Below are positions 1 through 40,325 of a stretch of 40,325 nt of DNA, one piece after another. The notes below the pieces were generated by a model. That model searched no databases. It had not been told where the DNA came from and saw only the letters and a list, made by a program, of their open reading frames with translations. A program made the position numbers and the translations under genes. The first letter of the stretch is position 1, and each line of letters starts with the position of its first letter. Origin of the DNA: Waddliaceae bacterium (GTDB lineage Bacteria; Chlamydiota; Chlamydiia; Chlamydiales; GCA-2709385); the NCBI GenBank assembly GCA_002709385.1, contig PAQS01000020.1, positions 1 through 40,325 of the forward strand, read 5' to 3'.

Positions 1-133
1 AACGCTTACGCCTTCTCGCTCCGTGAACCCCTGGAGGATTAGGTTTGTGCAATAGAGGATTACGTGCGCGCCCGAAGATGTTTACACCAAAACGGCGAGC
101 GATTCGATTTTTTTTACCTGTGTAACGTGCCAT
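1..133 (-). CDS. rpsD: 30S ribosomal protein S4, 5' end only (partial)
   Basis: The reverse strand encodes the first 44 residues of ribosomal protein S4 before the window edge cuts it off. The translation starts [18 protein letters not shown] and continues through [18 protein letters not shown], a near-exact match to chlamydial S4 N-termini. S4 is a primary 16S rRNA binder that nucleates assembly of the 30S body. A strong Shine-Dalgarno AGGAGA (143..138) lies 4 bases before the ATG at 133. In Chlamydia, as I recall, rpsD is next to yceA (trhO), and the same neighbourhood is seen here apart from one intervening kinase-like gene. No truncation is implied other than the window boundary. Confidence 0.95.
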
Positions 134-163
134 TTCGTCTCCTAATCAGCAACAACACCCCAT

Positions 164-169
164 ATTATA
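164..169 (-). promoter_or_regulatory. Candidate -10 box for rpsD
   Basis: The reverse strand reads TTTTATAAT here, a perfect TATAAT hexamer placed about 31 bases before the rpsD start codon. I could not find a convincing -35 hexamer at the right distance, so this is only a partial promoter match. Confidence 0.35.
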
Positions 170-375
170 AAACGGGGATCGCAAAAGAATATGCTAGCAA
201 GCTGAACCATTTTCCGCAAGAAATACCACCGGGTGCCGGCGACCAGCTCCAAACATGAAGATGCGATTAACTTAGTGATGTATTAAAAATATACGCGATC
301 AAACATAACATAAATGGAACTAATTGAAAAAGAAAAGAAAGTGATTTTTGTCGAAAATCTGATTTTGCCTGAAAT

Positions 376-972
376 TTATTGCTTTTTTGCGAGTACAGAC
401 TCCACTTTTCGGTGGAGGTAATCATAGTCTTTGTAAAACTCTCCTTCACAAGGAATAAAATAATCTGCGTTGTTAGCAGAGCTTGTTCTCCAAAAATAAT
501 AGTAGTAAAAATCATATTTACATTCTTGAAGAAAGCGTTCTTCATCGGTAGCAGGAACAAATGGATGATCTATACTGGGATCGCCGACAGTAATATTAGC
601 TCTTTTATGAATATGCATAGGAAGTGTGTGAAGAAAAAAACTATAACCAGAAGAAGCTAATTTTTCCCATACAACTTTACTTGGAGTAACTCTTGGAGAA
701 ATGCTAATCACAGCTTGGTTTTCTTTTTCAAGCATGTCGGTAACAAGATCGATGAGAGCTTGATCGGTGATTTTTATCCCTTCTCTCTCTTGAAATTCTC
801 CTATTTTTCCAAATCTTTCTTTGAATTCGTGGTCGTGATCGATAAAGGGGAGCTTGATATCTTCCGCTAAGGCTTTTCCCATACGGCTTTTTCCAGCACC
901 ACTCACTCCAAGCAGGAAGATATGCTTTTTTAAGCGTTTTCGATCATTGGGAAGGGGATAAGACTCAGTCAT
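376..972 (-). CDS. Shikimate-kinase-like P-loop protein
   Basis: A small P-loop phosphotransferase resembling shikimate kinase. Near the N-terminus it has a Walker A GVSGAGKS after a hydrophobic strand (HIFLL). This is followed by FIDHDHEFKERFG, which corresponds to the D-x-D and E-x-R substrate region of shikimate kinases. The central GGG loop expected in true AroK is replaced by ISPRVTP. The lid region is diverged, and the C-terminal half is rich in Tyr. Substrate specificity is therefore uncertain. I chose the ATG at 972, giving 198 residues. A GTG at 1014 would add 14 residues but would overlap the strong trhO promoter at 980-1008. Neither start has a clear ribosome binding site. It is divergent from trhO and lies upstream of rpsD on the same strand. 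Confidence 0.7.
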   Translation of the reverse strand: MTESYPLPNDRKRLKKHIFLLGVSGAGKSRMGKALAEDIKLPFIDHDHEFKERFGKIGEFQEREGIKITDQALIDLVTDMLEKENQAVISISPRVTPSKVVWEKLASSGYSFFLHTLPMHIHKRANITVGDPSIDHPFVPATDEERFLQECKYDFYYYYFWRTSSANNADYFIPCEGEFYKDYDYLHRKVESVLAKKQ

Positions 973-979
973 GGCTACG

Positions 980-1008
980 TTGATAGAAATGGAATTTTTC
1001 TCTATGAT
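980..1008 (+). promoter_or_regulatory. Sigma-70-type promoter for trhO operon
   Basis: TTGATA (980-985), a 17-base spacer and TATGAT (1003-1008) form a near-consensus housekeeping promoter. Predicted transcription would start near 1015, giving a leader of about 31 bases before the trhO ATG at 1046. It sits within the divergent intergenic region shared with the kinase-like gene. Confidence 0.6.
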
Positions 1009-1045
1009 ATTCACTTTATTTAATCACTAAACTCGCAGAATTTTC

Positions 1046-2035
1046 ATGTCATTACAAGAAAAAATTGATCAAGCATCTCATTGGGTTTTGGCTTACTACT
1101 CTGTTAAATCTATTCAAGATCCTCATGCTGAGATTACAAGACACAAAGATTTTTTTGAGAATCTCGAGGTTGCTGGCCGCATTTATATTTCTGAACAGGG
1201 AATTAATGGGCAAATGAGTGGGACTCGTGAGGCTGCGCAGAAATATATGGATTGGATGCATAGTCGAGAGGAGTATGCTGATCAAGTATTCAAAATCCAT
1301 CCATGGTCAGCGCAAGCGTTTGAGCGAATGACAGTGAAATATCGTGAGTCTCTTTTAGGAACTGATGAAGCTGTAAATTTTGATGCTGTAGCTCCTCACG
1401 TATCTCCCGCTGAGTGGCGACGTATGCTTGAGGAAAGAGATGATAACACGATATTGATTGATGTTCGTAATAAATATGAGTGGGATGTTGGACATTTTGA
1501 AGGCTCAGAATTACCAGATTGTGATACGTTTCGTGATTTTCCGAAATATATAGAAGAACTGAAAGATCGGGTAGATCCTAAAAAAGCAAAAGTGATGATG
1601 TGTTGCACTGGAGGGATTCGCTGTGAGTTTTTCTCTCCTATGATGCGCGAGCGTGGTTTTGAAAATGTGTATCAGCTTGAAGGTGGCATCATCAATTATG
1701 GTCTACAAGAAGGAAACGAACACTGGGATGGTAAGCTTTTTGTGTTTGATGACCGTATGGTCGTTCCCATAAGTGATGATGAAGCGAATTGTATTGGGCA
1801 ATGCCATCAATGTGGAACTTCTAGCGATCATTATTACAATTGTGCAAATATGGATTGCAATCACTTGTTTTTGTCCTGTCAAAAATGTTTGGCGGAGTTA
1901 AAAGGCTGCTGTAAGGAAGAATGCACAGAGGCCGCTCGAGTACGTCCTTTTGAGCATCAAAACCCACATAAGCCGTTTCGAAGAAAACATGTGTATGCAA
2001 AAGAAGATCCGCGCAGTGCGTCATTTGGTGAATAG
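1046..2035 (+). CDS. trhO: tRNA uridine-34 hydroxylase TrhO (YceA family, rhodanese)
   Basis: Oxygen-dependent hydroxylase that makes 5-hydroxyuridine at wobble position 34 of certain tRNAs. Length (329 residues) and layout fit the family. The N-terminal domain carries GRIYISEQGINGQMSG. A rhodanese domain at about residues 125-225 has the active-site loop CTGGIRCE (Cys187), LIDVRNKYEW and YQLEGGIINY. The C-terminus is Cys-rich (CHQCG, CQKC, CCKEEC) and may bind zinc, as in the longer members of the family. Expression is probably from the promoter at 980-1008. The glycosyltransferase and SNF2 genes follow closely on the same strand and suggest an operon. The position beside rpsD matches Chlamydia gene order. 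Confidence 0.93.
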   Translation: MSLQEKIDQASHWVLAYYSVKSIQDPHAEITRHKDFFENLEVAGRIYISEQGINGQMSGTREAAQKYMDWMHSREEYADQVFKIHPWSAQAFERMTVKYRESLLGTDEAVNFDAVAPHVSPAEWRRMLEERDDNTILIDVRNKYEWDVGHFEGSELPDCDTFRDFPKYIEELKDRVDPKKAKVMMCCTGGIRCEFFSPMMRERGFENVYQLEGGIINYGLQEGNEHWDGKLFVFDDRMVVPISDDEANCIGQCHQCGTSSDHYYNCANMDCNHLFLSCQKCLAELKGCCKEECTEAARVRPFEHQNPHKPFRRKHVYAKEDPRSASFGE

Positions 2036-2052
2036 TTAGGGAGGAGCACACC

Positions 2053-2772
2053 ATGGTAAATGTCATTTGTATGAAATGGGGGAAAAAATACGACGCAAAG
2101 TTTGTAAATACCCTTCGCTCTATGGTGGCTCGTCACTTATCAATTCCTCATCGTTTTGTTTGTTTTACTGATGATGCTCAGGGAATTGATGAAAGAGTAG
2201 AAGTTTTTCCTCTCCCTGAAATGGATTTGCCGGAAGGAATACCAGAGCGTTGCTGGAGAAAGTTGGCAACTTTTGCTCCAACACTGGGCGATTTACAAGG
2301 AACGACTCTTTTTTTAGATCTTGATATCGTCATTCTTCAGTCAATTGACAGTCTTTTTGAGGCTCCAGGTGAATTTTTGATTATTCATGATTGGAAACGT
2401 CCATGGAGAATCGAGGGGAACTCTTCCGTTTATCGATTTGAAATTGGACGACACCCTGAAGTTTTAGATTATTTTGTGAATAATTTAGAACTTGTTCGCA
2501 AAAATCATAGACACGAGCAGTCGTATTTGTCTAAAAAGCTCTACGATAAAGGGGTCTTATCTTACTGGCCGAGCGAATGGTGCTGTAGTTTTAAGCGTCG
2601 CTGCCTACCTAAGTGGCCTTTATCTTGGGTGAAGCAGCCTTATTTTCCTGAAGAAGCAAAAATCGTTGTTTTCCACGGTGACCCTAATCCAGATACTGCT
2701 ATTGCAGGTAAACGAGCGAAAAGATTTCGTTATATGCAGCCAACTCCTTGGGTTGCGGAGCATTGGCGCTAA
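2053..2772 (+). CDS. Glycosyltransferase, GT8-like
   Basis: A predicted cytosolic glycosyltransferase of 239 residues. It has the hydrophobic-D-x-D signature FLDLDIVI (Asp89 and Asp91) typical of metal-dependent GT-A enzymes. A late VVFHGDPNPD segment resembles the metal-coordinating His-Gly element seen near the end of GT8-like proteins. The donor and acceptor sugars cannot be read from the sequence. A strong GGGAGGAG ribosome binding site sits in the 17-base gap after trhO, and the SNF2 gene follows 6 bases later, so the three genes are probably co-transcribed. Confidence 0.75.
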   Translation: MVNVICMKWGKKYDAKFVNTLRSMVARHLSIPHRFVCFTDDAQGIDERVEVFPLPEMDLPEGIPERCWRKLATFAPTLGDLQGTTLFLDLDIVILQSIDSLFEAPGEFLIIHDWKRPWRIEGNSSVYRFEIGRHPEVLDYFVNNLELVRKNHRHEQSYLSKKLYDKGVLSYWPSEWCCSFKRRCLPKWPLSWVKQPYFPEEAKIVVFHGDPNPDTAIAGKRAKRFRYMQPTPWVAEHWR

Positions 2773-2778
2773 TCGATA

Positions 2779-5469
2779 ATGAGTATTTACCTCTGTTCTT
2801 TAGAGAAATTGTCTTCTGATGGGGAAATGGTGATCTTTCGTATGATACGAAAAGGGTCACCTTCTTCTGTAAAATCGACTTTAGGGCCTAAAATTCCTCA
2901 GACGGTATTGACTCAAGCGCCAGTATCTTCTCTTGTTCATTATGAAAAGCAATACCGTCGTCAAAAACAGAATTTCTCTTCTGATTTTCGGGAAGGCGAT
3001 GATCTACATGTACCTGTTGAAGATGCTTTAGATCTAATCAAAAAGCTCGCCCCAAGTTCTAAACTTTCTTTCAGAGGGAAGCCTTTGGTTTGTGATTTGT
3101 TTGGACAGGTGGATTTACTTTATCAGATTGATGACTCTGGAGAGGAGCTCTACCTACACCCTTACTTTCGCACTCGTAAAGAAGACCTTTCACTCGATAT
3201 CTGTGATCTCATTGTTGCAGCTGATGTTTCTTGGTTTGTAAAAGGCATTTCTCTCCGCTTACTCAATAAAGAACTTCATCCAAAGTGGCTCCGTAAGGTG
3301 CAAGATGGAGAACAAATTCTGGAAGGTGAAGAGCGCTTGCAGTTTTTACGTCTGATTGAAGATCTTGAGGCTCCATGGGGACCTATTTTAGAAATAGAGA
3401 AAGCTAAAATAGAAGAAAAAAAGGCTGAGCCACTTCCTGTATTGTGTCTTAAAGATCATTATGGGGCTTTTGCTGATTTATGGATGGATTATGGATCTGA
3501 GAGATTCGTACCGTTTTTTAGCAATAGAGAAGCAGGTAAATTGGAAGAATGGCGAAATAAAGAGCTTGAGTTACAGTGGGAACAAGACCTTTTAGAGAGC
3601 AGTTTTATTCGTAAGGATACGGAAAATGCTCAGTATTTTTGTCCAATGGACCAAGTAAGCAACAGTTTATCGTTTTTCTTGGAAATGGGATGGAAGATAA
3701 AAGACCAAAAAGACCGTGAGCTTTTATCGGGTGCTTTACTCAATATTGATTGCAAATCAGATGGAGATCGTATTCTTGTAGAGGGAAAAGTAAAATGGGG
3801 AGAGACGGAACTCGAGGTAAAAGATTTAGTCGATGCTGTGAAAAAAGGAGATACGTTTCTTTCTCTTGGACCACAAAAAGTGGCTTTGTTACACGCAAAA
3901 GATTTTGAACATTTAGGTTCTTTAGCAAAAGACCTAGAGCTAGTTTCTGAGCAACTTGTTTTGAATCGTTCTCGATGGGGAGCATTGGAGCACGTTTCTG
4001 ATTATGCAGATCACTTCACAGTTGATGCAGATATTTCTGCTATGCGTAGGGCTTTGGGAGATTTTGCAGGAATTAAACATGCAGAAATAGGAGCTGATTT
4101 TAAAGGAGCTTTACGTCCTTATCAGCAAGAAGGCCTTAATTGGCTGAGTTTTTTGGCAGCTTATCGTTTTCATGGAATTCTTGCAGATGATATGGGGCTA
4201 GGAAAAACGATTCAGGTTTTAGCTCTTTTATCTACTCTTGATCTCGAAAAACCAGCTTTGATTGTTGTGCCCAGCTCTTTGCTGTTTAATTGGTCTAGCG
4301 AATGTAAAACGTTTGTTCCTAGACTCAATACGCTGATCTATCACGGTAAAGGAAGAAAAGAAGCGTTAGATCAAGAAGCTCCTCATGTTTGTTTTACCAG
4401 TTATGGTACCTTGAGGCAGGATAGAGAGCACCTTTCTCAGAAAGAATTTTCCGCTATTATTCTCGATGAAGCACAAGTCATTAAAAATCCCGACTCACAA
4501 GTAGCACAAGCTGCATGTTCTTTGCGTGGTGATTTAAGAATTTGCTTAAGTGGAACTCCTGTTGAAAATTCTTTAGAGGATTTATGGAGTCAGTTTCGCT
4601 TTCTTATGCCTGATTTATTAGGCGATCGAACAAGTTTTCGTGCAGATTTGCAAGCTGCACTATCTGATCAGCGTTTTTATCAGAATATAAAGAAAAAAAT
4701 TCATCCTTTTATTCTTAGAAGAAAGAAAGAAGATGTAGCTCGGGATTTACCAGAAAAAATTGAACAAAATCTATTTTTAACAATGGAAAGCGAGCAACGA
4801 GAGGTTTATGATCGCTTTTTATCTAGCTTAAAGCAGGGACTGTTAAAAAAAGTTTCTTTAGATGGACTCAAAAAACATCGAATGGAAATCTTTGAAGCAA
4901 TCCTTCGTTTGAGACAAATTGCTTGCCATACAGCTTTATTTGATCAAGAAGAAGGCTCCTTTTCTAGTATTAAAGTGAAAGCATTAGTACAGGACTTAGA
5001 AACCATCGTTCAAGAAGGTAAAAAAGTTCTTGTATACAGTCAATTTACAAGCTTTTTGGCTATTATCAAAAAAGAGTGCTCTGAAAGAGAGTGGAACTAT
5101 GCTTATCTAGATGGTTCTGTAAAAAACCGTGAAGAACCGGTTCGAAGCTTTCAGGAAGACCCTGAGGTCCCTATTTTCTTAATGAGCTTAAAAGCAGGAG
5201 CTTTAGGCTTAAACTTAACAGCTGCAGATTATGTTTTTCTATTAGATCCATGGTGGAATGAAGCTGTTGAGGCTCAAGCGATTGATCGAGCACACCGTAT
5301 TGGAAGAAGCAGTTCTGTCATTGCAAAACGCTACCTTGTACGAGATAGTATTGAAGAGCGAATGATGGAGCTTAAAAAATCAAAACAAGCCATGGTTGAA
5401 GGTATTCTGAGTGAAGGGGTTTCAGGGCAAAATCTAAGCATTGATGACCTTGGCTTTCTCCTCAGTTAA
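2779..5469 (+). CDS. SNF2/HepA-family DNA-dependent ATPase (helicase-like)
   Basis: A Swi2/Snf2 superfamily-2 translocase of 896 residues. The C-terminal half carries the helicase motifs in order: motif I DDMGLGKT (near residue 471), motif II DEAQ (near 562), motif III SGTPVENSLEDLWSQ, motif IV around VLVYSQFTSF, motif V MSLKAGALGLNL, and motif VI QAIDRAHRIGR (near 835). The N-terminal 430 residues lack a recognisable SWIM zinc motif and probably correspond to the SNF2-associated region found in bacterial members. Such proteins are a regular feature of Chlamydiota genomes and are thought to remodel protein-DNA or RNA polymerase complexes. The 6-base gap to the upstream gene suggests translational coupling. 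The last 4 bases overlap the convergent small gene. Confidence 0.92.
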   Translation: MSIYLCSLEKLSSDGEMVIFRMIRKGSPSSVKSTLGPKIPQTVLTQAPVSSLVHYEKQYRRQKQNFSSDFREGDDLHVPVEDALDLIKKLAPSSKLSFRGKPLVCDLFGQVDLLYQIDDSGEELYLHPYFRTRKEDLSLDICDLIVAADVSWFVKGISLRLLNKELHPKWLRKVQDGEQILEGEERLQFLRLIEDLEAPWGPILEIEKAKIEEKKAEPLPVLCLKDHYGAFADLWMDYGSERFVPFFSNREAGKLEEWRNKELELQWEQDLLESSFIRKDTENAQYFCPMDQVSNSLSFFLEMGWKIKDQKDRELLSGALLNIDCKSDGDRILVEGKVKWGETELEVKDLVDAVKKGDTFLSLGPQKVALLHAKDFEHLGSLAKDLELVSEQLVLNRSRWGALEHVSDYADHFTVDADISAMRRALGDFAGIKHAEIGADFKGALRPYQQEGLNWLSFLAAYRFHGILADDMGLGKTIQVLALLSTLDLEKPALIVVPSSLLFNWSSECKTFVPRLNTLIYHGKGRKEALDQEAPHVCFTSYGTLRQDREHLSQKEFSAIILDEAQVIKNPDSQVAQAACSLRGDLRICLSGTPVENSLEDLWSQFRFLMPDLLGDRTSFRADLQAALSDQRFYQNIKKKIHPFILRRKKEDVARDLPEKIEQNLFLTMESEQREVYDRFLSSLKQGLLKKVSLDGLKKHRMEIFEAILRLRQIACHTALFDQEEGSFSSIKVKALVQDLETIVQEGKKVLVYSQFTSFLAIIKKECSEREWNYAYLDGSVKNREEPVRSFQEDPEVPIFLMSLKAGALGLNLTAADYVFLLDPWWNEAVEAQAIDRAHRIGRSSSVIAKRYLVRDSIEERMMELKKSKQAMVEGILSEGVSGQNLSIDDLGFLLS

Positions 5470-5654
5470 TAAGGACGATCCTTTTCATCTTTTTCGCGAG
5501 ATTTAAGATCTTGGGCAGCTAATTTAACGGTTTCCAAACCTTCAGGAAAACCGATAGATCGTAAAAGGCGGTCAATATAACGCAGCTCTGTAACATACTG
5601 GTCATTTAGCGATTCTAGATAAGCTATTCTGCGAGTTAATTCGCTTTCTTTCAT
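5466..5654 (-). CDS. Small coiled-coil protein, sigma-54-controlled
   Basis: An unrecognised 62-residue protein beginning MKESELTRRIAYLESLNDQ. Its N-terminal two thirds are amphipathic helix with heptad leucines and isoleucines, somewhat like SlyX-type proteins. The C-terminus is very charged. I chose the ATG at 5654 because a perfect GGAGG (5667..5663) lies 8 bases upstream; a GTG further upstream overlaps that site. A near-consensus -24/-12 promoter precedes it with ideal spacing, so it is probably a CtcC-sigma-54 target. It converges with the SNF2 gene and overlaps it by 4 bases. Confidence 0.75.
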   Translation of the reverse strand: MKESELTRRIAYLESLNDQYVTELRYIDRLLRSIGFPEGLETVKLAAQDLKSREKDEKDRPY

Positions 5655-5684
5655 TGATCTGTCCTCCACTTTTCTCTAAGACAA

Positions 5685-5700
5685 AGCTAGATTGGTGCCA
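5685..5700 (-). promoter_or_regulatory. Sigma-54 (-24/-12) promoter
   Basis: The reverse strand reads TGGCACCAATCTAGCT, against the consensus TGGCAC-N5-TTGCW. The -24 element is perfect, the -12 element has one mismatch, and exactly 10 bases separate GG from GC. Predicted start of transcription is near 5674, about 20 bases before the ATG of the small coiled-coil gene and just ahead of its Shine-Dalgarno. Confidence 0.7.
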
Positions 5701-5745
5701 TTGAAGAAAAAATATATAAGTACCTAGTCGATAATACGTTGGTTT

Positions 5746-6219
5746 TTATTTGTAGTGGATTCCTTCGAAATGGAGCAGTTCTTTTTTTACCTCAATTCCG
5801 GCAGAAAATCCCCCTAGTTTCCCTCCAGAAGCGAGAACGCGGTGGCATGGGATAAGAAGAGGGAATGGGTTGCGTCCACAGGCATTACCTATAGCTCTTG
5901 CAGCACCGTTCCTTTCGAGGCTTAAGGCTAGTTCTTGGTAACTTTTTTGCTGAGAAAATGGAATTTTTTGCATTTGATGAAGTACATCTATCTGGAACTG
6001 AGTTCCTTCAAGCTTAAGTTGTGGCGGGTTTCGAGGTTTTTTTTCAGCATATGAGTAGAGAAACTCAACCACTTCATCAATCAGTTTTTGGGAAGTATTT
6101 TTATCCCATGTAAGTTGGAAGACATCAGAAGGATTGAGGCTTAGCTCAATCTTTCTGAGTGTGTTATTTGTGCTTGTGAGGTGTACTAAAATTTTTGGGT
6201 TTTGTGCAATAGTAAGCAT
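5746..6219 (-). CDS. ogt: Methylated-DNA--[protein]-cysteine S-methyltransferase (Ada/Ogt type)
   Basis: Suicide DNA-repair protein that removes the methyl group from O6-methylguanine. At 157 residues it is a stand-alone Ogt-size protein. The active-site PCHRV (Cys125) sits in LLIPCHRVLASGG, with downstream GGFSAGIEVKKELLHFEG. The helix-turn-helix region SYQELALSLERNGAARAIGNA contains the Arg finger used for base flipping. The N-terminal domain is diverged. The gene starts 7 bases after the stop of the MscS gene and so is likely in one operon with it. Chlamydia carries an ada-like gene in the equivalent region near pheT. Confidence 0.93.
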   Translation of the reverse strand: MLTIAQNPKILVHLTSTNNTLRKIELSLNPSDVFQLTWDKNTSQKLIDEVVEFLYSYAEKKPRNPPQLKLEGTQFQIDVLHQMQKIPFSQQKSYQELALSLERNGAARAIGNACGRNPFPLLIPCHRVLASGGKLGGFSAGIEVKKELLHFEGIHYK

Positions 6220-6226
6220 ATGAGTC

Positions 6227-7036
6227 TTAGTTTTTTGCTAAATGAACATCTAATTGAGGGAAAGGAATATTTAGGCCGTTTTTGTGGAAGGCTTTTAGAA
6301 CAGCTTCGTTGAGTTGATAAGTGAGCGTGCGAACGTTAGCTGGTTCTGTCCATACTTGTAGCAAAAGATCAACACTGTGTGCTGCTAGAGCTCCTACGGC
6401 AATGAGTGGCTCAGGAGATTCTAATATTAACGGGTTTTCTTTTATTACATCTTGCAATACTTGTTTTGCTAGGTCTACATCATCGCTATATGCAATAGAG
6501 TAAGTGAGATCAAGTCGACGAGTACCGTAGTGATTGTAGTTAGTGATTTCAGATGAGAAAACTTTTTGGTTTGGAATAATCACTCGTTTTCCATCTGGGG
6601 TCTTTAGCGCCGTAGTAAAAAGTCCAATTGACTGTACAGAACCTAGTAAGCTACCAATTTGAACGAATTCTCCGTATTGAAAAGGACGAAGTGAAATCAA
6701 TAAGATTCCAGATGCAAGGTTTGCTAAAGTACTTTGTAATGAAAGTGCTATGGCAAGACCGGCAGCACCAAGTAAGGCGATAATAGAAGCTGTTTGAATT
6801 CCTAACTTGTTTAAAGTCGCAATGATTACAAGAAGGTTTAAGGCTGTTGCAGCTACTGTGCTAAAAAAATTAGCTAATATGGGACGAACTTTAGAGCGTG
6901 AAAGGATCGAATCGAGGCCTTTTATAAGTAACCTCACCAAAATTAATCCGATACAAAAAATTAAAATTGCAGGAGTTAAGGTGGGTAAGAAATTTTGAAT
7001 AGTTTCCAAAATTGCTGTTCCATCTAAATCTGCCAT
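6227..7036 (-). CDS. mscS: Small-conductance mechanosensitive channel, MscS family
   Basis: Inner-membrane channel that relieves turgor during hypo-osmotic shock. The 269-residue protein has three predicted membrane segments at its N-terminus. The pore helix is Ala/Gly-rich (ALLGAAGLAIALSLQSTLAN), followed by LISLRPFQYGEFVQIG and the beta-domain motif VIIPNQKVFSSEITNY. All are hallmark MscS elements. I moved the start to the ATG at 7036, because AGGGGG lies about 7 bases upstream; the upstream 63 codons of the open frame look like intergenic sequence. A TATAAT-like box (7075..7070) lies at a suitable distance. The ogt gene follows in the same operon. Confidence 0.93.
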   Translation of the reverse strand: MADLDGTAILETIQNFLPTLTPAILIFCIGLILVRLLIKGLDSILSRSKVRPILANFFSTVAATALNLLVIIATLNKLGIQTASIIALLGAAGLAIALSLQSTLANLASGILLISLRPFQYGEFVQIGSLLGSVQSIGLFTTALKTPDGKRVIIPNQKVFSSEITNYNHYGTRRLDLTYSIAYSDDVDLAKQVLQDVIKENPLILESPEPLIAVGALAAHSVDLLLQVWTEPANVRTLTYQLNEAVLKAFHKNGLNIPFPQLDVHLAKN

Positions 7037-7069
7037 TACTTTCCCCCTAAAATTTACTTCTAATTTCAC

Positions 7070-7075
7070 ATTATA
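7070..7075 (-). promoter_or_regulatory. Candidate -10 box for mscS-ogt
   Basis: Perfect TATAAT on the reverse strand, about 34 bases before the chosen mscS start. The nearest TTGCAG upstream is only 14 bases away, shorter than usual, so the -35 assignment is unclear. Confidence 0.35.
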
Positions 7076-7355
7076 TGAAATATAAGTTTCTGCAACTACC
7101 TTGTTACAAAAAAAGAGAGGAATTTCGTATCTTCTGCAATGTAAAAGTTTTAAATTTTCGTATACCTCCATATACAGTGGTTTCAACTTAAAGGATGACT
7201 GTATTGGAGAGAGGAAATAAAACAAACTAAGATAAAATATATTTCTATCTGTTTATGGTTTGTATTTTTAATATTGTTCAATTTTTTTTATATTTAAATA
7301 AGAAGATTCAATTATGAATTGAGGTTCTAAGAAAAATATGAGTATCTCGTGTAGC

Positions 7356-7384
7356 TTGATTGTGGAGGGGAGCATGTATAGAAT
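7356..7384 (+). promoter_or_regulatory. Sigma-70-type promoter
   Basis: TTGATT (7356-7361), a 17-base spacer and TAGAAT (7379-7384). The predicted start near 7391 gives a leader of about 29 bases for the gene at 7420. Confidence 0.5.
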
Positions 7385-7419
7385 AGGACAGATTTAGCAC
7401 AGTAAAGAGATGGCTTTAA

Positions 7420-7977
7420 ATGGAGCAAAATCCTTTTTTTTCTAGTTATTATTGGTCAGATGCTTTGCCTTATGGTTTGAATAAAGTTCGTCAAGAAGAG
7501 GCAGAGGTACATAAACACCTCTATAAGATTGTTTCTGATCCTTATCATAAACATGTCACGATTGAGTCTTATTTATACGGATGTTTTGATCGTGTTGTTT
7601 ATGACTCACTTTTTTTAGATTTTCGTCATTTACATCCTCAATTTCAAACAGCTTGGGAAAAACAAACTCTTTCTAGTGATACTGTATTGATTCGCGACCA
7701 AGATGATCGGGTACGTTTAATTGAGCAATATCGCTTTGAAGAAGAGTACTGTGTGTATTGTGAGACTCGTTCGGCTCATGGTTTTCTCATTTCACAGCAA
7801 GAAATTATGCATCGTATTTTAGGGGCTTCCATTGATGGTTTGCTTTTAAAAGATAGCGCGGGTTTTCCTGTGATGTTTAAAGAGTATTCAAGCGACAAAG
7901 CAGGGCAATTCATTGAAGTACAAAATGAATTATGGCAAATGAGAAATTTTTCTTTAGAGATTTATAAAGGAAAATGA
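7420..7977 (+). CDS. Hypothetical protein, 185 residues
   Basis: I do not recognise this protein. It is soluble, has no signal peptide or membrane segment, and is rich in aromatic residues and His (for example SSYYWSDALPYGLNK near the N-terminus). The acidic/aromatic middle contains EQYRFEEEYCVYCETR. It stands alone on its strand between its own promoter and a bidirectional terminator, and has a weak AGAG ribosome binding site 11 bases before the ATG. Composition and codon use look like its neighbours, so it is probably a native, lineage-specific gene. Confidence 0.75.
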   Translation: MEQNPFFSSYYWSDALPYGLNKVRQEEAEVHKHLYKIVSDPYHKHVTIESYLYGCFDRVVYDSLFLDFRHLHPQFQTAWEKQTLSSDTVLIRDQDDRVRLIEQYRFEEEYCVYCETRSAHGFLISQQEIMHRILGASIDGLLLKDSAGFPVMFKEYSSDKAGQFIEVQNELWQMRNFSLEIYKGK

Positions 7978-8044
7978 TTAGAGGTTTTTTAATTGTGGCT
8001 TTAGCTAGACAATCGGATCCATTTTTCTTCGCTTCGCCGCGTTT

Positions 8045-8081
8045 AAAAGTATATCTGTAGGTATTCTACAGATACACTTTT
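8045..8081. terminator. Bidirectional intrinsic terminator
   Basis: The stem TATCTGTAG / CTACAGATA (8052-8060 with 8066-8074) has a 5-base loop. It extends past one A-C mismatch by further pairs into AAAA on the left and TTTT on the right. It lies between the convergent genes ending at 7977 and 8095, so it can serve both. Confidence 0.8.
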
Positions 8082-8094
8082 TGAGCTTATTCTT

Positions 8095-9066
8095 TTAGCG
8101 GTATTGTTCGCCGCGAGAAAGCCCTTCGAATTCGATTTTGCTGACTAAGCGACCATCATAAAACCAAGTAGTTTTAGTGTCGTTTTCGAAAAACGTCTTT
8201 GTTGGTCCGTGCTTAGAGTTGTTGCGCCAGTTGATTTCTTGTACAACTAAAGAGCCATTTTTGAATCGCAGTTCTGTTCCTTGTTTTTTGTTATTTTGGT
8301 AAGGAACTTCTGCGATTTTTTCTCCATTTTGGTAGAGGGTAGTAAGTCCTACCTGAGTACCTTGGTGCCACTGTTCTGTTGCTTCTGGTTCACCACCTGG
8401 AGTGTAGAGCTTTTTCATTCCATGAATAACACCATTTTCATAAGGCGTAATTTCTTTAGGAGTTCCATTTAGGTGGAATGTCGTGCTTTTTGCTATTTGT
8501 CCATCATGAAACTCATCTTCAGATGTTCTTTGTCCAAAGGCATCTCGTTGTATGCGAGTTCCGCTACCCATTTTGATTGTAGCTTCTGTTTGGTTATCAA
8601 GAGTAAAGTACTCTCCAGAAAGTAGTTTTTTACCTTCCCAGGTTTCAACAGACTTAGGAGTACCTTGTTCGTACCATGTGCGTACTTCTTTTTGAGCAGC
8701 ATTGAGGTTTGACTCTTCTTTCATAGGACTTCCTGATGAAAAATTTGTCACGATGCGAACAAGTTGGCCGCGGTTGTATGTCTCTGTTTTTTGGATGATT
8801 TGACTATGCGGGAAACTATAAGTAGTATTGCCGTCTAGATTACCACCACTGTATGATCGTGTAAGAGTTACACCGTCACGAAGAGTGCTAACAATTTGTC
8901 CGTCGCGTCCTCTACGGTCCCAATCTTCCTCTGTAACTGTAATCCCATACTTATGAATATAGGTTTCTTGTACGACTTCTTTAGACTTGTGCGCTGTATT
9001 TCCCGCACACGACGTTAGTAAAGTTGCCGTTACTACTGTTGAAATTTTCCAGAGCCAGTTCTTCAT
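8095..9066 (-). CDS. MORN/YwqK-repeat lipoprotein (chlamydial, pheT-linked)
   Basis: A 323-residue lipoprotein. It has a short positively charged leader, a hydrophobic stretch and a lipobox LLTSC (Cys20), so it is likely anchored in a membrane facing the periplasm. The rest is made of repeated units of about 20-25 residues with G-x-x-x-G and aromatic positions, such as GVIHGMKKLYTPGG and KKQGTELRFKNG, the pattern of MORN-variant (YwqK-type) beta repeats. The automatic label 'antitoxin' given to such repeats would not be justified here. A GGGAGAA site precedes the start, which is 16 bases after pheT. In Chlamydia a lipoprotein of similar length follows pheT, so this looks like its orthologue. 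Confidence 0.85.
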   Translation of the reverse strand: MKNWLWKISTVVTATLLTSCAGNTAHKSKEVVQETYIHKYGITVTEEDWDRRGRDGQIVSTLRDGVTLTRSYSGGNLDGNTTYSFPHSQIIQKTETYNRGQLVRIVTNFSSGSPMKEESNLNAAQKEVRTWYEQGTPKSVETWEGKKLLSGEYFTLDNQTEATIKMGSGTRIQRDAFGQRTSEDEFHDGQIAKSTTFHLNGTPKEITPYENGVIHGMKKLYTPGGEPEATEQWHQGTQVGLTTLYQNGEKIAEVPYQNNKKQGTELRFKNGSLVVQEINWRNNSKHGPTKTFFENDTKTTWFYDGRLVSKIEFEGLSRGEQYR

Positions 9067-9082
9067 GGCAATGTTCTCCCTT

Positions 9083-11488
9083 TTATCCCAAAATTTCTTC
9101 TTTCAGAAGCTTGTTGGCCCCTTCGGTGATACGGCCGTGTTCACGCTCCACAGATTCTTGAGAAACAGTTTTACGTCTGTCTCTATAAGTGAAGCGGAAG
9201 GTCACGTTTTTATTGTTCTTACCTAATTTGTCACTGCGGTAGATATCTAAAAGATTGATTTCTTCTAGCAGGCGCGATGGAGTTTTTCTTAGGGCTTCCA
9301 TGACTTGTTCGATCGAAATACTTTCAGAGATTGTGATGGTCCAATCGCGCTCAGAACCAGGGTAAGCTGGTAGAGCTTGCATTTTCCACTCTTTAGCTTG
9401 AAGCTGGTAGAGTATGTGCAAGTTCATCTCTGCATAGTATACTCTTTGTCCAATATCTAACTCACGTAAAAGTGTGGGGTGCACTTCCCCAATATGACCG
9501 ATCAGCTCTTCTTTGTGAAAAATCTTTGCTTGTCGTCCTGGGTGATAAACATTCTTGTTTGAAGGACTAAATCTGTATTCATTGATACCTAAATGATTTA
9601 AAAGGTTTTCACAAATTCCTTTTATATCAAAGAAGTCGCTTTCAAGTTTTCCACCATTCCAATGCTTAGGGGTGTGAGAACCACTCAAAAGCACAGCAGC
9701 ATGGCTATCTTCTTGAAACTTTCCATTGATGCGATAATGGCAGCGTCCGATTTCAAAACCAGCAATCTCTTGATTTTGACGGTCTAAATTATGCCTAGTA
9801 AGCTCTAAAAGGCCAGGCAAGAGAGAGCGGCGCAATACAGATTGATCTGCTGAGGTAGGGTTCAGAACAGATACAGCTTCTAAGTGACTTGGAATACTTT
9901 CAGACATGAAAGCATCTTGCTTAGGGCTAATCAAGTCGCATTTTAAAAATTCTTGTAATCCCTCAGCCAATAAACGGTCTCGCATATGGCGCTCAAAAAG
10001 TAGTAAAGGCGAGTGAGGTAAAGTACTGGAGCTATAGCGGGCTCTAGGTTTAGGTAGATTATTGTACCCGTATATCCTAGCAACTTCTTCTATAAGGTCG
10101 ATTTCTCTACTAATATCCACTCGGAATGTAGGAATATTTGTTAAAATAACACCTTCAGAATCAGATTCTAGCTCAAATCCTAAGCGAACAAAAATTTCTT
10201 CTACTTCAGCAAGGCTTAAATTTGTTCCTAAAATTTGGTTCACTCGTTTTATGCGACAAGCGATTTTTTGCTTAGGAAAATCAGAATCTTTTACATCAAT
10301 GATGCCAGGTACAACTTCCCCTCCAGAAAGCTTAGCAATCAAGTCACTAGCATATTCCAAAGCAGGTAAAACGTTATTAGGATCTGTGCCTCTTTCGTAG
10401 CGTTTAGAAGCTTCGGTAGAAAGATCAAATGCTTTACTTGTTCTTCGAACAGAACTCGGGTTAAAATATGCAGATTCAAGAAGTACGTTTGTTGTATTGT
10501 CAGAAACTTCAGAGAGTTCACCGCCCATCACACCTGCTATGGCAGTAGATTTAGCTCCGTCGCAGATCATTAAGGAGTCGCTTCTCAATGTGCGTTTTTG
10601 ACTATCTAGAGTAGTAAACTCTTCGCCTTCCGTTGCACATTTTACAATAATTTTTTTCCCATCTAGTTGATCAAAATCAAAAGCGTGTAAAGGATGCCCT
10701 AACTCCATCAACACGTAATTGGTAGCATCTACCACGTTGTTAATACTTCGAACACCGCATGCTTCTAGGCGCTTACTTAACCAAGTAGGTGAGGGAGCAA
10801 TTTTTACATTTTTGATAAGACGACAAGAATAGCGAGGGCATAACTCTGTTTCTTCAACTGTAACAGAGGTATAGTTATCAATATTTTTTTCGCCGATCTC
10901 TTTCACTTGAACAGCTTCTTGCTTAATTGGAAGGCGCAAAGCAGCGCTAAGCTCTCTAGCAATTCCTAAAACAGAAGAACAATAATTTAAATTAGGAGTG
11001 AGGGCGATATCCAAAATAGTATCACCATATATACTAGAAAGATTTGTACCTAATTCATAGGTACTATCTAGTTCCATAATCCCGTCATTGTCGCTAGAAA
11101 CTTGCAGCTCTTTTCCACTACACAGCATACCAAAAGATTCAACTCCACGGAGTTTCCCTTTTTTAATTTTATGCTTTTTCCCTTCAGAATCTAGTAACCA
11201 TCCACCAGTACGAGCGAAAGCTGTGTACAAACCTTCTCGGCAATTAGGGGCAGCACATACGACTTGGTAAGTATCTGTTCCATCGAAAACCTCTGCAATT
11301 TGTAGCTTGTCCGCTTCAGGATGAGGCTTAGCTTCTATAACTTTTGCTACCACTACATTAGAGAAAGGCAGCTCTTCGGGTTCGATACCCTCCACCTCAA
11401 GACCAAGCATCGTCAGAGTATCCGACAGCTCTTCAGTATTCAGGTCGATATCGATATATTCTTTAATCCATGATAAGGGAAGTTTCAT
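9083..11488 (-). CDS. pheT: Phenylalanyl-tRNA synthetase beta subunit
   Basis: The large subunit of the alpha2-beta2 PheRS that charges tRNA-Phe; 801 residues, full family length. In order it shows an N-terminal start MKLPLSWIKEYIDIDL, an EMAP-like tRNA-binding domain (about 40-150, with AKPHPEADKL), a B3/4 editing domain (about 200-390, with NNVVDATNYVL and HAFD), a B5 domain (about 400-475), a catalytic-like core and a C-terminal ferredoxin-fold anticodon-binding domain (FDX-ACB, last 95 residues, ending in RITEGANKLLKEEI). The MORN lipoprotein gene follows in the same direction. pheS is not in the window, as in Chlamydia, where the two subunits are unlinked. Confidence 0.97.
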   Translation of the reverse strand: MKLPLSWIKEYIDIDLNTEELSDTLTMLGLEVEGIEPEELPFSNVVVAKVIEAKPHPEADKLQIAEVFDGTDTYQVVCAAPNCREGLYTAFARTGGWLLDSEGKKHKIKKGKLRGVESFGMLCSGKELQVSSDNDGIMELDSTYELGTNLSSIYGDTILDIALTPNLNYCSSVLGIARELSAALRLPIKQEAVQVKEIGEKNIDNYTSVTVEETELCPRYSCRLIKNVKIAPSPTWLSKRLEACGVRSINNVVDATNYVLMELGHPLHAFDFDQLDGKKIIVKCATEGEEFTTLDSQKRTLRSDSLMICDGAKSTAIAGVMGGELSEVSDNTTNVLLESAYFNPSSVRRTSKAFDLSTEASKRYERGTDPNNVLPALEYASDLIAKLSGGEVVPGIIDVKDSDFPKQKIACRIKRVNQILGTNLSLAEVEEIFVRLGFELESDSEGVILTNIPTFRVDISREIDLIEEVARIYGYNNLPKPRARYSSSTLPHSPLLLFERHMRDRLLAEGLQEFLKCDLISPKQDAFMSESIPSHLEAVSVLNPTSADQSVLRRSLLPGLLELTRHNLDRQNQEIAGFEIGRCHYRINGKFQEDSHAAVLLSGSHTPKHWNGGKLESDFFDIKGICENLLNHLGINEYRFSPSNKNVYHPGRQAKIFHKEELIGHIGEVHPTLLRELDIGQRVYYAEMNLHILYQLQAKEWKMQALPAYPGSERDWTITISESISIEQVMEALRKTPSRLLEEINLLDIYRSDKLGKNNKNVTFRFTYRDRRKTVSQESVEREHGRITEGANKLLKEEILG

Positions 11489-11602
11489 CTTTAGTAGCAG
11501 CTATTTGATTATTCTTAATAGGAATGCAACTATTTATATCAGAAATCATCAGGGGAATAAAGGGGAAAAGGACTTGTAAGTGTGTGTTTAGAGATTGTGA
11601 CA

Positions 11603-11638
11603 AAAGCCCTTACTCTCAATTATGAAAGTAAGGGCTTT
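11603..11638 (-). terminator. Intrinsic terminator after the flagellin-like gene
   Basis: A perfect 12-bp stem AAAGCCCTTACT / AGTAAGGGCTTT (11603-11614 with 11627-11638) and a 12-base loop, followed on the reverse strand by a short T run. It lies 25 bases past the stop codon of the flagellin-like gene. Confidence 0.8.
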
Positions 11639-11662
11639 AACAGAAAATAAAAAGAAAAATAT

Positions 11663-12400
11663 TTAATCACCTTTAGATAGTAAAGCGTGTATTTTTTCTT
11701 GTGTTTCAAATTTATGCAGTTCTTGAATTTTTTGAAGTGCATGCTCTGCACTCACTTGATCTGCAAGTCCGGAAAGCTCTGCAGCTGCCCGGTAGTCCTG
11801 AAGTGTCGCTCTACCCACACTAGATGAAGAAACTCCCACTTGAGTTCGCGCGTTATTTAATTCAGATTGTGCATCTTTAACCTGCTCTAAAGCTGCGTTA
11901 GAAGAACTTGGACTGCTAAGATCAAGTGTTCCCAAAGCTCCGGTAATATTTGAGCCATCGGGATCTTGAATTTCGACACTATTCTCTGTAGCAGCATTAA
12001 TGGAGTTACCTGAAAATAACTGCTGCCCGTTAAATTTTGTATTAGAAAAAATGTCGCTTAGCTCACCTTGTAAGGTTTCAGCTTCTTGTTGTAGAGCAGC
12101 TCGATCACTAGAATTGAGCTGACCATCTGTTGCACGAGTTGCAATTTCTCCTAAACGTCCTACAATATCGCTGGCATTATCAAGTGCTGCTGAAGCTACA
12201 GATTCCCGGGCTTGAGCAAGATGTCCATTTGTTGCATGAACCTCACTAATTCGAGCTTTATTTTCTAAGCGTTTTGCTGCCGAACTAGTTTCTGCGATTT
12301 TTGGACTCGTATTAGAGCGTGCCTGGCTAGCTGCTACACGAACCGTTTGCTGGGTTTGTTGTGTGAGTAAGGTGCGTATTGTACTATTAATATCTGACAT
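11663..12400 (-). CDS. Flagellin-like protein (FliC/FlgL family, short)
   Basis: A 245-residue protein with a flagellin core. Residues about 45-135 match the N-terminal D1 helices: LAQARESVASAALDN, VGRLGEIATRATDG, then the very typical FSNTKFNGQQLFSG. Residues about 165-245 fit the C-terminal D1 helix pair (ELNNARTQVGVSSSSVGRAT). The variable D2/D3 part is almost absent (about 35 residues). The canonical D0 opening INTN-x-x-S is not conserved; the first 40 residues are Gln/Ser/Thr-rich. It could be a minimal filament protein, a hook-filament junction-like protein or a secreted flagellin relative. AGGAG lies 6 bases before the ATG. A near-perfect sigma-54 promoter precedes the gene and a strong terminator follows, so it is a single-gene unit. 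Confidence 0.85.
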   Translation of the reverse strand: MSDINSTIRTLLTQQTQQTVRVAASQARSNTSPKIAETSSAAKRLENKARISEVHATNGHLAQARESVASAALDNASDIVGRLGEIATRATDGQLNSSDRAALQQEAETLQGELSDIFSNTKFNGQQLFSGNSINAATENSVEIQDPDGSNITGALGTLDLSSPSSSNAALEQVKDAQSELNNARTQVGVSSSSVGRATLQDYRAAAELSGLADQVSAEHALQKIQELHKFETQEKIHALLSKGD

Positions 12401-12433
12401 AATTGACTCCTGTGAATTATTTTAGCCTCATAC

Positions 12434-12449
12434 TGCAATCGTAATGCCA
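12434..12449 (-). promoter_or_regulatory. Sigma-54 (-24/-12) promoter of the flagellin-like gene
   Basis: The reverse strand reads TGGCATTACGATTGCA. The -12 element TTGCA is perfect, the -24 element TGGCA is perfect through its fifth base, and GG and GC are exactly 10 bases apart. Predicted transcription start is near 12424, 24 bases before the ATG at 12400. Confidence 0.85.
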
Positions 12450-12483
12450 AGATAAGACTGTAAATTTTATTATCTACGCAATG

Positions 12484-12523
12484 TTATGTAGTAAAATACT
12501 GCGTTATTTTTTATTTATGTAGT
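12484..12523. repeat. Paired direct repeat upstream of the flagellin promoter
   Basis: The 9-mer TTATGTAGT occurs at 12484-12492 and 12515-12523, 31 bases apart (about three helical turns). The copies lie about 40 and 70 bases upstream of the -24 element. This placement would suit an activator site for an NtrC-type protein, but that role is inference. Confidence 0.4.
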
Positions 12524-12525
12524 TT

Positions 12526-13332
12526 TTATCCAAACCTATCTAGAGAACTAGCTATTCGATTTAATCCAAGAGTACTTGCTAGTCTTGTATTAAAACTTAT
12601 TTGTAAAACATTAGACGGTCCTGAAGAATCTGTGCGTGCAGATCTTCTTTCTTGTACTCGGCTAAAATTAATACTAGGATCTACAGTTCGACTACTACTT
12701 CTACTAGCTGATCGTCTTCGCCCAATGGTTGATAGGCGAGATAGGTTTCTACTTAGCTCAGGTTCCGAAGCTCGGAAAAGAGGATTCGTAGGCCTTGAAG
12801 AGGGACCAGGTGTTGTTGGAGGAGGTACCGGCGGAATTGTCGGCTCTGTTGGCTCTGTCGGGTCCGGTCTATCTGGTCTATCTGGTCTATCTGGTCTATC
12901 TGGTCTGTCTGGTCTGTCTGGTCTATTCGAACTGTTATTTTCATTATTTCTTTCAGAGCGATCAGACCTATCAGATCTATTAAATAAGCTTCTAATTACT
13001 GTGATAATTCCTTCACGTAAACGATTTCTTACACCATTCTCATCAGATTCATCTGCTCTATTACTTATTCCAGCTTCTTCTCTTGCTTGTTCAGCATTTT
13101 CAGAACGATTACTTGAATTATTTTCTCTTCTTCTTAGAGATGAAGTATCCTGTTCTCTTTCTTGATTTCTTGTTTCGAAATTAACATCAACTCGATCAGA
13201 ACGACTTTGGCTCTGTGTTTGAGGAAAAGAACTTCTTCTACTTACATTCGCTTCCTCAGACCTTGAGGAATTGTTTTCTTCTCTTGCGAGTGTACGTCTA
13301 CTTATACCGATAATATTTACTGGGCCTGACAT
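12526..13332 (-). CDS. Low-complexity Arg/Ser/Asp-rich repeat protein
   Basis: An unrecognised 268-residue protein with an extremely biased composition (Arg, Ser, Asn, Glu, Asp, Pro). A central polyampholyte tract repeats the tripeptide R-P-D about seven times, then T-E-P repeats, then a Pro/Thr-rich linker. The N-terminal third has many S-R and R-S-E clusters, and the protein is probably disordered throughout. The last 25 residues are more ordered and contain ISFNTRLASTLGLNRIASSL, which loosely resembles the flagellin D0 start pattern. There is no signal peptide. AAGGAA precedes the ATG at 13332, and a sigma-54-like -24 element lies upstream. It is immediately upstream of the flagellin-like gene on the same strand but probably separately transcribed. 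A secreted effector or surface protein is possible, but no function can be assigned. Confidence 0.7.
   Translation of the reverse strand: MSGPVNIIGISRRTLAREENNSSRSEEANVSRRSSFPQTQSQSRSDRVDVNFETRNQEREQDTSSLRRRENNSSNRSENAEQAREEAGISNRADESDENGVRNRLREGIITVIRSLFNRSDRSDRSERNNENNSSNRPDRPDRPDRPDRPDRPDRPDPTEPTEPTIPPVPPPTTPGPSSRPTNPLFRASEPELSRNLSRLSTIGRRRSASRSSSRTVDPSINFSRVQERRSARTDSSGPSNVLQISFNTRLASTLGLNRIASSLDRFG
12866..12924. repeat. 9-bp tandem repeat (about 6.5 copies)
   Basis: The unit GGTCTATCT is repeated head to tail from 12866, with the fifth and sixth copies reading GGTCTGTCT. It encodes the R-P-D tripeptides of the overlapping gene on the reverse strand. The unit length is a multiple of three, so copy-number changes by slippage would keep the frame. 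Confidence 0.9.
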
Positions 13333-13371
13333 AATAATTTCCTTTTTTTAATGTTTTCTAGATGTGTTGTT

Positions 13372-13387
13372 ATCACATATCATGCCA
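13372..13387 (-). promoter_or_regulatory. Sigma-54-like promoter, imperfect -12
   Basis: The reverse strand reads TGGCATGATATGTGAT. The -24 element (TTGGCATG with its flanking base) is very good, but the -12 dinucleotide is GA instead of GC. The distance to the ATG at 13332 is the same as at the other sites, which supports a real but weaker site. Confidence 0.4.
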
Positions 13388-13492
13388 ATAAAAAATTAAG
13401 CATATAAAGTTGGTTTTTAGTGCTTTAAATTTTTTTTTGTTTTTAAAGTCATATCCGTTGCAGATTTCAACAGTATTATTCAATGTCATAAT

Positions 13493-13532
13493 TCAACGAG
13501 AAGCTTGTCGAAATACCCAAGCTTCTCGTTGA
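13493..13532. terminator. Strong hairpin after the gene at 13558
   Basis: A perfect 15-bp stem TCAACGAGAAGCTTG / CAAGCTTCTCGTTGA (13493-13507 with 13518-13532) and a 10-base loop. It lies 25 bases beyond the stop codon of the minus-strand gene. There is no clear T run on either side, so it may be a weak terminator or an RNA-stabilising structure. Confidence 0.6.
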
Positions 13533-13557
13533 TACATGTTTTAAGTCTGTATATTTG

Positions 13558-14268
13558 TTACATGGCAAATGATTGTGTATCGCGTTTTCTTTGCATATTT
13601 TGAGGTGTTATTTTGTGTGCTACAGAGTGAATTTTATGTACAAATTTTCGTGTTTTCAGTGAAGAAATAGCTTCTAAATGATGCTCGTTAATCTCTTTAG
13701 AGAAATTACAGATATATTTCCTAACGTCAGTATTACCAGAAAGTTCTGCAACTTCTTCGTCTTGGATACGTATCATTGCTCTTTCCAAAAGATGAATTTG
13801 GCGAGAGCGGATATGTGCCGAGCTATCTTGTGCGTGAACAAAAAGACTTAAAAGCCTTTCTGCTAACAATGTTCTCTCTTTTACATGCATAAAAGTATTT
13901 TGATTCGAGTCGATACTCTGTTGTTCTATGTTTTGAGACCTATAAAAATCTCGTATTCGGTCTATAAATGTCCTGAGTCTTTCAATTCTTCTTAATGTTT
14001 TTGGTTGTTTAGATATTTCACGTTTTTGTAAGTAATGTTCAAAACGATGTATTTGCTTAAATAAACGCTCTTGTGCGTTTGATGCGTGTATCAGGTCATA
14101 ATATGTCTCACATTGTGAAGGAGGGTGAGGAATAGCTTCACCAATAGCTTCATTTAGTGAATGTAAAATTGTGCGTGGGTCAAGGACGAGGGATTGTTTT
14201 GTGATAGAAGCATCAGTATTTTTTGTATTTGTTTCTATACTGCCTTTGCATCTGTTCTGCTTTTTCAT
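13558..14268 (-). CDS. Hypothetical helical protein, sigma-54-controlled
   Basis: I do not recognise this 236-residue protein. It is hydrophilic, very basic and mostly helical, rich in Arg, His, Gln and Ile, with no signal peptide or membrane segment. Examples are RLRTFIDRIRDFYRSQ and HIRSRQIHLLERAMIRIQDE. The ATG at 14268 is preferred over a GTG one codon earlier, because GGAGG lies 6 bases upstream of the ATG. A near-consensus sigma-54 promoter sits about 40 bases upstream and a strong hairpin follows, so it is a one-gene unit. Its regulation links it to the flagellin-like gene. It could be a secreted protein or chaperone, but that is a guess. Confidence 0.7.
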   Translation of the reverse strand: MKKQNRCKGSIETNTKNTDASITKQSLVLDPRTILHSLNEAIGEAIPHPPSQCETYYDLIHASNAQERLFKQIHRFEHYLQKREISKQPKTLRRIERLRTFIDRIRDFYRSQNIEQQSIDSNQNTFMHVKERTLLAERLLSLFVHAQDSSAHIRSRQIHLLERAMIRIQDEEVAELSGNTDVRKYICNFSKEINEHHLEAISSLKTRKFVHKIHSVAHKITPQNMQRKRDTQSFAM

Positions 14269-14308
14269 CACCTGCCTCCTTCAACAAGTTTATTCTTGAG
14301 GTCGAAGG

Positions 14309-14324
14309 AGCAGTTTTGGTGCCA
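14309..14324 (-). promoter_or_regulatory. Sigma-54 (-24/-12) promoter
   Basis: The reverse strand reads TGGCACCAAAACTGCT. The -24 element is perfect, the -12 element is CTGCT (one mismatch to TTGCW), and GG-N10-GC spacing is exact. Predicted start is near 14299, about 31 bases before the ATG at 14268. It shares TGGCACCAA with the site at 5685-5700. Confidence 0.75.
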
Positions 14325-14356
14325 TTTTTAAGTTGTTGATTCTATGTAAAGAATGG

Positions 14357-14401
14357 TAGAGATGTTGTAAATCTCTATAGAATGTTGTATGGAAATACAA
14401 C
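14357..14401. repeat. Two adjacent perfect dyads between yidD and the sigma-54 promoter
   Basis: TAGAGAT-N7-ATCTCTA (14357-14377) and GTTGTAT-GGAA-ATACAAC (14384-14401), each with 7 paired bases. They could form a termination structure after yidD, although there is no T run. Alternatively they could be activator binding sites 33-77 bases upstream of the -24 element. Confidence 0.5.
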
Positions 14402-14405
14402 TTCC

Positions 14406-14627
14406 CTATACAGGATCAATGCCACCTGGGTGCCAAGGGTGGCATTTAAAGAGACGTTTTATTGTTAAGTAAGAACCTTTAATAGAGCCGTGTTTTTGGA
14501 TAGCTTGAATGCAGTAATGTGAACATGAAGGAGAAAAACGGCAGCAAGAACCGATAAATGGGCTGATTGCAATTTGGTAAAAGCGTACTAGGTAGCATAA
14601 AGTATTTTTTATTGCTTTTTGTAACAA
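14406..14627 (-). CDS. yidD: Membrane protein insertion efficiency factor YidD
   Basis: A small membrane-associated protein that assists YidC-dependent insertion. At 73 residues it has the full family pattern: an N-terminal amphipathic helix, then [19 protein letters not shown] with conserved Cys and Pro, [10 protein letters not shown], and the C-terminal [16 protein letters not shown]. The start is a TTG at 14627, with GAGGT about 7 bases upstream. Chlamydia has a yidD orthologue in the same region between recO and pheT. Confidence 0.95.
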
Positions 14628-14739
14628 AGTCTTACCTCACTTGTTTTGTGGCTATATCTTTTATACTAGGACGAGTAATAGAAGAGACGCCTCTGTCAAT
14701 TAATCTCTTCTATTTGAAATCCTGCAGAACAAATATCGA

Positions 14740-15258
14740 TCATTTGATTCCTATATAGATATCTAAAACAGTCTCATTTGGATTTTTAGCACGTTCGTCA
14801 TAAAGTTCAAAGTCGGTATGGTATGATCTTTCTCCACCCATTTTCTCAGCAGGTGTTTCCCATATTTCTTGCCATGCATTAGAGAGCACATTTGGCATTG
14901 GTGCTGGAGCTGTTGTGAATTTTGCATAAGTCTGTTCAGGTATAGAAAGTATTTCGAACCCTTCTGGTAAAGGATGTTCAAAATCGAATGAGTTTACTTC
15001 TTCCCCAATAAGATAGGTATAATCACCTGTATAGTCACTTTCATATTCAGTGTATGCACAAAAAGTAGTACCAGGTTTTTTTCTGTTAGGAATTTTTTCA
15101 AATAAAGCTTCTTGAAAGTACTTCTGCACGCAAGGAAAGATTTTTCCATTTAAATTTTTGAATTCGTTTTCGTTGTTTGTTCTTACTTGAATCCCGATAA
15201 GTTTGATAGCTGGGAGTTTTTCTTCTATCTTTGTGAGTGGTTGTATTTCAGTACTCAT
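14740..15258 (-). CDS. GyrI-like / AraC effector-binding domain protein
   Basis: A 172-residue stand-alone SOUL/GyrI-like ligand-binding domain, as found at the C-terminus of AraC-type regulators and in GyrI/SbmC. Visible family features are KLIGIQVRTNN near the start, YTEYESDYTGDYTYLIGEEV, the LPEGFEILSIPEQTYAKFTT strand pair, and a final acidic segment FELYDERA followed by LDIYIGIK. There is no DNA-binding domain. The ATG at 15258 is preferred because AAGGAAA directly precedes it; an upstream frame extension lacks such a site. Ligand unknown. It may bind a small amphipathic compound or modulate another protein. Confidence 0.8.
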   Translation of the reverse strand: MSTEIQPLTKIEEKLPAIKLIGIQVRTNNENEFKNLNGKIFPCVQKYFQEALFEKIPNRKKPGTTFCAYTEYESDYTGDYTYLIGEEVNSFDFEHPLPEGFEILSIPEQTYAKFTTAPAPMPNVLSNAWQEIWETPAEKMGGERSYHTDFELYDERAKNPNETVLDIYIGIK

Positions 15259-15411
15259 TTTTCCTTGCCTTAGAGAGTATTTTTGAAATAAAAATATTTG
15301 AAACACGCGATATTTTTAATTCAGAGAAAGCCTTTCATCGTTTATGTGTTTATTTTGCGCGAGTAGAATAAGTTTTTTTCTAGCATAAAGCAAGGTCTAA
15401 TCAGCAACTAC

Positions 15412-15441
15412 TTGCCTACAAACTTGAAACTGTGCTAGGAT
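15412..15441 (+). promoter_or_regulatory. Promoter for tRNA-Leu
   Basis: TTGCCT (15412-15417), an 18-base spacer and TAGGAT (15436-15441). The predicted start near 15448 is 11 bases before the mature tRNA. Confidence 0.45.
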
Positions 15442-15458
15442 TTGATTTTCTTGTTCAC

Positions 15459-15542
15459 GCGGAAGTGGCGGAATTGGTAGACGCGCTAGCTTGAGGGGCT
15501 AGTGGGGGTTTCCTCGTGGGGGTTCAAGTCCCCCCTTTCGCA
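15459..15542 (+). tRNA. tRNA-Leu (anticodon GAG)
   Basis: An 84-base class II tRNA. The acceptor arms GCGGAAG and CTTTCGC pair with one G-U. The D-arm contains GGTAGACGC. The anticodon stem CTAGC/GCTAG encloses the loop TTGAGGG, so the anticodon is GAG (codons CUC/CUU). It has a long variable arm and a T-loop GTTCAAGTC. CCA is not encoded. Confidence 0.97.
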
Positions 15543-15548
15543 TAGATT

Positions 15549-16244
15549 TCATTGACTATTTGTCATCTCCAAAAACATTCCATTTATTTTTTTTCTTAAG
15601 CGTTCAGGCGCGTTCATTTCTTTTAAAATATTTGTAGATTTACTTGATGCAAGCTGATAAAGAGCTGTGTATTCTTCTATAGGAAAATAAATATTTGCAG
15701 ATGGGCTATGTTCGCGACAGTAAAATTCACCAGAAGCCCAGGATTGAATCTGTATCGTTTGATCTTTGAGGCATAGTGGACAGCTTGTCAGTGATGCTAA
15801 AAAGCCTTCATGACGTAAAAGTTTTAATTGGTAACTTGATAAAATACTTTCTGGACTTATAGAAAAACTTAAAAGTTTGAGGTAGCTTTTGAGTAAAAGA
15901 TATAAATTAGGGGCTGCTACATGTGTGGCTTGAGAACGTAGAGTGGAGCGAGCCATATGGCTAGCAGACTCTAAAACTTCCAAATTTTTTCTTAATTCTA
16001 AGTGTTGATCAATAATTTTAGCATCTAAGCATCGATAGAGATCACCTCGATTGATCTGACAAGAAACAGTGAGAAGAGTTAAGGGAGTACTTAAAGCACG
16101 TTGACGGCTGCTGTCTTTTCCTTTTGCGTTAATGAATATTTTTATGATTCCATGTTGGAAGGTAAAGAGACTAACGATTCTCCCATCTTCTTTGCAATCG
16201 CTTGCCTGTAAAACCAATGCTTCATCTTTTATCTGTGTCAACAT
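15549..16244 (-). CDS. recO: DNA repair protein RecO
   Basis: Mediator of the RecFOR pathway that loads RecA onto SSB-coated single-stranded DNA and anneals strands. At 231 residues it has the N-terminal OB-fold opening EALVLQASDCKEDGRIVSLFT with GIIKIFINAKGK. The helical C-terminal half carries a zinc-finger-like set: Cys155, Cys158, Cys176 and His179 (CPLC and CREH). The ATG at 16244 is preceded by GAGGGC. The conserved TATAAT 8 bases further up lacks a -35. Chlamydia has recO near ctcB/ctcC, so the position fits. Confidence 0.92.
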   Translation of the reverse strand: MLTQIKDEALVLQASDCKEDGRIVSLFTFQHGIIKIFINAKGKDSSRQRALSTPLTLLTVSCQINRGDLYRCLDAKIIDQHLELRKNLEVLESASHMARSTLRSQATHVAAPNLYLLLKSYLKLLSFSISPESILSSYQLKLLRHEGFLASLTSCPLCLKDQTIQIQSWASGEFYCREHSPSANIYFPIEEYTALYQLASSKSTNILKEMNAPERLRKKINGMFLEMTNSQ

Positions 16245-16327
16245 GCCCTCAATTATAGCTCAATTCAGTATATATCTTTCCTAAAAAGAGCTTTTCTGGT
16301 AAAAATGAACTTCTTGTGTATTACTCT

Positions 16328-16401
16328 GCACCGGTAGCTCAACAGGATAGAGTACCCGGCTTCGAACCGGGTGGTTGGAGGTTCGAGCCCTCTCCGGTGT
16401 A
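16328..16401 (+). tRNA. tRNA-Arg (anticodon TCG)
   Basis: A 74-base tRNA. The acceptor GCACCGG pairs with CCGGTGT (terminal G-U). The anticodon stem CCCGG/CCGGG encloses CTTCGAA, giving anticodon TCG (CGA codons). The T-arm contains GGTTCGAGCC. No CCA is encoded. The rlmN start lies 24 bases downstream. Confidence 0.97.
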
Positions 16402-16425
16402 CACTTTTCTTTTTTCTCTGGCTTC

Positions 16426-17493
16426 ATGGACAATTCACCTTTATCTCTTTTTGCTCATACTCATGCATCGTACTCTTCGTTAATGGAAAAACGTTTGGGG
16501 TATGGACGGCATCATGCTGGGTTTTTATATAAAGAGTGGATGCGAAAAGGAACTTGTGGTGGTAGTGATCCAGCATTCGCTAATGCAGGTGATTTATTAT
16601 GTTCCCTATTAGAGCAAAGTGACTTTTCTCATCCTGAGCTTATTCAAACACAGAGCGGGGGAGAAGCGAGCAAATTCCTTTTAAAAGCTTCTGATGGCTT
16701 GGAAATGGAATCTGTTATGATTGCCATGAAAACGAGTGGTACGTTGTGTATTTCTTCTCAGGTCGGTTGTCGAATGGGTTGTGCTTTCTGTGAAACGGGA
16801 AGAATGGGACTTCTTCGTAACCTCACAGCAGCCGAAATTGTTAGCCAAGTTTTTGTCGCTCGTCACCGATTGAATTTTGATTTCAACAGTATTGTTTTCA
16901 TGGGAATGGGCGAGCCTCTAGATAATTATGAAGAAGTCATGCAGGCAATACGTATTCTAGCTGATCCTCAGGGTCTAGGGTTTGGCGTACGTCGTTTAAC
17001 AGTTTCCACGAGTGGTTGTGTTGATAAAATTTATCGTTTAATGGATGAAGAGTTAGTGCCTAATTTGGCAGTATCTGTGAATGCTCCAAGAGATGATGTT
17101 CGCATGAAGCTAATGCCTGTGAATCGTCAGTATAATATGGAAGATTTGTACCGTGTTATGGATGAGTATGGGCAGCGTACAGGACGAGAAATTTTGGTAG
17201 AGTACGTGTTGATTAAAGATAAAACAGACGCCTTATCAGATGCTGATGATTTAGCTCTTTATTTACGTGGCCTCAATGTACGTGTAAATTTGATTCCGTA
17301 TAACTCTCAAAGTAAACATCCTTTTACGACTCCAGATGATTCCGTAATAGAAGCATTTTTTCAGAGGATGCGTTCACATGGTTATTTAACCTTTCTTCGT
17401 CGCAGTAAAGGGCAGAAAGTTATGGCTGCATGTGGACAGTTAGGTAATAGAGAACTTCGTAAGTCGTTTCTAATCAATAAATCTCCCTGCTAG
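16426..17493 (+). CDS. rlmN: Radical SAM rRNA/tRNA adenine-C2 methyltransferase, RlmN family
   Basis: Dual-specificity enzyme that methylates A2503 of 23S rRNA and A37 of some tRNAs by radical SAM chemistry. From the ATG at 16426 it has 355 residues. The radical SAM cluster is CRMGCAFC (Cys115, Cys119, Cys122), followed by IVFMGMGEPLDNYEEV and RLTVSTSGCVDKIYRL. The C-terminal catalytic Cys336 lies in KVMAACGQLG. The N-terminal accessory domain is shorter and more divergent than in E. coli, which is usual for Chlamydiota. A longer frame starting at 16375 would run through the tRNA and is rejected. The ribosome binding site is weak. Confidence 0.93.
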   Translation: MDNSPLSLFAHTHASYSSLMEKRLGYGRHHAGFLYKEWMRKGTCGGSDPAFANAGDLLCSLLEQSDFSHPELIQTQSGGEASKFLLKASDGLEMESVMIAMKTSGTLCISSQVGCRMGCAFCETGRMGLLRNLTAAEIVSQVFVARHRLNFDFNSIVFMGMGEPLDNYEEVMQAIRILADPQGLGFGVRRLTVSTSGCVDKIYRLMDEELVPNLAVSVNAPRDDVRMKLMPVNRQYNMEDLYRVMDEYGQRTGREILVEYVLIKDKTDALSDADDLALYLRGLNVRVNLIPYNSQSKHPFTTPDDSVIEAFFQRMRSHGYLTFLRRSKGQKVMAACGQLGNRELRKSFLINKSPC

Positions 17494-17569
17494 TCAAATA
17501 TCAATCTCCTATTCTATACTTAATTTTAAAGAATGTTTTATGGTTGAGCAAGGATATGGGAGGAATGCT

Positions 17570-18202
17570 ATGGATCAGCAATCGGATTCTTTAGAAGAAA
17601 TTAAAGGTTATCGCATCAAAATTGCCGGCCGTCATGTCCAAGTGACAGAGGGAATGAAGCAACACGCTATTGCGAAGATAGAAAAGATTGAGCGATTTAC
17701 CGATCGTATTATTGATGTTACCGTCACAATGGACATTCAAAAGTTAGAGCAACGTGCAGATATTGTGTTGCGTTGCGGGCACATGGTGATTCGAGCATCA
17801 GCATCAAGTTTAGATATGTACCAATCTATTGATAAAGCGGTACAGAAAATCCAACGCCGTTTAGGAAAATTTAAATCTCGCTTACAAGATCACCAAGCAC
17901 GTAATTTATCGATGATCGATATGCGTGTGAATGTATTACAACGACATGATCAAGAAGATCTTGAAGTTTTTAATGATGAGATTGAAGAAGAAACAGCTAA
18001 AAAACTTGAAAAAGAATACGAACCTCATAGTGTTGTAAGTACTGAAACTATTCCGATGAAGACGCTTACTCAAGATGAAGCAATTATGAAAATGGAGCTT
18101 TCTGAAGATCGTTTCATGGTTTATCGTTCAGAAGAAGATCAAATGGTTCGTGTGATTTATCGCAGACAAGATGGGAATTATGGTATTATTGAGGTTCAAT
18201 AA
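17570..18202 (+). CDS. hpf: Long ribosome hibernation promoting factor (HPF)
   Basis: Dimerises 70S ribosomes into inactive 100S particles. The 210-residue length fits the long-type HPF. The N-terminal YfiA-like domain (about 12-110) has IKIAGRHVQVTEGMKQHA, DVTVTMDIQK and SLDMYQSIDKAVQKIQRRL. An acidic linker follows, then a C-terminal dimerisation domain (about 150-208, with DEAIMKMELSEDRFMVYRSE and VIYRRQDGNYGIIE). The ATG at 17570 is preferred because GGGAGG is 6 bases upstream; an ATG at 17540 has no such site. Confidence 0.93.
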   Translation: MDQQSDSLEEIKGYRIKIAGRHVQVTEGMKQHAIAKIEKIERFTDRIIDVTVTMDIQKLEQRADIVLRCGHMVIRASASSLDMYQSIDKAVQKIQRRLGKFKSRLQDHQARNLSMIDMRVNVLQRHDQEDLEVFNDEIEEETAKKLEKEYEPHSVVSTETIPMKTLTQDEAIMKMELSEDRFMVYRSEEDQMVRVIYRRQDGNYGIIEVQ

Positions 18203-18220
18203 TACGACCATTTTAAAAAT

Positions 18221-18760
18221 ATGATCACAGAAGAATATCTAGTTTTAGCCCTTGCCTGTATCTTGGTAGGGGCTGTCTTATTTTATAAGTTAAGTCGTTG
18301 GTGGCAAGGGTTCGTTGTTAATCGACGTTTGAAACGTGGAGTAAAAGTCGAATGTCGTATGCATCATATTTTATCGCAAAATGGCTATCAATTGATTACT
18401 GAGCAAAAAAAATTTCATGTTTCGATCTATATAGATGGGGAAGAGCGTCGTTACGAACTAAGGCCGGATGGAATTGCAAAGAAAGATGGTAAAGAATACG
18501 CCGTTGAAGTGAAGTCTGGAAGAGTGGCAAAAAATCCTCTTTATAAAGAAACACGACGTCAGCTTTTAGAGTACTTTTATGGGCTTCCACTTCAAGGGGT
18601 TTTACTGGTAGATGCAGAGCAATTTACTGTTCATGAAATTGAATTTCCACGAGAAAGTTTTCCTTTAGTAAAGAAACCTCATCGATTATTATGGTTAGGT
18701 TTTGGAATTATTTTTGGCTCTTTAATAACCTATATTTTAACTTATTATGGTTGTTTCTAA
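18221..18760 (+). CDS. Membrane-anchored PD-(D/E)XK nuclease-like protein
   Basis: A 179-residue protein with an N-terminal membrane segment (about residues 6-23), a soluble middle and a second membrane segment near the C-terminus (about 157-175). The soluble part carries RPDGIAKKDGKEYAVEVKSG, a good PD-(D/E)XK active site (Pro82-Asp83, Glu96-Val-Lys98), and an upstream Glu44 that could complete it. A membrane-bound nuclease-like domain is unusual. It could be a DNA-processing enzyme or a non-catalytic relative. It lies 18 bases after hpf and overlaps the next gene by 14 bases. The next gene also has a PD-(D/E)XK-like fold. Confidence 0.65.
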   Translation: MITEEYLVLALACILVGAVLFYKLSRWWQGFVVNRRLKRGVKVECRMHHILSQNGYQLITEQKKFHVSIYIDGEERRYELRPDGIAKKDGKEYAVEVKSGRVAKNPLYKETRRQLLEYFYGLPLQGVLLVDAEQFTVHEIEFPRESFPLVKKPHRLLWLGFGIIFGSLITYILTYYGCF

Positions 18761-19238
18761 TACAACAAAAGAAAGTCAAATTCTCACTCGTATCACAAAA
18801 GATAGAGAAGAGTTATGGGATCCTGTTCGTCAGCAATGGGTTCTTGCTGAACCCGAAGAGTGGGTAAGACAAAGAACTCTTCAATTTTTGATGGGACAGT
18901 GTGCCTGGCCTCGGAGCCTGATTGCTGTAGAGAAAGACCTTCGTTCCCTTCCTTATTTGCAAAGTAGAAGCGAAAATATTCCTCAAAGAAGAATAGATAT
19001 TCTTTGCTACAAACTCAACAGTTCAGGGATTCTTTGTCCTTCTCTTATGATTGAATGCAAAGCTATTCGTTTAGGGAAAAAAGCTGTAGAGCAAGCAGTG
19101 GGATACAACCACTATGTACAAGCTACTTATGTAGTGCTTGTTAATCAAAATGAAGTTCAAACTGCGTATTATGACCCTAAAATACAGGCCATACGAGTCA
19201 ATTCAAAATGGCCTCAATCTTTATTATGCTCTTCTTGA
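18747..19238 (+). CDS. HsdR N-terminal-like nuclease-fold protein
   Basis: A 163-residue stand-alone domain like the type I restriction enzyme R N-terminal domain (HSDR_N family). It shows an N-terminal helix EPEEWVRQRTLQFLM and the nuclease core RRIDILCYK...SLMIECKAIR, with Asp84, Glu103 and Lys105. It ends in a helix AVEQAVGYNHYVQATYVVLVN. There is no helicase or methylase domain nearby, so it is not a restriction system. Small proteins of this type are common in Chlamydiota and Bacteroidota genomes, with unknown role. It overlaps the membrane-anchored nuclease-like gene by 14 bases, implying coupled translation, and its end overlaps the convergent gene by 25 bases. Confidence 0.75.
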   Translation: MVVSNTTKESQILTRITKDREELWDPVRQQWVLAEPEEWVRQRTLQFLMGQCAWPRSLIAVEKDLRSLPYLQSRSENIPQRRIDILCYKLNSSGILCPSLMIECKAIRLGKKAVEQAVGYNHYVQATYVVLVNQNEVQTAYYDPKIQAIRVNSKWPQSLLCSS

Positions 19239-19441
19239 GCACGCCGGCGCATTTCTTTTAGTAAATTGACAGCTTCTTCAGATAATTGAACAATAGCAGC
19301 AGGACCAGCACCCTGTTCTTTATTTGAATTCGGATGTCTCTGCGATTCAGAGTAATCTTCCGATTCTTGATGCTTTACCTGCTTATTTTTGTAATCTAGT
19401 CCGGTAGATGAACGCCAGCCGGGATTTATTTTTGAAGACAT
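19214..19441 (-). CDS. Hypothetical small hydrophilic protein
   Basis: A 75-residue protein, likely unstructured in its N-terminal 45 residues (Ser, Gln, Glu, Lys-rich), followed by a predicted helix VQLSEEAVNLLKEMRRRAQE. The ATG at 19441 has a perfect AGGAGG 7 bases upstream; an ATG two codons earlier is too close to that site. The helix loosely resembles the C-terminal end of FlgM-type regulators, but the match is too weak to name it. It converges with the HsdR-like gene and overlaps its end. Confidence 0.6.
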   Translation of the reverse strand: MSSKINPGWRSSTGLDYKNKQVKHQESEDYSESQRHPNSNKEQGAGPAAIVQLSEEAVNLLKEMRRRAQEEHNKD

Positions 19442-19625
19442 AAGCATTCCTCCTCACTCCTTAATGTCATGTTTTATGAGATAAGTAAATTAAAATCTTG
19501 AGTAAAAATAAGAGTCGACAGATAAAGGGGGACGCTAGTTTACATTCAAGAGAAAATTAAAGAATTTAACTAGCAAGTGATTTTTAAATATTTTTTTAAA
19601 TAAAATTCAAAAAAGGCACTTCATT

Positions 19626-20054
19626 ATGAATGTTGATTTTTGGGACACTCTATCAAGATGTTGTGAGAATGGTCAGTATGTGACCATACATGATGATGGC
19701 TCCATAGGCACAGTTGCTAAGAAAAAATATGCTCAAGATGGAGAAGGTGCACGCTTAGGAAGTAAGCGTATCGTAGAACTTGCAAAAAGTACTTTGGAAG
19801 AAGCAAAAAAAGAGCCTACAGAAGGAGAAGAAAATTCTCTTGAAGGTAGAATCTCTGTGCTAGAAGCCATGTCTGATGGTCTTAAGGAACTTCTTCCTCA
19901 TGTCAAAGCATGTATTCCTGTAATTACAAGTTGTTTTAGAAATATAGCACGAAGCAAAGAAATTGCCGATTTGATTGCTCAAGCTGAAGATTTAAGCGGA
20001 AATTTAAAGAAAAAACAAGTGGAATTGAAGTCAGAAGATAGCAACGTAGCATAG
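19626..20054 (+). CDS. Hypothetical helical protein
   Basis: I do not recognise this 142-residue soluble protein. The N-terminus (NVDFWDTLSRCCENGQYVTI) contains a likely beta-hairpin. The rest is helical and acidic, with LEGRISVLEAMSDGLKELLP and a Cys-containing helix HVKACIPVITSCFRN. It has no signal peptide. The ribosome binding site is weak (AAGG). A Rho-independent terminator directly follows, so it is transcribed apart from fliM. Size and helical content would suit a secretion chaperone or effector, but nothing specific supports that. Confidence 0.6.
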   Translation: MNVDFWDTLSRCCENGQYVTIHDDGSIGTVAKKKYAQDGEGARLGSKRIVELAKSTLEEAKKEPTEGEENSLEGRISVLEAMSDGLKELLPHVKACIPVITSCFRNIARSKEIADLIAQAEDLSGNLKKKQVELKSEDSNVA

Positions 20055-20091
20055 TTCTCTTCTATAAAGATTATATAATTAAGTATTTAGT

Positions 20092-20121
20092 GCAGGAGTT
20101 TGTGAGAACCCCTGCTTTTTT
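20092..20121 (+). terminator. Intrinsic terminator
   Basis: The stem GCAGG / CCTGC (20092-20096 with 20111-20115), extended by GTT/AAC after one bulge on each arm, is followed by TTTTTT. It ends the transcript of the gene at 19626. Confidence 0.85.
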
Positions 20122-20183
20122 CTTGTCTATGTTATAGAAAAACCTAAGAAAGATTGCATGGAATACTAGGGGAGAAATACGTA

Positions 20184-21110
20184 ATGGATACAGAAGAAAC
20201 AAGTGTTCAGGAAGAAAGTACTACTGCCGAAGTAGCTGTGTATGACTTTCGTAATCCTAGTGTGTTGCAAAAAGAACAAACTAACACCATGCGGCTTATA
20301 CATGATACTTTTGCAAACACATGTTCAGGAGCTGTTTCTGCCGCGTTCGGAGCTGAATTTGAATTTAAGCTAACAGATTTAGAACAAAGAAATTTTGTTG
20401 ATTATATTAGCAGCATACCTAAGCCTACATGTATGGTTCTTTATGATATGCTTCCTTTACATGGAGTGGGAGTTTTACAAGTCAGTTCTAACCTAGTCTA
20501 TAATATTATTGATAAAATGTTAGGTGGAACAGGAAAGGGAATTAGTGTTGAAAGAGCTTTTACAGATATTGAAATGGCGATTGCAAAAAAAATTCTCGCT
20601 CTTTTCATCAAGCGCCTTAAAAGCGCTTGGGCCTATGTAATGGATTTATCTTTTGAAATACAAGAAATTCAAACAAATCCATCATTTGTCCGAGTGATCT
20701 CTCCTCGAGAGCTTTGTGTTATTGCTTCAATAGAAGTTTTTGTCGACGATATCAAAGGGTCTATGAGCATATGTATTCCTTATGTGAATCTAGAGCCTAT
20801 TGCTTCGCAACTTGGTAATGAAACGATTTCTCATAGACACAGCTACAAGCAAACACAAGAAATTAGACAAGTTCATGAAGAAAATTTTCGTGAAGTAGAT
20901 TTTTCTATTCAAGCAATTCTAGGAAGAAGTGAGTTAACACTAGAGCAGCTTCTCTTTCTATCTGAAGGTGATATGGTTAAACTCGATCAGAAAATTCGAG
21001 ATCCAATTGAGCTATCTGTCGGAGGGCTCCGTAAATATGTTGCTAGTCCAGGTCTACTAGGACGTTACAAGGGTGTTCAGGTTAAAGAGTTCTGTACGGA
21101 AGAAGAATAA
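20184..21110 (+). CDS. fliM: Flagellar motor switch protein FliM
   Basis: A C-ring/switch protein of 308 residues. After a short acidic N-terminus, YDFRNPSVLQKEQTNTMRLIHD matches the start of the FliM middle domain. The MLGGTGKG signature (Gly114-Gly117), AFTDIEMAIAKKIL and a final FliN/SpoA-type domain (about 235-305) with LGRSELTLEQLLFLSEGDMVKL follow in order. The N-terminal CheY-P binding peptide (consensus LSQ-x-EIDALL) is missing. Full FliM architecture makes a simple SctQ of the virulence type III system unlikely. The ATG at 20184 has GGGGAG about 9 bases upstream; an in-frame ATG at 20154 is less likely. It is followed by a coiled-coil gene and maf on the same strand. Confidence 0.88.
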   Translation: MDTEETSVQEESTTAEVAVYDFRNPSVLQKEQTNTMRLIHDTFANTCSGAVSAAFGAEFEFKLTDLEQRNFVDYISSIPKPTCMVLYDMLPLHGVGVLQVSSNLVYNIIDKMLGGTGKGISVERAFTDIEMAIAKKILALFIKRLKSAWAYVMDLSFEIQEIQTNPSFVRVISPRELCVIASIEVFVDDIKGSMSICIPYVNLEPIASQLGNETISHRHSYKQTQEIRQVHEENFREVDFSIQAILGRSELTLEQLLFLSEGDMVKLDQKIRDPIELSVGGLRKYVASPGLLGRYKGVQVKEFCTEEE

Positions 21111-21214
21111 ACAGTAAGTTCAGACTTTTAAGTTATTTAGGTATAAAATTGATCACATTGTTTTCATAATGTATAGATTGGTTAAGAACTAAATAATCTA
21201 TCTGTTGAGGTCTG

Positions 21215-21694
21215 ATGAGTAATCAAGCATTTGATGATGCCTATCGTGCTGTTACTGAGATGTTGGAGCTTTTAGAATCCAAAGATCTTGAAGCCGATCG
21301 GAAAATCGACCCAGATCTAATTAAGCGCTTTAATCAATTACGTGAAGTCGCTGAGTCTATGTCAGGACAAGTACGTAAACTACTCAAAGAAATGGGTGTT
21401 TCGGAAGAGGAGTTCCAACGACAACTCCGTAAAAAACCGCAACTACCTCATCGTGAAAGTATTGCTTATGAACGTTTAGAAGACTTAAAGCAAAACTTGA
21501 AGATGAGAAAGCGAATTCTACAATTAGCACAGTTAGCATACCGAATGGGTTTATCTGAAAAAGGAATGCTACGCAAAGAGTCAGATTCGAAAACAAAAGA
21601 GAAAAATTCTGAAAAATCTAAACGAAAAAAAATGATCCAAAGAAAAGGAAAATTTAAACGTTTAGGTGGAAGAGATAATTGGTTGCCGATGTAA
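21215..21694 (+). CDS. Coiled-coil protein with basic tail, between fliM and maf
   Basis: An unrecognised 159-residue protein, almost entirely helical. The N-terminal half is acidic (AVTEMLELLESKDLEADRK); the C-terminal 45 residues are strongly basic with Lys/Arg runs. GAGGT lies 5 bases before the ATG. It is 12 bases ahead of the maf gene and probably in one operon with it. The position suggests a flagellum- or secretion-related chaperone or stalk protein, but similarity to FliJ-like proteins is only in general helicity. Confidence 0.65.
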   Translation: MSNQAFDDAYRAVTEMLELLESKDLEADRKIDPDLIKRFNQLREVAESMSGQVRKLLKEMGVSEEEFQRQLRKKPQLPHRESIAYERLEDLKQNLKMRKRILQLAQLAYRMGLSEKGMLRKESDSKTKEKNSEKSKRKKMIQRKGKFKRLGGRDNWLPM

Positions 21695-21706
21695 AGAGGG
21701 GCTACA

Positions 21707-23644
21707 GTGGATAAAGAAGCATTATTTAATAAAAATGTAGAACTATTATCTCGTATTATCCCCACGGTAGCTTTGCGTCTTCCGTATGTAGATAGTTCAG
21801 ATTGTGAGTTTTGTGAAAGCAAAGCAGGTGAAGCAAACATCATAAAACATAATGGAGAACAAAGTTTTTCTCTGCATTCGCAATACAATGCAAAAAAAGA
21901 AGCTGAGAAGTGGTTTCAATCTTTAGATCTTGCAGGAACACAAGTGCTCTATGTTTATGGAGTGGGCCTTGGGTATTATTATGATGCTGCTATTGAGTGG
22001 TTAAGAGGACAAAGAGACCGATATTTAATTTTTCTAGAAGATGATCTTTCTGTTCTTTGTCGTTTGATGGAAACAGAAAAAGGCACCGAAATCCTTGAAG
22101 ATAAACAAGTCCAAATTCATTATTTTCCTAGTATTGAAGATTCGGGAAATATGTTTCACTGGCTCTCTTGGTACTTCGTTCTATTGCCTTTAGATGTATC
22201 GGCAATCCGTTCTTATGAAAGTCAAAAAGCAGAGCAATTGCACGAATTGCGTTTGAAAATTATGCATGACAGCGTGGTAAATGATGCCATGGCTGGTGAA
22301 TATATGCGTCATAGTCAAACTTTTTTCCGAAATTTTTACTCAAATTTTCTCTTTTTAAGTGAGTCAGAGCACGGAAATAAGCTTTTTGGAAAGTTTAAGG
22401 GAGTTCCTGCAATCATCTGTGGTGCGGGACCTTCTCTCAACAAAAATGTCGATTTATTAGGAAAATTAGAGCAAAAAGCCCTTGTTTTCGCAGGGGGATC
22501 ATCACTGAATGCTGTAAGTGCGAAAGGAGTTTTACCTCATTTCGGCGCAGGAATTGATCCTAACCCACCTCAGTACGAAAGAATTATAAGTAACTCAGGA
22601 TTTGAGGTTCCGTTTTTCTATCGTAACCGTTTATTTCATGAAGCATTTCGAGCAATTCATGGTAAGCACCTTTATTTGAATGGTTGTGGAGGGTATCCCA
22701 TTGCTGAATGGTTTGAAGCAAAGTTGGGAATTAAGGGAGAGGTCATTTCAGAAGGACATAACGTTGTCAATTTTTGTGTAGAAATTGCACGAGCGTTGGG
22801 ATGTAGTCCGATTATTTTTGTTGGTATGGATTTAGCGTATTCGGGATTAGAAGCATACGCAAGTGGTGTTGTAGAAAATGTTAAAGTCCAAGAAGAAAAA
22901 ATTTTAAATAATGGAAATACAGATTCCAGTGCTTTTATTCGTCCTGATATCAACGGTAAGCCTGTCTATACTTTGTGGAAATGGGTACAAGAATCTGAAT
23001 GGATTGGAGCCTATACTGAAGAATATCCTGATGTGCAATTTATCAATGCTACTGAAGGTGGTTTAGGCTTTCCAGGTATACCAAATATGTCTTTGCAAGA
23101 AGTTGTAGATCAATACATGCCGCGTTGCCTTGATTTACGAGGACGTGTTGCTGCAGAAATCAATGACGCACATTTTGAACATATCGATTCAGCACGGACC
23201 ATGGAGTTGATGACCGAACTGCGAGATAGCCTTTTGCGCTCACAAAAACTCTGTGAAGATATTCTTCTAGAAATTGATGAAATGGAAAATAAAGTAAAAA
23301 AAGGAAAAACAGTTCCAGCATCACTTCAAACAGGGAAAAGCGTACTTTATGAAGCTGATCTCTTAGAAGAAGAAGCTTACCGGGTGATTTTAGAAAATAA
23401 CTCAGCAGTTTGTTCAAAAATTTTAGAACGACATAGCAACGAAATCAAGTATGACACATCTTTACGTTCAGATAGAGAGCGACAACTTGAGATACTCAAT
23501 GTAAATAGAGAAAAATTTCACTTTCTCCGTGATACAGCAGAGGCAAACCTACGGGCAATGAACCTAGCTGTACGAAATTATGAGCGCGCAGGACATGATG
23601 TAGGAAATTTTCTGGAACTTTCTCAGGAGGAAGCGAAAGTATGA
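21707..23644 (+). CDS. Motility-associated glycosyltransferase, Maf/DUF115 (MptE-like)
   Basis: A 645-residue protein of the Maf family, which transfers nonulosonic sugars such as pseudaminic acid to flagellin before export. The family core is clear: AIICGAGPSLNKNVDLL (about 235-252), PHFGAGIDPNPPQYERI, GHNVVNFCVEIARALGCSPI, then IFVGMDLAYSG. The C-terminal 170 residues are helical, as usual. The start is a GTG at 21707, with GAGGGG 6 bases upstream. The 3' end overlaps the next gene by 4 bases (ATGA). No sialic or pseudaminic acid biosynthesis genes are in the window. A flagellin-like gene does occur 9 kb away, which supports a role in flagellin modification. Confidence 0.88.
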   Translation: MDKEALFNKNVELLSRIIPTVALRLPYVDSSDCEFCESKAGEANIIKHNGEQSFSLHSQYNAKKEAEKWFQSLDLAGTQVLYVYGVGLGYYYDAAIEWLRGQRDRYLIFLEDDLSVLCRLMETEKGTEILEDKQVQIHYFPSIEDSGNMFHWLSWYFVLLPLDVSAIRSYESQKAEQLHELRLKIMHDSVVNDAMAGEYMRHSQTFFRNFYSNFLFLSESEHGNKLFGKFKGVPAIICGAGPSLNKNVDLLGKLEQKALVFAGGSSLNAVSAKGVLPHFGAGIDPNPPQYERIISNSGFEVPFFYRNRLFHEAFRAIHGKHLYLNGCGGYPIAEWFEAKLGIKGEVISEGHNVVNFCVEIARALGCSPIIFVGMDLAYSGLEAYASGVVENVKVQEEKILNNGNTDSSAFIRPDINGKPVYTLWKWVQESEWIGAYTEEYPDVQFINATEGGLGFPGIPNMSLQEVVDQYMPRCLDLRGRVAAEINDAHFEHIDSARTMELMTELRDSLLRSQKLCEDILLEIDEMENKVKKGKTVPASLQTGKSVLYEADLLEEEAYRVILENNSAVCSKILERHSNEIKYDTSLRSDRERQLEILNVNREKFHFLRDTAEANLRAMNLAVRNYERAGHDVGNFLELSQEEAKV

Positions 23645-24498
23645 GTAAAGAGCAATATACATTTGATAATGGACAACTCGTTCTCATGGATTCAGAGTTA
23701 GAACTAGATTATCAAGGTGCTTTTAATCCTCAAATGATTCCTTCTGATTTAGATGACAGTATAGAACATATACAGTTGCTTAAGGATGAAGAGGGAAACC
23801 TTATAGAAGCTTTTTATGACTTTACGGACATTATTGAGTCCGAATCAAAGCTCTTTTTCTCCAATGGAAATGTGAAAGGAACTTGCTTTTATCGAAAGGG
23901 GCAGCTTCATGGGCCTTCTACCTTTTACAATGAATTAGGTAACCTACAAGGACAAACTTGGTTTCTTGAAGGAAAAGCAGAAGGGAAAAGCATAAAGTAT
24001 TACCACAATGGAGAAATAGAAAGCATCCAACGCTTTAAAAATGGTTCTTGGCATGGAGAGCAAGAGTTCTTTTATGCAAATGGGCGACTCAAAAGTAAAA
24101 TGGAGTATGTAGATGGCTTACTAGAAGGGCAAGTAACACTTCTTACTGAAACAGGACAAATGAAGCGTGAATATCATTATAAAGCGGGTAAAAAATATGG
24201 AATGACTCGTCTATGGAATGCTCGAGGATTGCTTGTAGAAGAAGGAACGTTTGAGCACTTACAGCCTGTAGGTAAGCACCGCCGTTGGCATAAAAATGGT
24301 ACCTTAGCTGAAGAATATGTTTACCATAGCAGCCCCACACATTTCGATGTAAGACAGTGGAATGTTAATGGAGTTCTTCTTCGTGAAGGACGTTTTGACG
24401 ATGATGGCCATTATACACACAGTATTTGGTCACCTGATGAAAAACTGATTGAAGAAAAGACCGGCTCTTGGGATGGTCAAAAAATCATTTGGGACTAG
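23641..24498 (+). CDS. MORN-variant (YwqK-like) repeat protein
   Basis: A 285-residue cytosolic protein without signal peptide. From about residue 75 it contains five to seven repeats of about 22 residues with the consensus G-x-x-x-G and W/Y-x-x-x-G (GQLHGPSTFYNELGNLQG, GSWHGEQEFFYANGRLK, GLLEGQVTLLTETGQMK). These are the MORN-like beta repeats of the YwqK family. Similar repeats occur in the lipoprotein at 8095-9066, so the two may be paralogous. The start overlaps the maf stop by 4 bases and has a strong AGGAGG, so translation is coupled. The repeats suggest a scaffold or binding protein for the Maf product. A label of antitoxin would be unsupported. Confidence 0.8.
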   Translation: MSKEQYTFDNGQLVLMDSELELDYQGAFNPQMIPSDLDDSIEHIQLLKDEEGNLIEAFYDFTDIIESESKLFFSNGNVKGTCFYRKGQLHGPSTFYNELGNLQGQTWFLEGKAEGKSIKYYHNGEIESIQRFKNGSWHGEQEFFYANGRLKSKMEYVDGLLEGQVTLLTETGQMKREYHYKAGKKYGMTRLWNARGLLVEEGTFEHLQPVGKHRRWHKNGTLAEEYVYHSSPTHFDVRQWNVNGVLLREGRFDDDGHYTHSIWSPDEKLIEEKTGSWDGQKIIWD

Positions 24499-24540
24499 TC
24501 TTTAAATTAAGAATACTTTTTTTCTAAGTCATTGTTATTC

Positions 24541-24569
24541 TTGTGATAAGAGATTAATAGGTATATTAT
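24541..24569 (+). promoter_or_regulatory. Sigma-70-type promoter for the Tyr/Asp-rich gene
   Basis: TTGTGA (24541-24546), a 17-base spacer and TATTAT (24564-24569). Transcription would start near 24576, giving a leader of about 44 bases. Confidence 0.45.
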
Positions 24570-24619
24570 TGGGGGCTTTATTTGAACCCTCATTTGCTTA
24601 TTAGAGAGGAGCACTGATA

Positions 24620-25237
24620 ATGACTGAGCAATTACGCCGGATTGTAGCCGCGCTTATCTTATTTCTTTCGCTATCTTTTGGATTACAAGCCTCATCTGGA
24701 TGGAACTTCAACTTCGGTTATGATTATGGATATGATTACTACGATTCATATGATTACTGGGATTATGATGATTATTGGGTTGAAGATGACTATTATTTCG
24801 ATAACTACTGGGTGGAAGAAGTATACGACTACAGTTATTCTCCTCATAAAAAGAATAGTTTCTTCGATAAAATGGAATCTTATGGAGCATTCCTTGCTTC
24901 GCCAAACGATCAGTTTTTAGGTTATATTAGCAGAGATCCTTATCATCGCGATTCTTTAGCTAATGATAGTATTTTTTCGGGAACATATGGTTCTTCTTGG
25001 AGTAGTGACTCAATCTTTAATAGCTGGGGAAAATATGGTTCAAGTACCTCAAAATATTCTCCGTTTAATGCTTATGCCTCTTACCCTCCTGAAGTTGTTG
25101 TTCAAGACAAACATGGAGTTCTTATCGTTGTTGCTTACCTAACAGTAAATCCTTTCTACAGAGGTGAGTACGATGTACCGAATGTTGATCCTGATCAGCT
25201 AGTTCGTTGGTTAGATACTGCAAAATATTCATATTAA
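24620..25237 (+). CDS. Secreted Tyr/Asp-rich low-complexity protein
   Basis: An unrecognised 205-residue protein with a clear signal peptide (LRRIVAALILFLSLSFGLQA, cleavage likely near Ala24), so it enters the periplasm or outer surface. Residues 34-71 hold 14 Tyr, 11 Asp, 3 Trp and 3 Glu without any Lys or Arg, in patterns such as YDYGYDYYDSYDYWDYDD. A Ser/Gly-rich linker with S-W-S-S motifs follows. The C-terminal 45 residues look ordered (PEVVVQDKHGVLIVVAYLTV) and may form a small strand-rich domain. GAGGAG precedes the ATG, and its own promoter lies upstream. The next gene starts 15 bases after the stop, with a GGAG site. Function unknown; a surface or adhesive role is possible. Confidence 0.75.
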   Translation: MTEQLRRIVAALILFLSLSFGLQASSGWNFNFGYDYGYDYYDSYDYWDYDDYWVEDDYYFDNYWVEEVYDYSYSPHKKNSFFDKMESYGAFLASPNDQFLGYISRDPYHRDSLANDSIFSGTYGSSWSSDSIFNSWGKYGSSTSKYSPFNAYASYPPEVVVQDKHGVLIVVAYLTVNPFYRGEYDVPNVDPDQLVRWLDTAKYSY

Positions 25238-25252
25238 AAATTGGAGATAATG

Positions 25253-25693
25253 ATGCCTGTACACGGACAAGTTCGAAGAGGACAGGGCCTATACGGAGCC
25301 CATGGAAAACCTCCATCTGTTTCACATAATCATAGCTATGTAGCTCCTCGACGTACGCATATTGGTGCTACCCCTAGGAATATATTTGTTCATCCTAAAA
25401 CAAGTAAAAAAGTAGTACACCACTATCATCGACCAAGTTTTTTCCAGCGTCTATTTTCTCCAAACCGTCCAACAACAGTATTGAACTCTTCAAGATGTAG
25501 ATTTTTGTCAAGTCCAGGAAGTATAGCTACAGCCGTAGGAGCAGCAGCAATGCTGGTTTTAGGCACAAGTATGATCGTAGCAGGGTGCTTGACTATGCCT
25601 GTACCATTTATCGGTATTCCTCTGATTGTAGGAGGCGGGGTTCTTGCTATTATAGCTTCCGCAGCTCTACCTAGTAGGTATTTAGTGGTTTAG
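25253..25693 (+). CDS. Hypothetical membrane protein with basic N-terminus
   Basis: A 146-residue protein starting MPVHGQVRRGQG. The first 90 residues are basic and His-rich (HGKPPSVSHNHSY, VVHHYHRPSFFQRLF). The last 50 residues form two hydrophobic segments rich in Gly, Ala, Val and Ile, separated by a Pro-containing turn. The layout resembles chlamydial inclusion-membrane-type proteins only in having a bilobed hydrophobic part, so no such call is made. GGAG lies 7 bases before the ATG at 25253 and 4 before an ATG at 25250. Its last 12 bases overlap the convergent flhG gene. It probably shares a transcript with the Tyr/Asp-rich gene. Confidence 0.65.
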   Translation: MPVHGQVRRGQGLYGAHGKPPSVSHNHSYVAPRRTHIGATPRNIFVHPKTSKKVVHHYHRPSFFQRLFSPNRPTTVLNSSRCRFLSSPGSIATAVGAAAMLVLGTSMIVAGCLTMPVPFIGIPLIVGGGVLAIIASAALPSRYLVV

Positions 25694-26758
25694 AGAAGAA
25701 TTATTTACAAACTTACTTCGGTCAATTTCTCTTTGAATGCGACGTTGAGTTAGTAAATTTTGTGCGTAATCTTTTTTTGCATGGGACAAAACACGATTCA
25801 ATTGATCTTCAAAACTTTCGTTGTTTTGTCCTTTCAACATTTTTTGTGCTACTTGGTTAAAAATTTGAATAGAGATCCTTTGTAGAACCTGGCTTGTGAT
25901 TGAATCAGGTAAGTGTACACTGATAGGACTCATCTTAAAAATACTTGCTGAAACTTCTTCATTATGAAAAATTATTCCAGAATAATTGAGTTTTAGGTGT
26001 AGGTATCGTTGGCAGATTTCCTGTAGTTTAGATCCTAATCGCGCATTTTCAGCATTTCTTGCTTGGTTGAAGACAACATAGAAATCCAAGCTATTACAAA
26101 GCTCTTGAATTTGTTCAGCAATCCAAGGTTCTTTCTTTCCAATTACCTTGATAAGGTCATCGATGCTTGCAATATCGTAAGTGTTCTGGGGAACGGTTGA
26201 GGCTTTTATGATTTCAAGAATTTCATCTTGATTGCGAAACATGCGAAATAGTACGCGATAAACCACATTTTTCAAAAATTCATAAGCATTAACAATAGCT
26301 GTAGGTTCAGGGCTTGTTACAATAATACTTGCATGGCTCATGGAAAAAAAGTCGATTACGTTATAAGAGCTGCCGGCACCTAAATCAAGAAGTACGAGGT
26401 CGGCATCCAGTTGGCGAATATGCCTTACAAGTTTGACCTTTTGAAAATACTTTAGATTTGCTAATTCAGGGACAAAACCGCTTCCAGGAACGATTTGGAG
26501 ATTTTTTATGTTCGTATCAAGTACATAATCACTAAGATGGGTTTTGGGGCTTGTAAAATAGTTTCCTAAGCCAGCTTTAGGCTGACGGATACCAAAAATG
26601 GTATGAATATTTGCAGCACCGAAATCTAAATCAAGCAAGATGACTTTTAGGCCAGCCTGAGCGTATTGTACTGCAAGGTTGGCACTGACCATAGATTTAC
26701 CAACTCCGCCCTTTCCTCCTCCAATAGAGAAGATAATCGGCTCTTTTTCTTGTGTCAT
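25682..26758 (-). CDS. flhG: MinD-like ATPase, FlhG family
   Basis: A ParA/MinD-type ATPase of 358 residues. The deviant Walker A is GGGKGGVGKSMVSANLA (Lys16-Ser22). A switch I region follows (LLDLDFGAANIHTIFG), with DLVLLDLGAGSSYNVIDFF as Walker B. FlhG places and numbers flagella, often with FlhF, and tunes the NtrC-type flagellar activator in polar flagellates. No membrane-targeting helix of the MinD type is obvious. The last 60 residues are helical and basic. Its ATG directly follows the ctcC stop codon (TAG-ATG), with AGGAGA inside the ctcC end, so the two are translationally coupled. A MinD-like role cannot be excluded, but length, divergence and coupling to a sigma-54 activator favour FlhG. 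Confidence 0.75.
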   Translation of the reverse strand: MTQEKEPIIFSIGGGKGGVGKSMVSANLAVQYAQAGLKVILLDLDFGAANIHTIFGIRQPKAGLGNYFTSPKTHLSDYVLDTNIKNLQIVPGSGFVPELANLKYFQKVKLVRHIRQLDADLVLLDLGAGSSYNVIDFFSMSHASIIVTSPEPTAIVNAYEFLKNVVYRVLFRMFRNQDEILEIIKASTVPQNTYDIASIDDLIKVIGKKEPWIAEQIQELCNSLDFYVVFNQARNAENARLGSKLQEICQRYLHLKLNYSGIIFHNEEVSASIFKMSPISVHLPDSITSQVLQRISIQIFNQVAQKMLKGQNNESFEDQLNRVLSHAKKDYAQNLLTQRRIQREIDRSKFVNNSSLNH

Positions 26759-28162
26759 CTACGTCTCCTTTTTCACAGTACCGTTGTATTCATGCAGCTT
26801 ATTACGTAAGGTTCGAATAGAAATACCTAAGACTTCAGCTGTACGAGTTCGATTATCATTTTGTGACTGTAGTGTTTCAATAATGAGCCGTTTTTCAAGC
26901 TCAGCTAGAGACATACCCACAAGAGGTTTAAGTCCGCCTTCGCCAGAAGGAGAATCTATAGTGGTAGCTTGTTCTGTTATTCCATTACTATTGTTTAAGT
27001 AAAGATGTTCTGCTTCAATCAATGTACTTTGATCCATTACAACTGTGCGTTCGATAATATTCGCTAATTCACGAATGTTTCCTGGCCAAGGATAATGAAG
27101 AAGAAGATGCTTAGCTGATTCAGAAAGTTTTTTTTGTTCTTTGTGGTTATCAATACACATCTGGTGGAGAAAGTATTCGGCAAGAGGAACGATATCATCT
27201 CGTCGATCTCTAAGAGGAGGTAAGTGAAAAGGAACAACATTCAAACGATAATAAAGATCTTCTCTGAATACTTTTTCTTCGATAGCTTCAAGCATATCGC
27301 GATTGGAAGTGGATATAAGTCGAACATCAACTTTGATCAATTTACTGCCACCTACGCGCTCTAATTCTTTTTCTTGAATTACCCGAAGTAGCTTGGCTTG
27401 TAGACTAAGAGGTACCTCTGTAATTTCATCAAGCAGTAAGCTTCCACCATGTGCAAGCTCAAAGCGTCCAAGACGACGCTGAGCAGCACCGGTAAAAGCT
27501 CCTTTTTCATGCCCGAAAAACTCCGATTCAATCAAAGTTTCAGGAACAGCAGCACAGTTAACTCGGATGTAAGGACGTTTCGCTCTTGGTGAAGCAAAGT
27601 GAATGGTATGTGCAATAACTTCTTTTCCTGTACCTGATTCACCACAAATAAAAACACTAGCTTGACTCTTTGCAACTTGTTGGGCTTCAGCTAATATTTT
27701 TTTCATACAAGCACTTTCACCTACAACTCGTTGAATCCCTCTCGAGTTTCCATGGTTTACTTGTTGTCGTAAGTACTGATTTTCTTCTACAAGAGAGCTA
27801 TGTTCTTGAGCTTTTGCAATAATGGCTTCGATTGTATCGGGAGAAAAAGGCTTAATTAAATATGTGAAAGCCCCAAGACGCATGGCTTCTACAGAGTTTT
27901 CAATACTTCCAAAAGCAGTGACAACAATAACAATAGTAGATGGAGATAATTTTTTTACTTTCTTCAAAACATCAATACCAGTCATTCCTGGCATTTTCAT
28001 GTCAGTAATCACCAAATCGAACTGCTTTTCTTTTAAGAGTTCTACCGCTTTTTCTCCACAGTCAGCCATGCTTACATCAAAATCTTTGCGCAGGAGAGTT
28101 TCATTGAGAAAGTTACGGATAAGCATTTCATCGTCAACAATGAGAATTTTTTCTATAGCCAT
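26759..28162 (-). CDS. ctcC: Sigma-54-dependent response regulator (CtcC/AtoC type)
   Basis: An NtrC-class activator of 467 residues. It has an N-terminal receiver (Asp10-Asp11, phospho-acceptor Asp54, Lys104), an AAA+ domain with Walker A GESGTGKE (174-181), the sigma-54 contact loop GAFTGA (221-226), LLLDEI as Walker B and the R-finger region. The C-terminal Fis-type helix-turn-helix is TRTAEVLGISIRTLRNKLHEY-like (near 440-462, described by its pattern). From memory, the C. trachomatis CtcC is about 80 residues shorter and lacks this DNA-binding end, so this version is complete. AGGAG lies 8 bases upstream; it sits 11 bases after ctcB and is coupled to flhG. It is the likely activator of the -24/-12 promoters in the window. 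Confidence 0.93.
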   Translation of the reverse strand: MAIEKILIVDDEMLIRNFLNETLLRKDFDVSMADCGEKAVELLKEKQFDLVITDMKMPGMTGIDVLKKVKKLSPSTIVIVVTAFGSIENSVEAMRLGAFTYLIKPFSPDTIEAIIAKAQEHSSLVEENQYLRQQVNHGNSRGIQRVVGESACMKKILAEAQQVAKSQASVFICGESGTGKEVIAHTIHFASPRAKRPYIRVNCAAVPETLIESEFFGHEKGAFTGAAQRRLGRFELAHGGSLLLDEITEVPLSLQAKLLRVIQEKELERVGGSKLIKVDVRLISTSNRDMLEAIEEKVFREDLYYRLNVVPFHLPPLRDRRDDIVPLAEYFLHQMCIDNHKEQKKLSESAKHLLLHYPWPGNIRELANIIERTVVMDQSTLIEAEHLYLNNSNGITEQATTIDSPSGEGGLKPLVGMSLAELEKRLIIETLQSQNDNRTRTAEVLGISIRTLRNKLHEYNGTVKKET

Positions 28163-28173
28163 CCAGTACTCTC

Positions 28174-29436
28174 CTAGTTTGTACAGGGATAAAAAGGGAT
28201 TTTAATTTGAAAACGAGTGCCTCTATCAACTTCAGAGTCAACACTTACTTCACCGCCATGTGCTTGTGCAGCTTTGTAGACCTCCGATAAACCAAATCCA
28301 TTGCCGTTATGTCTTGTCGTGAAAAAGGGAGAAAAGATTTTTTCCAGGTTTTCAGGTGGAATACCACAACCATGATCTTCAACTTCTAAAAGAACCCAAT
28401 CTTTTTGACGAACTTGGCGGAGAGTAACAATGTTTCCTTTTTCACTAGCGTGAACGGCATTGACAATGAGGTTAAGAAGAGCTGCACGAATAAGGGAAGC
28501 ATCAATACTAATCCTTAGCTCAGGATCATGTATTTCAACATTGAGTTTCACTTTTTCATTGAGTTCGTGATCAGCACGAATCATCTGAGCTGTATCTTCG
28601 ATGAGGGTTCTAATATTTAGCTCTTCGATTTGCATTTGATAGGGACGAGCATAGTGCAGTACATTACTTACTAATCGATCAAGAACCTCAGCCCCACTAA
28701 CAATGTATTTGGCCATATTTTGAAGGTGACTCTCATCTTCTAAATCTCGTACCAAAAGGGAAGCAAAACCCCGAATACCCCCTAGAGGATTCCGAATTTC
28801 ATGAGCTACCGATGCAGCCATTTCTCCCAATTCCTGCATACGGTCACCTTGTCGAGATAAATTCTGTAAACGGCGAATCTCTGTCATATCATGAATTAAA
28901 ATAATCAGTCCGTTATGGCAGTGATCAGTTTCTTCTACAAAAGAAGTGGACACAGATAATTCACGACGATGATTTTTAAGAGTTACGTAAGAAATATAAG
29001 AATGCTGAAGTGGTTTTAGATTTTTTAAAGCTTCAGATACCGAAAAACCAAAAACATTATCACCAAGAGCGTCAATATAAGAGCAACCAAGTACGTCTTC
29101 TTTTCTTAATTCGAGAATTTTTTCAGCAGAATGATTAAACGTAGTAATGATGCCTTCACTATCTACAAAAATAATCCCCTGAAGAATATTGCCTAATATA
29201 TCGTTGAGATAGGCTGTTGTGCGATGCAATTCATCTACTTTTTCTTCTAGTTGAGCATTTGTATCCTTAAGGCGAGTATTCACTTCTTTAAATTGTCTCT
29301 GTAAATCTCGATAAGAGTGCTCTAAACGATTGGTTTCTATAGAGAAACGTTCAAAAGCTTCTGCCAATGTTTTATAGTTAAGGGCAGGAGTTTGTTCAGA
29401 TTCAGAATGACTATTTTGAAGTAATTTTTCAGTCAT
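28174..29436 (-). CDS. ctcB: Sensor histidine kinase (CtcB/AtoS type)
   Basis: A cytosolic two-component kinase of 420 residues without membrane segments. It has an N-terminal coiled coil (about 25-75), a PAS domain (about 78-190, with [21 protein letters not shown]), a dimerisation/phospho-acceptor helix [12 protein letters not shown] (His212), and an ATPase domain with N box [12 protein letters not shown]1 EDHGCGIPP and F/G2 [13 protein letters not shown]. It phosphorylates the adjacent CtcC; in Chlamydia CtcB autophosphorylates and activates CtcC. The signal is unknown and presumably cytosolic. No clear ribosome binding site was seen, but a 7-bp inverted repeat surrounds the leader. Gene order ctcB-ctcC-flhG suggests one operon. 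Confidence 0.92.
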
Positions 29437-29439
29437 ATC

Positions 29440-29473
29440 AGACCGTCATTTAAAGGGTTATGGTACACGGTCT
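29440..29473. repeat. Inverted repeat in the ctcB leader
   Basis: AGACCGT (29440-29446) and ACGGTCT (29467-29473) flank 20 bases directly upstream of the ctcB ATG at 29436. It could be an operator for autoregulation or an RNA hairpin that masks translation start. Confidence 0.4.
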
Positions 29474-29568
29474 CAAGAAAAAATATATAAAATGATACGT
29501 CTAGATCTAGAAAAATAATTTCTGTCTCTAATCGTTTAATAGGGGATAAAAGGGAAAAAAGCAAAAAT

Positions 29569-30312
29569 CTATTTGCTGGCAGCTCTGTAAAGTTCTTGAA
29601 TATACTGATAGCAAGCTGTCCATTCCTGATAATCATTGTGAATAGACAGCACTTTCTCTGTCTTTACCAGTTCAGTTTTAGCTCTAGATAAGTTACCTAA
29701 AGCAATATGACATTCGGTACTAAGTAAATGAGCTTGTGGATGTTTGGGCTCAAGTAGTATTGCGATAGAATAATAAGCAAGAGCGGTTTCCATATCTTGT
29801 AAACTCTGTAAACAAAGTCCATGGCTAATCCAAAAAGGATAACATTGAGGAGTTAGAAGAAGGAGTACTTGAAAAATAGAAAGAGCATCTTCAATCCGAG
29901 AATCTGTAAAAAGATCACGACCAAATTCATAGATCTCACTGAAAGAACTCTCGGAAATCCCAAATAAAGGCTTAGGGCTATCAGAAGAAGGGTTTAAGAG
30001 CAGAGGGTGCTTATTTTTAAGTAAGTTTTCACCTAGTCTATCTAAGCATTTTTTTAAGGCATCCCACTTAACATCACTAATTGTTTGAGAGAATTCCTCA
30101 AAAATAAGATGAAGCCCTGGCTCTATTTGTAAAAAATCAAGTTTTGACAAGATATTTAAACTAAAAGATTCTTTACTTAAACTTAAAATATCTTCATTTT
30201 CTTTGATTGCGAGAACCTTTATTAAGTCTTTATTCCGCTTCTCTAAAGCAGAAATCAAAACCTTGGCTTCGTGTACCAAATACGAGTATTTAATATTTTT
30301 AATATTATCCAT
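29569..30312 (-). CDS. TPR chaperone, SycD/LcrH-like
   Basis: A 247-residue protein whose C-terminal half is a SycD/LcrH-type set of three TPR helical pairs (about 130-235): GRDLFTDSRIEDALSIFQVL, then CYPFWISHGLCLQSLQDMET, ALAYYSIAILLEPKHPQAHL and HIALGNLSRAKTEL. SycD chaperones keep type III translocator proteins secretion-competent. The N-terminal 120 residues are longer than in classical SycD and unrecognised. Chlamydiota have several such chaperones. No translocator gene is adjacent; ctcB is downstream on the same strand after a 132-base gap. No ribosome binding site is visible, and the upstream DNA is extremely AT-rich. Confidence 0.7.
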   Translation of the reverse strand: MDNIKNIKYSYLVHEAKVLISALEKRNKDLIKVLAIKENEDILSLSKESFSLNILSKLDFLQIEPGLHLIFEEFSQTISDVKWDALKKCLDRLGENLLKNKHPLLLNPSSDSPKPLFGISESSFSEIYEFGRDLFTDSRIEDALSIFQVLLLLTPQCYPFWISHGLCLQSLQDMETALAYYSIAILLEPKHPQAHLLSTECHIALGNLSRAKTELVKTEKVLSIHNDYQEWTACYQYIQELYRAASK

Positions 30313-30405
30313 GTGGTTATTTTATTTATTATTGTAATAATTTTAAATAATATTATTTATTTCTGTTTTTGTTATAGTTTTCCTTTGTTTGTTTTTTTTG
30401 AGTTA

Positions 30406-30895
30406 TTGATATGGTTTATTTTTTTTAGGGTTTTATTTATTTTGTTTACTGTTTCAAATAGTTTAGTCTTTTCAAAAGACTTTACTATTTCTTCTTATAA
30501 TTGTGGAGGTTTGGCAGATCACTATGATTATATTCGTTCGGTAGATGGATTCTATCAAAGGGGATAGAGAATTAGCAGCTTTGATTGACTTACTTGCTAG
30601 TAAAACAAGTGATATAAATATCATTGCTATGGATTCAAATGTTGCAGCTACACATCCTCGTTTAAATCTTTTAAAAGAGAATACTTATCGTATTGATTAT
30701 AAAAATTATCTCGAAGCTACCTGTACAAATCCATGGCAGATTCTTGATACTCGAATTGATTGGATTGCAATTCAGGCTCCAAAAGAATCTGTTTCAATTG
30801 AGAATATTCCTGTTCGATCAATAGGATTGAATAGCCTGAAAACGAATATGAGTGACCATAAACCTATTGCAGCTGGCATTCATTTTTTTGATTAA
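30406..30895 (+). pseudogene. Decayed endonuclease/exonuclease/phosphatase (EEP) family gene
   Basis: Two fragments in different frames give the ends of an EEP-fold protein. The first (to 30567) has a hydrophobic leader and FTISSYNCGGLADHYDYIRS, the family's N-terminal Asn-containing strand. The second (30545-30895) has INIIAMDSNVAATHP and ends in MSDHKPIAAGIHFFD, the C-terminal SDHKP strand with the catalytic His. The frame changes near 30540-30567, and most of the usual 200-residue middle, with the catalytic Glu, is absent. The gene is therefore inactive through a large internal deletion. The original was probably a secreted nuclease or phosphodiesterase. It converges with the FlgN-like gene, overlapping by 4 bases. 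Confidence 0.7.
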
Positions 30896-31275
30896 TTTTT
30901 TGTACTTTTTAGATTTTGAAGGTATTTTTTCATACTTTTTTGATTTTCCTGGTCTTGTTTCAGTATTTGTTCCAAGATTAAATCATTTTCAAGAAGTTGT
31001 TGCTTTACTTGAGTGGTAAAAGGATCTAAAGAATTACTATCCTTTTTCCAGTCATTTTTTAGAGGAGTTAAAGCTTTTTCAATTTCTTGAATGCAAGAAA
31101 AAAGAATTTCGCGTTTTTTAATGAGAGGGAGTACTTCGTTACAGGTTGATTCGTTACCTAACTTGAATGCTTCCTCTTTTACGAGATCGAGAATTGCGTT
31201 GTAGTACTGCGCTTCTTTTTTCAGGAGTCGAAAAAGCATTTCTTTTTTGCTCATTTCAGTATCAGAATTGCTCAT
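30892..31275 (-). CDS. FlgN-like helical protein (possible secretion chaperone)
   Basis: A 127-residue all-helical protein beginning with MSNSDTEMSKKEMLFRLLKK, followed by a long helix pair and a final basic helix. Size, position of charged residues and the motif of a helical region with ILFSCIQEIEKALTPLK are in line with FlgN/YopN-type export chaperones, which guide hook-filament junction proteins. The sequence similarity is weak, so this is a tentative call. AAAGGT lies about 5 bases before the ATG, 9 bases after the giant TPR gene on the same strand. The two are probably in one operon. Confidence 0.5.
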   Translation of the reverse strand: MSNSDTEMSKKEMLFRLLKKEAQYYNAILDLVKEEAFKLGNESTCNEVLPLIKKREILFSCIQEIEKALTPLKNDWKKDSNSLDPFTTQVKQQLLENDLILEQILKQDQENQKSMKKYLQNLKSTKN

Positions 31276-31284
31276 AGCTTACCT

Positions 31285-34200
31285 TTATATGCTTAGTTCT
31301 TTTAGCATCTGCCGAGCTTGCAATCTCGTTGATACGATAAAGGTGTTATTACCTTCTAAATCAGCTAGCTCTTGTAAGATACTGCGAGCTTCTTTTCCTA
31401 ACTTTTCTGATGCAAGTTCCATAGATTTTTGTTCATCAGCATCTTCTAAAAACAAACTATCGTTAAGCATGTTTTCTGAAATACGGGTAAGAGCTTTTGC
31501 TAGGCTAAGTTTTGCGCGGTACTTGCTGTCACCGTCAGCCATAACAAAGTATTGCGTTTGTTCCTCTCGAAGAAGATAACGAAAATATGTTTCAGCTTTG
31601 GTCCAGTCGTGGCGAAACTCAGCAGTTTGTGCAGCCAATCCTATCATTTGCCAGATGGTATCTGGGTGTACGATACGATTGATATTGGCTTCCATTTTTT
31701 CGAGGTAAGAATCCACAATTTCTAAAATTTCTTGGTAGCTTTGATAGCGATCTACATGCGAAAGAAGAGAAACGCGATAAAGGTCTACTTCTTCTAAAAT
31801 CCCAGCATGGGGACTAACCTTGATAAAAAGATCATCCATCCCTGTTTCACGCATTTCCCACTCTAACCAGTATAGTAGTTCTTTGTTGAAATTGACTAAA
31901 TACTCAGGTTCAACCTGTATTGAGAGAATACTCTCAAGATAGTTAGGACTTGCTATAAACTGTTGTTTTTCTTTTTCCTTTATAGGAATTCTCATAACGT
32001 AGGCGAGTGCAAAGTCTCCCAATAGTTTATCTTCAAGACTCCCTCTACTGAAAATTTGTTGGAACTTACCAATAAGTTTTTCGGGAGCATATTGGCGCAT
32101 TTCAAGAAAAATAGAGCGAATACGTTGTAAGGTATCGTAACGTAAAACTTTTTGGCGCCCCGCTGCACGATCAATATCTCGTTGAATTTGAATACGTTCT
32201 TTTTCTATTAGTTCTGGTAATTTCATCGACTCAGCTTGATGAAATAGAGCAAGTTCTGCAGCCAATAAAGCGTATTTTTCTTCCTGCTTCTCATTTTCTT
32301 CTAGGATAGAATCGATTTCTTTAATAATTTCTTCTGTATTAGGAGTTTCTCCAGAATCATTTTGAACGTAAAGTTTATGTCGATAATCAGCAAAACTATC
32401 GAAAAGAAGAGCAAGAGATCGTGTTTTGAGTTGGCCCCACTTGGATTCCAACAAGTGTAAATTCCGATAGTCTAAATACTCTCTTCTTTCAAGACCGCGT
32501 AGAAGCCGGTCTTCTTTCCAAGGGATTAAACGAAATAGTATCTCTGCGTTTGCAAAGTATTCTTGAGCTTCCGAATATTTTCTAAGAAGAAGTAGAGAAT
32601 CTGCAATTTCATAGTTAGCTTGGGCAAGTGGACGAATACTATCTCTAAAATCACTTTCTAATTTAAGCATCCCTATTTCGTTTTGAAGATAGAGCTCTTT
32701 ACCGGTAAATATTTCTTCAGGAGCAATTTTGAATACTTTTTTGAAAACGCTAATGCTATCCGTAATATTTCCTATTTTACGCTTTACTATTCCAAGGTCT
32801 ATGGTTAGCTGAGGATAGAAAAAAGGCGCATTTTTGATGTTTTGTTCCTCTTTATCTTTTTCGTTTTCTATTTCACTTAAAACAACGTGAGCAAGCATCC
32901 ATTGTTTATTATCCATTAGAGTATTTGCATAAGCGATTTTAGAATGAATGAGAGTAGCAAAGTCACTGGCATGAGTTTGAGCCTTTAGGAAAGCTGTTGA
33001 AGCCGCATTGTAATCGCGATTAGCAAGATGTACCTTTCCAATTTCAAACTGTAAGTAGGCGTATCCTGGATCTAATTCACCTGGAAGATCACTACGTTCT
33101 GTAAGGTCTTCTTGCTTAAACGATCCACCATCATGGCCTGGATCAGGTAGAATAGCTATAAGGTCATTTCGAGCTTGTAATGTTTTTCCTAGGCTTGTAT
33201 GCAAACGTGCTCTTTGTAGATATGCAGCATTTCTATATGGAGAATAATATTGAGTTGTAATGAGTTGGCTGAAGTAGGAAATTGCTTTGTTAGCAAAGCG
33301 TTCACTATCTTTTCGTTTTTGTGCTTCATCTTTATTGAAGTTACTGATTGTGTTTCTACTGCTATTTAGAGCTGCTGTAGCCAAAGCTTGGTAAGAGCGT
33401 CCCATACGATAAAGAACTTCGTGGGCAAGAGGCTTTGTTGCAAGAAGAGAAGAGAACACTTTATATGTAGGACTATTTGAAGGAAATTCATCTAGAAGCA
33501 TAGGTTGCGTTAAATCGTCTACACTTACTCTATTGTATTTTAAATCCTTATCTGGAACTCCGCGAACATGTTCAGAAATAATACTTCTGTAATATGAGAT
33601 AGCCTGTTGGTGTTCATTTTGTAGATTAGAAATGATTCCTAAATACACTCTAGCATCATCAATAAGCCCTACAGGATAGCGTTGACGATAAGGAAATTCT
33701 TGTGATCCCATTCTTGTTTCAGTCAAATATGCACTATTTTCATTATTTCCATAAGTGTAAGGAAGAGAAAAATCTAAAAAACCTAAAAACGCACTGGTTG
33801 CAAGATCAAGCTCTACTCTAGCTTGTTTATTATCTTCAGCTTTCATATTAAGTGTTCTGATATACCGTAAGGCTCTTTGTGTATGAATTTCTCCACTGAT
33901 ATAGCGAGATTTTGCTAGAAAAATCTTTATATCTTCAATTTCATGACGATTTTGAAAATTTGATGTTTGGGTTGTGGCTTCCTCGCGATCTAAAAGGGTG
34001 TATTTTGGAAGATCCTGTTTAAAAATCTGTAAAGCAGTGCGTTCTAGATGGTTGATCCATGAATGAAAATTAGCTGAATTTTGGTCTGCTTTTCTTTTAT
34101 CTCCAAACATACTGTCAGAGTAAATAAATTCTGTATCGTATTCTTTATAGATCGGTTTTCCAACTTTTTCTTCTTCAGATAAAGTAATAGGATCTATTGT

Positions 34201-37200
34201 TTGTTGTCCTGTAAGAACATCAAAGTGCTTTGTTTTACTTTGCTCGTAGTAGGTCTGTCCAATCCACCATAAGGCTTTAGCTTTATAGTAATACTCTTTT
34301 AGTTTCTTTCGATAGAGGCTTTCAATATGATCGATTTTATTTTTTTGCGTAGCAATGATGTTATCGATACTATCTAGATCATCCATACTAAATTTAGTAA
34401 GAACTCGGCGTACATTTTGCACAGACTTTAGCATTTGACCAGATGCTTTTTTAAGCTCTTCATCCATAGCGAGCATTTGCTCATTGATTGCGTAAAGCTG
34501 TTTTTCACGTTGTTCTTGGGCTGGAGCAAGTTCTTTTCGAAATTTCTGCGCCTTTTCTAGGTTAGATTCGTACTGTCTTGCTAGTGCTTGCAATGTTTGG
34601 TCGACTTTAGAAAGCTCTTCACTAAGATGTCTCAGATATTGCTCAAGATCACTAATTCTAAGAACTAAAGTATCTAAATTCGTTTGATTTTGGGATTTAA
34701 TTGCAAGTAAACGCTCTTGATCAAGAACCTCTTTTTCTTGGAAAGCACGTTTAATTTGATCAACAAGATCTTTTCGTTTTTCAAAGACATTTTGATACTC
34801 ATTTATGCTTAAGCCCATATCTTGTTCTAGCTGGTAGATATCGACAGTATCGAGATGGTATCCTCGAGTAACACCGCTAATACCAGTAGATTCAAACTTT
34901 GCATCGAGGTTTTTTTCTAAGTTTTCAAGGTTCCTTTGTCCTAATCGCAACCTATTTTGTGCTCGAATCAAATTTTTCATGTACCGTTGTAGGTTATTTG
35001 ATTGAAGCTCACTAAGTTCTTCTGAACTAGCCAGAGAAGCAGATATCAGTTGTAGCTGTTTAAGAATATGCTGCTCATTTACTTGAATATCCTCTTGTAA
35101 ATCCTTTCTTTCCCATACCCAGTTATACTTCTTCATGTATTCTTGTTGTTTTACAATAAAGTTTTGCAATTGGGTAATAGGACTTTCATAGTCTTTATCA
35201 TCAACAGGTTGGTAAAAAATATCAGAAGAATAAATATTCAAGCGTTCTTGAGTAGCCTGCTCTTTTTGTAATAAGATACTTAGCTGTGCATGTTCTTGAG
35301 CAATTTCTTGGTTAAGCCTAGCTATTTCTTCTTTTAAAAGTTCAGCTTGTTGATTTTCACTAGGTTGACGTAAAAGTAAAGATTTACGACGTTCTGTTTT
35401 TTCGTAGAGAGTACCAGGAACACTATTAGAGCCAATAATTTGCAGTATTTTTCTTTGAATTTCTCCTAGTTCGTTTTGCGTTTCTAAAGCCCGTTTTTCA
35501 GCTTTAGCAAGCTCAGCAATAACTGCGTGAATAGGATGAATAAATTCATCTAGTTTCTTGATCGCCGCATACTGTCTGTCCTGCAACATGCCTATTTGCA
35601 TTTCTACAGACTCTCGCTCATCTCCTGAGAGGGTTTCAAGCTTTTCAGTAAGAGTATCAATATCTCCCTTTAAGATTTTACTGCTTTCGTGAAGTTCTTG
35701 AAGTTCTAAATTCTCATTTTTTTCTTTCAGTACTTCGAGTAAAGTGAGGTAGTGTGTTTGGAGCCTTAAGTGTTCTTTTAGCTCTTGAATTGTTGGTCCT
35801 TCTATGTTGACTATTCGATTTTCTTGCTCAGAAATACCATTTTGTAAAAGTTCTAACTGTTCACTGATTTGAGTTTTTTGTTGAACAAGATAGCCTCCTA
35901 GACGCTGAATTTTTGTTTGAACAGAAGAAAGTAGTCTTTCAAATTCTCTAATTTTTAAATTACTTTGAGTTTGTTTATTTCTAATGTGTTCCTCTCGTTC
36001 TTGGACTCTTGTAATTTTCTCAATATCAATTGATCGCTCACGCTCGAGCTGCTTGATATCTCCTTGTATTGAGTGAAGTGTTGCTCTTTGTGTGTTGTAC
36101 TCATGAGTATATTGCTTCACTTTTTCTCGGTACTGACTTGCCATAAACAACAAATGTTGATGTAACTCTTTTATCGTTGCTGGAGATCTTCCTGTGTTAA
36201 TCTCATCGATTCTTTGGTGAATTCTTTCTATTTCGTTTTTAGCGAGATCAGGTAATTGAAGAATTTCTTCGTAATATTCTATAAGATTACTTTCTTGTTT
36301 TGGAGGGAGTTGATTGTGGATACGCGTTCCGTCTGACAAAACAAATTGTTGTGAAAATACTTCAGGAAAAGTTGTATCTAAAATATCTCGATTAATAAAA
36401 GCAGACTCTTCATCACTCAAAGCTGTTAATTCGCTTTTGTTTAGAAGAACTTGTGCTCTATCGTGTAGATGTTCGTTATCGATTTCTATTTTTTGGAAGA
36501 AACCTTTCTGAGAAATAATTGAATTAAGTGCAGCAATAGTATCTTTCTTTATTTTTTCTGAGATATCTTGCTTATTCTCTCTTGAAATCCATGCTCGAGT
36601 TTGTACAGGCAATTTTTCCCAAACAGCTTTTTGTATCGAATTCGATGGATAGCGTGCATAGGCAGTGAATAAGTCACGAAGAGCATTCCAACTAATATTT
36701 TTATCTTCGATAGCGAAAAGAGGGAAATGAGGTAAAGCCAATGGAGCGGTAATGGCTTCTTCAATGACAATAAGGTCTTTTTCTAAAGACTCAATATTTT
36801 TTTGTTGTTTTGACTGTACACTTAATCTAGAACTTGATGAATAAATACTACTTGTACTGTTGGGAGTATAGTACATACGAGTGAGATAAGACCGAGCAAG
36901 ACGATAGTTTTTTTCTTGAAAAGCTGTTTCTGATAGAGCCTCTAAGCACTGCGCATATTCTTCCCACATAGGACCCATATCTTTCGTTTTTTTCCCCTGA
37001 AAAAAGCGACCATTTCGGGTATATCCTTCTACATACTTTCTTCCTATTTCGAAGCATCGTTTAGCTTTTCCTAAATCATCATGATAGCGAAACCACTTTC
37101 CCATTAAGAGAGCAGGTTTTACGATAGAGTAAGATTCTATCTCTTTCAGAGCCTCAATACTTGCTTCTAATTCTTGTATTTCAACAGGGTCAGGTTTTGT

Positions 37201-37773
37201 TTGAGACTTTTCTTTTCGAATTTTTTCTCTAAACCATGCTTTTTGTAAGAGGGGAATTTGCTTGATCAAATTATTAGAAAAGTACTCAAGTTCTTGAGAA
37301 CCTATAGCATCCATTTGTTCATCAAAGAAAGCTTGATCCATTTCATATTCAAAACGTAAGCCTCCTTCTAGTTCTAATCTAAGAAGGCCTTCAAGAGCAA
37401 AAATAAGAGAAAGATTCCGTTCTGGAATATAAGGAGCTTCTGGAATATTGGTAAGACGCAGAGAAGTCTTACCAATTTCACCCATCATAACTACTGCTTT
37501 ACGAAGTTCTTGGGAAGTAGCGGGCATTGTTTGAATGGAACGTGAATGTTCTTTAAATAAGAGGCTTATATATTCATAGTCAGCAAGTTTTTCTTGTAGT
37601 TTTTCTTCTTCTGTTTGTGTAACAAACATAAAAGTCCAACTGACAGCAAAGATAATAAATACACAAAAGCTACCAGCACCAATCCATAAGCGATTTCGCC
37701 TTGACTGGTCTTCATCGATGATTTCTCCGTACAAAATTTCAGTATCTTCGGAAGAATTGGGCTTTTTTGCCAT
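31285..37773 (-). CDS. Giant membrane-anchored coiled-coil/TPR protein (2162 residues)
   Basis: The largest gene of the window. The N-terminus is cytosolic (about 28 residues, ending with RRNR), followed by one membrane helix (IGAGSFCVFIIFAVSWTFMF, about 31-50), so the rest is probably periplasmic. Residues about 540-1150 are long coiled coils (examples: QLERERSIDIEKITRVQERE, LEKNLDAKFESTG). The C-terminal half carries repeated helix pairs of the TPR/SEL1 kind (YSPYRNAAYLQRARLHTSLG, PGYAYLQFEIGKVHLANRDY, SFRDSIRPLAQANYEIADSL). The length and architecture suggest a scaffold that spans the periplasm. It belongs to no family I can name. AAGGACC lies 10 bases before the ATG, and the FlgN-like gene follows at 9 bases. 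A LysM lipoprotein gene lies upstream on the same strand. Confidence 0.8.
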   Translation of the reverse strand: MAKKPNSSEDTEILYGEIIDEDQSRRNRLWIGAGSFCVFIIFAVSWTFMFVTQTEEEKLQEKLADYEYISLLFKEHSRSIQTMPATSQELRKAVVMMGEIGKTSLRLTNIPEAPYIPERNLSLIFALEGLLRLELEGGLRFEYEMDQAFFDEQMDAIGSQELEYFSNNLIKQIPLLQKAWFREKIRKEKSQTKPDPVEIQELEASIEALKEIESYSIVKPALLMGKWFRYHDDLGKAKRCFEIGRKYVEGYTRNGRFFQGKKTKDMGPMWEEYAQCLEALSETAFQEKNYRLARSYLTRMYYTPNSTSSIYSSSSRLSVQSKQQKNIESLEKDLIVIEEAITAPLALPHFPLFAIEDKNISWNALRDLFTAYARYPSNSIQKAVWEKLPVQTRAWISRENKQDISEKIKKDTIAALNSIISQKGFFQKIEIDNEHLHDRAQVLLNKSELTALSDEESAFINRDILDTTFPEVFSQQFVLSDGTRIHNQLPPKQESNLIEYYEEILQLPDLAKNEIERIHQRIDEINTGRSPATIKELHQHLLFMASQYREKVKQYTHEYNTQRATLHSIQGDIKQLERERSIDIEKITRVQEREEHIRNKQTQSNLKIREFERLLSSVQTKIQRLGGYLVQQKTQISEQLELLQNGISEQENRIVNIEGPTIQELKEHLRLQTHYLTLLEVLKEKNENLELQELHESSKILKGDIDTLTEKLETLSGDERESVEMQIGMLQDRQYAAIKKLDEFIHPIHAVIAELAKAEKRALETQNELGEIQRKILQIIGSNSVPGTLYEKTERRKSLLLRQPSENQQAELLKEEIARLNQEIAQEHAQLSILLQKEQATQERLNIYSSDIFYQPVDDKDYESPITQLQNFIVKQQEYMKKYNWVWERKDLQEDIQVNEQHILKQLQLISASLASSEELSELQSNNLQRYMKNLIRAQNRLRLGQRNLENLEKNLDAKFESTGISGVTRGYHLDTVDIYQLEQDMGLSINEYQNVFEKRKDLVDQIKRAFQEKEVLDQERLLAIKSQNQTNLDTLVLRISDLEQYLRHLSEELSKVDQTLQALARQYESNLEKAQKFRKELAPAQEQREKQLYAINEQMLAMDEELKKASGQMLKSVQNVRRVLTKFSMDDLDSIDNIIATQKNKIDHIESLYRKKLKEYYYKAKALWWIGQTYYEQSKTKHFDVLTGQQTIDPITLSEEEKVGKPIYKEYDTEFIYSDSMFGDKRKADQNSANFHSWINHLERTALQIFKQDLPKYTLLDREEATTQTSNFQNRHEIEDIKIFLAKSRYISGEIHTQRALRYIRTLNMKAEDNKQARVELDLATSAFLGFLDFSLPYTYGNNENSAYLTETRMGSQEFPYRQRYPVGLIDDARVYLGIISNLQNEHQQAISYYRSIISEHVRGVPDKDLKYNRVSVDDLTQPMLLDEFPSNSPTYKVFSSLLATKPLAHEVLYRMGRSYQALATAALNSSRNTISNFNKDEAQKRKDSERFANKAISYFSQLITTQYYSPYRNAAYLQRARLHTSLGKTLQARNDLIAILPDPGHDGGSFKQEDLTERSDLPGELDPGYAYLQFEIGKVHLANRDYNAASTAFLKAQTHASDFATLIHSKIAYANTLMDNKQWMLAHVVLSEIENEKDKEEQNIKNAPFFYPQLTIDLGIVKRKIGNITDSISVFKKVFKIAPEEIFTGKELYLQNEIGMLKLESDFRDSIRPLAQANYEIADSLLLLRKYSEAQEYFANAEILFRLIPWKEDRLLRGLERREYLDYRNLHLLESKWGQLKTRSLALLFDSFADYRHKLYVQNDSGETPNTEEIIKEIDSILEENEKQEEKYALLAAELALFHQAESMKLPELIEKERIQIQRDIDRAAGRQKVLRYDTLQRIRSIFLEMRQYAPEKLIGKFQQIFSRGSLEDKLLGDFALAYVMRIPIKEKEKQQFIASPNYLESILSIQVEPEYLVNFNKELLYWLEWEMRETGMDDLFIKVSPHAGILEEVDLYRVSLLSHVDRYQSYQEILEIVDSYLEKMEANINRIVHPDTIWQMIGLAAQTAEFRHDWTKAETYFRYLLREEQTQYFVMADGDSKYRAKLSLAKALTRISENMLNDSLFLEDADEQKSMELASEKLGKEARSILQELADLEGNNTFIVSTRLQARQMLKELSI

Positions 37774-37805
37774 TGTGCAGGGTCCTTGATCATATAAACA
37801 TTACT

Positions 37806-37836
37806 AACCCTATTAATAACGCTTAATAGGGTTTTT
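37806..37836. terminator. Hairpin between the LysM lipoprotein and giant genes
   Basis: An 11-bp perfect stem AACCCTATTAA / TTAATAGGGTT (37806-37816 with 37823-37833) and a 6-base loop; a T run follows on the plus strand only. On the minus strand, where both neighbouring genes lie, there is no T run, so termination there is doubtful. It may instead shape the giant gene's leader. Confidence 0.5.
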
Positions 37837-37913
37837 GTGTAGAACGTATATTGATAAAACTTAGACCGTGATTTAATTGATCAATCAGGCAAAGTTTGGT
37901 ATTTTTGTAGATG

Positions 37914-38594
37914 CTAAATAACAGTTCTTAACTTGTTTATGTATGCATCTACAACCTGTTGTTTCTTTTCCTTTGCGAACTCATCAAAGAGAATGAGGGC
38001 AACACCTGCTAAAATATCATCGGGATGACGCACCCATCCTCGGTTCCAAATCATGATATCTCTCTGTTTTGAGGCAGTTCCGTAGTAGCGCATAGATAGT
38101 GAAAACAAGGTTTCTCCTTTTTCGACGATATGAATACGGAAACTAGGAGGAGACATCGCTTCTACTTTGTTTAACGCAGGTTTTTTTTCGCTTGGAGTGT
38201 TGCGATGGATCATACTTTTGAGATCAGCATTTCGCTGAACCATTCCTTGGATAGACTGAATCAAAGCTTCGTTTTCTGTATTGAGGCCATTTAGCTTTGC
38301 TTCAAGAGTTTCAATTTTTTCTTGTTTGTGTTCCATGAGGTCTTGGATACGTTGATGCCATTCATCGATTGTTTCATAAGGTTGTCGTAACCATTCAGGA
38401 TGTTCATCTTGAGTAAGATCTACAGTGAGTTGTTCACTTGTTGTTTCATTCCAAGATCCACGGTCATTGAGCCTTTCTTTGTGTTCTGCTTTTTGTTGTA
38501 AGTATGCTCGCTGAGCGTAGTTAGGGTGTTTAGCAGACTGGCAAGCGCTAAAAAGTAATACAATGAAAAAAAGAAACAGTTTTTTGTAAATCAT
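37914..38594 (-). CDS. LysM-domain lipoprotein
   Basis: A 226-residue lipoprotein with a short basic leader, hydrophobic core and lipobox FSAC (Cys18). A coiled-coil middle (about 85-130, EKIETLEAKLNGLNTENEAL) leads to a C-terminal LysM domain (about 153-203) with HIVEKGETLFSLSMRYYG, RDIMIWNRGWVR and a final HPDDILAGVALILF. LysM binds glycan chains of peptidoglycan; in chlamydiae with little peptidoglycan it may act at the division septum. Its position beside the giant periplasmic protein suggests a joint cell-envelope function. The ribosome binding site is weak. Confidence 0.85.
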   Translation of the reverse strand: MIYKKLFLFFIVLLFSACQSAKHPNYAQRAYLQQKAEHKERLNDRGSWNETTSEQLTVDLTQDEHPEWLRQPYETIDEWHQRIQDLMEHKQEKIETLEAKLNGLNTENEALIQSIQGMVQRNADLKSMIHRNTPSEKKPALNKVEAMSPPSFRIHIVEKGETLFSLSMRYYGTASKQRDIMIWNRGWVRHPDDILAGVALILFDEFAKEKKQQVVDAYINKLRTVI

Positions 38595-38666
38595 AGATCA
38601 GCACCATTGTTCAAGATTCTTTTATCCTAAATGAAGATGCTGCCTTTGTGCAAAGATTTTTCTATC

Positions 38667-38695
38667 TTGCAGAGTTGTACAGATTAACCTATGAT
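38667..38695 (+). promoter_or_regulatory. Sigma-70-type promoter for the TrpR-family gene
   Basis: TTGCAG (38667-38672), a 17-base spacer and TATGAT (38690-38695), giving a leader of about 76 bases before the ATG at 38778. Confidence 0.5.
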
Positions 38696-38777
38696 TTAGT
38701 AGAAAATTTACGCATTTTTCTTAGTTGTTTTATCTTTACAACTGTGTTTATTAGCCATATGTGTTTTGGGGGAACTA

Positions 38778-39071
38778 ATGTCGCGTTCGGAAGAGCAAAA
38801 AAATTGGAAGGCTCTAGTTGAGTTATTTTCAGAGGTCCATGACCCCGATCGTATGGCTTCTTTATTAGAATTTTTTCTGACTTTGAATGAGAAATCTTTT
38901 CTTATTGATCGTTATCGTTTAGTTCGTGAGCTTTTTCAGGCAAAAAAATCACAAAGAGAGATTGCAGAAGAGCTTAAAATTAGTATTTCTAAGATTACAG
39001 CAGGTTCAAATGCCATTAAGCGTTGTCCTGATGAATTGAAAGAGTTTTTGACTGGGTATTTTAATTCTTAA
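38778..39071 (+). CDS. TrpR-family transcriptional regulator
   Basis: A 97-residue all-helical DNA-binding protein. It matches the Trp repressor along its length: LVELFSEVHDPDRMASLLEF, an aligned LIDRYRLVRELFQAKKSQRE region, the helix-turn-helix SQREIAEELKISISKITAGS, and NAIKRCPDELKEFL. TrpR binds tryptophan as co-repressor; relatives (YerC type) bind other ligands. GGGGGA lies 6 bases before the ATG at 38778. No trp genes are nearby, so the ligand and regulon cannot be inferred. A promoter with good spacing lies upstream. Confidence 0.85.
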   Translation: MSRSEEQKNWKALVELFSEVHDPDRMASLLEFFLTLNEKSFLIDRYRLVRELFQAKKSQREIAEELKISISKITAGSNAIKRCPDELKEFLTGYFNS

Positions 39072-39166
39072 AGTTTTGCCATAATCGACCCAAAACCGTT
39101 GAAGCAGAATTTAAAAACACAACGCACTGTCTATCATTACTTTTAGAGCATATTAACGATAGTAGA

Positions 39167-39184
39167 CCACGGTAGTGGCAAGAC
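39167..39184. repeat. Left inverted repeat of mobile unit
   Basis: CCACGGTAGTGGCAAGAC, the exact reverse complement of 40169-40186. It contains its own small hairpin (CCAC/GTGG, loop GGTA). A GTAG tetranucleotide stands just before it (39162-39165), a hallmark of REP elements next to their hairpins. Confidence 0.85.
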
Positions 39185-39282
39185 CTCAAATACCTTAATT
39201 CTATTTTGAATCAGTCTTCTTGAGTTGAATGAATAAAATTGATATTCCGAAGACAATCAAAGAATAAAACTGAGGTAGCGCT

Positions 39283-39627
39283 ATGTATATTGATGGTTTT
39301 GTAACACCCGTACCTAAAGTAAACAAAGAAAAATATATCGAACATTTGAAGAAAGCGTGGCCTTTTATGAAAGAGTTTGGTGTAAGTCGTATGGTTGAGA
39401 CTTGGCAAGATGATGTTCCAAGAGGAAAAAAAACAGATTTCTTCCGTGCTGTAGATGCTAATGAAGACGAAGCTGTTTTATTTAGTTGGTTTGAGTGGCC
39501 TTCTAAAGAAATTAGGGACGAAGGCATAAAAAAAATGATGGCAGACCCTCGAATGGAGGAGTTTGACATGCCTTTTGATGGAACAAGAATGATATTTGGT
39601 GGTTTTGAACCGATTTTTGAGAGTTAG
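39283..39627 (+). CDS. DUF1428 (YbaA-like) protein
   Basis: A 114-residue protein of the DUF1428 family, a ferredoxin-like dimer of unknown activity. It opens with MYIDGFVTPVPKVNKEKYIE, has ETWQDDVPRGKKTDFFRAVD, the acidic EDEAVLFSWFEWPSKEIRDEG and the typical end FDGTRMIFGGFEPI. GAGGT lies 6 bases before the ATG. It lies inside the inverted-repeat unit, so it was probably gained laterally. It is full length and looks intact. Confidence 0.9.
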   Translation: MYIDGFVTPVPKVNKEKYIEHLKKAWPFMKEFGVSRMVETWQDDVPRGKKTDFFRAVDANEDEAVLFSWFEWPSKEIRDEGIKKMMADPRMEEFDMPFDGTRMIFGGFEPIFES

Positions 39628-39646
39628 TTAAAAAGAATGGAGAGTT

Positions 39647-40099
39647 TTATCCCAAAACAAAGCGTTCATCAAAATCGATGTTTTGCATATTGAGTAGTTC
39701 GATGAATTCATCATCATAGCTTTTATGTTTGTGGTGATGCTCTTGATTGGCAATATAAGAAATGACTGATTGTACATTAGAATAGCCAACAGAAAATGCT
39801 CCATAGCCTTCTTGCCAAGAAAAGTTAGTAAATCGTTCTAAATTGTCACGTATCCACTTACTTGAAGCACCTTTTACTGTGCGAATAAGTTCAGAAATAA
39901 CGGTTGATGGTTTTAGGCAAGCTAAGATGTGTATGTGATCAGGCATACCATTGATTATGATTACCTTTCCTCCTTCGTTTTCAAATAACTTTCTTATGAG
40001 TGCATAGATACGATTTTTCAATGCAGGTTCAATCCATAAAGCTCGTTGTTTAGTAGACCAAACAAAATGGACTAAGAGTTTTGAGTATGTATGTGTCAT
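39647..40099 (-). CDS. IS200-like (REP-associated) tyrosine transposase
   Basis: A 150-residue HUH/Y1 transposase (Transposase_17 family). The metal-binding pair is in PDHIHIL (His55, His57), and the catalytic Tyr115 is in SVISYIANQEHHHK. Other family features are LLVHFVWSTKQR at the start and FSWQEGYGAFSVGYSNV. These enzymes cut and join single-stranded DNA at hairpins. AGGTAA precedes the ATG. No tnpB is present. It is apparently intact. Surrounding hairpins and the 18-bp inverted ends fit a RAYT-type element. Confidence 0.92.
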   Translation of the reverse strand: MTHTYSKLLVHFVWSTKQRALWIEPALKNRIYALIRKLFENEGGKVIIINGMPDHIHILACLKPSTVISELIRTVKGASSKWIRDNLERFTNFSWQEGYGAFSVGYSNVQSVISYIANQEHHHKHKSYDDEFIELLNMQNIDFDERFVLG

Positions 40100-40168
40100 A
40101 TTTACCTCAGCTGGATAAAGTTGGGGAGTCTATGACAAATATAGGTTGAAGATCTAGTTTTTTTTATA

Positions 40169-40186
40169 GTCTTGCCACTACCGTGG
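40169..40186. repeat. Right inverted repeat of mobile unit
   Basis: GTCTTGCCACTACCGTGG, the exact reverse complement of the copy at 39167-39184, 70 bases upstream of the transposase start. Confidence 0.85.
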
Positions 40187-40212
40187 CGTCGTCTTTTTTT
40201 TACATTTACCCC

Positions 40213-40224
40213 GGGCTGAAGCCC
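40213..40224. repeat. GGGC hairpin outside the right end
   Basis: GGGCTGAAGCCC, four to five paired bases around a tiny loop, inside a GC-rich stretch that differs from the surrounding AT-rich DNA. Its position just outside the right inverted end suggests a further REP-like hairpin. Confidence 0.5.
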
Positions 40225-40277
40225 TTGTCATTACCCAAATTTCTTTAGCTATTAATCCGAGATCTGTAGTAAACCCA

Positions 40278-40298
40278 TTGATTTCAATATGAAATCAA
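40278..40298. repeat. Perfect 9-bp dyad near window end
   Basis: TTGATTTCA / TGAAATCAA (40278-40286 with 40290-40298) around a 3-base loop. The context is cut by the window end, so a role as operator or hairpin cannot be judged. Confidence 0.5.
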
Positions 40299-40325
40299 CT
40301 GTGGACTCTATCGAAGATGACTTCT

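Follow-up and report, generated by a model that had tools for sequence, protein, structure and literature searches.

A probable sigma-54-class flagellin-family gene that may encode a non-filament flagellar accessory in a chlamydial genome

A gene for a 245-aa flagellin-family protein was located in a 40,325-nt stretch of chlamydial DNA (the window). It was read as a middle-class (sigma-54) gene of a complete flagellar hierarchy, encoding a D0-degenerate, HP1076-like, non-filament accessory of the rod/hook stage (probability about 0.5). The evidence consists of homology, a promoter motif and its conservation, the set of flagellar operons and the loss of D0 motifs, all of it drawn from sequence. 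Features of the window are collected in Table 1.

Table 1. Features of the window relevant to the flagellin-like gene and its predicted control
Feature	Coordinates	Strand	Basis
Hairpin and short T-run 3' of the stop codon, probable terminator	11603..11638	-	16-bp stem, -24.5 kcal/mol, z -7.7
D0-degenerate flagellin-family CDS, 245 aa, ATG start	11663..12400	-	Flagellin_N match; clade with G061 ortholog
Ribosome-binding site AGGAG	12407..12411	-	Read from sequence
Predicted transcription start, 12 nt downstream of the GC at -12	12423..12424	-	Inferred from promoter geometry
Sigma-54 (-24/-12) promoter TGGCATTACGATTGCA, probable	12434..12449	-	10/12 consensus bases, GG-N10-GC
One of the genome's two FliM proteins	20154..21110	+	PF02154 E 6e-51; TIGR01397 over cut-off
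MinD/FlhG-like ATPase directly after ctcC	25682..26758	-	Pfam CbiA/ParA; same place in G043 and G062
CtcC (receiver, sigma-54 AAA+, Fis HTH), probable activator	26759..28162	-	Pfam; phylum-wide ortholog
CtcB, PAS histidine kinase	28174..29436	-	Pfam; adjoins ctcC in other chlamydiae

The window is the whole of one contig from a 3.15-Mb Chlamydiota genome, G000 (97% complete, 0.4% contamination); G043, G061 and G062 are other Chlamydiota genomes with which it was compared. The flagellin-like gene sits between pheT and recO, and contamination was considered unlikely in view of these neighbors, the presence of ctcBC on the same contig and the completeness and contamination values of the genome. 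G000 carries flgF, flgG, flgA, flgH, flgI, flgJ, flgN, flgK, flgL, fliW, flhB, flhA and flhF, together with fliK, flgD, flgE, motA, motB, fliL, fliM, fliN, flgB and flgC (some of these names being ORF readings without a family score), and, FlgL and the flagellin-like protein aside, it encodes seven filament-type flagellins. The first-pass annotation had set the gene against classical Chlamydia, which have no flagellin; it does not stand alone in an otherwise typical Chlamydia, however, and belongs to a genome with a full flagellar set. In having a complete flagellar apparatus this uncultured member of the Chlamydiota is like the marine chlamydiae, whose flagellar apparatus Collingro reportedly described in 2017. 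Flagellins were found in 3 of the 234 Chlamydiota genomes searched, from three different families, and FliM was found in the same three. Single-cell genomes of marine origin had revealed flagellated chlamydiae before, and reconstructions portray the ancestor of the chlamydiae as motile (PMC8242063, PMC9816063). The other fliM of G000, on contig C14, adjoins fliL and fliN, and G043 and G061 have one FliM each. A 2162-aa ORF elsewhere in the window (31285-37773) gave weak TPR matches only.

The 245-aa protein matched the Flagellin_N profile (PF00669) at E 3.5e-11 and 43.8 bits against a Pfam cut-off of 26.6, across residues 36-132 (profile positions 41-137, with the first 40 profile positions uncovered). 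Flagellin_C (PF00700) gave no match to the protein in Pfam, and seven other G000 genes passed that cut-off. The flagellin D1 signature reported in the first-pass annotation was thus upheld by the N-terminal of the two models with which it had proposed to search, and not by the C-terminal one. Solved structures retrieved by sequence were flagellins and hook-associated proteins, and D1 is the sole part of the protein recognizable by sequence as flagellin. All 15 filament flagellins examined had an N-terminal spoke motif, [LIM][SA][STV]G, and 14 of them a C-terminal DxDxA-type motif; neither was found in the window protein or in its ortholog from G061. Because the D0/spoke motifs are missing while the D1 core is kept, the protein was read as D0-degenerate, its canonical D0/spoke ends having been lost. 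A flagellin relative is therefore encoded in this chlamydial genome, as had been claimed, but one that lacks D0/spoke features and is probably not a main filament flagellin.

A tree was built from 22 flagellin-family proteins of the three flagellated genomes (G000, G043 and G061). In it, the window protein and the G061 ortholog, which comes from another family and keeps a full ORF at 28% identity, formed one clade (support 99/98), distinct from both FlgL and the filament flagellins. These are the only two confident orthologs; a third candidate, G043_like257, fell outside the clade on a long branch, was without a sigma-54 box and was rejected. Identity as FlgL was also rejected, given the separate FlgL in the genome, a TIGR02550 score of 36.8 bits against a cut-off of 127.2 and the placement of FlgLs in their own clade. 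No named relatives of the protein were found among GTDB contigs, and the type of flagellin appears to be new. The window protein had no Pfam match to PF16522 (FliS_cochap). The G061 ortholog matched this profile weakly (E 0.0037, 17.6 bits, far under the cut-off of 43.2, so that family membership is not claimed), a weak pointer toward an HP1076-like role. The C-terminus of the G061 ortholog, VLSLLGLQ, resembles a flagellin end; a needle-like C-terminus, considered for the G061 and G043 proteins, was dropped as unsupported among solved structures. A single-sequence AlphaFold model of the window protein was weak (pLDDT 60), and its best structural matches, which were flagellins, are only supportive.

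The first-pass annotation had described a near-perfect sigma-54 promoter upstream of the gene. The box, TGGCATTACGATTGCA, was confirmed 34-49 bases 5' of the ATG with GG-N10-GC spacing, and the description is a fair one, 10 of the 12 specified consensus bases being present; the TGGCA/TTGCW context, the distance to the start codon and a box at the orthologous gene in G061, TGGCAACAAAGTTGCA, agree with this assignment. When the 100 bp upstream were dinucleotide-shuffled 5000 times, nine of the shuffles scored as high as TGGCATTACGATTGCA. The pattern TGGCAYN5TTGCW was found once in the window versus 0.08 expected (chance matches of the sigma-54 pattern being expected at 0.08-0.13 per window), and the pattern TGGCAYN5YTGCW was found 25 times in the whole of G000 versus 4 times for a reversed control pattern. 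The strongest evidence is context: the box is probably real because the G061 ortholog and three other flagellar operons of the genome also carry boxes. Downstream, a 16-bp hairpin and short T-run suggest that the gene is transcribed alone, probably as a single-gene transcript; this hairpin was not among the calls of a simple terminator scan.

The three other flagellar boxes of G000 precede flgF (TGGCATCACTCCTGCT), flgB (TGGCACGGCACCTGCT) and the fliK-flgD-flgE-motAB-fliLMN operon (TGGCAAGACTCTTGCA), each 33-34 nt before the start codon as for the flagellin-like gene, so that four flagellar units of the genome have a sigma-54 box. The flgB call is just under the Pfam cut-off (20.3 vs 20.7 bits), and flgC- and fliE-like genes come after it. 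Boxes were also present at flgF in G061 (TGGCACGTCTTTCGCA) and at flgB in G043 (TGGCATTCCCTTTGCT), and RpoN is encoded in single copy in each of the three flagellated genomes. A common activator site upstream of the four boxes was not found, the only match being low-complexity and T/C-rich. CCGATA, the core of the sigma-28 -10 element, occurred within 200 bp upstream of 5 of the 7 filament flagellins (background 0.027 per 200 bp) and was absent upstream of the flagellin-like gene; a FliA/WhiG sigma factor is encoded in G000. A sigma-54-to-sigma-28 cascade, as these motifs suggest, appears to be new for flagellated chlamydiae.

Further sigma-54-like boxes were noted apart from the flagellar units. 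In the window, a 237-aa ORF (13558-14271, minus strand) lying two genes 5' of the flagellin-like gene has the box TGGCACCAAAACTGCT (14309-14324, minus strand) 37 nt before its start; the ORF between these two genes (12526-13332) is of low complexity with RPD repeats and had no Pfam match. Two near-identical boxes, TGGCATCTATTTTGCT and TGGCATCTATCTTGCT (G000:C40:28760 and 29514; L082/L083/L091), lie on the same strand 754 bp apart, with two similar small ORFs on the opposite strand. Another box (L065, G000:C3:25436-25451), 66 nt before the gene of a FapA-domain protein, marks a further possible target.

Control of the gene by CtcB/CtcC and sigma-54 had also been proposed in the first-pass annotation. 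Orthologs of both regulators are encoded in the window, and with them a link between sigma-54 and motility follows; as activator of the flagellar sigma-54 promoters CtcC is likely, though not the only candidate. The window CtcC combines receiver and sigma-54 AAA+ domains, corresponds by best match to the one activator present in other chlamydiae, adjoins ctcB and is about 56-67% identical to the orthologs of the nearest genomes, of which there is as a rule one per genome. CtcC matches in several families end near residue 390, and the window CtcC extends into a Fis-type HTH. In the flagellated G043, CtcC was the sole NtrC-type activator detected and flgB has its sigma-54 box, which is the best indirect evidence that CtcC may drive flagellar genes. 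G000 encodes a second NtrC-type regulator, an orphan on contig C39 with 44% identity, and this makes the activator in G000 uncertain. In the portions available, the CtcC/sigma-54 papers draw no link to the flagellar genes of flagellated chlamydiae, and one of them treats flagellar and membrane functions as a general sigma-54 theme.

The MinD-like ATPase adjoins ctcC, not flhF, and its nearest relatives outside the phylum are mostly not near flagellar genes; its only named within-phylum relative among GTDB contigs belongs to 'Chlamydiae bacterium OFTM21'. G062 (L173, G062:C8) has ctcB-ctcC and the MinD-like ATPase (58% identity) but neither flagellin nor FliM, so the link between this operon and flagella is not a strict one. 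An MptE/Maf-like protein (PF01973) encoded at 21707-23644 of the window has weak similarity to the flagellin modification protein PseD, and in both G043 and G062 an apparently similar gene comes after ctcC and the MinD-like gene.

In the mechanism proposed here, CtcB would phosphorylate CtcC, the most likely NtrC-type activator, and the activator in its active state would enable sigma-54 RNA polymerase to start the flagellin-like gene at about 12424. The same step would switch on the rod (flgB, flgF) and hook/motor (fliK-flgD-flgE-motAB-fliLMN) operons, and the filament flagellins would follow later via sigma-28. The product would be an accessory made at the rod/hook stage, docking on the export chaperone FliS as HP1076 does. 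Promoter activity, CtcC as the activator, the timing and the role of the protein are what we infer in this scheme, the role being its least certain step.

The arrangement in G000 looks like the rod/hook program of polar flagellates (FlgSR, FlrBC, FleSR), with a kinase-regulator pair, sigma-54 boxes on rod and hook operons, a sigma-28 motif before filament genes and FlhF present; it differs in that the pair, here a putative regulator, is the chlamydial CtcB/CtcC. Kinase-regulator pairs acting with sigma-54 activate the rod/hook genes of C. jejuni, V. cholerae and P. aeruginosa, a step coupled to export-apparatus assembly (PMC7064773). HP1076 of Helicobacter pylori is RpoN-dependent and D1-like and competes with flagellin for the chaperone FliS; the purified protein did not polymerize and a null mutant had no motility defect (PMC7248283). 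Like HP1076, the window protein is short, flagellin-D1-like and of the sigma-54 class beside a full flagellar system; unlike it, it has 245 aa rather than 171 and is recognizable as flagellin by sequence, without a PF16522 match. Helicobacter also has FlaB, an RpoN-dependent minor flagellin with D0 (PMC7248283). The window protein is similar to FlaB in family and sigma-54 class, the main filament flagellins being of the sigma-28 class, whereas FlaB keeps its D0 domain and the window protein has neither D0/spoke motifs nor a Flagellin_C match. It is because the D0 motifs are lost that an HP1076-like role was favored over a FlaB-like one.

A FlaB-like role is nonetheless a real, if doubtful, possibility: the protein could be exported early and lie at the filament base, next to the hook, as a minor flagellin or junction subunit in which only the D0 sequence has diverged. 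Its sigma-54 class, shared with the rod/hook operons, would suit such a subunit, as would its length (245 aa, near the 266-268 aa of flagellins of the same genome), the helical ends in the weak AlphaFold model and the flagellin-like end of the G061 ortholog. Set against these are the absence of spoke/D0 motifs and Flagellin_C from both orthologs, when all filament flagellins of these genomes keep the N-terminal motif, and the existence of a separate FlgL. Counting against the proposed scheme are the VLSLLGLQ terminus in G061, which suits a structural role, the PF16522 results for the two orthologs, G043 with no confident ortholog, the lack of a shared activator site and the second NtrC-type regulator.

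Degenerate D0 ends would also fit a flagellin-like protein secreted by a flagellar or non-flagellar type III path and acting away from the filament, at the host cell for instance, and PMC7482065 describes the C. trachomatis sigma-54 regulon as rich in type III secretion-associated genes. This role is unlikely, since the gene was confidently found only in flagellated genomes and has the promoter class and spacing common to the flagellar operons. The same degeneration, with chance pattern matches at the rate given above, could mark a decaying flagellin paralog of no present function behind a fortuitous box, which is very improbable: the ORF is intact, with a ribosome-binding site and hairpin terminator, and the G061 ortholog, 28% identical and from another family, has likewise retained a full ORF and a box. 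The reading as a D0-degenerate, HP1076-like accessory was retained, and it would add to the flagellin family a member that no longer seems to belong to the filament, in parallel to Helicobacter HP1076.

In Chlamydia trachomatis, CtcC and sigma-54 have been linked to the change into the infectious form. The late-gene system of this species shares orthologous CtcC and CtcB and sigma-54 promoters with G000; it differs in having no flagellins and, according to PMC7482065, a CtcC without the DNA-binding domain, whereas in the window CtcC carries a Fis HTH and in G000 the boxes stand on flagellar genes. It is quite conceivable, though somewhat short of probable, that CtcB/CtcC-sigma-54 was originally an FlgSR-type flagellar system for the rod/hook genes and the flagellin-like protein, that it outlived the flagellum as a system for secretion and membrane genes, and that the DNA-binding domain was lost in Chlamydia. 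Since flagellated relatives have CtcB/CtcC with an intact DNA-binding domain together with sigma-54 boxes on rod, hook and flagellin-like genes, the late-development switch may originally have served as a checkpoint in flagellar assembly. If this is true, the signal predicted for CtcB would be an assembled export apparatus.
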